From contig JAJEKV010000013.1 in assembly GCA_021234155.1 (NCBI GenBank), positions 20,790,521 through 20,854,520 of the forward strand: a stretch of DNA of 64,000 nucleotides, read 5' to 3'. A program made the translations under genes and the position numbers. Position 1 is the stretch's first letter, and every line of letters starts with the position of its first letter. The notes beneath the pieces were generated by a model. The model had not been told where the DNA came from, did no database searches, and worked only from the letters and a program-made list of their open reading frames with translations. Origin of the DNA: Isoetes taiwanensis. Its lineage: Eukaryota > Streptophyta > Lycopodiopsida > Isoetales > Isoetaceae. This document shows positions 1 to 64,000 of this stretch, piece after piece.

Positions 1-95
1 GGAAGGCATGTTCTATTGGATGGGGTGGTGGACAAGACTATGGTGATACTGAGATTCAACGACCTCATTGTCTAGTGATGGTTTACATGTTACAG

Positions 96-232
96 TCAAC
101 CAAGTGCAGACCACTAGTACAACTAGAAGATACTAGTCAACCAAGTCAACCAAGCGCAGACCACTAGTACAACTAGAAGATACTAGTCAACCAAGTGCAG
201 ACCACTAGTACAACTAGAAGATACTAGCAAGT
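96..232. repeat. Minisatellite, about 41-50 bp units (copy 1)
   Basis: Three units contain the phrase GACCACTAGTACAACTAGAA followed by GATACTAG and a variable TCAACCAAG linker. The units start near 101, 151 and 191. The same array sits at 18142-18425 in copy 2 with a different arrangement, so the array length has changed between copies. No coding function is visible. Confidence 0.8.
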
Positions 233-1955
233 GTGGACGGCAGGTTCTATTGGATGGAGTGGTGGACAAGACTCTGGTTAGTGTTGGCAATGGTGGTGTT
301 GGCAATGGTGATATTGAGATTCAACGACTTCATTGTCTTTGATACAAGGAGCAAACAGATTTTTATCTTTTACTTTTTTCACACATTTGTATAAACACGA
401 GTTGAGACTTTGAAGCAATTTGAGGCTATCCACGTTGTATCCGGCTAAGATTTTTGTGCACGTGGAAAGCCTTTGTATTTGGTCTAGGGTGAGGGAAATG
501 CATGGAAATTCCAGGGTAGCGTTGGGAAGTTATGAGCATTTGGAATTGGTTTGTTTGTGGGAGTCTGGACGACAGGTCGACCATGGATAGGGTTACCGCT
601 GAAGAAACTAGAATGCTTGAACGAGACATCACTGGGTAGTGGTGCAGAGTTTCCGGCTATGGCACATGGCATAAAATAGTCCGCCTGCAGAGCTTCGCGA
701 CTATGGCATGGAACAACTTATAGAGCTTTATGAAGCGAGCATGTTGTCGTATCGCTCGGTGATGGTGCGGTATTATAATGCTTAACATACTAATATCGTA
801 CGCGTACCTTTTATTTAAAAAGTACTTTAAAATCGTTTTTTTAGAAGTATAAAATACTTATTAAATACGTAAAATATATAATTCACGATATTACATAAAA
901 GTGCTTCCCCAATTTTTTGAAACTATTATTTTTGTATTACAGGTTGAAATAGTCGCCAATAACAATTAATGGGAAAAAGAGCAAGTATCAAATAATAAAC
1001 CGAATATATTACTCTACAAAAATTGGTATTTCTCGTTTTCAATCCAAATATATAGCTAATTGAGTTATTCCTCATTAGGCAAAATAAAAGAACATAATAG
1101 AGTTTTACAACATCAAAATAAATCCATGACCATTCACCCTTCATCTTCGCATCTTCATCATCGGACCTTATGTGTTATGATGATTTCCTACGCGTGCTCC
1201 TTTTTTAAGCTCATTATCACTCCCAACTTCTTCTTCTTCAATCATGCCAAGCTCATCTTCATTTGGTAAACCAAAGAGGTTAAGATTGATCGTGTCCCTC
1301 GCCAACTACAAGCAAACATTTTTTTCTTCATCTATGCCTATCTATTTTATTGGTAAAAGGTCCCCCGATGATGAATATGCTACATCTCTTGTCATACTCC
1401 TTTTCCTTCTTCTCAAGCTCATAGTCTTTTGAAAATATATTTTGTAAATCTCTCTATCAATATCGTTATCATTGCTAGGAGGCAGAAGATTAGAAGTCTA
1501 TATGACATCTATTTCATTTGGATTCAACTGCAAACAAGCACACAATAAACAATATATTGGAAGAAACAAAAATGAAATATAGAAAGAGAGGCGACCCGAG
1601 CATTTGCAACCTAACTTATTTGCAAAAAAGAAATAGCAAAAAGAAGAGATTGCATCTCCATTTCGGCAATGAGGGCAAGATGAAAGAGGGTGAAAATGCG
1701 GTAGAAGGAAAAGAAAAATTTCAAGAGGTTTTGGTTATTTTTTTATTCCAATTTAATAATTTTGTATTCTTTCAATGGCCTAATGTCATTTGGGTGATTT
1801 GAACTTTCTTTCTTTTTTAAGTACGTATCATACGTACTTTACGTATTAGTACTTTTAGTACGATATTAATAAAACAAGAGCACAATTTGATTTGCCAACT
1901 TATAGGTGTAATAAATAAACATAAAATACGGGTTCAATCGATTTCGAGCAAATAT
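233..1955. other. AT-rich unassigned DNA (copy 1)
   Basis: No supported gene. Open frames are short, lack recognisable domains and are not kept open in the second copy (18430-20170). Short microsatellite-like TC and CTT runs occur around 1200-1440. Confidence 0.6.
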
Positions 1956-4419
1956 GTAGCATAATAACAGGGGGTTACTTTTGTATTTTTTTATGCTTTT
2001 CACTAAAGGTTTTGCTATGATTTTATGGTGTATTTCAATTGATGTACTAATGCGCATATCATAGAGCCGTTGATACAAATAGTGTTTTTCATGTTTTCTT
2101 TCAATGGTGGGCACCCATGTTTTTTTTTTTTTTTTAACTCGTGGTATTATTAGTGATCTACATGGCATGCAAGCCTCGAAGGTCTTAATTTTAGGGTTAG
2201 AAATTTCTTTGTCAAACTCGGATATGGCTTCAAGCAAAATTTGAGCAAACATGGTAGAAAGTAGAAAATAAGGGTATGGGCGTGGAAGGCGGCGGACTTG
2301 TTTGAATGGTGCAAGCCTAACGGGTCCGGGGTAAGTACTCTTTTCTTTCGGCCGAGAGCCTGAGAGGAAAGAATCCGCCCTTCCTTGCCCGTATCCTTGC
2401 TCCTTCCCTTGGCCACGGTTATGGCTTCCCTTGCTCAGGCCCCCCAGCTTTTGTTCCTCGGCTTTTGTTTCTTTGATCGACACCGGATCGCCCCCTTTTC
2501 GCGACAAATTACGGCATGATCGCCCTGCCCACCTGCATCTCCGTGCTCTTCCTTGCCCCTTTCCTTCAACCCATCTCTTAGTTCTCTCTTTCCTCGCGAG
2601 CCACCTGGTGTAAGGTTTGATTATGGTTTGAAGAAATTTGAACCCGGCTCGGGATGGGCCTTTCAGTATGCTTTGAAGCCCTTCATTGATCACCTATGTG
2701 GCCTCGATGTGATTTTTTAAAGCGAAACATCATGAGCGTCTTTGGAGGTTTGCTCTTAAGCTCCGCCTTAAACCTTTTATGTCCTTGGTCGTTGGGAGTC
2801 CCTTATGTTTCCACAATATATTGTTTAGTTTGCACCCGATGGGCATATAAACACCGCCGTTATTCAAAGGATCGATAGCAATTCATGGGAATTGGGTGAG
2901 GCATGAATTCGAACCCGCCTCACATGTGCGGGGCTTACTTTAGCCGTGTATGAACGGGGATCTAAGTCATGATAATTCAGAAATTGTGTTGGCTATGAGA
3001 GGCTAAATGCTGGCAGAGATAGGGATTATTTTGTCCTTTGGGACAACAAGTTAGAAACAAAGATTTAATGAGGGTTATGTGCACCATGGCTGTGGAGAGC
3101 TTGGCGGTTGCTAAACAAAGAGGCGGAGGCAACTCTGTAAGTTACGGTGTTGAAACACCCTACATATACACTCATATTTGCGAGGCCATTCTCTTGGCTC
3201 GGTGTTGCTTCAATGATGGAAATATTGGTACGTAAAATTCCCTTTTCTAGTAGGAGCTATTTCTAGAAAGGGGTCATTTTGCTATGCCATTGCTCTGCTT
3301 TCGATGTATGTCTCTTAATTTGGCAATAGAATATATGGCGTGATCCATTCAATAATTTTGCGGGTAATGTTGCTTGTCATGTTACATTCCTACATTTCAC
3401 TTGGTTGTTCACTAAATGTATAATTTCTTTTTGAAAGGATGATCTTCTTCCACGGGCCGTACGCCATTGGAGGATATATTCAACTCCATTTTCTGGTAAT
3501 GAAAAAACTAGGGATGATTTCCTTTGGTTACTCATTTATAATGTTTCCACAGTCTTCCATGCCTCTAATGCTAAGATGCAAGAAGATACATGCATTTTAA
3601 ACAAAGCAGACAAAGACCCTTGGCGATTATATGCACCGGCGATTCTATCACATAGTCGAGGAAGTGGTGTCATTAACTATCTAAGAACTTTTATCTCTTC
3701 CTTGAACTGAGTTGTATGGAGTTGTATGGCATTGTAGAACTAATGTTGATGCTTGTTATTATGGAAAAAAAAATATCTATAATGTTGCCATAGGCGACTT
3801 GCGGTGTTTTAATGTCACGGCCATGCATGCCATATCTTATTTCTTATTTAGCATTATGAGAGATGTTCCACTCTGAACATATAGTAAGCTAGATTGCTAG
3901 TTTCTATAGATGGAGTTTTCATAAATGGTAATTTGAATTCTTGCTGAAAATGCATTCTACTATCAATAAAATTCTCATTCTCGTGCTTGAAATTCTTAGT
4001 TTTGTAGTGCTTGAAATTCTTAGTTGTAGTGCTTGTAAGAACAACGCCATTTATTTTTACATATGTGATTGCTATTATCGAGCAATGCATACTATGCAAC
4101 TTCTATATGTGATTGCTATTATCGAACAATGCATACTATGCAACTTCTGCAAGTTTATGTGATGGTTTCCATCAAAAGGATTCTATTATTCAATTTGGCT
4201 ACATGAAGACCAAAGCATAGCATCACATGTAAAAGCTTTTTGAAGGTCATGGAACCTTTTACATTAATTGCGTCCTCTACTTTTGGTATTATGCTAGATA
4301 TTATTTAAATTAAGAGATTTGGCACTTATATACTTACATAAACAACCTCTAAAGTGTATGTTTCTTGGCAAAACAGGCCCATAAGGTAAACCTATGTTAG
4401 CTTTAGTTAGGGCAAATAT
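1956..4419. other. 2.46-kb segment present only in copy 1
   Basis: Copy 2 passes directly from GAGCAAATAT (20161-20170) into the sequence that follows 4419 in copy 1. In copy 1 the 8-base word GCAAATAT flanks the extra DNA at 1948-1955 and 4412-4419. That fits an insertion with an 8-bp target duplication (hAT- or Mutator-like size) or a deletion in copy 2 between short repeats. I see no clear terminal inverted repeats. The interior has a GC-richer core at about 2290-2620. A 275-codon minus-strand open frame spans 1866-2693 but shows no domain. Confidence 0.7.
4061..4148. repeat. 44-bp tandem duplication
   Basis: Two adjacent units, 4061-4104 and 4105-4148, each start ATATGTGATTGCTATTATCG and end in CAACTTCT. 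They differ by a single base (GAGCAATG versus GAACAATG). The duplication lies inside the copy-1-specific segment. Confidence 0.9.
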
Positions 4420-4732
4420 TCCTGATATCAAATAAGGCACTATTCCATTCGTCTATAGACTACTATAAATATAAAACATTTCGGTCCAATGGTTTTATGG
4501 CACACCATCGACCATGGCATTAACCTCTAATTTAATTCTTCTAAGGAACCTGTGCTTGGCCTAGGAAATACTCTTCTGTATATACTCATGTCCTGCATGT
4601 ACTTACGGGCATTAAATTACAGATGAAATGACAATGATTTCCTTCATTCCCCTTTCATGTCATCTATTATTTTGACTCTGTTTACTCCTAACATTGTTTG
4701 CAACTTCTGAACCTGCGAACAGCCAAAACTTT

Positions 4733-4752
4733 TGTAAATACATCTGTTGTTT
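4733..4752. repeat. Target-site duplication, left side of LINE
   Basis: TGTAAATACATCTGTTGTTT occurs here and again at 7788-7807, flanking the LINE body. The duplicated target belongs to the Copia-like sequence that continues at 7808. Confidence 0.88.
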
Positions 4753-7700
4753 TTTTTTTTTTTTTTTTTTTTTTTTGTTGAAGGACGTCAGACTTTATTC
4801 AATCAAAGAGTCAAATACAAGTATAAATCTTTTGAGACGGGGAATAAAATCTCGTGATAATAGCGGAGACCCAATCGAGTGAAACAACACGCCTAAGCAT
4901 AAGAGTCCACATCAAAAACTCCTCAAAAATCAATCGCCTCTTGCGAGGGGCAAGTGAAGAACAATGATATGACTTTACAATGTAACCTTGAGCTTCTTGG
5001 AGAACACGATTATCTACCACATCCGGACCTTTGAAGATTACCAATCTTAGTCTTTTCCAGATAGTCCAAAGCAACCATCCTGGCCGCTAGATGAAAAGCC
5101 CTCGCCTTGTAACTTTCTGTCCGGTACTTGGGTAAATTGCCAAAAGCGGTTGTTGACTTGTTAGTGAAACCTGGAAAAAGGAAAACAACCAGTCCCATAC
5201 CGCCTAAGGTGTTCACACATGAAAAAGCAATGCTCAATGGTCTCCATCCACGCTTGCATCTTGGACAATCGATTTGATATTCTAGGGTTAAACTTATGGA
5301 CAAGCACATTAACCCTGAGACACCTATGAAGAATCTCGCCACCAAAGAATCGCCACTTTTAGGATGAAGTAGCTTGTCCCATGCCCAAGACCACACCTTA
5401 CGCCCATTGAAGAGGAGGAAGTTGAAGAGACCACTTATTAGATCGGAGGAAGAATATCGATCAAGCAACAAGCGATACATAGAGTTCACAAGTTTGCACT
5501 CCTTAATTTCTTCATGACAAACCCATACCAAAATATCTTCTTGGTGTGGCGAATAGGTCGGAAAATCAGCAACTTTTTGCCAAAGAACTCTATCCCATAA
5601 GCCCCAATAGAAACTTTTAACCCAAAAGCCTCCCATGTCGGCAATCGGCTCGAGTCATACCATCTTTGCAATAGTTAAGATTCCAAAGACTTTTCCAAAT
5701 TGAACTGTAAAGCAAAGTGGTTGATTGTCTACCGAGGGATCCACACAACAAGGTGCGATCAACCGTACAAAGCGGTTGGACTGATGTGAAATAAAGTTTT
5801 GATCAGGTGCGAGAATCTAACAATCCCTTTAAGAATGGAGAAGCATTATGATAAGGCCGAACTCATAAAATAAACTCCATGGAAGAACAGGTTTGAGTGT
5901 GACTTTACCAAAAGGGATCTGATAGGTAAGAGCACGTGCAATAAGCGCCGTAACCGGAGAATCATCCTTACCTCGAAAGCCGCCAAATGAATTTTGAGAT
6001 CATAACCTTACTCGCAAATGGAAATCTGTCATGCCCAAACCTCCGGAGACTTAGGTTTTATACACTTAGACCATGCAACCTTCACCACTACCCCGCTTCA
6101 TTTCCACCCCGGATAAAGTTTCTAACAACACCCACAATCTCCGAAACTTTGAGTGGGAAGCAAGAATGGCGAAGCCATATAGACATGTGTGTTGCTTAAG
6201 ACATGCTTAGCAACCATTACCCTTCCGGGCATAGATAGCTTAGCCGTATCCCACCAAAAAAGGTGCCTCCGCAACCCCTCGATTATAACATCCCAAGCAT
6301 CGGTTGAAACATGAATACCCACCGGGATACCAAGAAGCTTGGTTGCCTTCCCATGAGGCAACACCTTCCGGGGTAAGCAAGAACACATGGTGGGACTTCA
6401 TCATCTAGAGTCCACAAAGCGAACACTTTTGCCAACCCACCAAAACTCGAGAGGCTAAGGAAAATGTGTCAAGCGAAGCTTTGCATTTTGGAGATTATCG
6501 ACATCTGCTTTCAAAAATAGAAAGGTATCATCCGCATCTTGATTAATAATTTCTTGAGAGCCATTTTCCATAGGAAGACCCTTGATCACATCATCCTCAA
6601 AGACACTAGAAAATAATTGTGAAAGCACCTCTTGCCACTATTGTAAAAGCAATGGAGCCAAGGGGCAACCTTGACGAACTCCTCTACCAACGGGGAAGAC
6701 AACAGAGGGCTCTCCCCGAAGAGTATCGTAGATCTTCTTGGTATGCAACTTCATGACATCTCTTGTGAATGGGATACCAAACCCTAAAAGCCAATAAACA
6801 CTTCTCTAAAACCCCAATCCACACTTTGCCATATGCCTTAGCAAAGTCAAGTTTGAGATACACAATGTCGATGGGCCTTTAGCCTTGCCCAATACATACC
6901 TTCATAGGCATTTTGCCAAGAACATTATCAAGAATACACCTTCCGGGCAAGAACCCTAATTGACTCAAAAGAACAACACACAACTTCTCTGCGGAGCTTT
7001 TGCAAAAAATCTTATACAATCGTCAGCAATAATGTTATAGGGCGCCAATCCGAAATGGTCTTGGGCTCTTTACACTTGGGAATGAGGGAAATAGCACTTT
7101 TGTGTTAAGAATTTTGTCCAAACTTCAGTATCTTCTAAATTCACAAAATGCATTATATATATCATCTCCAATCCACTCCCAATATTCTTGAAAAAATTCT
7201 ACCGAAAACCGCCAAGACACGGACATTTTCCTTTCTCCAATAGGTGAGCCGCCGCGCCTAGATCGTCTCTAGTGATATTTGTCTCTAAAATTGAGCGTTG
7301 TTCTGCTGAAACAATAGAATGCACTTTAGTTAACACAAACTGATTGCATGTCCTCCCGAAATGGTAAGCGATGTCGAGCAAAGAATACCGCAAAATGATT
7401 ATGTAGGTCTTTGCTTTAGGTGCACCGGATCGTAAACCTCCCAGCCATCACGGGAGAGTGAGAGTTAATAGAAGTAGCCATCCTCCTCCAGCTTTGCCCT
7501 AAAAGAAATGAGAACACCTATCACCAGACTTAAACCATTGCAAACCAGCCTTCAACTTCGCTCCAGTAACCTGCGCAGTCTCAATATCTTTGATTTCTTG
7601 TAAGATCTGTTTCTCTCTAATGCCAGAAGAAGGAATGTGAGCTCTGCATATTTGTAACTCCTGATATAAAGCTGTCAAATGACCTCTGGCCTCAACCACT

Positions 7701-7787
7701 TTACGATGACCCCATTCCTTAGCAAAGGATTTGACCGCCGTCATGGCAGTTACAACCCCTGACATCCCCCTGGATGAAGCGAATGCC
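4753..7787 (-). mobile_element. 5'-truncated LINE (L1-type), copy 1
   Basis: This is a degenerate non-LTR retrotransposon read on the minus strand. It starts at its truncated 5' end near 7787 with a pre-RT region (SFAKEWGHRKVVEARGHL, then GLQWFKSGDRCSHFF). Broken reverse-transcriptase segments follow (VEFFQEYWEWIGDDIYNAF at about 7140-7200; PHGKATKLLGIPVG and KLSMPGRVMVAKHVL at about 6160-6370). A reverse-transcriptase zinc-binding-type C-terminus lies at 5010-5640 (KVWSWAWDKLLHPKS). The 3' end has an AATAAA signal and a poly-A tail, seen as poly-T from 4750 on the plus strand. A 20-bp target duplication frames it. Stops and frameshifts are frequent, so it is dead. About 3.03 kb long, it is inserted into a Copia relic. 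Confidence 0.88.
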
Positions 7788-7807
7788 TGTAAATACATCT
7801 GTTGTTT
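7788..7807. repeat. Target-site duplication, right side of LINE
   Basis: This exact copy of TGTAAATACATCTGTTGTTT matches 4733-4752. Together they define the LINE insertion and show that the host sequence at 4732 was once joined to 7808. Confidence 0.88.
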
Positions 7808-7821
7808 GTTCTTCAGTACTC

Positions 7822-8178
7822 TTATATTGAACTAAAATTTTTCCCTTTCACACCATCAAAATGAATTTGCAATTCAATGTGTTTTGTCCTCTCATGAAGA
7901 ATAGGATTTCTTGTAATAGCAAGACAACTTAAACTATCTGTGTAAAGAACTGTTGGTTCCATTTGCAGTATGCCAAGCTCATCTAAGATTCTTCTTATCC
8001 AGACAATCTCTCTTGCAGCTAATGATGTTGCATTGTACTCGGCCTTTGCAGTTGACATGGCTATGCACCCTTGTTTCTTGCTTCTCCTTGATATACAACT
8101 GCCTCCAAGTTTTAACACTAGAGTTGTCCCTTGATGGACCATAAATGGTCCATTTATACAGTTTGCTTTAAAATTCAT
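7822..8178 (-). pseudogene. Copia RNase H fragment, copy 1
   Basis: The minus-strand frame of 118 codons ends a Copia-type polyprotein. It shows the C-terminal RNase H block: RSKKQGCIAMSTAKAEYNA, then the LAAREIVWIRRILDELG helix, the YTDSLSCLAITRNP catalytic region and the HERTKHIELQIHF end motif. These are classic Ty1/Copia Pol signatures. Only this terminal part is present; upstream the frame becomes NFKANCINGPFMVHQGTTL and no further Pol is seen. The counterpart at 24733-25065 is frame-broken. A LINE is inserted just downstream (4753-7787). Confidence 0.9.
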
Positions 8179-10912
8179 ATAAAATCAATGGCATAAAATT
8201 CAGTTAAACCCTTTCTACATGTTAATGTATAGCAGTCACTTTGCATCAGAAAAATAGTTAAAATTGCATATACCCCTAAAATTGAAAGTTATGCTTGGGT
8301 GAATCAAGGGGAGTCAAGTCCAGTTTGCTTCATGTTTACATAATGTAAAACTGTCTCGACAAAAGGATTCATTTTTTTTATTTTTTTCATTATACTAGTA
8401 TTTTTCTATACGAGATAAGGATGAATACACAAAAAACCTTATTCCAATACGAAGTCTAGGAAGAAAGATATAGTCAGTCAAACATAACGGTCAAAAGCAG
8501 TTTTTCGTATTCCTCGTGGACCAATAATGATTCCCAGAAGGCTGTTTCAATTAAAATTCTATAACTTTTGCATTAAAATAATTTTCTTACTTCAAATTTG
8601 GTATATAAGTAGTTGACTAATTGCTTCATGCATAAAAAAAAAATTATTGGCCTGAAATTTGAAGGTTGAGCTTTTGACTTATAGTTAACAATTTTAAGTG
8701 ACTTTTTAATTGATGTTTATTTTGTTATATTTGAAGGAAGTTTATTGAAATAGTATGTCATTGAAAAAATCATATATAAATGCTTGTATGGATATGAGGT
8801 CAATGAAAAAACAAATAAAGAAAAAGAGCAAAAGGCACGATCATGATAAATCAATAAAGGTTTCTGTACCTAAGACCATTACTGGTCCACATGTTCATTT
8901 TAAATCAATAACTTCTTTACCTTAGTCAATCTCAAGCTGAGTTTTAGGATATTGGTATTTCATGAGCTTTTCTATCAATAAAAAATATCTATTGCTAAGT
9001 TTGGGCTAAAACTTTTAATATTAGTTCCAAGTTATCATCAAATGTTTCCAATGTTTGGTCTCTAGATTTGTGCCTGAGGATGAACTTCAAACACCATATT
9101 TCAAAGCTTCCCAAAGTTAAGAAAGCAATTCAAGATGAACCAAGGAAAAATAGGTATGACTAAAGAAGGTCAAGATAGACTGCTATGCCTATGCCAATTA
9201 TTGATCCACATGACCTCTCATTTCAAAGTTAAGAACATCACCATCTTAATCAATTCTTTAGAATATAGTTTATACCACATTATATATGATAACAATAGTT
9301 GGTTAGGGAGGATTGACTATCTAAAGGGTGATATCGAAGCATAAAAATTTAAGTAGTTAAGGGCTACTTTGAATGTATGAGGTAGTCCGCTTACACCTTT
9401 CAAAGATTATCTTTTAGACGATGAGAAATCATAATATCACTATAGGGAACAAAATGCATAGAGCCAGTGCAAAAAAATAGAGAAATTTTCTTGATCCACT
9501 TGGTTTAATCCTGGACCTATAAATAGTCCATGCTTATTTATATTCAAATATTTAATATACTATATTATTCTAACATGAAATTTGAGATATATATTGCTAA
9601 CAAAGGTTCAAAATTATAAAAATGATAGCCTATCATGAAAGTTGATCTACATGTACGATGGTCTTACTTAGACTACAATACTTTGAAGCAACCACACATT
9701 GACTAACTTTATAATAGTGGAAAATAAGTAGATTTCTTCATTTTTTCTTCTAATAAGACCGCACCAAGGACCTCGATATCCCTTTTTATCATATATTGTG
9801 CCATTTAAAAGACCTATGGGAGAAATGTAGTGCAATAAATTAATATTTTAGATGAACTAGAAAAATAGGTACGGAAAGTCTTTTGATCTATTTATTTATA
9901 GTCATGGCTAAACGTCATGATATATTGTCCTCCATTCATCAATAACCATCACTACCTACATCATTGTTGAGTTTTAGACCTATAAAGGTATAATCAACGC
10001 ACTTTGGAACCTTTCTTTGTGTTCATCATGTTATATTAGATCTTGTTTAGATCTAGATAATGCATGGTTATACCCTAGTTACATTATATTTATGTTGATA
10101 AAGTAAATTCCTATATAGAGTTAATTAGAATGCATCATTTACTATCTTTATGAGACTTATAGATGGAATTTATTGGAGCACTTTAACCTATATTTTTATT
10201 TTGAATTATGTACAATAATTTCTTTAGTTAATAACGATACTAATATAACATATAAACATCTAAAAAGTTTCACTATAGCTTGTCTTGTTAAGGACTCATT
10301 GTCACAAATATCAAGTCAAAGGTTATAATAATAAGAGAGAAATAATTCCTGAACCTCATGCAGCATTTTTAAGCAAAATAGGGTTTGGCGACTTCAATTG
10401 ACATCAAATGATAGCGACCAAGCATGGAAACATGCAAGTCGATATGTTTTATCATAATATATCAATTACTTTCATATTTAGCAAGGTTTAGACACTTTTA
10501 TGCTAGAAAATTGAAGAATGCAGTTCTAGAGTGCTGTAAAAACTGCCAAATTCTCCAAAGTTTGAACAATCATCTATATCTAATACGCTAATAGGGTTTT
10601 AGGATAGTTTGTGCACGATCTTGACCGTTGATTTTATTATGTTTCACAACTTTCATTTTGGGCCGTTTAATAGGTAGTTATTATTTCGCACCCGGTTCTT
10701 TTTTTTTTTTCCGATAGGTCAATATCTATGAAAAATGACCCTGAACCCGTGAGCAAGGCATCGTTTCGATCCTAACTATAAGCAAATATGGTGTGATTTT
10801 GAACAAGAGCATATATGGAGTGCTTTTGAACGAGCAGAGTAAGCAGATAAAATGATTTAAGCTACATTTGGAATTCGTTGTGTTCTTTATTAAATGTGAT
10901 TGCCATTGGCAG
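8179..10912. other. AT-rich non-coding DNA (copy 1)
   Basis: About 2.7 kb of AT-rich sequence without a supported gene. It is almost identical in copy 2 (25066-27800), with differences mostly at isolated C/G-containing words. No terminal repeats or conserved frames are visible. Confidence 0.6.
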
Positions 10913-11600
10913 CGCTATCAGCAACTTTGTCAAGAGTTTCAACATTTAAGGGAGGTTTGCAAAGAGCAGCAAGCACGTTTTGAGGATGAAATGTTCATTC
11001 ATTCTACTCTAAGCTCAGCAGTGACAATTGGGGCTTGCAAAGCTCTTGAACAAAACCACGAAGCCATTATTGAAGCTATGGGCTCATACTATCGTAATGA
11101 GCTCGATCAAATGGAAGCAAAGTTAAATGCCAAGAGGGAGAGGTATGTGATCGCCTTTTTGAATCCTAAAGCTATAGGATGAGTACAACATGATAACTCC
11201 TTAATTATCATTGCAGATTAAAGCTTTCGGAAAGCTGTGCACATAACTTGTATACAGAGCTTCATGGCTTGAGGAAGCAAGCCGTTCAATATGAGGGCAA
11301 TTTGAAGAAAGCAGAAGTGGAGGTAACAGCATCTTTGCTTGCCTCTCTCTGCGGGCACATTTTCAAATCTTTCTGCTTTATACTTTCGTGTTTCTTGCTT
11401 GGTTGATGCTTTCCTCCTTGGAGAGCCGCAAGTGCATTAAAAGTCATTTCTATCGTTACAATACAGGTTGAACATCTGTTTCATGAGAACAATGAATTGA
11501 AGCTTTTGCTTGGTGGAAAACATCCCGGGTCAGATGGGCAGGCTATTTCACCCTTGCATATACAAGGAGTAAGGATTACAGCCACACATGGGTATGTCTC
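10913..11600 (+). CDS. Three exons of an unrecognised coiled-coil protein, copy 1
   Basis: Three exons join in frame with canonical splice sites. The first is 10913-11142 (acceptor GGCAG, donor GTATGT), the second 11217-11322 (acceptor TTGCAG, donor GTAACA) and the third starts at 11467 (acceptor ATACAG). The joined protein is rich in E, K, Q and L with heptad character: YQQLCQEFQHLREVCKEQ, then AIIEAMGSYYRNELDQME, LHGLRKQAVQYEGNLKKA and HLFHENNELKLLLGG. The third exon runs open to at least about 11600; its end is not clear. I do not recognise the family. No start codon region or complete 5' end is visible, so this is a gene fragment or internal exons of a longer gene. In copy 2 the same exons are broken and two acceptor CAG/ACAG motifs are altered. 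Confidence 0.6.
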
Positions 11601-13300
11601 TTCAGCAGTACGGATGCATGGAATCTATGATTTCATTCAAAGAATGCTTCAGGTTTTATTCAAAGAATGCTGAGATCTAAGGTATCACTTAGATTCCCGA
11701 GTTCTTTTTGTTGTATTTGCATTTTATAGCTTTTATTCTCATATATTCGTCCTTGACATTGCCAAACGATGCTTGAGGGATCTTTTTGCAAGAAAAGGGC
11801 AGAACTTTACCGGCAATCAAATAAAAATGGATCAAGAAGGCTTCTACAAGTGAGGGTTTGCATCTAGATATTTCATAGTTTTTATTCTGATTTTCATCTT
11901 TAAGTTTCTATAATAGGAGCGCTTTCTTCCATTTGCATCTTCAAATTTCATTCAAAGAATGCTGAGATTCGAGGTATCACTTAGTTTAGATTCCAAACTT
12001 CTTTTTGTTGTGTTTGCATTTTATAGTTTTTAACTTGCAACTTTATTGTTCCATGTTTTCAAGTGGCTAGAGCCAAGGTACGAAGCCCCTTATGCTTTTA
12101 TCTATTGGTTGTTCTTCAATATGTTGGATATGGATAAGAGGACATAGATATGCCCTAGATTAACAGAACTAAATGGACATGATTGGTTCAATTCGACAAA
12201 CAAATGGGGCATTAACAATTTCGTAGAGCAATGCCATTATATCAGATCTGGAAGCTAAATTCAAGCTTGCTGTGCTTATATAGCGGCTAAATGCTATCAT
12301 TTTGTAAAATACAGTCGTTGGCATGTTTGTTCTAGGGCAGACATTGAAAGTGGAAGGAACTAAGAAACATCAAGAGTTTAATGCCCTTCTGAAGCTTAGA
12401 GAATGTACTGTGCATTCTTCTGATGCACACAAGCTCGCCTAACTTTTTGATGGATATCACGCACCTTTTTTTGTGGAGAGAGTGGCTTAATGAAGTTATC
12501 ATGGTTATTATGTGAACTGACAATGTTCTTCTTTATAGAAGTAGAAGTTTGCATTGCGATGGAGTTGGTTACCACTGTATTAGGGGATCATGGATCATGG
12601 ACAACGGCCTTGACAGGACTATGTTATGGTTGGTTTTGTAGATCTCAAGCTGGTAAGATGCAACCAAAGTTTTATTCTACACCAGATTTTATTGCATTCT
12701 ATAGGCAGTGTCGGCTGCCAACAAATAATGCCTGATTGTTCTCATCAAGGTAGCAACTTAATGGGATCTTGAATTGTGAATTTAGTTCATCTTTGTATGT
12801 GTTTGTTACAACAAATTATGTCTGTATAGGAATTCTGTTACTTCTCTTTTTTGCTGCATATAATGCACTATATGAGGAGGGCATTGCAAAAATACTGCAA
12901 GAATCCTTAGATGAAATGTTGATCATGTGCCAAGTTAGTTCAAGCTTTGATGTCAGTTTGAAAGTGTTTTACCATTTACATTGCATTTAGTGTTTAGATA
13001 GAGGCATATACTTTTATTGTTGATAGCTATAGTAGACAAAATTTATTTTGCAACTGTGCACAAACTTAGGTTAATTGGTTTGCAAAAGAAGAACAGTCAC
13101 ATAGATGTGTATTACCTTTGGTCGTATTTATATCACCACCCATGGCCTTTGGTTGGTGGGATAATGATGCTATATATAATGTCTAATAACTATGATCTTA
13201 TTAAATGGATAGGAAGACTAATTGTTTCCATGCTGATTGGAGAAAATATAAGAATTTGATGCCATAAACAATTCTCATCGTGTTTAGGCAATAAAAACCT
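11601..13300. other. Unassigned DNA with internal repeat (copy 1)
   Basis: No supported coding region. A direct repeat of roughly 90 bases occurs twice: CATTCAAAGAATGCTGAGAT followed by GGTATCACTTAG, at about 11650-11735 and 11947-12035. Part of it (TAGATATTTCATAGTTTTTA) recurs near 15560. This may be a decayed intron or repeat region downstream of the coiled-coil exons. Confidence 0.5.
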
Positions 13301-13579
13301 ATGCTGGCCTGGTTTTTCCAATATTATCATCATTCAATATTTCAATGCTTCCAGCAAAGCGGCCTTGTTGGATGAGGCATATAGAACAGCAGTATTTGAA
13401 CACCAACAAGATGGGAAGCCTATATCCAGGGACGTTGCATATCATCTGGTGCATACCTGCAGAGGCTTCAAGATCTTGAACTTGGAAGATGTGACGTTCC
13501 AGGGAAATATATGCCATAAATACGTATATTTCCTGGTCCGTCACTATACAAGTCTATCTTCATAGCCTTGGATACCATA

Positions 13580-14110
13580 GATTGTGGCACTAGGGGGTAT
13601 GACTAAGTTATTCATATAACTTAGCCAACCTTAGGTTAAGACCATTTTCCATGTGGCCTTAACCTATTGGGCACCCGCCACACGGACTTACCCTATTGGA
13701 GCCACGTGGCATAACATGTGAACCCTAACCTATAAAGGCCTAAACCCTAAATCTAGGCCTCTTTTCTGGCTCCAACAGTCTGGGAACCTTCTTCGCGCTC
13801 GAAACTCCGTTTCGAGAACCGTCTGCTGTGGCACAACATAGCACAGCATCCCCCAGAGCGTGAGCGCATCAGTAGGAGTGGAAGCTACTTCGACCACCTT
13901 GAAGATCATGGAAATGCCAGGAGTAGGAGGGAGTTCCTCAGGAGCAGGTATTTGGGTTAGAGTTCCTTGTAGATCATCTGGAAGTTAGGACTCCAGATGA
14001 GTTAGCATTTCGTGTCTCCAGTAAAGCCTTCCTAGGACCCTCAGTCTAGATCTTAAACCCTAATCAATGAACCCTAACTGTAAGTTAGATGTATATGATT
14101 AGGTTTAGAT
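13580..14110 (+). promoter_or_regulatory. LTR- or promoter-like region (copy 1)
   Basis: The stretch contains TAAGTTATTCATATAACTTA, an inverted repeat, then CACGTGGCATAACATG and a TATA-like CCTATAAAGG about 30 bases before CTAGGCCTC. Several CCCTAA words follow. The layout resembles a plant LTR or core promoter. I cannot find matching second ends or a primer-binding site, so the assignment is tentative. It is repeated at about 30490-31020. Confidence 0.3.
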
Positions 14111-14317
14111 GTTCTTCTCTTTATTATCATGTTATATGGATATGTGTGTGATAGAAGCCCATAGGGGAAGGGCGCTCAAGACACCTTCGTGTCCCCTTCC
14201 CGCACTGGGATACCCTGGAGTGCGGGATAGACGGAGGGCCCGTGCGGTCGAAGGACCGGATGGGGGATTTCCTACGGGGTGTATGGTCGGGTGCCGTATA
14301 TTTTGTAGGGAACGTCA

Positions 14318-14815
14318 CAGAAGATGCATGCAAAGTCTGATTGTTTATGCTGGTCTTGATTCCGTAGGCATCTTAGCTGACTACCTTATTCACCTATTTG
14401 CCTCTGGTAGGCAGCTGGTTGAAGCAGGTCTAACATTATGCAAAGTTGCAGAGCTAAATCTATATACATGGAATGCAATCACTTTTGCCTATGCCAAGGA
14501 AGAGGATTGGGCCCTTTAGTTACTTGAAATTTGAGATCCGATAGCATTGTGCCAAATAAATGTACATTCTTGAGCACTTTGAAGGCTTGTACCAAAATGC
14601 ATTGTATCACATATGGCAGGAAACAGCATGAGAAGGTCATAAACAACGCATTCCAATTTGACATTGCTTTGGATAGTACACTTGTGGTGGAAACCTGGAG
14701 GAAGCACGTTCAATTTTCAAGGCCTTATCAAATCGAGATGTGGTGTTGTGGAATGTCATGATTGCAGCTTATGTCCAGCTAGGAGAAGCACAGTTTTGTT
14801 TCCTTTATGTCGTTG
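14318..14815 (+). pseudogene. PPR-protein pseudogene fragment, copy 1
   Basis: Broken frames encode consecutive pentatricopeptide-repeat motifs: QSLIVYAGLDSVGILADYL, LNLYTWNAITFAYAKEEDW, PNKCTFLSTLKACTKMHCI and, in another frame, DVVLWNVMIAAYVQLGEA. The WNAI/WNVMI...AY pattern and the fixed spacing are those of plant organelle RNA-editing PPR proteins. Frameshifts and stops separate the motifs and there is no start or C-terminal E/DYW domain. A further motif (NVLISGYAQNGK) lies at 15750-15790. Counterpart at 31215-31700. Confidence 0.8.
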
Positions 14816-15099
14816 CTTCCCCTTGATAAATGATTAAGATTCATCTACGGCCATCAACGTTTTTGAATTTTGTCTTCTGCGCACTCAAGAACATACCTTA
14901 CAAGAAGGAAATTCTGCAAAATTGTAGGCAGAGCGTCCAAGTTATAATTCAATGAAATTTTAGAGGTTTTGTGATTTTGGATGCTTTTGTCTTTTTCAGT
15001 AAGATCATATAAGTAGGTCTTGCCGCGATAACAAACTAGAGGATTAGATTGGCCATAAAATATCGAAGGTAGTATCACGACAATTATTAAGTTATTTAA

Positions 15100-17291
15100 C
15101 GATTCTTTTAAAAGTTGAGCTTGAGAAATATCTGAGAAGGCAACTGAAACTATTGCGTAGAGATATAAAAATATATGAAGGTAAAGAAACCTCCATTACA
15201 ACAAGTTCGAATAATATTTCTAAAGGTATTGCTGTGACTCGTCAAGAAATCAGGCATGTTTCTAGAATTTACCCTTTGCTTCATTGATTTTTGTTTCTCC
15301 ACATTTGAATTTCAAGTAAGCTTTAAGATGTTAATTGCAGATTTGCTGGACACAAGTGCGTGAGAATTTGATCATTTATGAAAATAAACCATCGGCCCAT
15401 CCAATGACTTAATGCAGACATTATCAGCAATAGATGTGGATCATATATACATCATTCATTTGTTTGATGTAAGCATGTTTCTTGCATATATCTCCAATCT
15501 TTCAAAGCCTTTACTTGACAAAATGTATTTACAAGAAGGTTCTGGATTGCAAACACTTGTGTCTAGATATTTCATAGTTTTTATTCTCTCCATCTGTTGA
15601 TGCGGCCAAGTTCACATGTCTGCATGTTTGAATCAAAATTATAAGGTTCATATTATGTTTTTATCTATTGCTCTGCCTTTGAACAGATCAAGGTGGTTCA
15701 GAGTTGAAGCCTTACAGGTGTGAAGAATGCATTGCTTTGCATTTTGTTTCCTAGAATGTGCTCATCTCAGGGTATGCTCAGAATGGAAAAAATCTTCTTG
15801 TACAAATGTGATGGTTGTTTGTTGAGATATGACGATCGATTACCTTTAACTTCTTTTTATTATGTGTCCCAAAGATGTAAATATCAAACCCAAGGGTGAG
15901 CTACCGAGGTTTGTGTTATTTCTAAGTAGGAATGCACTATTTCCCTCTTCATACCATTATTCTTCACACCATTATGACTAAGAATTTAGCGTTCCTCTCT
16001 TTCAATAGCTATGTAATGTTGAAGCAAGAATGCTCAATAATTGAAAAGTACGAGACCCTGCCAATGCTCAACATCGTCAACATCAATTGGATCAAGAGTT
16101 TATGATAATATGCCAGACCTTAATCCCGTCATCCTTGTTTGGGCCACTTTGCCCTCCCTTTTTGACAATGATTTATTTCTTGAATCCTTGCCATTGTTGC
16201 GTTGGCTCTTCTCCTCTTTGTCTTGATTCCCCTTTTTGTCTCGGTTCTAGATTATATACCTTCTTATTTTCAAGGGCACGAGAATGCTTCATATAACATA
16301 GTAATTGGCTTTAAAGCAACAAAATATTCTTGTGTTTCCAATTAAAAGCTGTTGCAAGTCAATTCTGATTGGTCTATTTCTTTACAACGGCATCTTTGCG
16401 AGGATTTCATATCTTTGGGAATAGAAGATCAATGTATTTGTTGAAATACATTTTGGAGCGGAACCTCTTCAAGGCCTTCTATCAATGCACATGCATAAAG
16501 GTATGGAGTTTTAATGTTTCACAGCCAGATTCCAACAAAACGCCTTGAGATTTCTATTTTTAAATTTTTTATTTGGAAATCTCAGTAGACATGGCGCAGT
16601 GTTAAATTCTGCAGATATGCACATCATCTCCCACTGCTTGAAATTAATATTGAGTCATGTATTTTACGGAAGGTTATTTTAAATTCTCAATGATTTCAAC
16701 CTTTAAAACTCTAGATATGGCAAATCGTGTATACAAACCCAAGCGAGAAAGGATAATAATTGATTCTATAAGTCATCCTCTTTGGTGGATGGTTTTAAAA
16801 TAGTGTAGTTATTTACTAGACAATGTAGCATAATTTACATGAGCTCAAGTTTTCGATTTCAGCCCAAGCCGAACTTTTGCCACCGGGAACCGAATTCATG
16901 AATTGCCCGAGACTAATCAATGAGTTTTTTAAAATTTGTAGATCCTGAATTTTCTTAACAAAATAGGTAGATTTGTCGACAAAAAAACAAAACACTCGGA
17001 TTTTCCATGGCAATTAGCAGATTCTCGGCTTAGATCCAGCCCAATTGGTGGGTTTTGCATCCAAGTCATGGATTTCTAAATCTAGTTTGTGAATCGGCTA
17101 TCTTCTACAGAACCCAAAAGCAATCTGGAGCCCATACATGATACATCCGATGGGTTACATCTTAAAGTCTTCGATTTTCGGCGATTTTGACAATTGATCG
17201 ACATCACGGGCACTTCCTTCAACATGTAGTTTTTCTTCTCAAGCGGGATAAACTGTGTCTTAAGTTCCTTGTGCAACAAGCGAGCAAAATC
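15100..17291. other. Unassigned DNA (copy 1)
   Basis: Apart from the isolated PPR motif at 15750-15790 (NVLISGYAQNGK) I see no gene. The part from 16840 to 17290 is richer in GC and ends at the edge of the duplicated segment. Confidence 0.5.
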
Positions 17292-18138
17292 TGTCTTAAA
17301 CGGGAAGAAGGAAAGGAAGTAGAATTAAGGATTAATTTCCTGCAAGGCAAGATATGTGGCTGCACAACAATGTCCAATTCCATCTTCACTAAGGGACCAA
17401 ATTGTGAATTTTTTGGAAGGGTTAGACTTTTAAAAAAAAATCACATTTACTGTTTGAACACTCTAGTGGTTAAGCTTCCCTTCTAAAAGTGTTTTTGTTC
17501 TTTACAAACTCTTATAATATAAGGCAGCTTTGTTTTGTTCGTTTTATTTCATTTGAAAGTTTCTTCCATATAAAGCATGATTTAATTCTTTAGATCAATT
17601 GGTGTAGTTCTAATTTATGGCATGTTGTTTTCTTTTGCGGCGGCATTCTATCATTTTGCAAGTGACTCTAGATAGATTATAAATTTAATTAGAGGAAACA
17701 CAAATAACTAATGTCACTTGTTGCGGTGTTTAGATGTTCATATTATACATTCGCATGAATGTTGACTTAATGATCACCGAGGCAATTTGTCTTAAGATTT
17801 TCATATCATACACATGTCAATTTCAAGCTTAGACTTGCATTTTGAACCTCATTAAAATAGTACATGTATATTGTAACTAGTCTTTGTAATAGCATATGAT
17901 CACAAGTCATGCTTGGCTCATTCATTGCTCAACTATATGAGCAGTTGCAAATGCCGATGCGTAAGCTGGCTTATAAGCAAAAGCTTTATCAAACAATGAT
18001 TCAAGCTTTAAAACCTAATTTTGTTCAAGACTATGTCATTATTTATTGGTGCTTGAGACATTTGTTAAGGATGGAACTACAAAAGAGGCAATCAATAAAA
18101 ATGAATTTAATCCATACAAATGATGGTGATATTACACC
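17292..18138. other. Sequence between the two copies
   Basis: An 847-base stretch not repeated inside the window. It contains a 77-codon open frame at 17909-18142 (start MLGSFIAQLYEQLQ) that I do not recognise and that ends at the edge of copy 2. It may be spacer or the part of the repeat unit that lies left of position 1 in copy 1. Confidence 0.5.
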
Positions 18139-18141
18139 TTA

Positions 18142-18425
18142 ATGAAGTGTAGACCACTAGTACAACTAGAAGATACTAGCAAGTGTATTAGGCATGTTCT
18201 ATTGGATGGGGTGAGTGGACAAGACTATGGTGATCTTTTGAGATTCAACGACCTCATTGTGTCTAGTGATGGTTTACATATTCTGATCCAACCAAGTCAC
18301 GGACCACTAGGTACAACTAGAAGATACTAGTCAACCAAGTCCAACTTAAAGCGGACCACTAGTACAACTAGAAGATACTAGTCAACCAAGTCTGACCACT
18401 AGTACAACTAGAAGATACTAGCAAA
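18142..18425. repeat. Minisatellite, about 41-50 bp units (copy 2)
   Basis: Counterpart of the array at 96-232. The ACCACTAGTACAACTAGAAG phrase recurs with disrupted linkers. One further unit lies left of the point that matches window position 1, which suggests that copy 1 also extends to the left. Confidence 0.75.
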
Positions 18426-21400
18426 TTGTGGTGGCGAGGTTCTGTGGATGGAGTGGTGGACAAGACTGCAGTTAGTGTTGGCAATGGTGGTGTTTGGCAA
18501 TGGTGATATTGAGATTCAAGCGACTTCATTGTCTTTGATACAAGACAAAACAGATTTTTATCTTTTACTTTTTCCGTTTGTATAAACCACGAGTTGAGAC
18601 TTTGGAAGCAATTTGAGGCTATCCCGTTGTATCAGGCTAAGATTTTTTGTGCTTGCGTGGAAAGCCTTTGTATTTAGTCTAGAATTGAGGGAAATGCATA
18701 AAATTCGGGGATTAGCGTTAAGGAAGTTATGAGCATTTGGAATTGGTTTGTTTGTTTATTGGTCACGGACTGACGAATTAGCGACCATGGATAGGGTTCT
18801 GTTGAAGAAACTAGAATGTAGGCAGACATCTTTGGGTAGTGGTCACGAGTTTCGGCTATGGCACATGGCATAAAATAGTCACTTCGCGAGGCTTGGCGAC
18901 TATGGCATGGAACAACTTATAGAGCTTTCTTGAAGAGACGATGTTATCGAGATACGTTCCCGGTATGAATGCCATGCGGGTATTATCGTACTTAACATAC
19001 TAATATCGTGCAGCATTACCTTTTATTTAAAAAGTACTTTAAAATCGTTTTTAGAAGTATAAAATGCCCAATTAAAAATCGTAAAATATATAATTCACAT
19101 TATATTACATAAGTGCTTCTGTAATTTTTTGAAACTATTATTTTTTGTAATACCGGTTGAAATAAAATTTTGCAATAACAATTAATGGGAAAAGAGCAAG
19201 TATCAAATAATAAGCGGAATATATTACTCTACAAAATTAAAGTATTTCTGAAGTTTTCAATCAAATATATAGCTAATTGAGGAGGTTATTCCTCATTAGG
19301 CCAAAATAAAAGAACATAATAGAGTTTTACAACATCAAAATAAATCCATGACCATTCACCCTTCATCTTCGTCATCTTCATCATGGGACCTTATGTGTTA
19401 TGATGATTTCCTACGATGCTCCTTTTTTTTAAGCTCATTATCCTCCCAACTTCTTCTTCTTCAATCATGCCAAGCTCATCTGTTTTTGCTAAGCCAAGTT
19501 AAGATTGGTCGTGTCCCTCACCAACTACAAGCAAACTTATTTTTCTTCATCTATGCCTATATTTGGCTGAGGTAAAGGATCCTGATGATGAATATGCTAC
19601 ATCTCTTTTATCATACTCCTTTTCCTTCTTCTCAAGCTCATAGTCTTTTGAAAATATATTTTTGTAAATCTCTATCAATATACGTTATCATTTGCTAGGA
19701 GTGAAGATTAGAAGTCTATATGACATCTATTTCATTGGATTCAAGCGCAAAACAAGCACACAATAAACAATATATTGGAAGAAACAAAATGGAAATATAG
19801 AAGAAGCTGACGAGCATTTGCAACCTAACTTATTTGCAAAGAAATAGCAAAAGAAGGGTGCATGTCCATAGAAGCCTGGCCGAGGGCAAGATGAAAAGGG
19901 TGAAAATGCAGGCGAGAAGGGGAAAAAAAAAATTTTAAAGGTTTTGGTTATTTTTTTATTCCAATTTAATAATTTTGTATTCTTTCAATGGCCTAATGTC
20001 ATTTGGGTGATTTGAACTTTCTTTCTTTTTTAATCGCATTATCATCACGTGCTTCACGATAGTACTTTTAGTCTGATATTAATATAAAACAAAGAGCACA
20101 ATTTGATTTGCCAACTTATAGGTGTAATAAATAAACATAAAATCTGAGGTTGATTGATTCGAGCAAATATTCACGATATCAAATAAGGCACTATTCCATT
20201 CGTCCTATAGACTACTATAAATATAAAACATTTAGGTCCAATGGTTTTATGGCACACCATCGACCATGGCATTAACCTCTAATTTAATTCTTCTAATTAA
20301 GGAACACATTGTGCTTGGCCTAGAAATACTCTTATGCCATATACTCATGTTACGCATGTACTGAGGGCATTAAAAATACCGGATGAAATGACAATGATTT
20401 CCTTCATTCCCCTTTCATGTCATCTATTATTTTTGACTTTTTGTTTTACTCCTAACATTGTTTGCAACCGAACTGCGAACAGCCAAAACTTTTGTAAATA
20501 CATCATTGTTTTTTTTTTTTTGTTGAAGGGCCGTCGGACTTTATTCAATCAAAGGAGTCAAAATACAAGTATAAATGCGAAAGCGAGGGAATAAAATCTC
20601 AGCCGGATAAGCGGAGACCCACAGTGAAGCAACACCTAAGCATAAGAGTCCACATCAAAAACTCCTCAAAATCAATGCGCCTCTTCTTCGAGGGCAAAGT
20701 GAAGAACAATGATATGACTTTACAAGTAACCTTGAGCTTCTTGGAGAACCGCGATTATCTGCCACATCGGACCTTTGAAGATTACCAATCTTCGTCTTTT
20801 CAGGATAGTCCAAAGCAACCATCCCGGCTGCTAGATGAAAAGCGGCCTTATAACTTCTGTCAGTGCTTGGGTAAATTGCTTAAGCGGTTGTTGACTTGTT
20901 AGTGAAACCGAAAAAAGGAAAACAACTAGTCCCATACACATCTAAAGGTGTTCACACATGAAAAAGCAATGCTCAATGGTCGGATCCGCTTGCATCTTTT
21001 GGACGATTTGATATTCTAGGGTTAAACTTATGGACAAAGCACATTAACCCTTGAGACACCTATGAAGAATCGCCACCAAGAAGCGCCACTTTAGGATGAA
21101 GTAGCTTGTCCCATGCCCAAGACCACACCTTACGCCATTGAAGAGGAGGAAGTGAAGAGACCACTTATTAGGCGGAGGAAGAATATAAATTATCAAGCAA
21201 CAAGCGATACATAGAGTTCACAAGTTTGCACTCCTTAATTTCTTCATGACAAACCCATACAAAATATCTTCTTGGTTGGTGTGAGAATAGGCTGTGAAAA
21301 TCAGCAACTTTTTTGCCAAAGAACTCTATCCCTAGCCCCAATCGAACTTTTGGAAAAAGCCTCCCATGTCGACCGTAAGCTGGAGGGTCATACCATCTTT

Positions 21401-22511
21401 TGCAATAGTTAAGATTCAGGCACTTTTCCAAGCGGCTTTGAGTCAATGGGTGAACTGTAAAGCAAAGTGGTTGATTGTCTACCGGAGGATCCACCAACAA
21501 AGTGCGATCAAATGTACACAAGCGGTTGAATTTGATGTGAAATAAAGTTTTATTTGTGTGCGGGAATCTAACAATCCCTTTAAGAATGGAGAAGCATTAT
21601 GATAAGGCCGCCAACTCATAAAATAAACTCCATGGAAGGAAACGGGTTTGAGGTGTGACTTTACCAAAGGGATCTGATGGTAAGAGCACAATGCAATAGC
21701 CGTAACCAGGGAGAATCATCCTTACCTATCCCCAGCGCCAAATGAATTTTTGAGATCATAACCTTACGCAAATGGAAATCTGTCATGCCCAAACCTCCAG
21801 CCGGACTTAGGGTTTATACACTTAGACCATGCAACCTTCACCACTACCCTGCTTCATTTCCACCCGGATAAAGTTTCTAACAACACCCACAATCTCGAAA
21901 CTTTGGGTGGGAAGCAAGAATGGCAGAAGCCATATAGACATGTGTGTTGCTTGGGACATGCAAGCCAAGCATTTACCCTTCGGGCATAGATAGCTTAGCG
22001 GTATCCCACCCAAAAAGGTGCCTCGCCAGCCTCGATTATAACATCCCAAACATCGGAAGTTGAAACATGAATACCTTTGGGATACCAAGAAGCAGTTGCC
22101 TTCCCATGAGGCAACACCTTCGGGGTAAGCTTAAAGAACACATGGTGGAACTTCATCATCTAAATCCACAAAGCGGAACACTTTTTGCCAGGCCAAAACT
22201 CCAGGAGGCTAAGGAAAATGTGTCAGCGGAAGCTTTTGCATTTTGGAGTTATCGACATCTGCTTTCAAAAATAGAAAGGTATCATCGCATACTGATTAAT
22301 AATTTCTTGAGAGCCATTTTTCATAGGAAGACCCCCGATCACATCATCCTCAGTGACACTAGAAAATAATTGTGAAAGAAGCACCTCTTGCCATTGTAAA
22401 AAGCAATGGAGCCAAAGGGCAACCTTGTGAACTCCTCTACCAGCGGGGAAAAGACAACCGAGAGGGCTCTCCACCGGAAAGTCTTGTAAAGATCTTCTTG
22501 AAGTAATGCAA

Positions 22512-22600
22512 CTTCATGACATCTCTTGTAGATGGGATGCAAACCCTAAAAGCCAATAAACACTTCTCTAAAAAAACCCCCAATCCCACCTTTGTCATAT
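22512..22600. repeat. Long target duplication, left side of LINE insertion
   Basis: About 89 bases from CTTCATGACATCTCTTG to CCTTTGTCATAT recur at 23644-23728. Copy 1 has a single version near 6750-6835. The pair therefore arose when the 1.04-kb LINE entered copy 2. At 85-89 bases it is long for a LINE target duplication. Confidence 0.85.
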
Positions 22601-23643
22601 AATAATAATGTAATAATGTATTAAAATCCAAGCCCACTAAGGACCTTGAAGGTCATGGGCGACATACGTGTGTTACATTCCCTGATTTAAAACCAAAAAG
22701 AGCGGTGTGTTTTCACAGCCTTAAAAATATAGACCCAACTTCATTTGGATCTTCTGTAATAGGGGATGAAAAACTGGTATCTATTATGCAAAATTTCCAC
22801 TTTCGAATATCTTCATAAGCCGAGGCAATATAGGGCGTATGATCCTGGTCTTCAACCAAGGTTGTCTCACACACCCTACAAAACCTTTCATCTTTTGGAT
22901 ACCGGACTGTCACCACTTTTGTCTCAACATGTAACTTGTAGGGTTTCGTTCTATATCTCGCTATGCATTGCTTTAAATACACAGGGGATGTAGGCACTCA
23001 AATACCCCTTTCGGAATATACCAACAAAAGGATTGACTTCACAGAAATGTATGTGACCATTCGGGGAACCTTTCTCACCCATAATTTCTCGGGGAGTTTC
23101 AAGATCCTGAGTTCCTATATACGTATGGGGAGCTGATCCAAAAAATCCCCATTTAGCGGCCCATAAATTGACATCATTGATACCATCGATGCTGCGGTGA
23201 TCAAAACCAACACGGATAACCTATCTTAAGGCGCCTACGGACCAGAAGTGATGAAGTTCAAAAGTTTGATCTGAGCCTCCGCTTCAAGAGGGAGCATACC
23301 AGACCACCAAGTACTATTGCATAGGGGATCTGAGTTTTGGTTCCCAATTCTTCCCTTGAGAAGGTTTTTAACACCATTTCCACTTAGGTATTCTTGCAAT
23401 GAAACCGAGCCCCCAAATTGGCCGAGAGCCATACAAAACAACGATGCGCACCGATTGTTCTAAACAAGATCTTTTAAGATCGATTTGTGAGAGAGAGGCT
23501 CATAGTGACATCACGGGATGCTTATCTTTACGTACAAAGGCATATACCCTCCTTGAACTCTTTTCTTAATGCAATCCTTCCAAAGCTGTATTTAGCGGAG
23601 GAATTCCAGCCCCGGATATTTTAGCTATCCACTAATTCCATGG
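22601..23643 (-). mobile_element. LINE insertion found only in copy 2
   Basis: This 1.04-kb non-LTR element is read on the minus strand. Its 3' end is at the left, with an (AAT)n-type tail (AATAATAATGTAATAATG on the plus strand). The protein frames at 22713-22997 and 23235-23441 include ARYRTKPYKLHVET, then ERFCRVCETTLVEDQDH, the CCHC-type cysteine/histidine block at the C-terminus of many LINE ORF2 proteins. The 5' part is truncated. It lies inside an older LINE and is flanked by an 85-89-bp duplication. Absence from copy 1 dates it after the two copies separated. Confidence 0.85.
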
Positions 23644-23728
23644 CTTCATGACATCTCTTGTGAATGGGATGCAAACCCTAAAGCCAATAAACACTTCTCT
23701 AAAAACCCCAATCCCACCTTTGTCATAT
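23644..23728. repeat. Long target duplication, right side of LINE insertion
   Basis: Second copy of the 22512-22600 sequence, ending CCTTTGTCATAT and then continuing GCCTTAGC as copy 1 does near 6835. Confidence 0.85.
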
Positions 23729-24732
23729 GCCTTAGCAAAAGTCAAGTTTGAGGATACACAATGTCTGATGGGCCTTTAGCCTTGCCCAATACATACCTTC
23801 ATACATTTGCCCAACATTATCAAGAATACACCTTCAGTACAGAACCCTAATTATTCGGCAAGAACAACACACAACTTCTCTTGCGGAGCTTTTGCCCAAA
23901 AATCTTATACAGCTTTGGAAAGCAATGTTATAGGGCATGTCAATCGAAAATGGTCTTGGGCTCTTTACACTTGGGAATAGGGAAACTTTTTGTGTTAAGA
24001 ATTTTGTCCAAACCGTATCTTCTAAATTACAAAATGCATTTATATATCATCTCAATCCACTCCCAATATTCTTGAAAAATTCTCTTGGAAAACCGTCAAA
24101 GTTACGGACATTTTCCTTTCTCCAATGGGTGAGCAGCTCCCTAGATGGATCTCTAGTGATATTTGTCTCTAAAATTGAGCGTTGCTCCTTTGAAACAATA
24201 GAATGCACTTTGGATTATCACCGGTGATTGCATGTCCTCCTGGGGAAATGGTGGCGGCGTCGAGCAAAGAATCTTTGCCAAAAATGATTATGTAGGTCTT
24301 TGCTTTAGGTGCCTTGGGTTCAGAAACCTCAGAGCCATCTGGGAGGTGAGAGAGTTAATAGAAGTAGCCATCCTCCTCCGTTTTGCCGCCCTAAAAAGAA
24401 ATGAGAACACCTATCACGGACTTAAACCATTTGCAAACCGACCTTCAACTTGGCTCCCGGTAACTTAGCGGTCTCAATATCTTTGATTTCTTGTAAGATC
24501 TTGTTTCTCTCTAATGCGAGAAGAAGGAATGTGAGCTGCATATTTGTAACTCCTGATATAAATTTTGTCAAATGACCTCTGGCCCCTCAACCACTTCTGA
24601 TGACCCCATTCCTTAGCAAAGGATTTGACCCGTCATGAGTTACAATGACATCCCACTGGATGGAAGCGAATGCCTGTAAATACATGTTGTTTGTTCTTGA
24701 TTACTCTTATATTGAACTAAAATTTTTCCCTT

Positions 24733-25065
24733 TCACACCATCAAAATGAATTTGCAATTCAATGTGTTTGTCCTCTCATGAAGAATAGGATTTCTTGTAA
24801 TAGCTTCAAGACAACTTAAACTATCGTGTAAAAGGCGGTTGGTTCCATTTGCGATTATGCCAAGCTCATCTAAGATTCTTCTTATCGGACAATCTCTCTT
24901 GCGATTGATGTTGCATTGTACTTTCGGCCTCTGCGAGTTGACATGGCTATGCACCCTTGTTTCTTGCTTCTCCATGATATACAAAGCGCCTCCAAGTTTT
25001 AACACTAGAGTTGTCCCTTGATGGACCATAAATGGTCCATTTATCTGATTTGCTTTAAAATTCAT
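24733..25065 (-). pseudogene. Copia RNase H fragment, copy 2
   Basis: Counterpart of 7822-8178. The frame retains NFKANQINGPFMVHQGTTL, IRRILDELG and ITRNPILHERT, but the AMSTAKAEYNA core is scrambled by small changes at GCAG and CAG words. Same position and orientation relative to the LINE as in copy 1. Confidence 0.82.
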
Positions 25066-27800
25066 ATAAAATCAATGGCATAAAATTCAGTTAAACCCTT
25101 TCTACATGTTAATGTATAATGATCACTTTGCATCAGAAAATAGTTAAAATTGCATATACCCCTAAAATTGAAAGTTATGCTTGGGTGAATCAAGGGGAGT
25201 CAAGTCCGGTTGCTTCATGTTTACATAATGTAAAGCTGTCTCGACAAAAGATTCATTTTTTTATTTTTTCATTATACTAGTATTTTCTATACGAGATAAG
25301 GATGAATACACAAAAAAACCTTATTCAATACGAAGTCTAGGAAGAAAGATATAGTCGAGTCAAACATAGCGGGGTCAAAGCAGGTTTTCATCTTATTGGA
25401 CCAATAATGATTCAGGCTGTTTCAATTAAAATTCTATAACTTTTTGCATGAAAATAATTTTCTTACCTTCAAATTTGGTATATAAGTAGTTGACTAATTG
25501 CTTCATGCATAAAAAAAAAAAAATTATTAGCTGAAATTTGAAGGTTGAGCTTTGACTTATAGTTAAACAATTTTAAAGTGACTTTTAATTGATGTTTATT
25601 TGTTATATTTGAAGGAAGTTTATTGAAATAAGTATGTCATTGAAAAAATCATATATAAATGCTTGTATGGATATGAGGTCAATGAAAAAACAAATAAAGA
25701 AAAAAAGAGCAAAAGGCACGATCATGATAAATCAATAAAGGTTTCGTACCTAAAGACCATTCTTGGTCCACATGTTCATTTTAAATCAATAACTTCTTTA
25801 CCTTAGTCAATCTCAAGCTGAGTTTTAGGATATTGGTATTTCATGAGCTTTTCTATCAATAAAAATATCTATTACTAAGTTTGGGCTAAAACTTTTTTAA
25901 TATTAGTTCAAGTTATCATCAAATGTTTCCAATGTTTGGTCTCTAGATTTTGTGCTTTGAGGATGAACTTCAAACACCATATTTCAAAGCTTCCCAAAGT
26001 TAAGAAAGCAATTCAAGATGAACCAAGGAAAAATATGAAAAGAGTTATGACTAAAGAAGGTCAAGAGATAAGGCACTTTATGCCTATGCCAATTATTGAT
26101 CCATGACCTCTCATTTCAAAGTTAAGAACATCACCATCTTAATCAATTCTTTAGAATATAGTTTATACCACATTATATATGATAACAATAGTTGGTTAGG
26201 GAGGATTGACTATCTAAAGGGTGATATCCAAACATAAAATTTAAGTAGTTAGGGCTACTTTGAATGTATGAAATTAGTAAAACACACCGCTCAAAGATTA
26301 TCTTTTTAGGCGATGAGAAATCCTTAATATCACTATAGGGAACAAAATGCATAAACCCGATTGCAAAAAATAGAAATTTTCTTGATCCACTTGGTTTAAT
26401 CTGGACCTATAAATAGTCCATGCTTATTTATATTCAAATATTTTAATATACTATATTATTCTAACATGAAATTTGAGATATATATATTGCTAACAAAGGT
26501 TCAAAATTATAAAAATGATAGCCTATCATGAAAGTTGATCTACATATGCGATGGTCTTACTTAGACTACAATACTTTGAGACCACACATTGACTAACTTT
26601 ATAATAGTGGAAAATAAGTAGATTTCTTCATTTTTCTTCTAATAAAGACCGCACCAAGGACCTCGAAATATCCTTTTTTATCATATATTGTGCCATTTAA
26701 AAGACCTATGGGGAAATGTAGTGCAATAAATTAATATTTTAGATGAACTAGAAGAAAAACGAGTTCTGGAAAGTCTTTTGATCTATTTATTTATAGTCAT
26801 GGCTAAGCGTCATGATATATTGTCCTCCATTCATCAATAACCATCACTACCCACATCATTGTTGAGTTTAGACCTATAAAGGGTATAATCAAGCACTTTG
26901 GAACCTTTCTTTGTGTTCATCATGTTATATTAGATCTTGTTTAGATCTAGATGATGCATGGTTTTACCCTAGTTACATTATATTTTATGTTGATAAAGTA
27001 AATTCCTATAGAGTTAATTAGAATGCATCATTTACTATCTTTATGAGACTTATAGATGGAATTTGTTGGAGCACTTTAACCTATATTTTTATTTTGAATT
27101 ATGTACAATAATTTCTTTAGTTAATACTTGATACTAGTATAACATATAAACATCTAAAAAGTTTCACTATAGCTTGTCTTGTTAAGGACTCATTGTCACA
27201 AATATCAAGTCCAAGGTTATAATAATAGAGAGAAATAATTCCTGAACCTCATGCGGCATTTTAAGCAAAATAATAGGTTTGGCGACTTCAATTGACATCA
27301 AATGATGGCGACCAAACATGGAAACATTGCAAGTCGATATGTTTTATCATAATATATCAATTACTTTCATATTTAGCAGGGTTTGAACACTTTTATGCTA
27401 AAAAATTGAAGAATCTCGGTTCTAGAGTCTTTGTAACTACTTAAAATTCTCAAAGTTTGAACAATCATCTATATCTATCGCTAATAGGGTTTAGGATAGT
27501 TTGTACCGATCTTGACGATTGATTTTATTATGTTTCACAACTTTCATTTGGGCCGTTTAATAGAGTAGTTATTATTTTGCTTTTAGGTTCTTTTTTTTTT
27601 TAGATAGGTCAATATCTATGAAAAATGACCGAACCCGTGAGCAAGGCATCGTTTGATCCCTAACTATAAGCAAATATGGTGTGATTTTGAACAAGAGCAT
27701 ATATGGAGTGCTTTTGAACAGCGGAGTAAGAGATAAAATGATTTAAGCTACATTTGGAATTCGTGTGTTGTTCTTTATTAAAATGTGATTGCCATTGGCA
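25066..27800. other. AT-rich non-coding DNA (copy 2)
   Basis: Counterpart of 8179-10912 with no supported gene. Long runs are base-for-base the same as copy 1. Differences appear at words such as TAGCAGTC (copy 1) versus TAATGATC (copy 2). Confidence 0.6.
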
Positions 27801-27801
27801 A

Positions 27802-28480
27802 GACTTATCGACAACTTTGTCAAGAGTTTCAACATTTTAAGGGAGGGTTTGCAAAGAAGACACAAGCAAGCGTTTGAGGATGAAATGTTCATTCATTCTC
27901 TTTATGCTTCTGTGAGTGACAATTGGGGCTTGCAAAGCTCTTGAACAAAATCCGCGAAGCCATTATTGAAGCTATGGGCTCATACTATCGTAATGAGCTC
28001 GTTTGATCAAATGGAAACAAAGTTAAATGCCAAGAGGGGAGGTATGTGATGCGCCTTTTTGAATCCTAAAGCTATAGGATGGAGTACAACATGATAACTC
28101 CTTAATTATCATTGCGGATTAAAGCTTTTGGAAAATTTGTGCACATAACTTGTATCTGAGCTTCATGGCTTGAGGAAGCAAGCCGTTCAATATGAGGGCA
28201 ATTTGAAGAAGAAGCGAAGTGGAGGTAAACGACATCTTTGCTTGCCTCTCTCTGCTTGAGCACATTTCAAAATCTTTCTGCTTTATACTTTCGTGTTTCT
28301 TGCTTGTTGGTGCTTTCCTCCTTGAGGCCGCAAGTGCATTAAAGTCATTTCTATCGTTACAATCTGAGGTTGAACATCACATTTTCATGAGAACAAAATG
28401 AATTGGAACTTTTGCTTGGTGGAAAACATCGGGTCCGGATAGGTGAGGCTATTTCACCCTTGCATATACAAGGAGTAAGG
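27802..28480 (+). pseudogene. Coiled-coil exons, copy 2 (frame-broken)
   Basis: Counterpart of 10913-11600. The exon order is kept, but several small insertions and deletions break the frames. The second acceptor reads TTGCGG instead of TTGCAG and the third reads ATCTGAG instead of ATACAG. The changes sit at CAG words, so this copy may be a poor-quality reading of an intact sequence rather than a real pseudogene. Confidence 0.6.
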
Positions 28481-31214
28481 ATTCCTGACCACACATGGGT
28501 ATGTCTCTTCAATGATCACCGGATGCATGGAATCTATGATTTCATTCAAAGAATGCTTGGTTTTATTCAAAGAATCTTTGAGATCTAAGGTATCACTTAG
28601 ATTCCCGAGTTCTTTGTTGTATTGCATTTTATAGCTTTTATTCTCATATATTAAGGTCCTTGACATTGCCAAGCGATGTTGGGGATCTTTTTTGCAAAGG
28701 CAGAACTTCTGACAATCAAATAAAAAATGGATCAAGAAGGCTTCTACAAGTGAGGGTTTGCATCTAGATATTTCATAGTTTTATTAGATTTTTCATCTTT
28801 AAGTTTCTATAATAGGAGGCTTTCTTCCATTTGCATCTTCAAATTTCATTCAAAATCTTTGAGATTGAGGTATCACTTAGTTTAGATTCAAACTTCTTTT
28901 TGTTGTGTTTGCATTTTATAGTTTTTAACTTTACAACTTTATTGTTCCATGTTTTTCAAGTGAAACAGAGCCAAGGTACGAAGCCCTTATGCTTTTATCT
29001 ATTGGGTTGTTCTTCAATATGTTGGATATGGATAAGAGGACATAGATATGCCCTAGATTATGAACTAAATGGACATGATTGGTTCAATTCGACAAACAAA
29101 TGGGGCATTAACAATTTAGGTAAGAGCAATGCCATTATATCGGATCGGAAGCTAAATTCAAGCTTTTTGTGCTTATATAGCTGGCTAAATGCTATCATTT
29201 TGTAAAATAGATTCGTTGGCATGTTTGTTCTAGGCCGGACATTGAAAGTGGAACTAAGAAACATCGAGTTTAATTTTATACGAGAAGCTTAGAGAATATC
29301 TTGTGCATTCTTACGATGCACCTAAAGCTTCGCCTAACTTTTGATGGATATCAAGCACCTTTTTGTGGAAAGTGGCTTAATGAAGTTATCATGGTTATTA
29401 TGTCTTGGCCGACAATGTTCTTCTTTATAGAAGTAGAAGTTTGCATTCTTGATGGAGTTGGTTACCAACTGTATTAGGGGGATCATGGATCATGGACAGA
29501 CCTTAGCGGGGACTATGTTATGGTTGGTTTTGTAGATCTCAAGTGGTAAGATGCAACCAAAGTTTTATTCTACACCAGATTTTATTGCATTCTATAAAGT
29601 GATTGTCGGCTGCCAACAAATAATGTCACAGTTGTTCTCATCAAGGTAGCAACTTAATGGGATCTTGAATTGTGAATTTAGTTCATCTTTGTATGTGTTT
29701 GTTACAACAAATTATATGCGTATAGGAATTCATTTACTTCTCTTTTTTGCATATAATGCACTATATGAGGAGGGCATTGCAAAAAATCTTTGCCAAGAAT
29801 CCTTAGATGAAATGTTGATCATGTGCCAAGTTAGTTCAGCTTTGATGTCCGGTTTGAAAGTGTTTTACCATTTACATTTGCATTTAGTGTTTAGATAGAG
29901 GCATATACTTTTATTGTTGATAGCTATAGTAGACAAAATTTATTTTGCAAGCATTTCTAAACTTAGGTTAATTGGTTTGCAAAAAAGAACGATCCACATA
30001 GATGTGTATTACCTTTGGTCGTATTTATATCACCACCCATGGCCTTTGGACATTTGTTGTGGTGGATAATGATGCTATATATAATGTCTAATAACTATGA
30101 TCTTATTAAATGGATAGGAAGGATAATTGTTTCCATCTTTGATTGGAGAAAATATAAGAATTTGATGCCATAAACAATTCTCATGGAGTGTTTAGGCAAT
30201 AAAACCTATGCTGGCTTTGGTTTTTCCAATATTATCATCATTCAATATTTTCAATGCTTCAAGCAAAGCGGCCTTGTTGGATGAGGCATATAGAAACTGA
30301 CAGTATTTGAACACCAACAAGATGGGAAGCCTATATCGGGGGCGTTGCATATCATGCGGTGCATACACCAGGAGGCTTCAAGATCTTGAACTTGGAAGAT
30401 GTGGCGTTCGAGGAAATATCGCCATAAATCGTATATTTCCTGGTCCGTCACTGCTCTAGAATCTATCTTCATAGCCTTGGATACCATAGATTTGTGGCAC
30501 TAGGGGATGACTAAGTTATTCATATAACTTAGCCAACCTTAAGTTAAGACCATTTCCATGTGGCCTAACCTGTTAACCCGGAGCTGCACCACGGACTTAC
30601 CCTATTGGAGCCACGTGGCATAACATGTGCCCTAACCTATAAGGCCTAAACCTAAATCTAGGCCTCTTGCCCAAATCTCCAACAGTCACAGGAACCTTCT
30701 TGGCTCGAAACTCCGTTCGAAGCCCGTCCTTGTGGCACAACATATACAGCATCCCGGAGGCATGGCGCATCGGTAGGAATGGGAAGCTTCGCCCGACCAC
30801 CTTGAAGATCATGGAAATGCTAGGGAGTAGGAGGGGAGTTCCTCGGGGAGGCGGGTATTTGGGTTAGAGTTCCTTGTAGATCATCTGGAAGTTAGGACTC
30901 GGATGAGTTAGCATTCGTGTCTCGGTAAAGCCTTCCTAGGACCCTGGAGTCTAGATCTTAAACCCTAATCAATGAACCCTAGCTTTGTAAGTTAGATGTA
31001 TATGATTAGGTTTAGATGTTCTTCTCTTTATTATCATGTTATATGGATATGTGTGTGATAGAAGCCCATAGGGAAAGCGCTCAAGACACTAGCCGTGTCC
31101 CCTTCCATAGCTGGGATACAGGTCTGGGGGGCGGAGGGCGTGGGGTGGGAAAGGGCGGATGGGGGATTTCCCACGGGGTGTGCGGTCGGGTGCGTATATT
31201 TTGTAAGAGGCGTC
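28481..31214. other. Unassigned DNA (copy 2)
   Basis: Counterpart of 11601-14317, including the LTR- or promoter-like stretch at about 30490-31020. No supported gene. Confidence 0.5.
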
Positions 31215-31700
31215 TGAAAGATGCATGCAAATCTAATTATTTATCTTTGGTCTTGATTAAAGTAGAGGCATCTTAAATTGACTACCTTATTCACCTATTT
31301 GCCTCACGGTAAGCCATTTGGTTAGCGAGGTCTAACGATATGCAAGTTTCGAGCTAAATCTATATACATGGAGATGCAATCACTTTTTGCTATGCCAAGA
31401 AGAAGAAGTTGGGCCTTTAGTTGCCAAGGAAATTTGAGATCCGATAGCATTGTGCCAAAATAAATGTACATTCTTGAGCACTTTGAAGGCTTTGTACCAA
31501 AATGCATTGTATCACATATGGCGGGAAACAACATGAAGGTCATAAAAAGCATTCCAATTTGACATTGCTTTGGATAGTACACTTGTGGTGGAAACTTTGG
31601 AGGGAACCGCGTTCAATTTTCAAAGGCCTTATCATCCCGAGGATGTGGTGTTGTGGAATGTCATGATTGCGGCTTATGTCGACTAGGAGAAACACGGTTT
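31215..31700 (+). pseudogene. PPR-protein pseudogene fragment, copy 2
   Basis: Counterpart of 14318-14815. Remnants of the same motifs are present on the plus strand, for example the region that in copy 1 reads CTFLSTLKACTKM and the WNVMIAAYV motif near 31650. Small indels break it further. Confidence 0.7.
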
Positions 31701-34191
31701 GTTTCCTTTGCCTTCGTTGCTTCCCCTTGATAAATGATTAAAGATTCATCTCCCGGCCATCAACGTTTTTGAATTTTTTGTCTTAGCACTTTCAAGAACA
31801 TACCTTACAAGAAGGAAATTCTGCGCAAAATTGTAAATGAGGCGTCAAGTTATAATTCAATGAAATTTTAGAGGTTTTGTGATTTTGGATGCTTTTGTCT
31901 TTTCAGTAAGATCATATAAGTAGGTCTTAGCGATAACAAACTAAGAGGATTAGATTGGCCATAAAATATGAAGGTAGTATCGACAATTATTAAGTTATTT
32001 AAACGATTCTTTTAAAAGTTGAGCTTGAGAAATATCAGGAGAAGGCAACTGAAACTATTAGTAGAGATATAAAAAAAATATATGAAGGTAAAGAAACCTC
32101 CATTACAACAAGTTGAATAATATTTCTAAAGGTATTATTCTTGTGACTCGTCAAGAAATGGGGCATGTTTCTAGAATTTACCCTTTGCTTCATTGATTTT
32201 TTGTTTCTCCACATTTGAATTTCAAGTAAAAGCTTTAAGATGTTAATTGCAGATTTCTTTGGACACAAGTCGCATAAGAATTTGATCATTTATGAAAATA
32301 AACCATCGTACATCCAATGACTTAATGCGGACATTATGACCAATAGATGTGGATCATATATACATCATTCATTTGTTTGATGTAAATATGTTTCTTGCAT
32401 ATATCTCCAAACTTTTTCAAAGCCTTTACTTGACAAAATGTATTTACAAGAAGGTTACGGATTGCAAACACTTGTGTCTAGATATTTCATAGTTTTATTT
32501 CTCCATGCATTGATGCCAAGTTCACATGTATGCATGTTTGAATCAAAATTATAAGGTTCATATTATGTTTTTATCTATTGGCTACGCCTTTGAGCAGATC
32601 AAGGTGGTTGGGAGTTGAAGCCTTACAGTGTGAAGAATGCATTGCTTTGCATTTTGTTTCCTAGAATGTGCTCATCTCGGTATCTTTCGAGAATGGAAAA
32701 AATCTTCTTGTACAAATGTGATGGTTGTTTGTTGAGATATGCCGGTCGTTACCTTTAACTTCTTTTATTATGTGTCGGCATAAAATATCAAACAGGGTGA
32801 GCTACCCAGGGTTTGTGTTATTTCTAAGTAGGAATGCACTATTTCCCTCTTCATACCATTATTCTTCACACCATTATAACTAAGAATTTAGCGTTCCTCT
32901 CTTTCAATAGCTATGTAATGTTGAAGCAAGAATGCTCAATAATTGAAAAGTCGAGACCACCAATGCTCAACATCGTCAACATCAATTGGATCTAAGAGTT
33001 TATGATAATATACCGGACCTTAATCCAATCATCCTTGTTTGGGCCCACTTTGCCCTCCTTTTGACAATGATTTATTTCTTGAATCCTTGCCATTGTTGCA
33101 TTGGCTCTTCTCCTCTTTTGTCTTGATTCTCCTTTTTGTCTCGATTCTAGATTATATACCTTCTTATTTTCAAGGGGCGAGAATGCTTCATATAACATAG
33201 TAATTGGCTTTAAAAGCAACAAAATATTCTTGTGTTTTCAATTAAAACTTTTGCAAGTCAATTCTGATTGGTCTATTTCTTTACTTGACATCTTTGCAGG
33301 ATTTCATATCACGAGGGAATAGAAGATCACGTATTTGTTGAAATACATTTTGGAGCCAGACCTCTTCAAGGCCTTCTATCAATGCACATGCATAAAGGTA
33401 TGGAGTTTTAATGTTTCATGTTCAGATTCCAACAAAACGCCTTGAGATTTCTATTTTAAATTTTTATTTTGGAAAATCGTAGACATGGAAGGTGTTAATT
33501 AGCGCGATATATGCACATCATCTCCCACTGAGAAATTAATATTGAGTCACGTGTATTTCTGGAAGAATTATTTTAAATTCTCAATGATTTTCAACCTTTA
33601 AAACTCTAGATGTAGCAAATCGTGTATACAAACCAAGCCGAGAAAAAGGATAATAATTGATTCTATAAGTCATCCTCTTTGGTGGATGGTTTTAAAATAG
33701 TGTAGTTATTTACTAGACAATGTAGCATAATTTACATGAGCTCAAGTTTTCGATTTCAGCCCAAGCCGAACTTTTGCCACCGGGAACCGAATTCATGAAT
33801 TGCCCGGACTAATCAATGAGTTTTTTTTAAAATTTTGTAGATCCCTGAATTTTCTTAACAAAATAGGTAGATTTGTCACCAAAAACAAAACACTCAGATT
33901 TTCCATGGCAATTAGCAGATTCTCGGCTTAGATCCGGCCCAATTGGTGGGTTTCTGCATCCAAATCATGGATTTCTAAACCCAGTCTGTGAATCGGCTAT
34001 CTTCTACAGAATCCAAAAGCAATCTGAGCCCATACATGATACATCCGATAGGTTACATCTTAAAGTCTTCTGATTTTCGGCGATTTTGACAATTGATCGG
34101 CATGCGGGCACTTCCTTTAACATGTAGTTTTCTTCTCAAGCGGGATAAAACGTGTCTTAAGTTCCTTATTGCAACAAACGAGCAAAATCTT
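31701..34191. other. Unassigned DNA (copy 2)
   Basis: Counterpart of 14816-17291. No gene is supported. The last shared words with copy 1 are CGAGCAAAATCT, after which the sequences part. Confidence 0.5.
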
Positions 34192-34204
34192 AAATTCATG
34201 CATT

Positions 34205-35230
34205 ACCTGGCCTTAGAAGGCGGGGATGTGCAACAAACGAGCAAAAAGCATAGCCCAATACGCTCTTCCCGGACTCACCTCTTCAAATAATATGAATACA
34301 GTTTATTCTTTGTTGCATTCATGGGGAGATCGATAAAGAGAAGAGCCCATGAATACGAATTCTATTCCATTTTTTCAACTTGGGGATGGCCTTCCTTCGC
34401 CCAAATTGAACAGAGCATCCGACCCACCTCCGGACCGGAATGAAACCCCTTCCAAAATCCCTTCCTTTGATGCCTTCCTCCTCTATAATGTGGCCAGAGC
34501 GAGGGATTCTTGCTCTGTTTCATGCACGGGCTTGTCTTTACCGTTTAAATCCAATCGATTAAGTCTGTTTTTTTGTCTCTGCTTTGCCGATCAAAGTTAT
34601 GAACCCAAGAGCAATTTTGTATATTTTGTGCATAGAATGAATCAATTCAGAAAGCCCTTTTGTTGCTTTCTGGGCAAAGCTTCTTCAATTTGGGTTAATC
34701 GGAATTTATTTGTTCGAGCTTTTGTTCTTAAGATTTGCGGTAACCGATAACTTAAAAACGAGGAAGGGCAAAATTCGAAGGCTACTTTTGTTGCCCAGTT
34801 TGTATGCTTTCGGGCTTCGCCGGAAGCCTCTTGAGCTATGCTAAGCGAGGAATTTTTTTGTTTGATCCGTTTACTTCTAAAATTTGCTCATAAGAACGTA
34901 GATCTTTCTCTAAATATAATTTTGAAACATAGAGCCGATTCATGTGTATGATTCAGCTAGAAACGTATATGTTTTGCCTCTGTCTCGCTCTGGTGAAGCC
35001 CCTCTATTTTATTGTGCGACGTTGCCGGGTTAGAGCACACTTGGTTGCCCTTAAATCCATTTAAAACCATGTTTCAAAAAGTTTTGCAGATGCTCAGGTT
35101 TGCGCCGCGTCCAGGTAAAAGGTGGTTGAAAGGGGTGCCTTCGTGGCCAGAAACCAACATCGATTCCAAATCTGGACATTTTGGAATTTTTTGTTTTATT
35201 TTTGAACCCGAAAAGATGCACCAATAATTT
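34205..35230 (+). other. Unique stretch, possibly organelle-derived
   Basis: A 133-codon open frame at 34349-34750 (start MNTNSIPFFQLGDGLP; later KSNRLSLFFCLCFADQS) sits in sequence whose style differs from its neighbours. A GCTTTCGGGCTTCGCCGGAA hairpin-like word near 34807 is of a kind common in plant mitochondrial DNA. I could not match it to a named organelle gene. It begins just after copy 2, where the word GCAACAAACGAGCAAAA occurs twice (34182 and 34230). Confidence 0.3.
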
Positions 35231-36589
35231 TATATGTAGTAAGGGGGACCTTACCCTTTTAAAAATATCGAGAGAGAAATTAAGATGCTAGGTAAGTAAA
35301 CCTAAGACCTAAAAGAGGGCAAACCTTAGACTGAAAATCTTTAAAAAGCCTAATGTCGATTGCTAGCCCATCGAAAAGCATGGCCTAATCGATCAGCCCA
35401 CAATTAGATATCTTTGGGTTAGTGCATATATGACAGATATATAGTGGATCTGCTACCAAGTCTAACAAAAAGATCCGTTAGAAGAAATACCAGGTAAGAA
35501 ATGCCGAAAAACTTCTGCATTATAAGATTTTGCGACAATGATTTGTCTTTGGGTTAATATGTGGTCGGATCTGCTACCTAAGGCTAAAAGAATCCGTCGA
35601 AGAAATGCAGGTGGAAGACAATGGAAGATCTTATTGCACAAGAAATGACTAAATAATCCTGGCAGGTATAAAGAAATGAAAAATATGATTTTTTTAGATT
35701 CTACAACAATAATGATGCCAACAAACGATCTGTTTCATGACCAAGGGCCGAATTAGGCTAAATGGTATAACAGATCAAGGATGTATGTTGAAGCATGACT
35801 ATGTGGAATCGATTTTTATTTAATCCAATCAGTCAAATAAATGTGTAAGAAAACATTTGTAGAAAAAAAAAGGAGATATGGGATGAGCAAAATAAATAAC
35901 TAAAGGCATGCAAAGAAATTTGGGAACTTTGAGACATATAGGATTTGAAAATCCCTCTAAAGCCGTGGGAAGCACTAAAAAAAGCATTGGACTATAAACC
36001 CGTCCAAGTTCCACCTTAAAATTTTCTTCTAAGACAAGACATAATATGAACACTAAACTAATAATTCTAACAAAGAAATCTTTACTTTGCACACATGAAG
36101 CTAAACTAGTAACCTACACACAGGCCTATCCAGGCCTATGCCTAGATAAATAAACAATATAAACATGAGAGAAAACTAGAAACAAAAGAAGAAACAAAGG
36201 AACGGCTCAAAGAGAAGGCCAATAGGAAAGAACTAAAAGACAATGACAATATATGGAAAGAGGAAAAATCTGATAAAATAGGCCAATGATATGCGAGTCT
36301 CCCAAGAATGATGGTTCTATGGTGGCGTAGACCATTGTATTGTTGAGTTTGAGGAAACAGATGTTTTACCTCTTTTTAGAGTTCAGGGTACTTTTGCATA
36401 TGATTTGTGGTCCTTCTAGATGGCGAGGGAGCGGTGTCCCTCATGATGTGTCGGATCATTGCCTTCTAGATCACTTTTTCGGCTTTGATGGGCGGTCCAA
36501 TTCATGATCATCCGCTTGTTACGTAACGGTGGCTCGACCATCAATTTCTCCTTCAGGATCGACTATCGAGTCAAATAAGTGTCATGTCA
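35231..36589. other. Unassigned DNA
   Basis: No supported gene. It probably includes the decayed 3' part of the minus-strand Copia element that becomes readable from about 36590, but no RT domain or LTR is recognisable. Confidence 0.45.
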
Positions 36590-37191
36590 AAGGGTTGTGA
36601 CCCTCTTTCCTTTACCATACTCAAAATGGTTTTCATCAAAACATACACTCGTTCTAATGATAATCTCCTTGAAGTAACGTATATATAATTTGTACCCTTT
36701 AATATTATGTGAATACCATACAAACAGGCATGGGATTGCTTTATTAGACAACTTATCTTTCTTCATGTGCGCATAAGCATTGCATCCAAAAACTTTGAGA
36801 TCAGTGATCTCTGGTGTTTGCCCACTTCACTTTTCTTCGGGTACAGGCTTTGGTGGTACTGCTTTGGTAAGGTTCGATTATTTGGATAACATGTAGGTAA
36901 ACAATGCGTCGTCCCAAAAGGAGGGATCAATGCCTTTTCCAAACATCATGGGCCTAACAGACTTCAAGATTTTCCATGACACCATTCTGTTGGTGTTCCC
37001 CTGCACTAGATTGTGCATAGTGAATGTCATGCTCTTGGAGAAAAGCCTCAAATTTTTTGCTGATGAATTCTTCCCCTTGTCCTGATGCCTTTGATTTTAG
37101 AATCAATCTCACGCTCAACTGAATTCTTCCAGCTAAAAAAAATAGAAAAGGCTTTTGATTTATGTTTAGGAAATAGACCCATAGTATCTTA
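36590..37191 (-). pseudogene. Copia integrase C-terminal part
   Basis: Reading the minus strand from 37191 leftwards gives the second half of a Ty1/Copia integrase. First comes a WVYFL-type segment, then KNSVEREIDSKIKGIRTRG, then AGEHQQNGVMENLEV (the conserved QQNGVxE block), then FGCNAYAHMKKDKLSNKA and KGYKLYIRYFKEIIIRTSV, which corresponds to the FGCxAY...xGY...xVxF region before the RT. Frames shift several times, so the element is inactive. The first half of the same integrase lies at 42953 and above; a 5.76-kb insertion separates them. Confidence 0.82.
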
Positions 37192-37196
37192 CTAGA

Positions 37197-40100
37197 ATGC
37201 CACGGTTCTATTGCGATAGCAATAGAACCGACATTCCTTGGATGCGGACGCCCCTTTTTGCACTCCCTATTTATTCAGCCTCTTTTATTGTTTCGTCATC
37301 GGCGTTCTCTTGGGCTGGTTTTTTTATCTTCTCTATCCTACCAGTTTCCTACCTTCGTAAGCCTGTCATAGACAAAGAGTTCATCTTGGGATCGCAATTG
37401 GTCTGTGTGCCTAGCGCCTGCGTTCCAACACAAGAATGTTTCCAGGTACGATGATTGTTGTCTTCATGGTTTTAATCTGTTTTTGCGTGGTTGGTTTTTC
37501 CGTTTATTGTGGGTGTGTCACGGGATGCGATTCGGCGGCGGTGCATCGGTCCCTTCCGTTCACGACTTGATCGGGGATTGCTTGAGCGATTGGGTTAGTT
37601 TTTCTTTCTTTTTTTTGTTCCTTGTTTTGTGCGAATCGACCGGAATCACGGTATGCCATTGCCAAAGCTTGGGATCTTTTGCTTCGAGGCCCTTGCAGCC
37701 TTGTTTTTTGTTCTTCCAGCCATTCCACGAGTTTGGTCAATCCGTTCCCACATCGCCTCCCGCATGGACAATTTGAAAGCGGTTGGGGCATAATGTGTTT
37801 GATCCTCGACCTAACGGATTTTCCTTCCAGCTCCTCACGGAACTGTATTCTGGTCTGATTCTTTGTGTCCCTCTAATCCGTTGCTTAGTCCCTCTCAATA
37901 TTACCTCTCTATCTACGTTTTGTTTTCAAAACCCACTCCCTTTTCATCCCACATTGGCCTCAGGCTCTTCAATCTCCGTTTTCTTTCACGGGCCCTCCAC
38001 TTCTTGTCTCACCACCCACTTCGTTTGCCATTTAAGATCTTTTTTCTCGCCTTCATTCGAGGTTGCCGCTTCCGGCTTCCTTCATCGCGCGCTTCCTTCC
38101 GCGAGTCTGTAGCCTCTTTGGTGGGATCGCAGACCATCGACGCGTTTTCTTTTGGTTGGATCTGGATCTTACGGGTTCCACAGGAACCATTGGCGTTCCT
38201 TTTTGAATGATCTTTTATTCTTTATCTTATTTGCTTGGTCCCCTAGTGGTTGTTGTATTTTTAATTTTCTTCTATGGTTATGTTGGGTTGTCTTTGGGAT
38301 TTTTAGGGTTTCCCTTTTAAAGTTATTTTGTTTCTTTGAAATTTTTCGCTTGTTCGATTGTTTTCCACGTTTTGGTGCTTAACCAAAGGGCCATGGCCTC
38401 TTTATCTCAATTATTTTTCTTTAGTCGAGTCCATCTTGAATTGCTCTCTTTCCCATTATGTTGTGGTTGTATTTGTAGCATTTTAGAAGGTGATATTGCC
38501 CTATTTTGGTGGTATGCATTGTGTATACACGAAGTTTTATTTTTCCAGATTCATAATATTATAGGCGTAAAGAATTTATTATGGCCGTTGCTTTATCGGT
38601 AGAGATGGATGGTTGCATACATCTTGATTAAGGATTGACCAATTTTTGCATTTGAAATGCCCCTTTTAATTTTCTCTAATCTCGGACCTTGCATTGACAT
38701 TCAAAAGGCCCTCAGAGATATATTTTCTCTTACCTCATATATGTTGCATTTGATGCTCCTTATATGGTTTTTGCATTTTGAAATGGCCCCGATTTTCTTT
38801 TTAACCCTCGAACGTTGCATTTGATGGTGTTTGTGTCGTAGTTAATGTAATTTCACTTCGTTTGGAATGCGGTTGCATTTGGAATGCTTGTTTAAGTAAA
38901 ACATCTAGGGGTGAATGGAAGGTTTAGAAGGTTTTTATTGGTCTTCTTTTCGCAAGCGTGATTTTCACTACAAGTTTTATTGTTTGTTGGTATTATATCG
39001 CTATTTGATTTGTAGTTTGTTGTATTTTGCATGAAAGATGGTCCACTCTTTCCATTCCGACGTGTTTTGTATTTTTATTTGGTACTATTTTCATTTGCCT
39101 GAAAGATGGTCCATTTTTTTATTTCTTTTGTATATCGCTATTATTTCTCATTTTCTTATTCTATTTACTATTTCCATGGCTCCATGACACTTTGTCCATG
39201 CTTCGTGCCATTGCTCGCTACTCCATTTGTTATCTTTGGCCATGGTGTTTAAATTTGAGTGCTCAATGTTTCCTAATGGTCGTGGTTGATTCTTGGTATT
39301 GCCCTCACAGCTTTCTGCTCCAGATTGCAAATTCAGATCCATTTTGGTGGTCCCATGTGTTATGAATTTGTCGATTTGTGATTTGACTATATTAGTTGTC
39401 TCTGGCACAAATTCTTCTATTTTTCATTTTTTTTCTATTTACTTTCCTCTTTTCTTCCATGATTTCATTGTGGTGTTTAGTTTTACTTGTCCCGATTGTG
39501 TTTCATTTACTCTCTCTATATGTTGCTTTGTGCACAGTTGTCGGCTTTTACCAAAGTATTCTTGATTGCCTTATGCACCGCTTGCTCCTTTGACTCTTTT
39601 CCCTCGTTTTGATTGCCCTCGTGATAATCTTATTTCGCAGATTAAGACTTCTACATGTTTATGCCTATATTTCGTGCACTCTTTTTCTTCAGATAGATGA
39701 ACATTAGATCCATTTAGCATGGTTTGTGTATATTGCATTTTTTGTTTCTTTTTACACGTTAGTGTTCATTTTGGTTCATGTTCGGCTTTCCAGATGGATA
39801 TCCGATCCTTGGTGCTATTTGCCCGTTGTTGGTCCCTTTAGCTCCTTTTTTATGCCGTTGTTCTAGTGGTTTCACTTCGGTGTCTTTTATTCTTCTTTTT
39901 TCGCTTTATCAAACAGGTTGTCCTTTTGTTTTGTTACTCCGCTTCATTGCTTCATATCCTTGTTCCGGTTATTTTGTATTCTTTTTGACTTGTTTTTGCG
40001 ATTTGGTCCATCCCTCTCGCCATTGCTTCAATATCTCAATTTGTTTTTAGTCCGTCTGCTTCATTTTGTTTTTTGCATGATTTCCATTTTTTCAAGTGCT

Positions 40101-42952
40101 TTATGCTTTTGTTTCCATTTGTTTCCGAGGTTCTTTGTTTTTAGAGGCGTTTTTACTTTTTGTCATTTAGGTATTTTTGGCCCCTTTTCTCCGTTTTTAT
40201 GTTTTCAGTGTTTTTCACATTGACCCTTTTTTATCTCCGGTTTTAGATTTGTTTCCCCTTGCTCCATATATCCCATTAGCCTCATCTATGCATTCTATTC
40301 CATTTTATTCCCGTTGATCCTTATGGACTCCTTTCTCCCTTTTTTACCTCCACATTTTCAATCTATTCTATTAGATTTGACTTCCATTATGGGTTTGTTG
40401 TGCTCCCTTTTTTACTATATGCTCCTCATTATCTCAAGATTTCATTTGATGGCGTTTTCTTTATTCGATTCAGTTTGTAATCGTTACCTTCATTAATTTC
40501 CTTTTTGGCTTGTTGTTCCGCTTTTAACTCGGGTGATTCTATTACTCCTCTAGTTGCATCGGGTTTCTTCAGGATTTCTTTGTCCTCTTGCACCTTGTTT
40601 CTTGCTAGTTAGGATAGTTCGGTTTTATGAATCTTTGTTAGTGTAGTATTTATTGATGCATTAGTCATTTGCCATCACTCATTTGATGTCGCCATGTTTA
40701 TAGCTCGCGATTTCTTGTTGTTCCATGAATTCTTTTTCCTAATCTCTTCGTTCTATTCCATCTTCTCCTTCATTTTATGTCCCTCTTCCATTTTCGGCAT
40801 TGTTCTATTGTGTTCTTCATTTTTATGCATCTCGTTGTTGTTCGGCTTTACTCTAAGATTCGATTCTCTTAATCTTGTCTCTATCTTCTCTTTTCCCCTT
40901 TGCTCCATTTTCCTTAGTTTGCTCTTCCCTTCTTTTCTCTTTTTGCCACAATTGGTCGCCTTTGCTCTAGATGAACCCATCTCCATTTTCTGGAACTCCT
41001 TCCTCGCCCCTTCCCTTGTTTGTCCCATTGCTCTTTTATCGTTTTTTCTTTTTTTATCCCTCTTATCTCTTTTATCGTTTGTTCCATTGATGTAATGTAG
41101 TCTAGCCATCCTATGTTGTTTAGATCTATGTTTTCATTTGTTTCATTAAGCGACATAGTGCGCTCATCCTCCTTGCCTGGGTTTATTCTCGTGTACCTTC
41201 ACACTTGTGGCCGTTCCGCTTTTGCCTTGTCTTCCATCAGCCTTATCTCTGCATTCTTTTTCATGTTATTCCAGTGACCCTTGAGGTCATTTCTCCTTCC
41301 ATCCGAGCGATTTCATTCGGGCTTCTTTTTCTTTCTTTGTCTATATTGAGATTTTTCCTCTTCTATCGGTTGGACATATATGTTGTCATAGGACCCATCC
41401 TAGAATGCCGCGGTTCTATTCTTTCATCGCTTAATAGTCACCGAGCCATTCTTGGATGGGGCTTTTGCACTCCCCTATTTATTCACCTCTTTCATTGTTT
41501 TAGTCATCGACGTTCTTGAGCTAGTTTTTTCATCTTCTCTATCCTACCGTTTCCCCACCCTCCCTCCCTTGATGGTTTGTCTGCATCCGATAATATCCGT
41601 TTTCCTTTTCCATTATCCCTTTCATTTCTTTTCCTTTTAGTCCGTTAACCATCTCCGTCTTTGGTTTCCATACTTTGGATCTGCCTGTGACCTCTAAATA
41701 TTCTAGGTTTCCTTTCTATGTTTTTATGGCGATATGTTCTTATTCTTTAGTTTTCTCGATGTGGTAACAGAGCTTCCTGTGCCTACTCATTATTTTATTC
41801 TTCCTGAGTTTGTATAATCTTTCAGATTTTTTAGGTCACCTTGCAGCCCCTTGGTATTCTTTTGTGCTTTCTTTCTTCTTTGAGAACACATATGTTCTTA
41901 TTTTCCATTTTTCTCGATGTGGCTCACAATTTGCCTCCATGTCTTCTTATCTTTTCATTCTTTTCTATGTGGTTGTGGCTCCATGACTTAATTTCGCTCA
42001 TTTTTTCACGGACAAGATATTACTATTCATTTTCACATGCGTGTTGTTCTATCAAAATTTGCGGCTCGTGGTTTTTGCTCAGATAGTTTTCTTTTTCTCG
42101 ATTGTGGTGTTGTAGCCTCCGAAAGTATTTATTCTTTTTTTCTCCTTGGCGTGGGCTTATAGCCTCCGAGGCAAAGACTAATCGGATGTTCGCTCACGCA
42201 ATGATTTATTTTCGCGACATTTCCGGTTGGTCGGTTGTCGTTTCTTCCTGGGTGGCCCCGAGCCTCCGAAAGTGCTATTACATTCTTGATTTTGCACTTT
42301 GGCACATGCCTATGCCTAAAGCTTCCGACTTTGTAACGGGTCATTCTCTTTGTTTAGACTTTCCATTGCGGGGTCGGTTTCTTGCGCTTCTTTTTAGTTG
42401 TCGCCGCCATCATGTGATATACCAACTTACTTCTCGGCGGACCTATGCTAACGATTGTGAAGATCTCTGGTCCTGAGGGGCGAGGGGTCGAGCTCCTCCT
42501 TAGGGATGCCTGGTCATCGTGTTTATTTCAAAGCATTTCTGTTGATGTATGCTGGGGTTGAGCTTCAACATTTGCATGCTTCAACTTCTTGCTTAGCCGA
42601 TGTATTCAAGTTGTCTCCATTCTAGTTCAGGTGCTGCAAGCGATGGATGAGAGCATTGGTGATCGTTCTCATTAGGGCTTTCCTCGACAACTCGCAAGGG
42701 CAGAGTTTTTCAGCCCAATGAGAAGGTGACGAGAGTTTTTATTACCTTTGTGCGCTTAAGCAGCTGATGGTCCACACTTTATCTTGTTTTCTTCATTTAC
42801 ATCGTGCTCTCAATGATTGTCTAGTTTTGAAGCACATTTATCAAACATTTATATCCCTAGTAGGGGAATCAATTTGTACTCAGTGATTTTCAAAAGCTCA
42901 ATGAGAACACCACTTCACTTCGGCCGACATATATGTTGTCATAGGACCCATC
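37197..42952. mobile_element. 5.76-kb pyrimidine-rich insertion inside Copia integrase
   Basis: Flanked by CTAGAA (37192-37197 and 42953-42958), it splits one integrase frame in two. A third CTAGAA at 41398-41403 divides it into unit 1 (37197-41397) and unit 2 (41403-42952). Both units begin ATGCC(A/G)CGGTTCTATT and end ATATGTTGTCATAGGACCC plus ATC. Their first 150 bases or so are similar, after which they differ. The plus strand is strikingly C/T-rich at 37.5-42.4 kb. That produces many open frames in the C/T-rich direction, none with a recognisable domain. No LTR, poly-A tail or transposase is visible. A Helitron-like or other non-autonomous element is possible. Confidence 0.6.
37203..37230. 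repeat. Perfect 12-bp hairpin at element terminus
   Basis: CGGTTCTATTGC, a four-base loop GATA, then GCAATAGAACCG. On the minus strand the hairpin is followed by TGGCATT and CTAG at the insertion edge. At the start of unit 2 (about 41407-41440) a weaker version persists: CGGTTCTATT and AATAGTCACCG, with a longer loop. Confidence 0.85.
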
Positions 42953-44400
42953 CTAGAAATCATCAACTATTAATAAAAAAATACCTCAATCCACCAATGA
43001 AGGTAATTTTGGCTCTTCCCCAAACATCCATATGTACAAGCTCTGAGCGTTGTATGGCCCGATATGTTGTTTGGAAATTCTTCCCCTTTCATTTTGTCAA
43101 GCATGCGCCCTTCAGAAAGAGCTTTTATCAAATTGAATACTTGCAATGGTCCACCAATCGCCTTTTAGACATTCCTTGAGAAGAGAAAAATTTGGACGTT
43201 CCAGACGCTCATGCCACAACCGACTCGGGTCAATAAAAGCATTTAGAGTCAGCCGCTTTGAACCAAAGAAGGAGGTTTTTCCGGCTATCCCATAGCCAAA
43301 AAGTTCAATATCATACCTGCATTATTAGCAGTCATGTGGTCTGTGGCACATGAGTCAAGGTATCGTATGCCTTGGAGGAGATGTTTGTTATGAACATTTT
43401 GCTTGTTCTATGCAATTGAATTGTAGAGATCTCCTGCAAGTTTCTTGTATCCATGTCATAATTTGATGCATGATCCACATTACCATAATCGAACCCCCCT
43501 TGCAAATTCTGCAGAATAGCACATGAGATCTTTGTTGTCAGATATCAAATGAGTTTCATTCGGTTCTTTAATGTAGACGAAGGCAGAAGACACAAAAGGA
43601 TTATTGATATCAGATTCATTACTAGAGTCTACAGAGGAATTATAATACTTGCCTTTTGATGCCTTCTAAGCTCTACTATCCTTGCATTTCTTTCTATTAT
43701 CTTTCTTCTTTTCTGCGTCTTCCATTTCTCTTCGATCTGGTTCTGTGCAGTCCTTGGCCAAGTGTCTAATCTTGTTACGTTATAGCAATTTTCTGCTTTC
43801 CTCCTTGCGAGTGTACATTACTTGTATTTCTCTCTAGAGCTCCTCTTAGTTACTCTTTGATTTTTCTCTTCAAGCAACATCTGCTGACGTGCCCACTCTA
43901 ATTCAACAGATCCAATTATGTTCTTAACGTTAATATATGAGGTTGGTTCCAAGGAGCAAAGCTCCCATAAACAAGTCATCATCAATCCCTTTTCCCATCC
44001 CTTGAAATTGCTTTGATGCCTTTCAGGATGGTGCCTATGTATTCTTCCATGGTCATCCCTTCTTTGAGCTTTGTGGTAAACATTGTTCTTTGCCTCCCAT
44101 GCATCCTTGGTAGACTTTGGCCTCTCGCAATTAATGGCATCAAAGTATCGCCCAAATACCGTGAATTCTGCTTTTGGAAATTCAATCTTTTTGAATCCAT
44201 TTGACAATGGCCTGCCTTTCATTTTCGTTAAGCTTAGCTTCCATCTCAATGTTGGTCTATCCTCTTACGACCTGAGTTGCTGTTGGAACTATGGCACTCT
44301 TTCCCGATTTTGTTGGCTTGGATTCATCTCCATTTACTATTTCCCATAAGCCCTCCTCGCAAAGCTTGGTTTAGCACTCTCGAAACCAATAGTTTGCATT
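42953..44400 (-). pseudogene. Copia Gag, protease and N-terminal integrase
   Basis: On the minus strand from 44350 leftwards: a Gag frame at 43818-44249 (ARGQSLPRMHGR and EGMTMEEYIGTILKGIKAI, the UBN2-type Gag seen in plant Copia), a basic zinc-knuckle area with RHLAKDCTEPDR, the aspartic-protease region (YLDSCATDHMTANN at about 43320) and the pre-integrase/integrase start (NNISGHTTLRACTYG, then LIVDDFSRM at about 42960-42980). The catalytic core then breaks at the CTAGAA junction and resumes at 37191. Several frameshifts; not functional. Confidence 0.85.
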
Positions 44401-46432
44401 ATTGTGGTTTAAAGGCTCGATCTTCATCTCGCCCGCCTCAGAAAGTGTGCTCGTCACGGCGTTCTAGAGAATACAAGCGCAAAATAATAGAATGGACCGC
44501 TTGATTCTTAATTTTGAGAATAAAGGTACATATAAGGAGCTCCATAATCTTGGGAGCATCGTTCTCTGCATCCTGAGATTCAGGAGCTGGAATTGGCAGT
44601 TCCAATTATCTGGTTCTAAAATAGAATCTAATAATGAAAGGAAATATTTTGACGAGAATATCACTATCGTTAACAAAGCATAAAGCCTTATGGTGGATTC
44701 ATATGCGCTTTTTTTTTGCAAATACTGGACTTGGCTGCACCATTGTTGCAAAATCACAACTAGAATAGCAGCTCTCGCTGATGGTTGCACGTGGCTTTGG
44801 CTATTTGGGTGACCTCTGCTGCGTAGGTGATTCTTGCTAAAATAAGAAGCGATTATGAAGATTATCACGCCCGCTTAACCTTAGGGCCCTAATTTCATGT
44901 GAATGGTATTGCCTACCAAAGATCGACGCACCGGCGAATTGCCGGTTAAAAGCAAAAAAAAAATTCACATGTGAATCCACCATTAGAGAATTAAACACGT
45001 TTGATTAATGTTCCGATATTTTCACATTTAAGGGTTGGCAACTTCTTTTAAAGGAACATGCTTTTAACTAAAACATATCCTAGGTAGCTAATACTTTGAG
45101 AAGAAACCATAATTGTATCCTGGAGCTATAAACTTCCACTGTTTGAGTTTGGTATTGCGGGAGGGCCTTCTCGCAATGGTTGGGACTATGATTTTGGTGT
45201 CGTATTGTATGAAAAAAGGGTATATTTTGCCATATTTGAGCAGCTTAATTGTGTTTAGTGGTCACATTGCTATTTTGGTATGTTTTGGATGATTTTTTGG
45301 CATGCTTGAAGAAATAACGTATTTGTAGGGCGTGGATAATAGGAGATGTTTCTTTCTATTTTTATTTTGCGAAGCATGCAGGGCAGGGGCGGTGCAACTA
45401 GCAGAGATGGGTTTTGCAGGATTTCTTTGCCTATCGCTCTCTTATTAGGGGTTGTTTGTTTTTTGATTGAAATCACCTGCCATGGTAGTTTTTCTTTTTC
45501 TGAAATCGAACCTCCCGCTTCGCCCTTGTATTGAGCCGATTTTGTGGAGTTTGATTTTGTATGCCCGCTCTCCATCACACAAATCGAAACCCAAATACAG
45601 CTTGCTCCCTCCAGCCTGATCCAAATCTTGGTGTTTCCCCTTACCTAGAATTATCACGCCCCCGAGGATCCCCATTGCACCATCTGCCAAGCCCCGCGCT
45701 TGCTTCCCTGTGACAAATTAACTCATTTTCGGATCATCACATCCATCCCTCACATTGCCTTTTGCTTCCAATACAATTCTCCGCATTTCCCTTTCCTTGA
45801 GTGCGCTCTGATTTGATGACTGGCTGTTAATCCTCCTCCCATGTGATCCACATGATGGCCCAGAGATCCAACTGCCGAATACATCAATTCAACGTCTTTT
45901 TCTCACAAGCTCACCACTTGAGTTGCCGGAACAACGTTTTGATTTAAAATTATGCTGCCACTGCTGCTCAGTTGCGGCTATGGCAGGACATACCATAGCT
46001 ATGGTTCGTTGAAGCCATAAGTTCGATGGTCGTCGGAATTGTGTGAAGCTGGGAGCTTGTTTTTTATCTGTTTTGTCTCAACCATGGGTTTGAAAGTGAC
46101 CTTAGAAAGTGGCAAAGCATTTTTTTTGGCAAAAAGATGTTAGCCGTTGATTTGGTACGATGCTCGGGATATGCTGAAAATCAATCGTTCATATTCAATC
46201 CTATAAACAAAACCCATTTAAATAAATCGATAAAATCGATAGGCTAATACATATATACACCTAAGGCCCTTTTTCCACGGCAGGCATAAAATATGATTGT
46301 CGCAATGCAATAAGACAGCATATAAGACTCCATGTCAGCTCCACGTCATGTCCCAAATAAAAACCTTTCCCACTAATTTTCATGCGACATGTATTTAATA
46401 TATAAGACACCTCTTATATTTTCTGCTTTTCC
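44401..46432. other. Unassigned DNA upstream of the Copia relic
   Basis: It should contain the 5' leader and LTR of the Copia relic, but I found no convincing primer-binding site or paired LTR. Short open frames at 45270-45690 show no domain. Confidence 0.4.
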
Positions 46433-46541
46433 ACTGCGTTTTATTCAAAAGGTTAGAGAAGAATCGATGATCTTTGAAGCTATAATTACTGCGATTTTAT
46501 TCAAAAGGTTAGAGACTGAATCGATGATCTTTTGAAGCTAT
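46433..46541. repeat. About 55-bp tandem duplication upstream of the TOC gene
   Basis: Two adjacent units, 46433-46487 and 46488-46541, share ACTGCG, TTTTATTCAAAAGGTTAGAG, AATCGATGATC and TTTGAAGCTAT. They lie about 0.8 kb before the TOC start codon. Confidence 0.85.
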
Positions 46542-46783
46542 GACAGAACCGTTTCACCTATACAATCAATAGGCTTATCTGCAAAATACTTCTCCAGAAA
46601 TAATCCTCTGATGTACGTGATATTCTACTTTTCCACTGCATAAAAAATGAAGAACAGCAATCTCTGTGGAAGAACAGCAAGAACACAAAGATTTCTGTGA
46701 AGAAATTAGACGGAACCAAACTCATTTTAACAAAAAATAGACAAAACCAACCTTTGAAATTTTAACTGTTTTTGAGCAAAATT

Positions 46784-46923
46784 TTATTCAACCCGCTTTA
46801 TGTTTGTGGCTCCTCCTTGCTTTGGAATTTTAGAACTGTAAATCCGAAATTCGCTTATTCAACCTGTTTATGTTTGTGGCTCCTCCTTGCCGTGAATTTT
46901 AGAATGTAAAATTGAGATCAGGC
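46784..46923. repeat. About 70-bp tandem duplication upstream of the TOC gene
   Basis: Units 46784-46854 and 46855-46923 share TTATTCAACC, TTATGTTTGTGGCTCCTCCT and AATTTTAGAA. A partial third unit begins at 46924 (TTATTCAACTCG). They lie within 0.5 kb of the TOC start codon, in the likely promoter region. Confidence 0.85.
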
Positions 46924-47303
46924 TTATTCAACTCGTTTCAACAGCCAGAACCCGTGTCGTGGAATCTTGGCGCTCCGCTCACCTGCACGCTCCACTAAAA
47001 CCTTTTTTGAGGCATCCTTCTTCTGCGGCAACACAAGAATGACATTGGCTGTATTTTGCAGTCGCAAATTGTGGGCAGTCGCAAATTGTCGAAAATGCGA
47101 CAGCAAAATTGTACGGAATGCAATTGAGACATGTCACAAAAGCATCCGTGGAAAAGCTGCCAAGCCTTATTTTCTTACGTGGACCAATCAACCTCAAAAA
47201 ATTTTAAGACAAGGTTGCCATGAAAAAAGGGCCTAATTGGCGCTCAAGAAAACCACTTTTTCATTTAAAAAAAGTACCGCCCTCGTAGCCCCAGAGCGGC
47301 GCC

Positions 47304-50289
47304 ATGGAGAGAGTTGCGGTATCCGATTGCTTCAACCCGCAAGGTAAGATCCAACATCTTCTGATTTTTCTTCTTTATTTATACCAAAAGAAAATTTAGG
47401 CAGTGAAGATGCTAATTTGCAGCTGATTTGAAGGGGAAGAAAGCTGAAGAAGGAAAAAGTATTGGGTTTCAGAAGAAACCAAATATTGTACGTTCCATGG
47501 AAGAAAATCTGAAAGAAAAAACGAATAGAAGACAATTAAATGGGCGCCTTGCAAACCATGAGATTGAGACTTCTAGCAGGCTTTCTAGTCAAGTTGATCA
47601 TTCTGAAAGGGAAGAAGAACCGGGATCTCCCTCAGATTCTTGTGAAGACGAGGGATTTGTTGAAGGGCCTGATGAACCTTTCCTTGGAAAAACAGAACAC
47701 GCGTTATTTACATATGATCATGATGTCAATGAAGATAACTCATTCCATAGGCTTTCGGAAAATCTCCATAAATGGAATGTGCCATTGAAGGAAAATATAG
47801 AGGCTTCAGGGCTTTATGCTAGCTCAATAGAAGAAAAGAATCTGATAGGTGATGTCATCAAGGAGAAAAATTAAAACAAGCAATAGCAGCAACAATAAGG
47901 GAGATAGAATCTGGTTCTGGTGGGGATGTAGTAAAGGAAGAAATGATGATGCATGACCACATTTCTAATGTCAACCAAAAAAATTCCTTACAGCAATTTG
48001 CAGATATTAAGGCAATGGATAGCAAGCAAAATGAGCGTGCTATGCCATCAAAAGGGTCTTCATCCGTCAGTAGAATGGGGCCATCTTTACCAGAAGAGCC
48101 ACCTGTTTGTGAAAGTGATATGTCATCTTCGGGATCACTTCATAAAGAGTGCCCAAGCATTCTGTCTGCAAAATCTCAATCTGATGTTACTCTCACAGAT
48201 AACAGCGGTTATAAGATCAGTGAGGAACTGCAACAAATCAGAATCAAATTTCTGCGACTTGTGAACAGGTTAGGGTTCTCTGATCATAATGTCTTAGTGG
48301 CTCAGGTGCTCTATAGAATTGGTTTGGCAGAGCAGCTTAAAGGAGGGAACACATTTAATAGAAATAATGCTTTTAATTACGATTATGCCACTGCTATTGC
48401 AAATGAATTAGAAGCAACTGCACAACGTGAGCTCAACTTCACATGTACAATCTTACTACTTGGCAAGAGCGGTGTGGGAAAGAGTGCTACCATAAACTCA
48501 ATTTTGGGTGAAGGCAAGACACAGACTAATGCCTTCTCTTATGATACAAAGCATGTGAAAGAAATCACCGGCACTGTTCATGGTGTCAAGTTGAAGATCA
48601 TTGATACACCAGGACTCTTGCCATCTGCTTCAGATCGGCAACGAAATGAGAAGATGCTGCTATCTGTGAAACGGTTTATGAAGCGCTCACCTCCAGATAT
48701 TGTTCTTTATTTTGATAGGCTTGACATGCATACCAATGACCAGGGGATTTACCATTGCTTCGCTCGATAAGTGCTGTATTTGGGCTTCCCATTTGGTTTA
48801 ATGCTATAGTGGTCTTGACCCATGCCTCCTCAGCTCCACCTGATGGTCCTAATGGTGTATCTCTCAGTTATGAACTGTTTGTGCTAGATCGTTTCAGTGT
48901 TGTACAACAGATGATCCGCCAAGCTGCTGGAGATATGAGGTTGATCAACCCAACATCTCTAGTCGAGAATCACCCAGCTTGTAGAACAGATAGAAGTGGT
49001 TTGCAGGTGTTTCCCAATGGGCAAGTTTGGAAACCTCAATTTTATTGCTTTGCTTTGCCTCCAAGGTTCTGGCAGAGGCCAATTCTTTGTTGAAGTTTCC
49101 CAAGGATGTCTCTGCCATCATTCCATGTAGTGGACATGCCAAGGTACCGCCTCTACCTTACCTGCTTTCTTCACTGTTGCAATCACGCTTGCACTTAGAG
49201 GAACATGCTACTGAATCAGATGAAGTTGGAAATGCCTCCGATGATGAACTAGAATATGATGACCTCCCCCCTTTCAGAAGACTAACACAGGAGGAAATTG
49301 ATTGCTTAGGTAAACGGAACAGAAAGTTATACCTTGAAGAACTGGAATTGAGGGAAAAATTGTTCCTAAAAAAACAATGGAAGGAGGAAACGAGGAGGAG
49401 AAAGGAGTTGCTTCAGAAAATGGCCTTTGCACAAGAAGATGATCTTCAATCAAATACAAATATTGATGATCAGAGACCTAATAACACTGCAATTGCAACG
49501 CCTTTGCCTGACAGGGTTTTGCCTCCAACTTTTGATTCAGGTAATCCTGTCCATAGGTACAGATATCTTGATTCAAGAACAACTCAGTGGATAGATATTG
49601 ACAAAACTCGTGGATGGGATCCTGACAGTGGATATGATGGTATTGACTTGGAAAGGACCTTCGAAATTGCAAGAAATATTCCTATTTCAATATCAGGGCA
49701 AGTAGTGAAGGATAAGGAAACGAATGTTACCATGGAATGCTCTACTTCACTGAAGCATGGAAAAGGCCAAGCAACATTTGCAGGCCTAGAGGTTCAGACT
49801 ATTGGCGAGGATATGATGTACAATTTACGGACAGAATCATGTTTCAGCAACTTCAAACAAAGTAAAGTCTTGGCTGGCTTTGCACTTACTGTCCTTGGGG
49901 GAATGGTTGTTGCTGGCTTGAAGGTGGAAAGCAGAGTACTCACTTGGAGAAGGCTGAAACTGGTTATGAACGGGGGAGCACTTACTGGAAGAGGTGATAT
50001 AACATATGGAGGTACAGTAGAAGCCACCATAATCGACAAGGAGTTCGAACCACATGTCTCAACTCTAGGTTTGTCAATTATGTCCTGGCATGGGGATTTA
50101 GCTGTTGGTGGAAATATTCTGTCACAATTTGTACTTGGAAAGACAATGATGATTGCACGAGCAAGTATGAACAATAGATCTGCTGGACAATTGAGCATTA
50201 AAGCTAGCAGCTCTGAACAGATTCAGATGGCTCTCATTGCGATTGTTCCTACAGTTTGGGCACTCTTATCAAAACATTTCTTTTCTTAA
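47304..50289 (+). CDS. TOC159-family chloroplast import receptor GTPase (TOC132/120-like)
   Basis: This protein sits in the outer chloroplast membrane and, with Toc75 and Toc34, recognises transit peptides of incoming preproteins and hydrolyses GTP. Exon 1 is 47304-47343 (ATG in GCGCCATGG; MERVAVSDCF), followed by a 79-base GT-AG intron (47344-47422) and one long exon. An acidic N-terminal domain (about residues 1-330) is short for the family. The GTPase domain follows with a P-loop (LGKSGVGKSATIN, about residue 363), DTPGL, YFDRLDM and VLTHASSAPPDGPNG in the G4 region. The C-terminal membrane domain contains RYRYLDS, WDPDSGYDGI, LSGRGDI-like TGRGDITYGGTVEA and MSWHGDLAVGGN. The expected total is about 969 residues if three one-base losses are allowed. 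These lie in homopolymers: A5 at 47866-47870, G4 at 48743-48746, T4 at 49040-49043. Otherwise the frame is well kept, so sequencing error is likelier than decay. Confidence 0.93.
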
Positions 50290-50495
50290 GAAGCTTTGTT
50301 AAGTGCATTACTCTGATTTTTATGAAGGGCAACTTCATGATATACAAAATTTTGAGTCAGATTTGTATCAACTACGAGTGCTTAAGGCCATTTTTAGTAA
50401 TACACTAGTGATTCAACTCAATGGTACATCTGTTTCTAAGGGAACAAAATATAAGAACGGCCATGCCATACAAAATCTCCTATAAACCAGGAAAA

Positions 50496-51265
50496 TTAGG
50501 ATAGAATAGAATAAGAGTTTCTATCGTCCACATAGACCAATCGGCCTATGGGACCCAAAAAGGAGGCGTAGAAAATATATTACTGCCCCGAGTTAAAAAT
50601 CCCTAGTCTCGAAGGGTTTTCGGGGCAAAAATCGTGACAGGAATAAGAGTGCTGTCAAACTGTACATACATCTATTATGAGGGGAAATAATATATACAGA
50701 TATTAGGCGAGTGCCCGAGGACCGAGCTGGCAATCCATGACCTCTTAAAAGTATGACCCCAGCATCCGCACCGAGGCCGTGCTCAACATCTCATGCAGGG
50801 GCTGGCCAAGCCGGACTAGCTCAGCATAGCGTGTCCGAATTCCAACATATGTCGAACAACTCCGAAGGGTGTGGCATTCGTCTTCCATAGCTCCAACTTG
50901 CCAGCATTGACAAAGCCTCTCTTGACGTGGCTCCAATCTATCTTTCCATCTCAATCCGGAGACAGTGTGCGCCTGCGCGGATAGAGGCAATGGGTCTGGG
51001 TTTTTTTTTGGGTAAATGGGTGTGCAGGTAACATTGCGGGCCCCGCTCCAACATGGGGTTTGTGCGGTACTCGGATGCACCTGTGCTCCTGCACATTCCA
51101 TCTGGCCAAGCACTGAGCTCTCTTCTCCCCGCCAACAAGCCTTTATGCGTCGAGGCCACATTGCCACGGTGTAAGCGAGGTTAAGGAGACAAGTATCGTC
51201 CATAGTGACCATCTTTTGGAAGAAGATGATGTGCCGGTCAAGGGCCCTCCTCTGAAGAGGCATCC
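50496..51265 (-). mobile_element. LINE 3'-end fragment
   Basis: The minus-strand frame 50745-51263 ends in the cysteine/histidine block typical of LINE ORF2 C-termini: LCQCWQVGAMEDECHTLRSC followed by STYVGIRTRYAELVRL. The 3' end lies at the left with a pentanucleotide tail, seen on the plus strand as ATAGAATAGAATA (50501-50513). The LINE at 55156-59740 has the same tail. The 5' part is missing. It lies 0.2 kb downstream of the TOC stop codon, in the opposite orientation. Confidence 0.75.
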
Positions 51266-51687
51266 TGCAATAGTATTTGGTATGGAACTGTGGACTTTAT
51301 CCCCAGAGCAAAATTCTTGCTAGTATATCATTAACATGTTTTACATACCATGGAGAACATTGGCCTGCACATCCAATTCTTGAATTTCTAGATCAAGAAT
51401 TGCACTTCTTTTATGGATGTTTGGGAATTCATTAAACTGCTCCAGAGAGTTAATAAGTGCATCTTTGTGCCATTGCAACAATCATCTAAAGAAACGGGGT
51501 ACTTCTCCGAATCAACATTGTCCATCTTACAGAACTCATATGACAGAAACCTGGTTAAAGCTCCATGCTTCTCTTACCTCTTCTATATAAAAATTACTAG
51601 TAAACATGCGCCTGATGTTATAGCGCATAAGCACGAGTGTTTTATATGGGCCTTCAAAAATAAGACTGCTTACACATAGTTGTTACC

Positions 51688-51970
51688 CTTTCGGGCGCCT
51701 GCCTGAGCGCCCCGCCGGGCGCCTGCCTGAGCGCCTGGGCGCCTGTTTGGTCGTCTGGGTGCCGTGAAGGGTGGCGCCTGGGAGGTGCAGTGATGGGTGG
51801 CGCCTGGGAAGGAGCGCTTCAGTCTAGTGGGGATGCACCTCCTCTAAGCGACTTCCCTGGGCGTTTTCCTGAACGCCGCCTTCCCTGCGCGCCTGGGTGA
51901 TTGGCGTTCGGGCCTATTGGATGCGCCTGCTTCCGACTTCAGCGGTGCCCTCAGGGCCACCGCCTTTTTG
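51688..51970. repeat. GC-rich degenerate minisatellite
   Basis: Irregular repeats of GGCGCCTG with variants (GGGCGCCTGCCTGAGCGCC near 51690; GGTGGCGCCTGGGA twice near 51775 and 51800). The surrounding DNA is far more AT-rich. No protein frame is supported. Confidence 0.75.
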
Positions 51971-52319
51971 CAGGTAGCTGCTCTGTGGGTCTAGGGACTT
52001 GACCTGTTCCTGGTGGCAGCTCTTATGGTCTAGTGGTTTGATCGAGCTCCTTCAGTGGGTCAGCACCAGGATGTTTGCACCAGCATCTATTTGCTCTGGT
52101 TTTAGTGAGAAGATGGAGATTTAGCGCGTGCGTAAGCTTGCACCAGTCCTCAGCACCCAGCTGTGAAGAGGTTACGGTTTGGAGGAGTTTGGTGAAGGTC
52201 TGTTTGTTGGAGGTATGCTTGTTGCTTCTTGCAATAGCATGGATTTTTGGATATGTAGTCATCCTGGCAACAGTTTTTTCCCATGTGGTTTTTAATCTGG
52301 GCCCTGGTGATTATATTTT

Positions 52320-52445
52320 ATTTTGTTTGTAAGGGCTTCGGTCCATGTTCTGGTTAGGGACTTTGGTCCCGTTTTGTACTTGGGTCCCATAACCCGATTG
52401 GGTTCCGCGGACGTTAAAAATTTCTTCCTTCCTTCCTTCCTTTAC
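52320..52445 (+). repeat. Possible LINE 3' end with (TTCC)n run
   Basis: TTTGTAAGGGCTTCGGTCC and a second GGGACTTTGGTCCC are phrases typical of plant L1 3' untranslated ends. They are followed by (TTCC)n at 52426-52441. No coding part can be recognised upstream. Confidence 0.3.
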
Positions 52446-52892
52446 GACCTTTATGTGATTTATAACCAACACAACCGCCCCCCCACTAAAAAATTTTCCC
52501 ATGATGTAAAAGAAGAATATTAAACACGCATGATGATCTAAATACACCCACCTCACAAACATCGTAAATGGCCCATGTTACTAGGCGTATCCTATAATAG
52601 ATATTGAATAAAGTAATTGTGGCAAGAGCATTGTCGTGATAGAAACACAGAAGTCTTTTATAGAGATATCACAAATTATTAGGTTGTAGAAATTGCTCCT
52701 TTTGCTCCATCTATACTTATGAAATATCATAATAGCCTTCTTTGGAGATAGGCACCTTGCAAACATGTAAAAGAGAAATAATAAGATAGTCCACTAGAGA
52801 AATCATAATTATTGTCCCTCTTTTGTTTCCTCTAGTAAAGTGTGCCCATAGCACTAAAAAAACATGAATAAATTATTCTAGGAATGATATCT

Positions 52893-53297
52893 TGTTAACC
52901 ACCTAGTGGTTAACGTGCACATGCTAGGTGTCGGTGATGGGTTTTGGTCGATCCAACTCTATAAATCTTTTCCTCTCTTCACCAATCTAGCATAAAAAGG
53001 GAGACAAAGTGATTGGCGGGCGACACTTGGCATGATTAGGTTAACATAAGTGTAGGGCTTAGATTTAGCTAGGCAGTAGGGCTTCATTTGTGATCTATAC
53101 TATATTAGACGAGCCTCTTCGGATATACTAAGGTTTTATCTCAAATTTGAGAGCCTCATTTGGCCACGTTCCTTCACTCTTTGTACATATTTGTTTTTCT
53201 TGTTCTTATTTTGTGATCATGAGCATGGCGGCTTTGTAGCATCCGGCGGTCATAGGATCTGCCTTGAGGTGTGTATGCCAAGAACTCACAATTAACA
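52893..53297 (+). mobile_element. Candidate LTR followed by a primer-binding-like site
   Basis: The 405-base stretch begins TGTTAACCACC and ends ACAATTAACA, giving a TGTTAA...TTAACA inverted terminus. CTCTATAAATC at about 52958 could be a TATA box. One base after the end comes TGGCATCGTTATACC, which begins with TGG as tRNA primer-binding sites do. A near-perfect palindrome (GTTAACCACCTAGTGGTTAAC) forms the left tip. No second LTR, gag or pol is found, so this is a solo LTR or part of a non-autonomous element. Confidence 0.4.
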
Positions 53298-55155
53298 GTG
53301 GCATCGTTATACCGGGGTCACTCGTGATCACTTTCTTGAGCCTTGATGTTTGTTGTTGTCCTTGCTGCTCTTATTATCCCCAGTTCTTGACTACTCCTTG
53401 TATATTACTCTCAACCCTTCAAACCCCTTTGTTTGGCCCAACCAGCTGTTGAAATGGTCCGGCTGGAGGCCCCTTTGTCAATCAATTTGTTAGCAATTAG
53501 TCTTGTTATCAAAACAGTTTTCAAAACTCTGTTTTTCATGGTGCAGCAAGCGCAGTTTTACAGTAGAGGATTTTTGGAGTGTTGACAGCACTCCTCTCTG
53601 TAAGATTTTCAGAAAAATCAAAAGTCTGACCCTTTTTTATCTCTATCTGCTGAAAATTTGTCAAAATATCATGATTCTTTTTCTTATCTTCTGTTTTATC
53701 TCAGCTTTATCCGAAAATTTGTGCTTTTGCATGGCCAAAAATAATGTGTATCTAGTGAAGCACCTCAGCCAGGTATTCTAAGGTTTTTTATGAAGACTTC
53801 TCCTTCAGAATATTTATAGAGGGCCAGCACTTGGCTAGCCCCCTCTGCGCTCATACGTTTTAGTTACTTGCTGATTATTGTCAAGGCTTCTTCTACAATT
53901 CTTATAAGTCAGTATTCCATAGCTCTTGCAAAAATACATGAGTTTAAAATTTCATGAGCTTACCACAGATCACAGCAGAGTTTTTAAACTTCACCAGCTG
54001 GTAGTCGCTTATTCTTGTACAAGATTTGCCCCTGTCTGCACATCAAAGAGAGAAGCAGAAAAAATTTTCCAGTTCAATGCAGCAAGAACAGTTTTGGTCA
54101 GCATCTTTAGAGCAATGCATGACTAACCTATTCGGCCTTACAGATGAGTCTTCTTTGAAGCAACCTTCTTGTATTATTTCTCCAAGCTGGGTACCTGCAC
54201 AAAATCGATCAAGCAGTACAGAGCACTGGTTATCCTATCTTTTCAAGATTTCATGCTGTTGCACATAGATGGGCATGGATGGCACAAGACAACAAGTTGT
54301 TTCCAGAATCGTCATTAGTAGCCTTGGCAAGCAAAGTTTCATCTATCTAAACTAGGCAGCACAGATTATCGGCTATTTCATCTGATCAAGTTTTCACAAA
54401 CCAGTGGCCATTCTTCACATTTCATCCGGCACAAAGCATCTCAAGTTTCCTATTGGCATACCCACAGAGTGTTGTGAAGATTCCAAACACGTTGCATCGT
54501 AATCCGACTGCCATATCTGGCCTTTTTGCTATGCACATCTTCTGTTTTCTGAAACCCCAACTCTGAATCACATCCGACCCTTCACCGACCTGTTGCAGCA
54601 ACATCATATCCGGATTCACTTGTCTGCACATTCTATCTTAAGCAGGGAGGTATTTGGCTCTATTCGCCACCATATCGTCTGCAAATAACAAGATACAACA
54701 TCGCCATAGCCGGCCGTTTGTGCAGGTTCATGCCCTATTTTGGGCCTCATGCTCTGTTTTGAGACATATTACACGGGCCACAGTAATCTTAGAGGCAATT
54801 GCAATTTTTATGGCCATGCCCACGCCCACGGGCCATGCCCACGCCCACGCTTCCTGAACCATGCCCACGCCCTCGGCCTTTGCCCACGGGTCATGCTCAC
54901 GCCCCTCATGCTCCTTGTCCCCAAGCTCACGCACCATCACGCCGTGACCCTAACAAAAAAAAAAAAAAGAAAAAGAAAAAAAGAAACCACGCTCATGGTC
55001 ACGCACACGCTCACTGCCCACGCCGTGACCAAAAAAAGTCCAGTCACGCTCTGTTCCAGATATATTCAATTTTTATGGCTGATCACGGGGGATGCCTTTG
55101 GTGTTTTTAAGTGAACTTTTAGGCAATATTTGTTAAATATGGACTTACCCATAAT
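53298..55155. other. Unassigned DNA
   Basis: No recognised gene. A TATA-like TATTTATAGAGGG lies near 53810. Short open frames (53503-53781, 54026-54268) show no domain. Confidence 0.45.
54816..54995. repeat. CCCACGC-rich simple repeat and poly(A)
   Basis: Imperfect copies of CATGCCCACGCC run from 54816 to about 54910, followed by an A-rich run with scattered G at 54955-54987. A few further CACGCTCA words continue to 55030. Peptides from this area are low-complexity artefacts. Confidence 0.8.
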
Positions 55156-56076
55156 ATAGAATAGAATAGAATTATTGTCCCTTGTGCCCTAAGGCCCCTG
55201 GACTGATGTAGCATGGGCTAAAGGACGCCACTAGCATATCACGCTGATATATTGTAGCCTTTTCTGACGTTTCTATTAGTACCGGCACCCCGCTTTTAAT
55301 CGGCATCATGGTCGTGCGGTGGTGCGTCGTTATCAATCAGCTTTTAGCTGAGCGTTTCGTGGGCGTCTATGTCTCGCCTCTTGGGCGATTCATATTATAA
55401 GACCTCTTTCTTTGTGTGCCCCTCAATGCTTGGTCGTCATCTCCTGGATTGCATCTGCCAGATCTTTCATTGTGTCTGCCCTTATCATCAGGGTGTGTAC
55501 TGGCTGTCCCTATCTTATATCTCTGTACTTGTTTCTGATGTCTCCGTACATTGGGCACTTGTTGAGCAGGTGGTTCTCATCCTCTACTTTTCGGTCATCT
55601 GCATTCTACATATCCGGTTGTCCTTTTCTATTTTCCTCCATCCGTCCTTTTCAATTCTTAGATCGTGGCTCCCTATCCTAAATCTCACCGGGACGTCTCT
55701 CCTGGCCTTCCCATGATTGTCTCGGTACATCTGTTGCCCTATCTGTTGTTCTCGGATTGAAGACCTGTCATGAGCCAAAGTGTCTTGGGTCCGGTGTGGT
55801 TTTGCAACCATGCTCGTGTAGCCTTGTCTGCCCAGTTTTCATTCCATTTCCCCTCGTTTACTAGATCACTCAGGTTCATCCCCATTTCTCTGGTCCATAT
55901 CGCTACATCCTAAACCATACACTGCCTATGATGATGTGTGATTTTGCTGAGTCGCTGATTGTAATACTTGACAGCTTCCCTGGGTGACCCCCTGCATTGT
56001 CTTTTATTAGGTATCTGATAGTCCTTTCCCATGCTCTCACCTCCATTGGTTTCTGACCTGTCTCGTATATCATGAC
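55156..56076 (-). mobile_element. LINE 3' part, split by an LTR element
   Basis: The minus strand carries a LINE C-terminus: VRFRIGSHDLRIEKDGW, then NRICRM and, after a one-base frameshift, VEDENHLLNKCPMYGDIRNK (about 55540-55600). This is the same CCHC-type block as at 50.9 kb, in a different family. The tail at the left is a pentanucleotide repeat (plus strand ATAGAATAGAATAGAATTA at 55154-55172). At 56076 the frame is interrupted by an LTR element and resumes at 59348. Confidence 0.8.
56072..56076. repeat. 5-bp target duplication, left
   Basis: ATGAC immediately before the TG of LTR 1; repeated at 59343-59347 immediately after the CA of LTR 3. Confidence 0.88.
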
Positions 56077-56511
56077 TGTTGAACCTGGTTCCCCCCAAAG
56101 GCCAACACCTATATAAATTCAATTGAACACCATAGCCAAGAAATCAAAAACTTGCACTAAAATTTCATCTTCAATTAACAGAAATCAGATACATATCATT
56201 TCCTTGCAAGGGACCTTCAATTCAAATATGGAGGGGGCTGCCACACCCCTCCTTGAGCACTGCCACCATGCTCCAATGAAGAACCGTGAAGGAAGAGGAG
56301 GAGAGAGTATCTCCTCAAATTATTTATGCTTTACACTATAAATCTCCACCATTATTTTCCACCTCTTCATCACAACCATCAATTTTGCCTCTTCATCTTA
56401 ATCATCCACTTCCACCACTTAATCCAAGCCCTTAAAACCTAACCATTATTATATGCCCCAAATATGCTCAAATGGTCTACAAAAACATGTTGAACCACTT
56501 GTGGTTCAACA
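56077..56511 (-). repeat. LTR 1 (435 bp)
   Basis: It begins TGTTGAACCTGG and ends GTGGTTCAACA on the plus strand, an inverted TGTTGAAC...GTTCAACA terminus. A 72-codon open frame (56123-56341) recurs unchanged in LTR 2 only because the LTRs are copies. It differs from LTR 2 mainly at a CCAGCCAGG word. Confidence 0.92.
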
Positions 56512-57878
56512 TTATGCCCCAAAAAGAAGCAGGCCGGCCCCCTCGGCCCAACACATAATATAGCACTTAAGATACATTATGAAGTACATAGAAATGAGTC
56601 GGGCACATCCACACCCAAGACTTGGCTACTTTGGCTCGGACCACGTGTGGATAACCATACTCAACAAGTCCAAGCAAGGTACTCCCAACGTCTAGACCGC
56701 TCTTCGTGGCTCACGGTCCACGCGGAAGTAACACTCCTTGGCAAAATAATAATGTAATAAAGTTCTATAAAATAGCATCATTAGTGCATGTCACACGTTG
56801 GCAAAACCTTAGGGTGTCCCAACAAGAACCATGGGGTGCCCCAACAAAACCATGGGGAATATCCGCAATAGCAAACAAAGGGTCGGGCAATGGCCGGTGT
56901 TAGACAAAACCGTGGGGTGCCCCAAAGACTTATCCGCAATAAAAACACGGGTCTGGGCAATGATCAAAAAGGTCAGGCAATGGTCGAAGGAAGGAAAAAT
57001 TGATTTTTAGGGTTAGGTTACGATGGCCCTGCTGCAAACCCGGCAAAGCCGAGGATAGAAGGCGGTGATGCAGGCAAAGATTGAATCGTGGCAGGGATGA
57101 GGCGTTGAAGCAAAAGGCATGGTTAGGTTTTAAGGATCGACAGCTGAGGCAAGCTTTTCTTAGATTTCGGCAAGGGGACAAGCAGAATCGGCAGAATTTA
57201 TGGAAGTGGCGCAAGGTCTGGCAAGATTTTTACAGAAAATAAAGAGCAGAGCAGATAAGATTTGATGGATCTTGCAGATGCAGTAGGAGACTTGCTTGTA
57301 CCAATCGCTGGGCAAAGCGCACAAGAATCACGAAAGAGGATGCAAAGAAAAACGCATGGTCGGCAAGGCTTGGGCCAGATTTTAGATATTCAAAGGTTAG
57401 ACATAGCAGTAAGGCGGGATTTGGCGATGGCACATGCTCTGTAGCCAAATGACAGAAAAAAGCAGCGAAAAGAAGGCAGAATCAAGCAAGACAATGTCTT
57501 GACAAAGAATTTTGCAGGACTAGATAAGAATCAATTCTGCACTGCTCACATATGTGCAGACATCTTCACTATTTTTCCCCGCTTAATAAACAGGTAAAGC
57601 CGATTTGTTTTTGCAGTTGCTATTGGGACGAAATCCCTCTTAAAAAAAATCTTCAAACAGGTAAAAGCTCCATCCTCAAGCTTTGAAATTATATGCATTA
57701 TCTGCTGCTATTAGAATGAAGTGCCTCTGAAAGAAATTTCTTCAGATAGAGCTCCATCCACAGGCTTTGAAAATCATCTATTTGTCCGCGACAAGCGCTT
57801 CAACCATCCAAAGATCCGGGCTTCAATAAATTGGCAACCAAGCTTCTAATGGGGAAGAAAAACCTGATCAAAAGACCA

Positions 57879-57894
57879 GTCCCACCCGAGTGCC
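57879..57894 (+). other. Short tRNA-Arg 3'-end fragment (original-length primer-binding site)
   Basis: GTCCCACCCGAGTGCC matches, with small differences, the last bases of the tRNA-Arg(UCU) that follows. It is about the length of an ordinary primer-binding site. It abuts the full tRNA copy at 57895. Confidence 0.55.
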
Positions 57895-57970
57895 CGACTC
57901 GTGGCCTAATGGATAAGGCATTTGACTTCTAATCAAAGGATTGTGGGTTCGTGTCCCACCAGGAGTGCCA
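57895..57970 (+). tRNA. tRNA-Arg(UCU)-derived sequence with encoded CCA, before LTR 2
   Basis: The cloverleaf is complete apart from disturbed acceptor bases: D arm GCCT...AGGC, anticodon stem TTTGA/TCAAA around loop CTTCTAA (anticodon TCT), T arm GTGGG-TTCGTGT-CCCAC, end GTGCCA. A-box (TGGCCTAATGG) and B-box (GGTTCGTGTCC) are present, so transcription by Pol III is conceivable. CCA is encoded, which plant nuclear tRNA genes do not do; it is added after transcription. It is followed by TAA and then the TG of LTR 2. This is therefore better read as a reverse-transcribed primer tRNA than as a normal tRNA gene. Confidence 0.8.
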
Positions 57971-57973
57971 TAA

Positions 57974-58408
57974 TGTTGAACCTGGTTCCCCAGCCAGGCC
58001 AACACCTATATAAATTCAATTGAACACCATAGCCAAGAAATCAAAAACTTGCACTAAAATTTCATCTTCAATTAACAGAAATCAGATACATATCATTTCC
58101 TTGCAAGGGACCTTCAATTCAAATATGGAGGGGGCTGCCACACCCCTCCTTGAGCACTGCCACCATGCTCCAATGAAGAACCGTGAAGGAAGAGGAGGAG
58201 AGAGTATCTCCTCAAATTATTTATGCTTTACACTATAAATCTCCACCATTATTTTCCACCTCTTCATCACAACCATCAATTTTGCCTCTTCATCTTAATC
58301 ATCCACTTCCACCACTTAATCCAAGCCCTTAAAACCTAACCATTATTATATGCCCCAAATATGCTCAAATGGTCTACAAAAACATGTTGAACCACTTGTG
58401 GTTCAACA
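57974..58408 (-). repeat. LTR 2 (435 bp)
   Basis: Same ends and length as LTR 1. It lies between internal 1 and internal 2 and is shared by the two units of the composite element. Confidence 0.92.
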
Positions 58409-58709
58409 TTATGCCCCAAAAAGAAGCAGGCCGGTCCCCTCGGCCCAACACATAATATAGCACTTAAGATACATTATGAAGTACATAGAAATGAGCTGGG
58501 CACATCCATTACGCCAAGACCGGCTACTTTGGCTACGGACCACGGTGGATAACCATACTCAACAAGTCCAAGCAAAGGTACTCCCAACGTCCCAGCTGCC
58601 ACTGTGGCTCACGGTCCACTGGAAGTAACACTCCTTGGCAAAATAATAATGTAATAAAGTTCTATAGCATCATTAGTGCATGTCACACGTTGGCAAAACC
58701 TTAGGGTGT

Positions 58710-58775
58710 TGGTGCATTGGCCGGAAACGAACCCGGTTCTGCATGTGGCAGGTACTATTCTACCACTAGTCCCGC
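58710..58775 (-). tRNA. Antisense tRNA-Gly(GCC)-derived sequence with encoded CCA
   Basis: Read on the minus strand: CTAGTGGTAGAATAGTACC (D arm and following), CTGCCAC (anticodon loop, GCC), CCGGGTTCG (T arm) and CCAATGCACCA (acceptor end with discriminator A and CCA). These are hallmarks of plant tRNA-Gly(GCC). The first bases (GCGGGA) are degraded and one or two stem bases are missing. It is absent from internal 1. It starts exactly where internal 2 departs from internal 1 (after TTAGGGTGT), which suggests template switching onto a mature tRNA. Confidence 0.72.
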
Positions 58776-58779
58776 AAAA

Positions 58780-58830
58780 TTTTGACTTCTAATCAAAGGA
58801 TTGTGGGTTCGGGTCCCACCGAGAGTGCCA
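58780..58830 (+). tRNA. Partial tRNA-Arg(UCU) (3' two thirds) with CCA
   Basis: Starts in the anticodon stem (TTTGACTTCTAATCAAAGG) and runs to CCCACCGAGAGTGCCA. This copy keeps the expected acceptor strand CGAGAGT, discriminator G and CCA. The 5' third is missing. It is joined head-to-tail to the full copy at 58831. Confidence 0.8.
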
Positions 58831-58905
58831 GCTCTCGTGGCCTAATGGATAAGGCATTTGACTTCTAATCAAAGGATTGTGGGTTCGTGTCCCACCAGAG
58901 TGCCA
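58831..58905 (+). tRNA. Full tRNA-Arg(UCU)-derived sequence with encoded CCA, before LTR 3
   Basis: 75 bases: acceptor GCTCTCG, D arm GCCT/AGGC, anticodon TCT, T arm GTGGG/CCCAC and CAGAGTG plus CCA. One G is missing from the 3' acceptor strand relative to the neighbouring partial copy. It is followed by TAA and LTR 3. This layout equals a tRNA primer with first-strand cDNA attached to its 3' end. Confidence 0.85.
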
Positions 58906-58908
58906 TAA

Positions 58909-59342
58909 TGTTGAACCTGGTTCCCCAGCCAGGCCAACACCTATATAAATTCAATTGAACACCATAGCCAAGAAATCAAAAACTTGCACTAAAATTTCAT
59001 CTTCAATTAATAGAAATCAGATACATATCATTTCCTTGCAAGGGACCTTCAATTCAAATATGGAGGGGCTGCCACACCCCTCCTGAGCACCGCCACCATG
59101 CTCCAATGAAGAACCCGTGAAGGAAGAGGAGGAGAGAGTATCTCCTCAAATTATTTATGCTTTACACTATAAATCTCCACCATTATTTTCCACCTCTTCA
59201 TCACAACCATCAATTTTGCCTCTTCATCTTAATCATCCACTTCCACCACTTAATCCAAGCCCTTAACACCTAACCATTATTATATGCCCCAAATATGCTC
59301 AAATGGTCTACAAAAACATGTTGAACCACTTGTGGTTCAACA
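58909..59342 (-). repeat. LTR 3 (434 bp)
   Basis: Nearly identical to LTRs 1 and 2. On the minus strand this is the 5' LTR, with the tRNA-Arg primer-binding region directly downstream of it. Confidence 0.92.
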
Positions 59343-59347
59343 ATGAC
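59343..59347. repeat. 5-bp target duplication, right
   Basis: ATGAC after LTR 3, matching 56072-56076. Removing the element and one ATGAC rejoins the LINE reading frame (TVMIYETG on the minus strand). Confidence 0.88.
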
Positions 59348-59740
59348 TGTTAGGGGTGTGTTTGCCCGCATCCTAAATTCCTGTTTATGCCACTGTCTGT
59401 ACGAGGATCCTTTCCTGTATGTCCCATTTCTTATCTGTTAGGCCCGGTCCCCATGCCTCAGCCCCATATAATTGCATCGTCGCGACCAGCACACTGAACA
59501 AGTAACACTTGATCTCCCAAAGATATTACGCTTTTATTATAGAAATTTTTCATACTGAAGTAGCTCCCAATGGCTGATTAAAACCTTGTATCCGCACCTT
59601 TAGCCCATTTCCACATGTCTTTGTGTCGTCATATCCGGAATATCTCAGATTACATTGATTCCTTTAATTCTGTCCCCATATATCTGAAAGGTCTGTGTCT
59701 GTTCCTGTGATCTCAGATTCTCATTTGCCAGTCATCCTCA
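59348..59740 (-). mobile_element. LINE reverse-transcriptase C-terminal part, split by the LTR element
   Basis: The minus strand shows FQIYGDRIKGIN near 59690 and an RT thumb-like segment (CSVCWSRRCNYMGLRHGDRA at about 59430-59490) that continues into 56076 after removal of the LTR element. Several frameshifts are present. The right limit is approximate. Confidence 0.65.
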
Positions 59741-59754
59741 AGAACTTCCACCAG

Positions 59755-60324
59755 TTCCAGCATGTAATGAAGAAGAGGCAGATGGGGAGAGCGAGGCTAT
59801 GGCTCAGAAACTCTTCAATGGCAGATTCAGGTATAGCTGGCAAGGCTTGCCAGGGGATGTAATCATGAGAAACCAGCTGGGGCCTGCCACATGCTCTTAT
59901 CTCGCGTCTCGGTAATCTTGCCAGAGAGTGAGTGTTTGACTACTTCTCCTGTGGGTCGTTTGGCCGGACTGCATTGATACATAAGAGATTTTGTATTGTG
60001 TTTGAAAGTGACCCGGCTAAGCGGCAGTGCCTACATGTCATTCTTAGTAGGCTTGACCGCCTCCTGAATCCTATCATCGCTGCAGTTCCTGTGACAGAGA
60101 AACAAGGTGTTGTTGTTGAAGAAGCTGTAGATCCATCAAGTCATGTGATACCTGAAGAGGAACCCCATGTTGACTATGATATGATCAAGAATACTGAATT
60201 CAATCGGGACATTCTAAATGATCCCGATTTCATTGCCACAGGGTTCGAGACCTTTCAAGGAGATCCTATGGGCGCTTCATCCAACCATGGCACTGGCGCT
60301 GGGGAACCTGATCTTGCTGAATAG
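59755..60324 (+). CDS. Unrecognised coding-like region
   Basis: Two open stretches. The first (about 59755-59911) reads ACNEEEADGESEAMAQKLF and WQGLPGDVIMRNQLGPA and ends at a possible donor (CG|GTAATC). The second (59932-60324) is a 130-codon frame rich in acidic residues and proline, with DPAKRQCLHVILSRLDRLL and DPDFIATGFETFQGDP, ending in a stop codon. I do not recognise a family. It could be the last exons of a host gene or the 3' part of a transposon gene. The splice connection is not certain because a stop lies just before the second frame. Confidence 0.35.
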
Positions 60325-60659
60325 ACTGAGTTCTCTCCAGAAATAGAAATGTAAATTGTACAATAATACTTTTGTTTACAGATTCTCTCTTCCAAGTCCT
60401 AGCTTGGTGTGGCAAATTTATGGATATGCAAATCTATGAATATACAAATTAACTGATTTTGTAATCTAATGTTTCTTTAGCTCCATTATATGCACCGTTA
60501 GTATTTTTAATTGCGCCAATAAATGGCACTTTAGATACATATTTTAGCTTAATGGCGCCATAATTGCTCAAAAATTGGTCATAAAATGGACTAACAAACA
60601 ATTTCGTCCCTAATTGGAATCACAAAATTTCTCATTTTATTGAAATTGTGCTTAGAGTG

Positions 60660-62150
60660 AATAGGCATTGACTAATCTTCTATCTGAAAGAATGGATTGT
60701 GCCCTGTATGATTCTCAGATACATAAATATACAGGTGGCATCTCCATCTTTCTCGAGTGATTGTATTGTACCCATTATGAACATACAACTGTTTCTATGA
60801 TTCCTCCTAGTCTGTCTATCCTTTAGCAGCTCTAAAAAGGAAATAAGAGCACATGTGAACCACTTCAATCCAGCCTTGATCTTGGGTTGATGCACTTGCT
60901 CTATCTCAATGAGCTTGATCTCACTAAGCAACTCTTTCTCTCTAATACCATAAGAATGGTGTAGAGAGTGAAGCATCTGTAACTCATGACACAAAGCTGT
61001 GAGCTGGCCTCTGTTTTGCATTGCCTGGATATGACTCCACTATTTTGCAAAGGATTTAATGGTTGCCATAGTTGCAACAATATCAGTTATACCATCTAAA
61101 CATGGGTATTTATTGGACCAAACCCTTCAAATACTTAGTATTGCACTTGAAGTAAGTTTTGGCAGCGATGGTAAAGTTCGGAGAGCATATGCCTTACCAT
61201 TGCATATCCATCCATTGCACCATGCAAATGACAGAACGCCGTCAATCTCCACAAAAACCACAATCTTGTGATAAACGATACTATTGATCACGTTCAAATC
61301 CCTGTAATACCTGCAATCCTTGACCATCTATCTATCTATTTCCAATTCATCCATACTAAAGTCTCCAACTAGCAGCGAAGCCACATTATGTCCTAGTCGA
61401 AGGACCTTGCTTCTGAGAGAGGCCCAAAGAGCCCCCTTCTGCTACAGTTGATTATGGGCATATAGTCATTTACCAAACCCCATTGTTGGCCCCTATCCTG
61501 CCATTTTGTAATAATCTAGGGGCAGAATCTATCTACTTTAGAGAAAGTGACATTAATGGAAGACTTTCAGGTAGTAAGGACACCTGCCTTATATGAGTTA
61601 GCAACATCAACTAGAACATTGACATCACGACCTAAGATCTTGACAAGCTTTTGAGCATCACCACTGGCAAATCTGCCTACCATGCCGTAGAAGGTGGCAA
61701 GGGGGAGTCTTCTCTCCATTCCATCTTTCTATTGTGATTGACAGCAAGTGACCTTTGTATGTTGTTTCTTCCATTGAGTGCAGAGGCAGGCTTTGTTGGA
61801 ATAATTCCTTGTGGAAAGAGATATTGAATTGTATTCATAATAGCTTTACACAAGTTGTAGAAGAGGCAAGCAACGGTCCATCTCCTGGTGGAATCCAGGA
61901 GGTTGAGGCAGTAGAGGAGATTTCTTGGCCTGCTGATCCAGTCGTTGTGGGATATGCTTCTCAATCATGCTTTGGAACATAAATCTGAATTGAGCCTTCA
62001 TATAATCCATGAACCTGATGTAAGAATCATTGAGGAAGAAAAGTTTTTGAATATAGATGGCCTTGTGCTTTTGTGTCTCAATCAAGTGAGACTTTGGACG
62101 AAACACTGCTTGAACCCCTCCATGTAGACATGTGCCAAATAAATCTTCTC
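60660..62150 (-). mobile_element. LINE 5' part, minus strand (relative of the LINE at 4.75-7.8 kb)
   Basis: The frame 60680-61021 (QLTALCHELQMLHSLHHSYG, then IREKELLSEIKLIE and KIKAGLKWF) aligns with the pre-RT region at 7499-7720 (HLTALYQELQICRA, IREKQILQEIKDIE, KLKAGLQWF). Upstream pieces at 61127-61327 and 61677-61964 may be decayed ORF1/linker sequence. The endonuclease domain is not found. RT is absent to the left, so the fragment stops at about 60660. Confidence 0.6.
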
Positions 62151-62399
62151 TCTACGCGAAAAAGATAGGTGCGCTCCACACCTGCAATCTACCAAGAAGA
62201 AAATATAGAGAAAGGGGAATGTGATGTTTCAAGATAATATATAATATGAATACGCATATTATATTGCTATGGCACTAATACATGTCGAGTAACGACGACA
62301 TGTGCACAACCTCCGCAAGGGTTTGTACCATGAGCACAGCCATTTAAACGTCTTGTATTGCACACACCTATGAAACATGTGATAAGCGAGATTGCCATG

Positions 62400-62620
62400 T
62401 GGCAATCACCAAGCCCTAACCCTAAAAGCATGGAGATAAAAGAGGCAGGAATGTTAAGTGTCCTTTTCGAATTCCAGCCTGAGAAGCATGCATTGCAGAA
62501 GCGCCTTGACACATTCGGCCTCCCAGCAATAGTGAAGCTCGCATCCAATGTCTCTACTCCAGTCTCGAGCATCCCAGCAGCATGGACACCTTCAGAGGAG
62601 TGGGAGCCAGCCAAGGATCC
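62400..62620 (+). CDS. Possible exon of an unrecognised gene
   Basis: Open frame with AGMLSVLFEFQPEKHALQKR and LPAIVKLASNVSTPVSSIP, ending WEPAKDP at a strong donor, CCG|GTGAGT (62621). The composition differs from the LINE DNA on both sides. The acceptor is not clear. The antisense frame (62267-62650) is probably a shadow. Confidence 0.3.
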
Positions 62621-63181
62621 GGTGAGTGCGCTATCTGCCAGGCAGTGCATGCTTTTTGAAGAGCATTAGGTTGGATGGACATCTATTCTTAGTTGTAGAT
62701 GACCTCTAGATCCTAAGAACCTTGGCCATTGACAAACGAATCTAACTTTATATGCTTAGAGTATATACATTAGATCTTTCTTTGTTATTTCAGTTCATTG
62801 GACGATGTTGGATTCTCGGGGGTTGCACCTTTAAAAACTCATTGAACAACGCAGTGACTTGGTAAGGGGTTTTTTTTTAAGGCTCCCGTAGGTATTAGGG
62901 TCGAGACAAAATATGGATGCACCACCAAATATCCCTAGGTGGTAGTGAAGGGGGAAAAGTTGAGCAAGGAAATTTTCATAGGTGGTAGTGAAGGGGTGCT
63001 TAGGATAAAAAACTTAGGCACATAGGTAAGCATTTTTTTTATTTCATATAAGTCTTGCTAGACTCAAAATGCGGTGCTACCCTGTGTGTTAAAAAGATTG
63101 CAAAGTTGTTCTATGGCCTCTGTTTTATCCACTGACTACATACCCTAATGCTTCTCCATTTCTTAGAGGATTGCTAGTTTC

Positions 63182-63970
63182 ATGGGACTATACAATCTAT
63201 GTTTCATTTTCACCATCTTGCGCACACTAGCACTACCAAGTTTTTGGTGGATTCCATTGGACGATGGTCCTCTGGTATCTTCAGTCCACCCATTGATACA
63301 GGCTCGATGGAGATCAACAGGTGTGTATAGGATATTTGATTGGTATAATAATCAAATGCGATTCTGCCGACATGGGAAGAGTTTAAATCTAAGTTCCTCC
63401 TTAAAGGTGGAATCGGGGCTATTTAGCGAGAAGATGGCTTCAATTCTTCCTCCAATAGCACAAGTAGATGACCCCCAAACCTTGGGTAGTTCATGGCGTG
63501 TCAAAGCAGATAAGTTGGTGAATTCCATGTACAAGGTCTTGCTTGTGCTGGACGTCTTGCCTCCTTCATCCAAGTGGCCTTTGGTCATTCCTAGGGACCT
63601 GGCGTAAAGCGGTATGGAAATGGGTATGGGATAAACTGCTTTATCTCAAAGTATCATTTTATGGTAGCAAGTAATTCATCGCGTTGCCTGCGTTAATATT
63701 TCGGTGCCGTGATTTCGCCCGGATGTACCGCACTTTGTCCCTTATGTGACAGAGGGACAAGACAATTGAGCATTGCCTCTTTTGTGTATGTCGAGGGGCA
63801 TGCTTGGTGGTTTGGTAGTTGTCTATGTGGACTTGCCTTTCTTGGACGTGGACATTATCCTCGGCGGATTCGTTTTTCAGATACAAGAATATGCATTTAC
63901 CGACATTACGGTGTGGAAGCAATCTTGCCGACGCGACGTTAAGCCGGGAGGCATTGCGACATGCTGAATC
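63182..63970 (+). mobile_element. LINE C-terminal (zinc-binding) part, plus strand
   Basis: It is related to the minus-strand LINE at 5.0-5.7 kb. WWIPLDDGPLVSSVHPLIQ here corresponds to DPPVDNQPLCFTVHPL in copy 2 (21168-21521). VNSMYKVLLVLDVLPPSS corresponds to VNSMYRLLLDRYSSSD. KAVWKWVWDKLLYLK, after a frameshift, corresponds to RKVWSWAWDKLLHPK. TLCPLCDRGTRQLS is a zinc-binding-like block. Frames are broken at about 63605. Confidence 0.7.
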
Positions 63971-64000
63971 GTCCGTAAAATGTATATTTTTGTAACGTGG

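Follow-up and report, generated by a model that had tools for sequence, protein, structure and literature searches.

The usual view of LTR elements, to our knowledge, is that no more than the last bases of the primer tRNA stay behind, because methylated A58 stops the copying. Position 58 of the T loop is a nearly invariant A, and its methylation (m1A58) normally stops plus-strand synthesis. The primer over-extension sequence of lentiviruses and spumaviruses is short. In HIV-1, m1A58 is the usual stop and loss of the methylase lets synthesis pass it; on unmodified tRNA synthesis runs through to the 5' end (PMC13191261). A study of HIV-1 with an A58U primer judged modification of nucleotide 58 not to be essential, and reports that extra tRNA sequence was sought in proviruses and none was found; the same paper cites work in which m1A58 acted as a partial stop only (PMC1785368). 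For Arabidopsis nuclear tRNAs, a misincorporation signature at m1A58 is described as ubiquitous, along with truncations just 3' of modified bases (PMC11658184). Primers of the tRNA-Arg type account for 10% of surveyed plant elements, and CCA is absent from nuclear tRNA genes (PMC6317226). Plants commonly carry tandem arrays of small non-coding elements, with 129 subfamilies counted across 35 of 43 genomes (PMC4717578). Titles and abstract beginnings of the open-licence literature, as far as our partial coverage of it extends, yielded no LTR element with a whole-tRNA primer-binding site or a position-58 scar. The window described here (the whole 64-kb stretch of DNA that was analysed) appears to preserve a reverse-transcription error that is usually assumed not to be inherited.

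Results

The minus strand of the window carries, from 59342 to 56077, an LTR element with three LTRs and two internal regions inside one 5-bp target-site duplication. Its terminal repeats are direct and have TG...CA ends, which together with the target-site duplication marks it as an LTR retrotransposon. Its features, in plus-strand coordinates, are the following.

56072-56076, no strand: left target-site duplication ATGAC (same letters as 59343-59347)
56077-56511, minus: LTR1 (3' LTR on the element strand), 435 bp; against LTR2, 431 matches and 4 mismatches
56512-57877, minus: internal region 1, non-coding by frame and Pfam searches
57878-57894, minus: old ordinary primer-binding site, complement of the tRNA-Arg 3' end; about 18 nt, 1 gap, 1 mismatch
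57896-57970, minus (tRNA reads on plus): whole tRNA-Arg(UCU) complement with CCA, at LTR2; Rfam
57971-57973, minus: TTA spacer from LTR2 to the primer-binding region, read from the sequence
57974-58408, minus: LTR2 (middle LTR, shared), 435 bp, from LTR alignments
58409-58709, minus: internal region 2; up to 58709/56817 it is related to the part of internal region 1 next to the LTR
58710-58772, minus: tRNA-Gly(GCC) with CCA, spanning about positions 9-76, in the sense direction of the element strand; alignment
58781-58830, minus: second tRNA-Arg piece, positions 27-76 with CCA, 50 nt; alignment to the LTR3 whole copy
58831-58905, minus (tRNA reads on plus): whole tRNA-Arg(UCU) complement with CCA, at LTR3; Rfam and ARAGORN
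58906-58908, minus: TTA spacer from LTR3 to the primer-binding region, read from the sequence
58909-59342, minus: LTR3 (5' LTR on the element strand), 434 bp; against LTR2, 430 matches, 3 mismatches and 3 gaps
59343-59347, no strand: right target-site duplication ATGAC (same letters as 56072-56076)

Between any two of the LTRs, 4 to 10 columns differ. The closest pair is LTR1-LTR2 (4 mismatches, 0 gaps) and not the outer pair, LTR1-LTR3 (426 matches, 7 mismatches, 3 gaps); the three gaps of LTR3 against the other LTRs are one-base indels in or beside short single-base runs. The longest stop-to-stop frame of the whole element, in six frames, has 99 codons, and no Pfam family was matched by 56512-57870 in the three minus-strand frames. 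At the LTR1 end of internal region 1 there is a weak polypurine-like tract, CTTTTTGGGGCATAA in minus-strand reading, seen by eye only. As one unit, from LTR3 to LTR2, measures 1369 bp and so exceeds the 1000-bp TRIM limit quoted in PMC10886601, we call the element TRIM-like and not a TRIM. The host of the tRNA sequences looks like a small non-autonomous, non-coding TRIM-like element in the tandem L3I2 form, and otherwise ordinary.

Several other features were recorded in passing. The U3 end of every LTR (56488-56511 in LTR1) forms a near-perfect palindrome on the element strand, TGTTGAACCACAAGTGGTTCAACA, that repeats the LTR tips; internal region 1 contains short degenerate repeats at 56818-57877 (for example AACCATGGGGTGCCCCAA) and a 17-nt inverted match to the LTRs at 57119-57135. 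The window as a whole is plant nuclear-type DNA with 39% GC. It holds a gene of the TOC159/TOC132 family (chloroplast import) at 47853-50289 on the plus strand, with AIG1-type GTPase and membrane anchor domains in two open frames, and three aligned blocks, 87-91% identical, that together make up a direct duplication of roughly 16 kb (6749-17292/23644-34190; 4412-6834/20163-22600; 4-1955/18190-20170).

An earlier note on this DNA had reported that tRNA-Arg(UCU) sequences ending in CCA run into TAA and the LTR edge at both LTR2 and LTR3. Both copies match the full Rfam tRNA model (1-71/71) on the plus strand, at 58831-58902 with 52.8 bits and at 57897-57967 with 51.8 bits (gathering 29), and these are the only Rfam matches at gathering threshold in the whole 64 kb. 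ARAGORN calls a tRNA-Arg(tct) at 58830-58904, that is, the LTR3 copy alone. After each whole copy come CCA (ending at 58905 and 57970), TAA and the LTR edge TGTTGAACC, exactly as had been described. The primer-binding site stands just after the 5' LTR, as LTR-TTA-TGGCACT(C)..., in both units; since the complement of the tRNA-Arg 3' end comes after LTR3 or LTR2 and TTA, the element is oriented on the minus strand. The reading of the locus as a minus-strand element whose primer-binding site has grown to the whole primer is borne out by the whole-tRNA complement that follows LTR-TTA in both units. The "full cloverleaf" of that note is a generous description: the LTR3 copy (58831-58905) lacks one acceptor base, the LTR2 copy (57896-57970) is damaged in its 5' acceptor strand, and the minimum-free-energy folds of both copies were neither cloverleaves nor unusually stable (z -0.75 and -1.64).

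Beside each whole copy lies a shorter tRNA-Arg 3' fragment, head-to-tail, of 50 nt at LTR3 and about 18 nt at LTR2, in agreement with the first description. At LTR3 the 50-nt piece abuts G1 of the whole copy, A76-to-G1, with zero bases between; an Rfam match that overlaps this piece (58754-58827, 22.8 bits) stays under gathering. At LTR2 the score of the old site (57878-57894) was reached by 0 of 5000 shuffles, its CCA reads CCC, and a match past 18 nt was not convincing (shuffle test, P 0.046). The ordinary 18-nt neighbour at LTR2 and the exact CCA-to-G1 join at LTR3 support the proposal that a new whole-tRNA copy was placed beside an old primer-binding site. Searched for with up to 3 mismatches, the pattern TGGCACTCNCGGTGGGA has three hits where 0.11 would be expected in the window: the 50-nt piece matches perfectly, the LTR2 whole copy with 1 mismatch, and an unrelated site at 60288 with 3. 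The LTR3 whole copy and the 18-nt site, both of which have indels, are missed. Two further Rfam families gave matches that were taken as tRNA-like resemblance: YrlA scored 33.7 bits at 58779-58878 (E 9e-5, gathering 69), and Plastid-ycf2 matched both whole copies on the minus strand, with 25.2 and 23.6 bits where gathering is 65.7.

The tRNA-Gly piece lies on the strand opposite to the Arg copies. With a generic plant tRNA-Gly sequence as query, its alignment score was 74, against a maximum of 24 in 2000 shuffles, and the three best positions in the window all overlap 58710-58772 (next best, 24). Rfam did not detect the piece at 58710-58772, probably because it has a damaged anticodon stem and no 5' acceptor strand. 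The two internal regions cease to match at its CCA end: an identical 46-nt block common to both regions ends at 58709 and 56817. In internal region 1 a short repeat runs on unbroken across that point (AACCTTAGGGTGTCCCAA, AACCATGGGGTGCCCCAA, AACCGTGGGGTGCCCCAA), so internal region 2 looks like the derived one. Judged from this arrangement, the tRNA-Gly piece is best read as the probable trace of minus-strand synthesis that switched template to the CCA end of a mature tRNA and lost about 1 kb. Scans of viral contigs gave 0 matches for the LTR-primer-site junction and 0 for a eukaryote-type tRNA-Gly.

The Arg copies too could have been captured as templates, by end-to-end template switching onto the CCA ends of packaged free tRNAs, and would then not derive from the attached primer. 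We consider this unlikely. The presence, in the tRNA-Gly piece, of a tRNA other than that of the LTR edge does suggest that CCA-end capture of a mature tRNA happened at this locus; yet in each unit the whole Arg copy adjoins the LTR-TTA edge exactly and is oriented as a primer, a placement that such a jump would not require, and on the element strand the Arg copies are opposite in orientation to the Gly piece.

Next to these arrangements stands the base at position 58. The T loop of the whole copies reads TTCGTGT, with T at position 58 (57952 at LTR2 and 58888 at LTR3), and that of the 50-nt piece reads TTCGGGT, with G at 58812. In the tRNA-Gly piece it reads TTCGTTT, explained either by A to T at 58727 with a C lost nearby or by loss of the A; the best alignments, with the generic plant sequence as reference, have A58 deleted, not substituted. 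All four pieces that extend beyond position 58 have something other than A there; they count as three if the whole copies represent one event. The Rfam consensus has A at this position, and all three aligned Arg pieces mismatch it. Over 50 columns, the LTR3 whole copy and the 50-nt piece differ by 1 gap (in the acceptor stem) and 1 substitution, and this sole substitution in 49 gap-free columns is position 58; it is no longer the sole difference once the indels and the LTR2 copy, whose acceptor stem differs further, are counted. In the 18-nt site the match ends at position 58, at base 57878, which is canonical (the complement of A), as expected if copying stopped there, or by chance. The chance of all three hitting position 58 is about 7e-5, given equal rates at all positions, independence and, as an assumption, A58 in the host genes, tRNA-Arg(UCU) included; for this figure the whole copies were counted once, with one substitution per Arg unit and, by our own count, 11 of 66 positions altered in Gly. 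The changes are A to T and A to G, not the C-to-T type expected of cytosine deamination. On this sequence pattern, the altered position 58 adds evidence that the template may have been a modified tRNA and not a gene. A scan of viral contigs for tRNA-Arg(UCU) gave one match, contig L001, whose tRNA-Arg(tct) carries A26 and A58. We had considered A26 in the copies as a second scar, with the 50-nt piece ending at a methylated G26, and dropped it: the A26 of L001 makes a natural A26 plausible, and so no A26 scar is claimed.

Position 58 also bears on two other explanations. Host tRNA genes or a tRNA-derived SINE inserted at the primer-binding site would account for tRNAs that Rfam and ARAGORN recognise, and are nevertheless very improbable as the source: four of the five tRNA pieces carry CCA and the other one CCC, the position is exactly that of the primer, and no tail is visible by eye. 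Position 58 falls within the internal B-box promoter of tRNA genes, and a base other than A there should weaken the promoter of a gene. An assembly or sequencing artefact is more improbable still, bordering on negligible. The three one-base indels of LTR3, near or in single-base runs, do resemble long-read errors; against this, the target-site duplication is intact, the two units are consistent, the junction is exact, and errors are not expected at position 58 in separate tRNAs.

The locus may record one event or two. The whole copies have T58 and a 64-nt identical stretch in common, and largely also an odd acceptor 3' strand, which reads C-AGAGTG and CAGGAGTG in these copies versus CGAGAGTG in the 50-nt piece, and does not fully pair with their own 5' strand; the incomplete pairing would reflect later mutation, sequencing error or copying error. 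With T58 and the acceptor 3' strand in common, the whole copies may be one event. They differ at their far ends (GCTCTCG versus GACTCG) and in the old sites behind them (50 versus 18 nt). Together this suggests either one capture followed by divergence or two captures homogenised by recombination, and not clearly two independent events. All inferences rest on one locus, and this does not support taking the structure as characteristic of a class of elements.

Discussion

The reading we prefer, with a probability of roughly 65%, is that reverse transcriptase passed m1A58 of the mature primer tRNA with misincorporation and went on as far as the 5' end, and that the product was then attached to the old primer-binding site. 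Ordinary priming by tRNA-Arg(UCU) from an 18-nt site would have come first, and the old site at 57878-57894 is what it would leave. Plus-strand strong-stop synthesis would then have passed m1A58, inserting a wrong base, and continued to the 5' end of the primer. The over-long plus-strand end may have been left untrimmed and joined end-to-end to the minus-strand 3' end beside the old site; the join itself is present in the sequence, and a template jump or blunt-end joining could have made it. LTR, spacer, whole tRNA copy and old primer site are in the arrangement expected from end-to-end joining of an over-long product, for which second strand transfer should be hindered. In one lineage, minus-strand synthesis would also have switched from the internal RNA to the CCA end of a mature tRNA-Gly, followed this tRNA to about position 9 and then continued at the primer-binding region, at the cost of about 1 kb, if the order of these steps is as we suppose. 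Recombination, template switching or unequal exchange could finally have produced the three-LTR form within one target-site duplication. On this reading the whole copies require that a modified base was bypassed, whereas full read-through is best documented for unmodified tRNA. The canonical base at position 58 of the 18-nt site and the further acceptor differences of the LTR2 copy also weigh slightly against it.

Two other readings give the extended site a function. If it is under selection, over-long plus strands would still pair with it in second strand transfer, and the m1A58 stop would be dispensable. The over-extension sequence that lentiviruses and spumaviruses have beside the primer-binding site has been interpreted as such an adaptation (PMC13191261), and the whole copies have the 64-nt identical stretch in common. 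A single locus does not show spread or conservation among copies, and the identity may equally stem from recent origin, given how little the LTR pairs differ, or from homogenisation; selection is an improbable explanation here. It is something of a long shot, too, that a heritable whole-tRNA primer-binding site frees the element from the m1A58 stop. In its boldest form this would be a self-sustaining primer cassette, in which the plus strand could supply an unmethylatable U58 tRNA-Arg that is able to prime and be copied whole, and in which every cycle of reverse transcription would rewrite the cassette from tRNA.

On the preferred reading, of read-through and joining at the old site, read-through products appear to be fossilised here, and the modified position in them has a non-canonical base. 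If this is true in other copies, genomes could be mined for scars that show how tRNAs were modified in the past; such scars would also tell how faithfully retrotransposon reverse transcriptases copy and which tRNAs entered the particles, and the need for the m1A58 stop could be tested in plants.

Among described systems, TRIM and TA-TRIM (L3I2) elements are likewise non-coding, with two or three LTRs and a primer-binding site after the LTR; the L3I2 arrangement and a 5-bp target-site duplication (as in plant Helenus) are also shared (PMC4717578, PMC10886601). The unit length sets our element apart from them, as noted above. A whole-tRNA site is absent from the TRIM passages compared, and neither "PBS" nor "tRNA" occurs in the main text of PMC4717578. 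Helenus, a TRIM, is also a small LTR element with tRNA-like sequence, which lies inside the LTR and is not complementary to the primer site (PMC10886601); in our element the tRNA matches are outside the LTRs, antisense and matching the primer. Template-switching complexes (Sabot and Schulman 2007, PMC1950507) have three LTRs, two internal regions and one target-site duplication, as here. Their external LTRs are highly similar, a criterion that we read as being the closest pair; here LTR1-LTR2 is closest and the outer LTRs are not, so a complex of this kind is not favoured, and unequal exchange within one insertion is possible. Ty3/gypsy non-chromoviruses with tRNA-Arg primers share the primer and the 5-bp duplication (PMC6317226) and differ from this element, which has no coding region. 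The lentiviral and spumaviral over-extension sequence has in common with our locus that the primer complement reaches past position 58 (PMC13191261); here it comprises the whole tRNA. Altogether, the comparison points to a variant of a known element type, with a whole-tRNA site and a position-58 signal, rather than to a new class.
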